From assembly GCA_021789095.1 (NCBI GenBank), contig JAJYJX010000122.1, positions 1 through 7,396 of the forward strand: a stretch of DNA of 7,396 nt, given 5' to 3'. A program made the position numbers and the translations under genes. Positions within the stretch are counted from its first letter, which is position 1; each line of letters begins with the position of its first letter. This document shows, one piece after another, positions 1-7,396 of the stretch. The notes under the pieces are model-generated. The model made no database searches. It worked only from the letters and a program-made list of their open reading frames with translations, and had not been told where the DNA came from. This stretch comes from a bacterium (GTDB lineage: Bacteria; JAMCPX01).

Positions 1-267
<267 letters not shown>

Positions 268-278
268 CTGATGTGTTA

Positions 279-297
279 CCCTGAATTTATTTCAGGG
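279..297 (+). terminator. Stem-loop behind serS, possible weak terminator
   Basis: A perfect 7-bp stem (CCCTGAA / TTCAGGG) closes a 5-base TTTAT loop, starting 11 bases after the serS stop. The expected T-run does not follow directly; a TTTTTT run comes only at 315-320, about 17 bases later. It may be a poor intrinsic terminator, a Rho-assisted 3' end or an RNA-stabilising hairpin. Confidence 0.45.
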
Positions 298-310
298 CCT
301 TAATGACGCA

Positions 311-342
311 TTGATTTTTTAGACAGTGTACCATCTTATAGT
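311..342 (+). promoter_or_regulatory. Candidate promoter for tRNA-Ser
   Basis: TATAGT at 337-342 matches the -10 consensus TATAAT in five of six positions and would start transcription roughly 10 bases ahead of the tRNA 5' end. TTGATT at 311-316 is the best -35-like hexamer, but the 20-base spacer is longer than the usual 16-18. The -10 is therefore better supported than the -35, and read-through from serS remains possible. Confidence 0.35.
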
Positions 343-359
343 TACAACGCGTTTGACAT

Positions 360-446
360 GGAGAGGTGGCCGAGTGGCTTAAGGCAACCGCCTGCTAAGC
401 GGTTTTCGTCGAAAGGCGAACGTGAGTTCGAATCTCACCCTCTCCG
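360..446 (+). tRNA. tRNA-Ser(GCT), reads AGC and AGU
   Basis: A complete 87-base class II tRNA folds by hand. The acceptor stem is GGAGAGG 360-366 with CCTCTCC 439-445 and discriminator G446, as expected for serine. The anticodon stem ACCGC 387-391 pairs with GCGGT 399-403 around the loop CTGCTAA, giving anticodon GCT at 394-396. The long variable arm typical of serine tRNAs is TTCGTC / GGCGAA around a GAAA loop. The T arm is GTGAG 422-426, loop TTCGAAT, CTCAC 434-438. The 3' CCA is not encoded (GTT follows G446), so it must be added after transcription. Its position just behind serS is a natural pairing of enzyme and substrate. No copy of its 3' end, as would mark an integrated element, is visible elsewhere in the window. 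Confidence 0.97.
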
Positions 447-644
447 TTGTTTTACCCCGTTAGAAAGCCCCGCCATACATAAAACATCTCTCAGGTAATT
501 CCTAAAACAATGAGCCGCTAATTATATACTCCTCGTATAGGGAATGGGATACGCGGCCTGAACCGGATCGCCTTGTATAATGGCGTATAGGAATTGGCTA
601 CGGGTGGAGATTGATGGAAATGCCTATAAAAACGACAGCTTTTG
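447..644. other. Noncoding stretch with small imperfect palindromes
   Basis: I see no convincing gene in these 198 bases between the tRNA and the end of the minus-strand radical SAM gene. They hold two related segments, CGTATAGGGAATGGGATACG at 534-553 and CGTATAGGAATTGGCTACG at 584-602, each bounded by short inverted ends (CGTAT/ATACG and CGTA/TACG). Between them, CGCC 569-572 and GGCG 582-585 bracket a TATAAT at 576-581. No clean terminator with a T-run is visible for either flanking gene, although one of these small folds could serve as the 3' end of the minus-strand operon. Confidence 0.5.
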
Positions 645-2042
645 TTAATGCCTCATCATCTTCTTCAGCCTTCGTGTGCTTGCATTGGTCCTCAGAAGAA
701 TGTAGGGCACATAGTACATAAGCCTGATCAGACGGCGGGGTGTCAGGATGCCGAGCCTGTACGCCTTTACTATAATTTGCTTGATCTGCCCGGGGGTATA
801 AAAGTCCCGATCAACTCTTTTCAGGATCGCTGTCAGTTCCTTGCGACCGTACTTTTCCGAGTATATTCCGTTGTCCTTACCTATGTAATACCCCTTGGCA
901 GCTTTAACAATATCCTCCAATGCGGAAAATTTCTCCCATCTGAGCCTGCTCAGGGAAATGAAGTCAATCCCTATATCACGGGCATACCGTGAGATCGCCA
1001 GCATCTCGTCCTCAACCTCACCGATAATCCCGATAATAAAATACCCGTTGATGAGCATGCCGGAGCGTGCCAGGACATGGAATTCCTCTCTCACCCTGGC
1101 TGTTTTAAAACCTTTTTGCAGTGCGGCCAGCGACTTGTCCTGTGCGGATTCCAGTCCCACCATCAGGATTTTAAACCCCGCTTTTCTCATCTTTTCCACC
1201 AATGCAGGCCTGCGGGCTATGTCAATCCTGACGTTGCACAGGAACATCTTCTTTATTCCCTTTGAAATGATGAGGTCGCATATCTTCTCGACCCTGTTCA
1301 TGTCGGCGGTAAAATTGTCGTCTACAAACGCCACAAAATCCGCATCCACCGCCTCTATTTCTTCTATGGTGGATTCCGGGCTTCTCGCCTCCCATTTCCT
1401 CATCTGTCCGAGAGGGTTGAGCTTAAAGGTACAAAATTTACACGAGTAGGGACATCCACGCGAACTCATGATGGCGTCAAAGCCGAATCCCAGGTCAATC
1501 CCCCTGATGGTAGCCCTGTACTTCGTTGTCCTGAGTTTCCTGTCCGGCCTTTTAACGTCCTTAAGGGAGAACAGGGGTCTGGATTCATTATGAATGACTT
1601 TCCCGTTGTCTACATACGATATTCCCTTCACTTCTTCCAGGGGCCTGCCGCTGAAGAGGTCCCTCAGGGTCGCTTCCCCTTCTCCCCTTACGATTACGGA
1701 TATATTCGGACATCTGCCGAACAGGTCCTCGACGCAATCCGTGGCCTGCCTCCCCCCCACAATGACCCTGACGTGCGGCGGGATTTGCCGTATCACCGTG
1801 CACACTTCATCGTACGTGTAATTCCAGTTCACGCTTACCAGGGCGGTATCGATGGAAGGGGTAAACTGGCCCATGGGGTCTTTCACGTACCGGGAATCCA
1901 CGATCTTTATACTCTCGACCATATCGCTCACGGCGGTTGCGACATATTCGAGGCCTATGGGCGGGAAAAACTCGTAAATGGGCACCTCTTTCACATAGGG
2001 GTAGAGGCAGAGAACATTGTTTGGCTTTATTCCTTCACGCAT
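645..2042 (-). CDS. Radical SAM protein with N-terminal B12-binding-like domain
   Basis: 465 residues from ATG 2042. A TTG at 2057 is in frame but has no ribosome binding site; the ATG has GGGAAAG 6-12 bases ahead. Residues 1-160 look like a cobalamin-binding Rossmann domain: FFPPIGLEYVATAV near 25-38, VGGRQAT 96-101 and VIVRGEGEATLRDLF 117-130, the usual VGG and RGEGE signposts. The DxHxxG motif of base-off B12 binding is absent, as in many members of this superfamily. Residues 185-400 are the radical SAM barrel with C197-x3-C201-x2-C204 (SRGCPYSCKFCTF) for the 4Fe-4S cluster, then VGLESAQD near 295 and a glycine-rich strand near 333-341. The C-terminus is basic. The reaction is unknown; relatives (BchE, HpnP and many orphans) perform methylations, cyclisations or ring changes. 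It is the last gene of a minus-strand operon behind the SDR and a 22-codon ORF. Confidence 0.88.
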   Translation of the reverse strand: MREGIKPNNVLCLYPYVKEVPIYEFFPPIGLEYVATAVSDMVESIKIVDSRYVKDPMGQFTPSIDTALVSVNWNYTYDEVCTVIRQIPPHVRVIVGGRQATDCVEDLFGRCPNISVIVRGEGEATLRDLFSGRPLEEVKGISYVDNGKVIHNESRPLFSLKDVKRPDRKLRTTKYRATIRGIDLGFGFDAIMSSRGCPYSCKFCTFKLNPLGQMRKWEARSPESTIEEIEAVDADFVAFVDDNFTADMNRVEKICDLIISKGIKKMFLCNVRIDIARRPALVEKMRKAGFKILMVGLESAQDKSLAALQKGFKTARVREEFHVLARSGMLINGYFIIGIIGEVEDEMLAISRYARDIGIDFISLSRLRWEKFSALEDIVKAAKGYYIGKDNGIYSEKYGRKELTAILKRVDRDFYTPGQIKQIIVKAYRLGILTPRRLIRLMYYVPYILLRTNASTRRLKKMMRH

Positions 2043-2103
2043 GACACTTTCCCGCAACCGGTTCGACGGTAATTTTTATATTGTAATATTTTTGTTCTGC
2101 CAT
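2035..2103 (-). CDS. 22-codon ORF overlapping the radical SAM start (leader peptide or gene remnant)
   Basis: ATG at 2101-2103 follows a good Shine-Dalgarno (GGAG, plus-strand CTCC 2111-2114, 7-base spacer) and sits 18 bases after the SDR stop. The 22-residue product begins MAEQKYYNIKITVEPV and ends GKCHA, stopping at TGA 2035-2037. The ATG of the radical SAM gene lies inside its last codons (overlap 2035-2042), so a ribosome finishing here could restart on the larger gene. Two readings fit. It may be a short coupling ORF. Alternatively it may be the surviving N-terminus of a small protein: a KITV...GKC start recalls the roughly 90-residue TIGR04076 family, but I see none of the rest of such a protein downstream. 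The family link is from memory and weak. The ribosome binding site and overlap are seen directly. Confidence 0.45.
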   Translation of the reverse strand: MAEQKYYNIKITVEPVAGKCHA

Positions 2104-2121
2104 TTTACGTCTCCATTCATC

Positions 2122-2877
2122 TCATATCATAAAGCTTCCGCCGTTTACAGGGATATATTCGCCTGTAATATAATCCGACAATGAGGATGCAAGGAAAACG
2201 ACCGCACCAGCAATGTCGTCGGGCGTGCCTATCCTTTTTAGCGGGTTTGCATCGGCGGATCGTTTTAACATTTCCTCGGGCTGCCGTGAAATGGCGTCCG
2301 TCAATGTAAGCCCGGGACCTACCACGTTAACGGTAATACCATGAGCCCCCAGCTCCATTGCCATGACCTTTGCTATCCCGTCAACAGCGGATTTTGCGGC
2401 GGCATGTGCTGAAAACCCGTAGCCAGGCCGCCTTGAAAGCCCGCTGCTTATAAGTATTATCTTGCCCTGCTTCCTTTTCAGCATATCCTTTAATACCGCC
2501 TGTGCACAGTTGTACAATGCCTTCATCTCACCTGTGATTTTTGACTCTATTTCCTCCCATGAAAGCTCCGTGAAAGGTTTAACGGGGAAACTGATGTTTG
2601 CATTGTTTACGAGAACATCGATCTTCCCGAATTCCTTTGCTGCCGTATCAACCATCTTATTTACCTGGCCGCGGTCCCGGACATCGGCTTGAAGAACCAT
2701 TCCTTTGCCGTTGTTCTTTTTTATCCTGGTTAGGAGCTCTTCAGCCTTATCCCTGTTGCTGCAAAAATTGATAATAACTGTCGCGCCCTGGTATGCGAGA
2801 GCTGCCGTAATGGCCGCACCTATGCCCCTGCTTGCGCCTGTTACAAGGACTACCCTGTCTTTTAATCCGAGTTCCAT
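2122..2877 (-). CDS. Classical short-chain dehydrogenase/reductase (FabG-like) with altered active site
   Basis: 251 residues, the normal length for a classical SDR. The ATG at 2875-2877 is preceded by AAGGAGA (plus-strand 2887-2893) about 9 bases away. The cofactor motif TGASRGIG is at 14-21. Residue 39 or so, after the second strand (VIINFCSNRDKAEE), has no acidic residue but Asn and Arg follow, which favours NADP(H). D65 lies in the adenine-binding LQADV. NNAG is replaced by NNAN at 91-94. The catalytic Ser is S145 (ILISSG) and Lys is K162, but the Tyr of YxxxK is His158 (SAHAAAK). The conserved helix-4 Asn appears to be Glu117. The C-terminal ITGEYIPVNGGS closes the fold. The overall family is 3-oxoacyl-ACP or 3-hydroxyacyl-CoA type oxidoreductase; with these changes normal ketoreductase activity is doubtful. 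It is the first gene of the minus-strand operon, divergent from the acyl-CoA dehydrogenases. Confidence 0.92.
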   Translation of the reverse strand: MELGLKDRVVLVTGASRGIGAAITAALAYQGATVIINFCSNRDKAEELLTRIKKNNGKGMVLQADVRDRGQVNKMVDTAAKEFGKIDVLVNNANISFPVKPFTELSWEEIESKITGEMKALYNCAQAVLKDMLKRKQGKIILISSGLSRRPGYGFSAHAAAKSAVDGIAKVMAMELGAHGITVNVVGPGLTLTDAISRQPEEMLKRSADANPLKRIGTPDDIAGAVVFLASSLSDYITGEYIPVNGGSFMI

Positions 2878-3096
2878 ACTATCCGGTCTCCTTTCTTCTA
2901 TCGATTATCGGTACCACCGTTTTATATACAATAAGTGCCTCTTTGAGAAGGCAATTCTTAATTCCAATATAAACTATCTGCTGTATGTATTGTTTCAAGA
3001 TGTGCGTTCTTTTCAACGGCATTCATCGATCTTGAACTTTATTGACATCTTAATCAAAAAATATTTATACATTTACTTGATAACAAAGGAGGCTAT
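2878..3096. promoter_or_regulatory. Divergent control region between SDR and acyl-CoA dehydrogenase operons
   Basis: 219 AT-rich bases separate two operons reading away from each other, so both must start here. On the plus side a good sigma-70 promoter is visible (annotated separately). On the minus side an AT-rich TATATA block lies around 2922-2928, about 45 bases before the SDR ATG, but no clean -35 stands at standard spacing. Possible operators are the 18-bp dyad TGCCT 2936-2940 / AGGCA 2949-2953 and the odd palindrome CGATTATCG 2902-2910. No regulator gene is present in the window. Confidence 0.55.
3042..3071 (+). promoter_or_regulatory. Sigma-70-type promoter of the acyl-CoA dehydrogenase operon
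   Basis: A perfect -35 hexamer TTGACA lies at 3042-3047 and TATACA at 3066-3071, with an 18-base, A-rich spacer. Transcription would begin near 3078, leaving a leader of about 20 bases that holds the Shine-Dalgarno AAAGGAGG (3085-3092) and then the ATG at 3097. The short leader leaves no room for a riboswitch. It is the only strong plus-strand promoter I see ahead of the three-gene operon. Confidence 0.65.
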
Positions 3097-4194
3097 ATGG
3101 TGTCATTTGAATTAAGCGAAGAACAAGCGTTGTTACGGGATACGTGCAGGGATTTTGCGTTAAAGGTGATGCGCAAGCAGGACAGGCAGTCGGACGAATC
3201 CGGTGAGATACCAAAGGAGATCGTACAGCAGGGGCACGAACTCGGTTTAACGACGGGTTACCTGCCGGAAGCTTACGGAGGTGCTGGAAGCGAGCTTTCG
3301 GCTGTTAACAGTGTTATTGTGCTTGAAGAACTTGCTTACGGCAACCTTTCCATGACCCTTCATATACTGGCCCCTTCATTATTCAACATACCGGTAATGC
3401 TTTACGGCGGTGAAGAACAGAAAAAAAAGTATTTCGGCATGAACAAGCCTGATAAATTCCAGGGCTTCACAGCGGCGCTTACAGAACCTGCCGTAAGATT
3501 TGATATTGAAGCCTTGAAAACAACAGCATATGACGCAGGAGATGATTTTGCGCTTAACGGGGAGAAGGCCTTTGTTGCTATAGCGGACTCGTCGCTTGCA
3601 ACGCTTGTGTTTGCGAAGAAAGGCTCTGGTGAAGGACTTGCAGGCATCGACGGTTATATACTCCCTGCAGGCGCATTCGCAATAAAGGAAAGGGAAAAGA
3701 ACCAGGGACTCAGGGCATTGAAACAATTCACCATTTCCCTGGACGGTTCAAGGGTTCCTAAAAATGAAGTCCTGAAGCTGTCGGGCGGATTCGCAACACT
3801 TCTTGCAAGGGCAAGGACAGCATCAACAGCCCTTACAACAGGCGTTTGCAAGGCTGCATACGAATACGCACTGAACTATTCAAAGGAGCGTGTTGCGTTC
3901 GGGGAACCAATCGCTTCAAGACAGTCGATTGCGTTTACCCTGGCAGAGATGGCAACAGAGGTCGATGCAATGAGGCTTATGGCATGGAAATCCGCATGGA
4001 TGCTTGATAAGGGTATGGACGCATATAAGGAAGCAGCGATGGGGAAGAGGTATGCGGCAGATGCAGCCATGTTTATAACAAGAAACGCCACCCAGATCCT
4101 CGGCGGACACGGTTTCGTAAGAGAACACCCGGTAGAGATGTGGTACAGGGATGCACGGTCGTTTGCTGTTTCAGAATTCATGGCAATTGTATAA
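3097..4194 (+). CDS. Acyl-CoA dehydrogenase family protein, FAD-ADP-side subunit with truncated C-terminus
   Basis: 365 residues, slightly shorter than the usual 380 or so. AAAGGAGG 4 bases before the ATG fixes the start. The N-terminal helical domain has FELSEEQALLRD and YLPEAYGGAG at 55-64. In the middle domain the canonical LTEPGAGSD reads LTEPAVRFD (128-136), so the GSD flavin/substrate segment is lost, and the usual ITNG-type strand reads FVAIADSS. The C-terminal domain keeps the residues that reach into the neighbouring subunit to bind the ADP part of FAD: R265 and F268 in ERVAFG, Q333 and G337 in QILGGHGF. It ends RDARSFAVSEFMAIV; E360 aligns with the catalytic Glu, but the following Gly-Thr-x-Gln is missing and translation stops five residues later. 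Best read as one subunit of a heteromer with the next gene. The SD of that gene overlaps this stop codon. Confidence 0.9.
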   Translation: MVSFELSEEQALLRDTCRDFALKVMRKQDRQSDESGEIPKEIVQQGHELGLTTGYLPEAYGGAGSELSAVNSVIVLEELAYGNLSMTLHILAPSLFNIPVMLYGGEEQKKKYFGMNKPDKFQGFTAALTEPAVRFDIEALKTTAYDAGDDFALNGEKAFVAIADSSLATLVFAKKGSGEGLAGIDGYILPAGAFAIKEREKNQGLRALKQFTISLDGSRVPKNEVLKLSGGFATLLARARTASTALTTGVCKAAYEYALNYSKERVAFGEPIASRQSIAFTLAEMATEVDAMRLMAWKSAWMLDKGMDAYKEAAMGKRYAADAAMFITRNATQILGGHGFVREHPVEMWYRDARSFAVSEFMAIV

Positions 4195-4204
4195 GGAGGC
4201 TTAC

Positions 4205-5452
4205 ATGATAGATTTTGAACTTACACCTATAATGAAGATGGCAATGGAGTTTACGCACAACTACGCAAGGGACGTGATGCGGCCTATTGCAAGGAAATAT
4301 GATGAAGAAGAACATAAAGAACCAACGGAGTTTATACAGAAAACACACGAGATGTTTTCATCCATGGGGTTCAGTTTCTCCACGGCAAGGGCAGGCGAGG
4401 AAAAAGAAGAAAAAGAGGAAAAAGCAGAGTCCTCAGAGAAGCACAGCAGGCCGAAGATGGAGATGAACCTGCTCGGGGCCATTTCGGTCGAGGAACTTGC
4501 ATGGGGATGCCCGGGACTTACGCTGAGAATACCCGGACCCGGACTCGGAGGCGCTGCGATTATGGCTGCCGGAACACCGGAACAGAAAAAGAGGTTTATG
4601 AAGGTCCTGGTGGGTTCCAAGCCAAGCTACGGTGCCATGGCACTTACAGAGCCCGGCTTCGGTTCTGATGCATCAGCAGTAGCCACGACCGCGGTAAAGG
4701 ACGGTGATTACTTTATCCTGAACGGCACCAAGATCTTTGTTACCGGCGGAGACATGGCAGACCTTTATGTCGTATGGGCAACACTGGGCAAGGACCTGGG
4801 CAGGGCAGGTATTAAGGCTTTTGTTGTTGAGAAAGGTACGCCCGGACTGAAGATGGCAAGGCTTGAACATAAACTCGGCATAAGGGCTTCAGATACTGCA
4901 GAGGTTGTACTTGAGGACTGCCGCGTACATAAGGACAACCTTCTCGGCGGAGAAAAGAAGGAGGAAAAGGGATTCAAGGGTGCAATGCAGACCTTTGACG
5001 CTACAAGACCCATGGTGGCCGCAATGGCGATCGGCATAGCCAGGGCCGCTTATGATTATATATACGATGATTTCGTGACAAAGGGCGGACTGGAGATAAA
5101 TTACGGCAAGGCCCTTCACAAGAGAGGATATCTTGAAACCGTTTTTGAGGACATGGAAGCTAAGATCAATGCATCAAGGCTGCTTACATGGAAGGCTGCG
5201 TGGATGCTTGACCACAATCTTCCGAACCTCAAGGAGGCGTCCATGGCAAAGGCAAAGGCGGGCACGGTTGTTGATGAGATTACCCAGAAGGCGATAGAGC
5301 TTTACGGTCCTGAGGGTTATTCCAGAAGGCACCTTCTCGAGAAATGGATGAGGGATGCAAAAGTGTACGATGTGTTTGAAGGTACGGGCCAGATACAGAG
5401 GCTTGTTGTTGCAAGGGCGATCCTGGATTATACAAGGAAGGAATTAAAATAG
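4205..5452 (+). CDS. Acyl-CoA dehydrogenase family protein, catalytic-side subunit with charged insert
   Basis: 415 residues. The start is ATG 4205, set by AAGGAGG 4193-4199; the frame is open 18 codons further upstream inside the previous gene, but without a ribosome binding site. This subunit holds the catalytic half: ALTEPGFGSD 146-155 and IFVTGG 177-182 around the flavin, LGIRASDTAEVVLEDCRV 224-241, and VFEGTGQIQRL with the likely base E392 plus T394 and Q396, matching E376-G-T378-x-Q380 of medium-chain acyl-CoA dehydrogenase. It lacks the ADP-side residues: Glu297 stands where Arg is expected (LEINYGK), and AIELYGPEGY has E365 and P369 where Gln and Gly belong. The usual VPEEYGG segment is replaced by a Glu/Lys-rich stretch at 65-79. 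It would oxidise an acyl-CoA at the alpha-beta carbons, passing electrons to ETF, whose genes are not in the window. The substrate cannot be assigned. Confidence 0.92.
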   Translation: MIDFELTPIMKMAMEFTHNYARDVMRPIARKYDEEEHKEPTEFIQKTHEMFSSMGFSFSTARAGEEKEEKEEKAESSEKHSRPKMEMNLLGAISVEELAWGCPGLTLRIPGPGLGGAAIMAAGTPEQKKRFMKVLVGSKPSYGAMALTEPGFGSDASAVATTAVKDGDYFILNGTKIFVTGGDMADLYVVWATLGKDLGRAGIKAFVVEKGTPGLKMARLEHKLGIRASDTAEVVLEDCRVHKDNLLGGEKKEEKGFKGAMQTFDATRPMVAAMAIGIARAAYDYIYDDFVTKGGLEINYGKALHKRGYLETVFEDMEAKINASRLLTWKAAWMLDHNLPNLKEASMAKAKAGTVVDEITQKAIELYGPEGYSRRHLLEKWMRDAKVYDVFEGTGQIQRLVVARAILDYTRKELK

Positions 5453-5461
5453 GAGGTATCT

Positions 5462-5716
5462 ATGTCTTCGACATACAATGACTGGGACAAGCTCGATGAG
5501 CTGTCAAAAGACCTTGAAAGGGCAAGGGTCTCATTGACCGAGGAGTTCGATGCGATAGACTGGTACCAGCAGCGCATATCGGCAACAAAGGACCCGCAGC
5601 TCAAGCGCATACTTGAACACAACCGGGACGAGGAAAAAGAGCACGCCGCCATGCTGATGGAATGGATACGCAAGCACGACCCTGCGCAGGAAAAGGCATT
5701 TCAAGAACACGATTAA
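5462..5716 (+). CDS. EncFtn-family ferritin-like protein without a visible encapsulin-targeting tail
   Basis: 84 residues, helix-turn-helix, start ATG 5462 with AGGAGG 5451-5456 overlapping the previous stop. It matches the pattern of encapsulated ferritin (EncFtn, known from Rhodospirillum rubrum): SLTEEFDAIDWYQQR at 24-38 and HNRDEEKEHAAMLMEWIRK at 53-71. By alignment with the R. rubrum protein, the ferroxidase residues E32, E62 and H65 are E28, E58 and H61 here; W38 and Y39 are W34 and Y35; entry-site E31 and E34 are E27 and D30. EncFtn assembles as a ring of dimers in which the iron site forms only at the subunit interface. The protein ends RKHDPAQEKAFQEHD, with no recognisable targeting peptide, and no encapsulin gene is nearby. 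It probably oxidises or buffers iron. Its co-transcription with acyl-CoA dehydrogenases is unusual. Confidence 0.85.
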   Translation: MSSTYNDWDKLDELSKDLERARVSLTEEFDAIDWYQQRISATKDPQLKRILEHNRDEEKEHAAMLMEWIRKHDPAQEKAFQEHD

Positions 5717-5733
5717 CCACAAAAAATGCCTTT
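5692..5733 (+). repeat. 10-bp inverted repeat spanning the end of the ferritin-like gene
   Basis: AAAGGCATTT at 5692-5701, inside the last codons of the ferritin-like gene, is the exact reverse complement of AAATGCCTTT at 5724-5733, with 22 bases between, including the stop codon. The right arm shares its last two bases with the foot of the terminator stem, so the full stems cannot both form. It could be a second 3'-end hairpin; on the minus strand AAAGGCATTTTTT also resembles part of a terminator. Confidence 0.5.
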
Positions 5734-5782
5734 GCAAAATAAAGAGGTTCGAGCAATGAGCGAACTTCCTTATTGCAATTTT
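5732..5782 (+). terminator. Strong, probably bidirectional terminator between convergent operons
   Basis: The arms 5732-5751 and 5761-5778 pair over about 16-17 base pairs (TTGCAA with TTGCAA at the base, GAGGTTCG with CGAACTTC at the top, one G-U pair, one mismatch and a two-base bulge) around the 9-base loop 5752-5760. TTTT follows at 5779-5782 on the plus strand. On the minus strand the same stem is followed after five bases by TTTTTT (plus-strand A-run 5721-5726). It ends the dehydrogenase-ferritin operon and very likely also the minus-strand operon that finishes at 5838. Confidence 0.75.
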
Positions 5783-5837
5783 CTGGTTAACCCGGGATTT
5801 TTTCCCCCGCCTATGACATGTAAACTATAATGCCCGT

Positions 5838-7298
5838 CTATCTTACCGTTATAAACTGGGCAAGGACCGTTTCCAGATGCCTGGTATCAAGCGGTATATC
5901 CTTCAGTTCCGCCCTGTTGGCAATATGACCGAAGGTAGTTTCCAGAAAGATCTTAAAGTTATGTATGGTTTTTCTGAGATCAATAAACTTAAATCTGTTC
6001 AGGAGATCATCCTCTTTGTAAACGCTGATCCTGTCGAAAAACTTCTCGAACTCCTCGTTGTCGCTGTACCTGACCAGAGAAAAACTTATGTCCTGGAAAT
6101 AATAGATGTATTCCTTTATCAGGTTGAACAGGACCTGGACCGTGAAATTGTTTATCGCTCCGCTGTCATTCGTATTCTGTTCAAAGAACTCAAGAACATT
6201 CTTGAAGAGCCAGATATCCTCTCTCAATCTTAACGACTGTTCTATTCTGGATACAAAATCGGGAAAGATCTCGTTTCCCTTCAAAGAAGGATTAAATTTA
6301 TGGGCAACGAGTATGATTGACTGCTGTATGAAATTGGCAAGGATACCCTTGGCAGAGTCAATAGCTGCCCTCAGCTTCAGCAGGTTCCCTATCTCTATGG
6401 CGTCCTTTAATATCTGGCCGAAAACCTTCCTGATTTCTATACCTAACTGGAACGACAGGGAGTCTATAGTTGCAATGATACCGTTTTCATACCTCTGGGT
6501 TGACTTCTGCTTCAGAAACTCGTCATCGAGGAACTTGGTAAGTATTTTGGCCTCCGCATGAATGAGGGTGAACAGCAGGAGCGATCCCCTGAGTTCTTCG
6601 GTGTCTTCTGATTCGTTGTTTATGTGCCTGAGGTATAGTACAAGCCTGAACAGGGAAAGGAACACAATGGATGTTTTCAGCCTGAGGTTTTCATTATTTA
6701 TATTGCCGACAATTACCCTTATAGGGGAATCGTAGATCTTGTCGTATCTCTCAAGGAACGGTTCAAGCTTAAGAGGGTTGAAATACTTGTTCATGGAAAT
6801 TTCCCTGCTGGTTAACTGCCCGAGGTTGCTGTACATGCTGTAGGGCACCCTCTTGGCGTTCGCTACGGTTTCATATATGGCTCCAAGGTTCAGAAATGTT
6901 ATGTAGAGCAAGTACAGGCTGTCCCTTGGAGATGATTGCGTCATGTATAACTCGATGATCCTGTCTCTGGCATAATCAGCCAGAAGACGATTTTCGACAT
7001 AAGCCTGAAAGTAGAACACGTTTGCCGATTGATCCACCAGCAGGAGCCTGATAATTGAAACGATTCGCTTTGCCGTAGTGGCCAGTATTTTTAATTCGTT
7101 GTAAAAGTTTTTTGATATGATCTGTTCCTTGTTGGATACAGGAAGGTTGTCTATATTGAAAAACCTTTCGGTAGCACGTAAAAGCATCTCAAGCTCGAAC
7201 AGGAGCCGGTCTTTCCCTTCGACGTTCAGCGTTTCGAGCCACTTATCACGCTCTATCGATAGAACTTTTTTCATCATGTAATCTTTTTTAGTATCCAT
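5838..7298 (-). CDS. Hypothetical protein, 486 residues, cysteine-free and probably all alpha-helical
   Basis: I do not recognise this protein. It runs from ATG 7296-7298 to the stop at 5838. The start overlaps the end of gpsA by 11 bases; only a weak GACGAG lies ahead, so translation probably depends on ribosomes finishing gpsA. ATGs at codons 8 and 9 have no better binding site. The sequence is rich in Leu, Ile, Phe, Lys, Glu and Asn, has no cysteine and only two tryptophans (W20, W363), and consists of repeated amphipathic stretches suggesting many helices. The most hydrophobic stretch is SIVFLSLFRLVLYL at 210-223, interrupted by Arg and too polar to be a confident membrane span. There is no signal peptide, nucleotide-binding loop, metal-binding or other catalytic motif. 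An intracellular scaffold or lipid-related protein is possible given the gpsA coupling, but that is only a guess from position. Confidence 0.8.
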   Translation of the reverse strand: MDTKKDYMMKKVLSIERDKWLETLNVEGKDRLLFELEMLLRATERFFNIDNLPVSNKEQIISKNFYNELKILATTAKRIVSIIRLLLVDQSANVFYFQAYVENRLLADYARDRIIELYMTQSSPRDSLYLLYITFLNLGAIYETVANAKRVPYSMYSNLGQLTSREISMNKYFNPLKLEPFLERYDKIYDSPIRVIVGNINNENLRLKTSIVFLSLFRLVLYLRHINNESEDTEELRGSLLLFTLIHAEAKILTKFLDDEFLKQKSTQRYENGIIATIDSLSFQLGIEIRKVFGQILKDAIEIGNLLKLRAAIDSAKGILANFIQQSIILVAHKFNPSLKGNEIFPDFVSRIEQSLRLREDIWLFKNVLEFFEQNTNDSGAINNFTVQVLFNLIKEYIYYFQDISFSLVRYSDNEEFEKFFDRISVYKEDDLLNRFKFIDLRKTIHNFKIFLETTFGHIANRAELKDIPLDTRHLETVLAQFITVR

Positions 7299-7396
7299 AG
7301 TGCTCGTCTTTAAGGGTTCTGCTTAACAGAGATTTGATGGATTCTTTTGCATCTTTTCCCTTGTGGAGGATCTTGTATATCTCGGCGGATACAGGC
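7288..7396 (-). CDS. gpsA: NAD(P)H-dependent glycerol-3-phosphate dehydrogenase, C-terminal fragment (partial at window end)
   Basis: The last 35 residues of a minus-strand gene that continues beyond the window. The fragment reads PVSAEIYKILHKGKDAKESI, then KSLLSRTLKDEHYGY, and stops at TAA 7288-7290. This fits the conserved C-terminus of GpsA (pattern P-I-T/S-x-x-V-Y-x-I-L-x-x-G-K-x-x-x-x-A/S followed by L-x-x-R-x-L-K-x-E). GpsA reduces dihydroxyacetone phosphate to sn-glycerol 3-phosphate for phospholipid synthesis in the cytoplasm. Its final codons overlap the start of the 486-residue gene (ATG 7298), which implies one transcript and coupled translation. The call rests on a short but characteristic tail; nucleotide-binding and catalytic parts lie outside the window. 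Confidence 0.85.
   Translation of the reverse strand, partial: PVSAEIYKILHKGKDAKESIKSLLSRTLKDEHYGY

Follow-up and report, generated by a model that had tools for sequence, protein, structure and literature searches.

The window, the whole 7,396-nucleotide stretch of bacterial DNA analysed here, contains two adjacent genes of the acyl-CoA dehydrogenase (ACAD) family, each preceded by a good ribosome-binding site, and a third, small gene directly downstream. The features of the locus are given below, with the equivalent MCAD residues for the main motifs.

3097..4194, + strand: gene 1, predicted small (ADP-side) subunit, FadE24-like, 365 aa (Pfam ACAD N, M and C domains, A1 alignment, AF2 model)
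3499..3501, + strand: F135 of protein 1, a bulky side chain where GSD has the Ser that contacts the flavin (20/22 homologues have Phe)
3889..3900, + strand: R265-x-x-F268 of protein 1, ADP-side motif equivalent to MCAD R281/F284 (22/22 homologues)
4093..4107, + strand: Q333-I-L-G-G337 of protein 1, ADP-side motif equivalent to MCAD Q349...G353 (22/22 homologues)
4174..4194, + strand: C-terminus of protein 1, E360 kept at the Glu column and followed by FMAIV-stop, without Gly-Thr-x-Gln
4205..5452, + strand: gene 2, predicted large (flavin/catalytic) subunit, FadE23-like, 415 aa (Pfam, A2 alignment, AF2 model)
4382..4456, + strand: charged, low-confidence insert of protein 2, residues 60-84, within its N-terminal domain (pLDDT <50; alignment)
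4643..4669, + strand: LTEPGFGSD flavin loop of protein 2, residues 147-155 (GSD, 153-155, in 27/27)
5093..5095, + strand: E297 of protein 2 at the ADP-side Arg position (alignment)
5297..5311, + strand: E365-L-Y-G-P369 of protein 2, replacing Gln-x3-Gly (Glu/Asp at the Gln column in 27/27, Gly at the final column in 0/27)
5378..5392, + strand: E392-G-T394-G-Q396 of protein 2, predicted catalytic base (MCAD E376 type) and flavin-binding Thr/Gln (27/27)
5462..5716, + strand: EncFtn-like ferritin-fold protein, 84 aa, gene 3 of the operon in the window's family (PF22277, E 6e-32)

The stop codon of gene 1 and the ATG at 4205 taken as the start of gene 2 are separated by 10 nt. A start at 4151 was set aside as a mechanical call of the longer reading frame. 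The order small then large, in one transcription unit, was found in all genomes of the family and also in Tsukamurella and Rhodococcus. Upstream of the pair, on the opposite strand, lie genes for an SDR and a B12-binding radical SAM protein, and a 486-aa reading frame at window positions 5838-7298 (- strand) gave no Pfam or NCBIfam match. Among these neighbours (radical SAM, SDR, EncFtn-like and unknown) only the EncFtn-like gene, which begins 9 nt after the large-subunit gene, recurs across the family. It directly follows the large gene in 7/7 family genomes searched (L144-L150) and is the sole copy in each; an encapsulin shell gene (PF04454) was not found in the six of these seven genomes that were searched for one, and among 14 control genomes EncFtn-like and encapsulin genes were present in the same three. 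No conserved catabolic neighbours of the ACAD pair were seen in the family, where it forms a stand-alone two- or three-gene unit.

Residues were assigned by aligning proteins 1 and 2 to 1ukw and 1jqi. Protein 1 reads RFD at the GSD position of the homomers, carries R265, F268, Q333 and the glycines G336-G337 on the ADP side, and ends ...SEFMAIV. A truncation or frameshift artefact was considered for this short C-terminus and rejected, since the ending is conserved in 8/8 aligned family copies and the large gene begins just after it. Protein 2 contains the intact flavin loop and the C-terminal Glu-Gly-Thr-x-Gln motif, and has E297, Y300, E365 and P369 at ADP-side positions. The insert at residues 60-84 is located where homomers carry a P-x-x-Y-G-G loop and varies in length and sequence among large homologues.

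The first-pass annotation had described these two proteins as half-enzymes with reciprocal motif losses. Indeed, the alignment to 1ukw and 1jqi returned the very residues it had named in both proteins. Its statement that protein 1 keeps only the ADP side was correct for the loss of GSD and of Gly-Thr-x-Gln but overlooked E360, a Glu retained in the catalytic-base column. A Glu was present at this column in 15/22 small homologues, the subsequent Gly-Thr being gone. With this Glu in place, the small subunit's pocket might itself retain some residual function or have taken on another.

The pattern was followed in 22 small and 27 large homologues, together with 16 control proteins. The homologues came from four genera of the single family to which the window belongs, from other phylum-level groups, and from Actinobacteria and Acinetobacter, with shallow sampling of Desulfobacterota and other large phyla. 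In the small homologues the ADP-side Arg, Phe, Gln and Gly were each present in 22/22, and neither the Ser of GSD (0/22; Phe in 20) nor the Thr of Glu-Gly-Thr (0/22) was found. The large homologues all retained GSD and the catalytic-side Glu, Thr and Gln (27/27 each), and none had the ADP-side Gln (0/27, replaced throughout by Glu or Asp) or the last Gly (0/27, Pro in 19). There were thus zero exceptions at the diagnostic columns, and the columns invariant in the A1 alignment complement those invariant in A2, each set forming one half of a single FAD site. Homomeric paralogues sampled for comparison, seven of them from the window's own genome, had both residue sets or nearly so. The reciprocal split in proteins 1 and 2 exceeds chance.

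One further violator among the sampled paralogues proved to be half of a second, very divergent and unrelated reciprocal ACAD pair in the window's genome (G000:C97; L184:3512-4750 and 4751-6061). Its first protein keeps the Arg and Gln-x-x-Gly-Gly and is without GSD and EGT; its second keeps GSD and EGTNQ and has His/Glu/Asp at the ADP-side positions. Relatives of the small protein of this pair were found in G002 and G005 (56-58%) and in G047 (36%).

AF2 models gave a complete ACAD fold for each protein. MCAD was the best structural match of both the small subunit (pLDDT 85, Z 45.3) and the large subunit (pLDDT 79, Z 48.5). Entries 4x28 and 6wy8 did not appear among the 50 structural matches listed for the models, which was not taken as absence.

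Co-occurrence was examined with two profiles, of which A2 separated the large family (at least 600 bits) from other ACADs (at most 351) and A1 separated full-length small matches (at least 405 bits) from others (at most 371). Two copies fell below full length in the A1 search, one cut by a contig end (G022) and one split in two (G063). When A1 and A2 were both run on 12 genomes, the two subunits turned up together in 11 and neither was present in the remaining one (G062), and every small gene seen was immediately followed by a large gene. Three genomes of one family (G031, G060 and G061) have one small gene and two or three large genes each, the extra large genes (L116, L190, L191 and L192) having no adjoining small gene. 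No remnant of a small gene was detected beside these orphans, where the sole tblastn match of the small subunits was the large gene. One orphan, G031b (locus L116), was aligned and likewise has no ADP side, so it too would need a partner, and the partner ratio in these three genomes is not necessarily 1:1.

In two other genomes the small gene is interrupted and the large gene is intact. In G004:C360 (L012) an in-frame TGA lies within the small gene, and in G063:C748 the small gene is split over two frames; the interruptions reflect either assembly error or decay.

The extra large genes, and the longer branches of the small clade compared with the large clade in the phylogenies described below, would be expected if catalysis rested with the large protein alone, as a homomer whose cofactor binding had changed, and if the small protein were a paralogue in decay or one turned to regulation. 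This reading is improbable, however, because the residues invariant in the small subunit are exactly those of the ADP side, the small gene is kept adjoining the large gene across several phyla, and even the large-only copy G031b is without its own ADP side. The sequence comparisons instead lend strong support to an obligate heteromer, which would probably be an α2β2 assembly holding two FAD. The conserved losses and the co-occurrence of the two genes likewise favour the earlier proposal of such a heteromer with shared half-sites outside Actinobacteria.

To place the pair among known heteromeric ACADs, trees were built with the real chains of 4x28 (ChsE4-ChsE5) and 6wy8 (IpdE1-IpdE2) and six further steroid-type alpha and six beta sequences from plasmid records. 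FadE28/FadE29 sequences served as bait for the 4x28/6wy8 chains only, and the trees took database sequences alone. The small and large subunits formed sister clades (99/97 and 100/98 in two trees, 100/98 in the denser), and their subtrees broadly matched. The heteromer pair was nested inside MCAD/1ukw-type homomers (100/99, denser tree), and the steroid alpha and beta subunits fell in two other, separate clades.

Tblastn of the large protein against plasmid records gave full-length matches of 45-47% in Nocardia, Tsukamurella, Rhodococcus and Acinetobacter. The Tsukamurella record reads prfB ... hisN - ACAD (458 aa) - ACAD (413 aa), and that of Rhodococcus sp. DN22 has hisN upstream of the ACAD pair, separated from it by two genes; the hisN synteny rests on these two annotated records, those of Acinetobacter and Nocardia being almost unannotated. 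The actinobacterial pairs show the identical reciprocal motif pattern, and the window proteins share clades with the actinobacterial pair beside hisN (small 100/99, large 100/100). We take M. tuberculosis impC (Rv3137) to be the hisN homologue. The gene order there is impC (Rv3137) - pflA - fadE24 - fadE23 - fadB4 (PMC2834668). The shared clades, and the synteny of the proxies matching this order, identify the window pair as FadE24-FadE23-type, an orthology drawn through the Tsukamurella, Nocardia and Rhodococcus pairs as proxies for M. tuberculosis Rv3139/Rv3140. By this sequence-based assignment the closest known system is mycobacterial FadE24-FadE23 (Rv3139-Rv3140) and not ChsE4-ChsE5.

The first-pass annotation had likened the pair to the alpha2beta2 FadE (ChsE) complexes and suggested a bulky or ring-containing acyl-CoA as substrate. 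The half-site logic is indeed the same as in 4x28 and 6wy8, which would also be expected of a ChsE/IpdE-type steroid or polycyclic acyl-CoA dehydrogenase transferred into a non-actinobacterial genome. The kinship was not supported, however, and such a transfer is very improbable. In the denser tree, with 8 alpha and 8 beta steroid rows, monophyly of all heteromers was rejected (AU p 0.0023), as were a clade of large subunits with steroid alpha (AU p 0.0033) and one of small subunits with steroid beta (AU p 0.033). The helix-G column holds Thr in 27/27 large proteins versus Glu in ChsE4 and IpdE1, so that the position of the catalytic Glu, in the C-terminal loop or in helix G, is an independent character that agrees with a separate origin. 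None of the sampled ACADs of the genome was closest to ChsE4/ChsE5 or IpdE1/IpdE2, and a steroid-catabolism neighbourhood (MaoC, lipid-transfer protein and the like) was not found around the window pair; together with the lack of conserved catabolic neighbours in the family, this leaves the suggested substrate without support. In the first, sparser tree, with two alpha and two beta steroid rows, monophyly of all heteromers was not rejected (p 0.075). Given this result and the long branches, an origin independent of ChsE/IpdE is likely, not proven.

Among the steroid-type sequences themselves, a reading frame of about 760 aa on Tsukamurella plasmid 6 (L155:3870-6149) joins beta and alpha subunits. 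This is a putative natural single-chain version of the steroid-type heteromer.

That two independent homomeric ACADs lie adjacent by accident, each with a complete predicted fold, is scarcely credible, since one half of the FAD site is missing from every homologue of protein 1, and the other half from every homologue of protein 2, and the two are co-inherited sister clades spaced by 10 nt.

The products of the two genes thus very probably combine into a single FadE24-FadE23-type ACAD, an obligate heteromer whose most likely form is an alpha2beta2 tetramer carrying two FAD. Half-site chemistry, the 2:2 ratio of subunits and the count of two FAD in each tetramer would follow from structural knowledge of ACADs and from the precedent of ChsE4-ChsE5. 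The large subunit would bind the isoalloxazine ring and the acyl-CoA; E392 would take the alpha-proton, and the beta-hydrogen would pass to FAD N5. The small subunit, with Phe135 for the Ser of GSD and no Gly-Thr, would have no working flavin pocket of its own, and its R265, F268 and Q333-x3-G337 would grip the FAD of its partner at the pyrophosphate/ADP end. The electron acceptor is presumably ETF. According to one report, FadE23-FadE24 is a SigE-controlled complex that catalyses a reaction other than the dehydrogenation of acyl-CoA (PMC11980559), which makes the reaction less certain than the architecture. Both fadE23 and fadE24 are retained in M. leprae (PMC4626898).

These data carry a heteromeric architecture mostly associated with steroid catabolism into bacterial lineages without an apparent steroid role, and point to two heteromer origins, not one family. 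Because we know of no agreed substrate for mycobacterial FadE24-FadE23, its widely conserved non-actinobacterial orthologues, some followed by an EncFtn-like gene, provide new material for the question of function.

Among known systems, PimC/PimD (TIGR03204/TIGR03203) resembles the pair in being encoded by two genes, whose products are named as large and small ACAD subunits, but the window proteins match these models weakly, far under the curated cut-offs. The MCAD/SCAD homotetramers (3mdd, 1ukw, 1jqi) share the fold and the catalytic Glu position, and the heteromer clade is nested among them; they differ in having both halves of the FAD site in a single chain, whereas each window protein has one. 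ChsE4-ChsE5 (FadE26-FadE27, PDB 4x28) is an alpha2beta2 enzyme in which one subunit supplies flavin site and base and the other the ADP side, as PMC11153573 describes. It and IpdE1-IpdE2 (PDB 6wy8) share with the window pair the half-site logic, here inferred from the genes, but belong to other ACAD lineages, have a helix-G Glu and an FGGG-type C-terminal loop, and act on steroid substrates from within steroid clusters. On balance we favour a FadE24-FadE23 lineage that arose by duplication of an MCAD-type homomer with a C-terminal Glu, reached a ChsE/IpdE-like division of labour independently and spread well beyond Actinobacteria, one family's single small subunit perhaps serving two or three catalytic subunits. 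The FadE24-FadE23 type agrees with the window pair in its small-large order, the reciprocal pattern of the hisN-adjacent pairs, the C-terminal Glu base and membership of the same two clades. The actinobacterial proteins of this type differ in sequence (~46% identity over the large subunit), in their longer small subunit (458 aa in Tsukamurella versus 365 aa in the window) and in genomic context, and in the window's family the EncFtn-like gene follows the pair.
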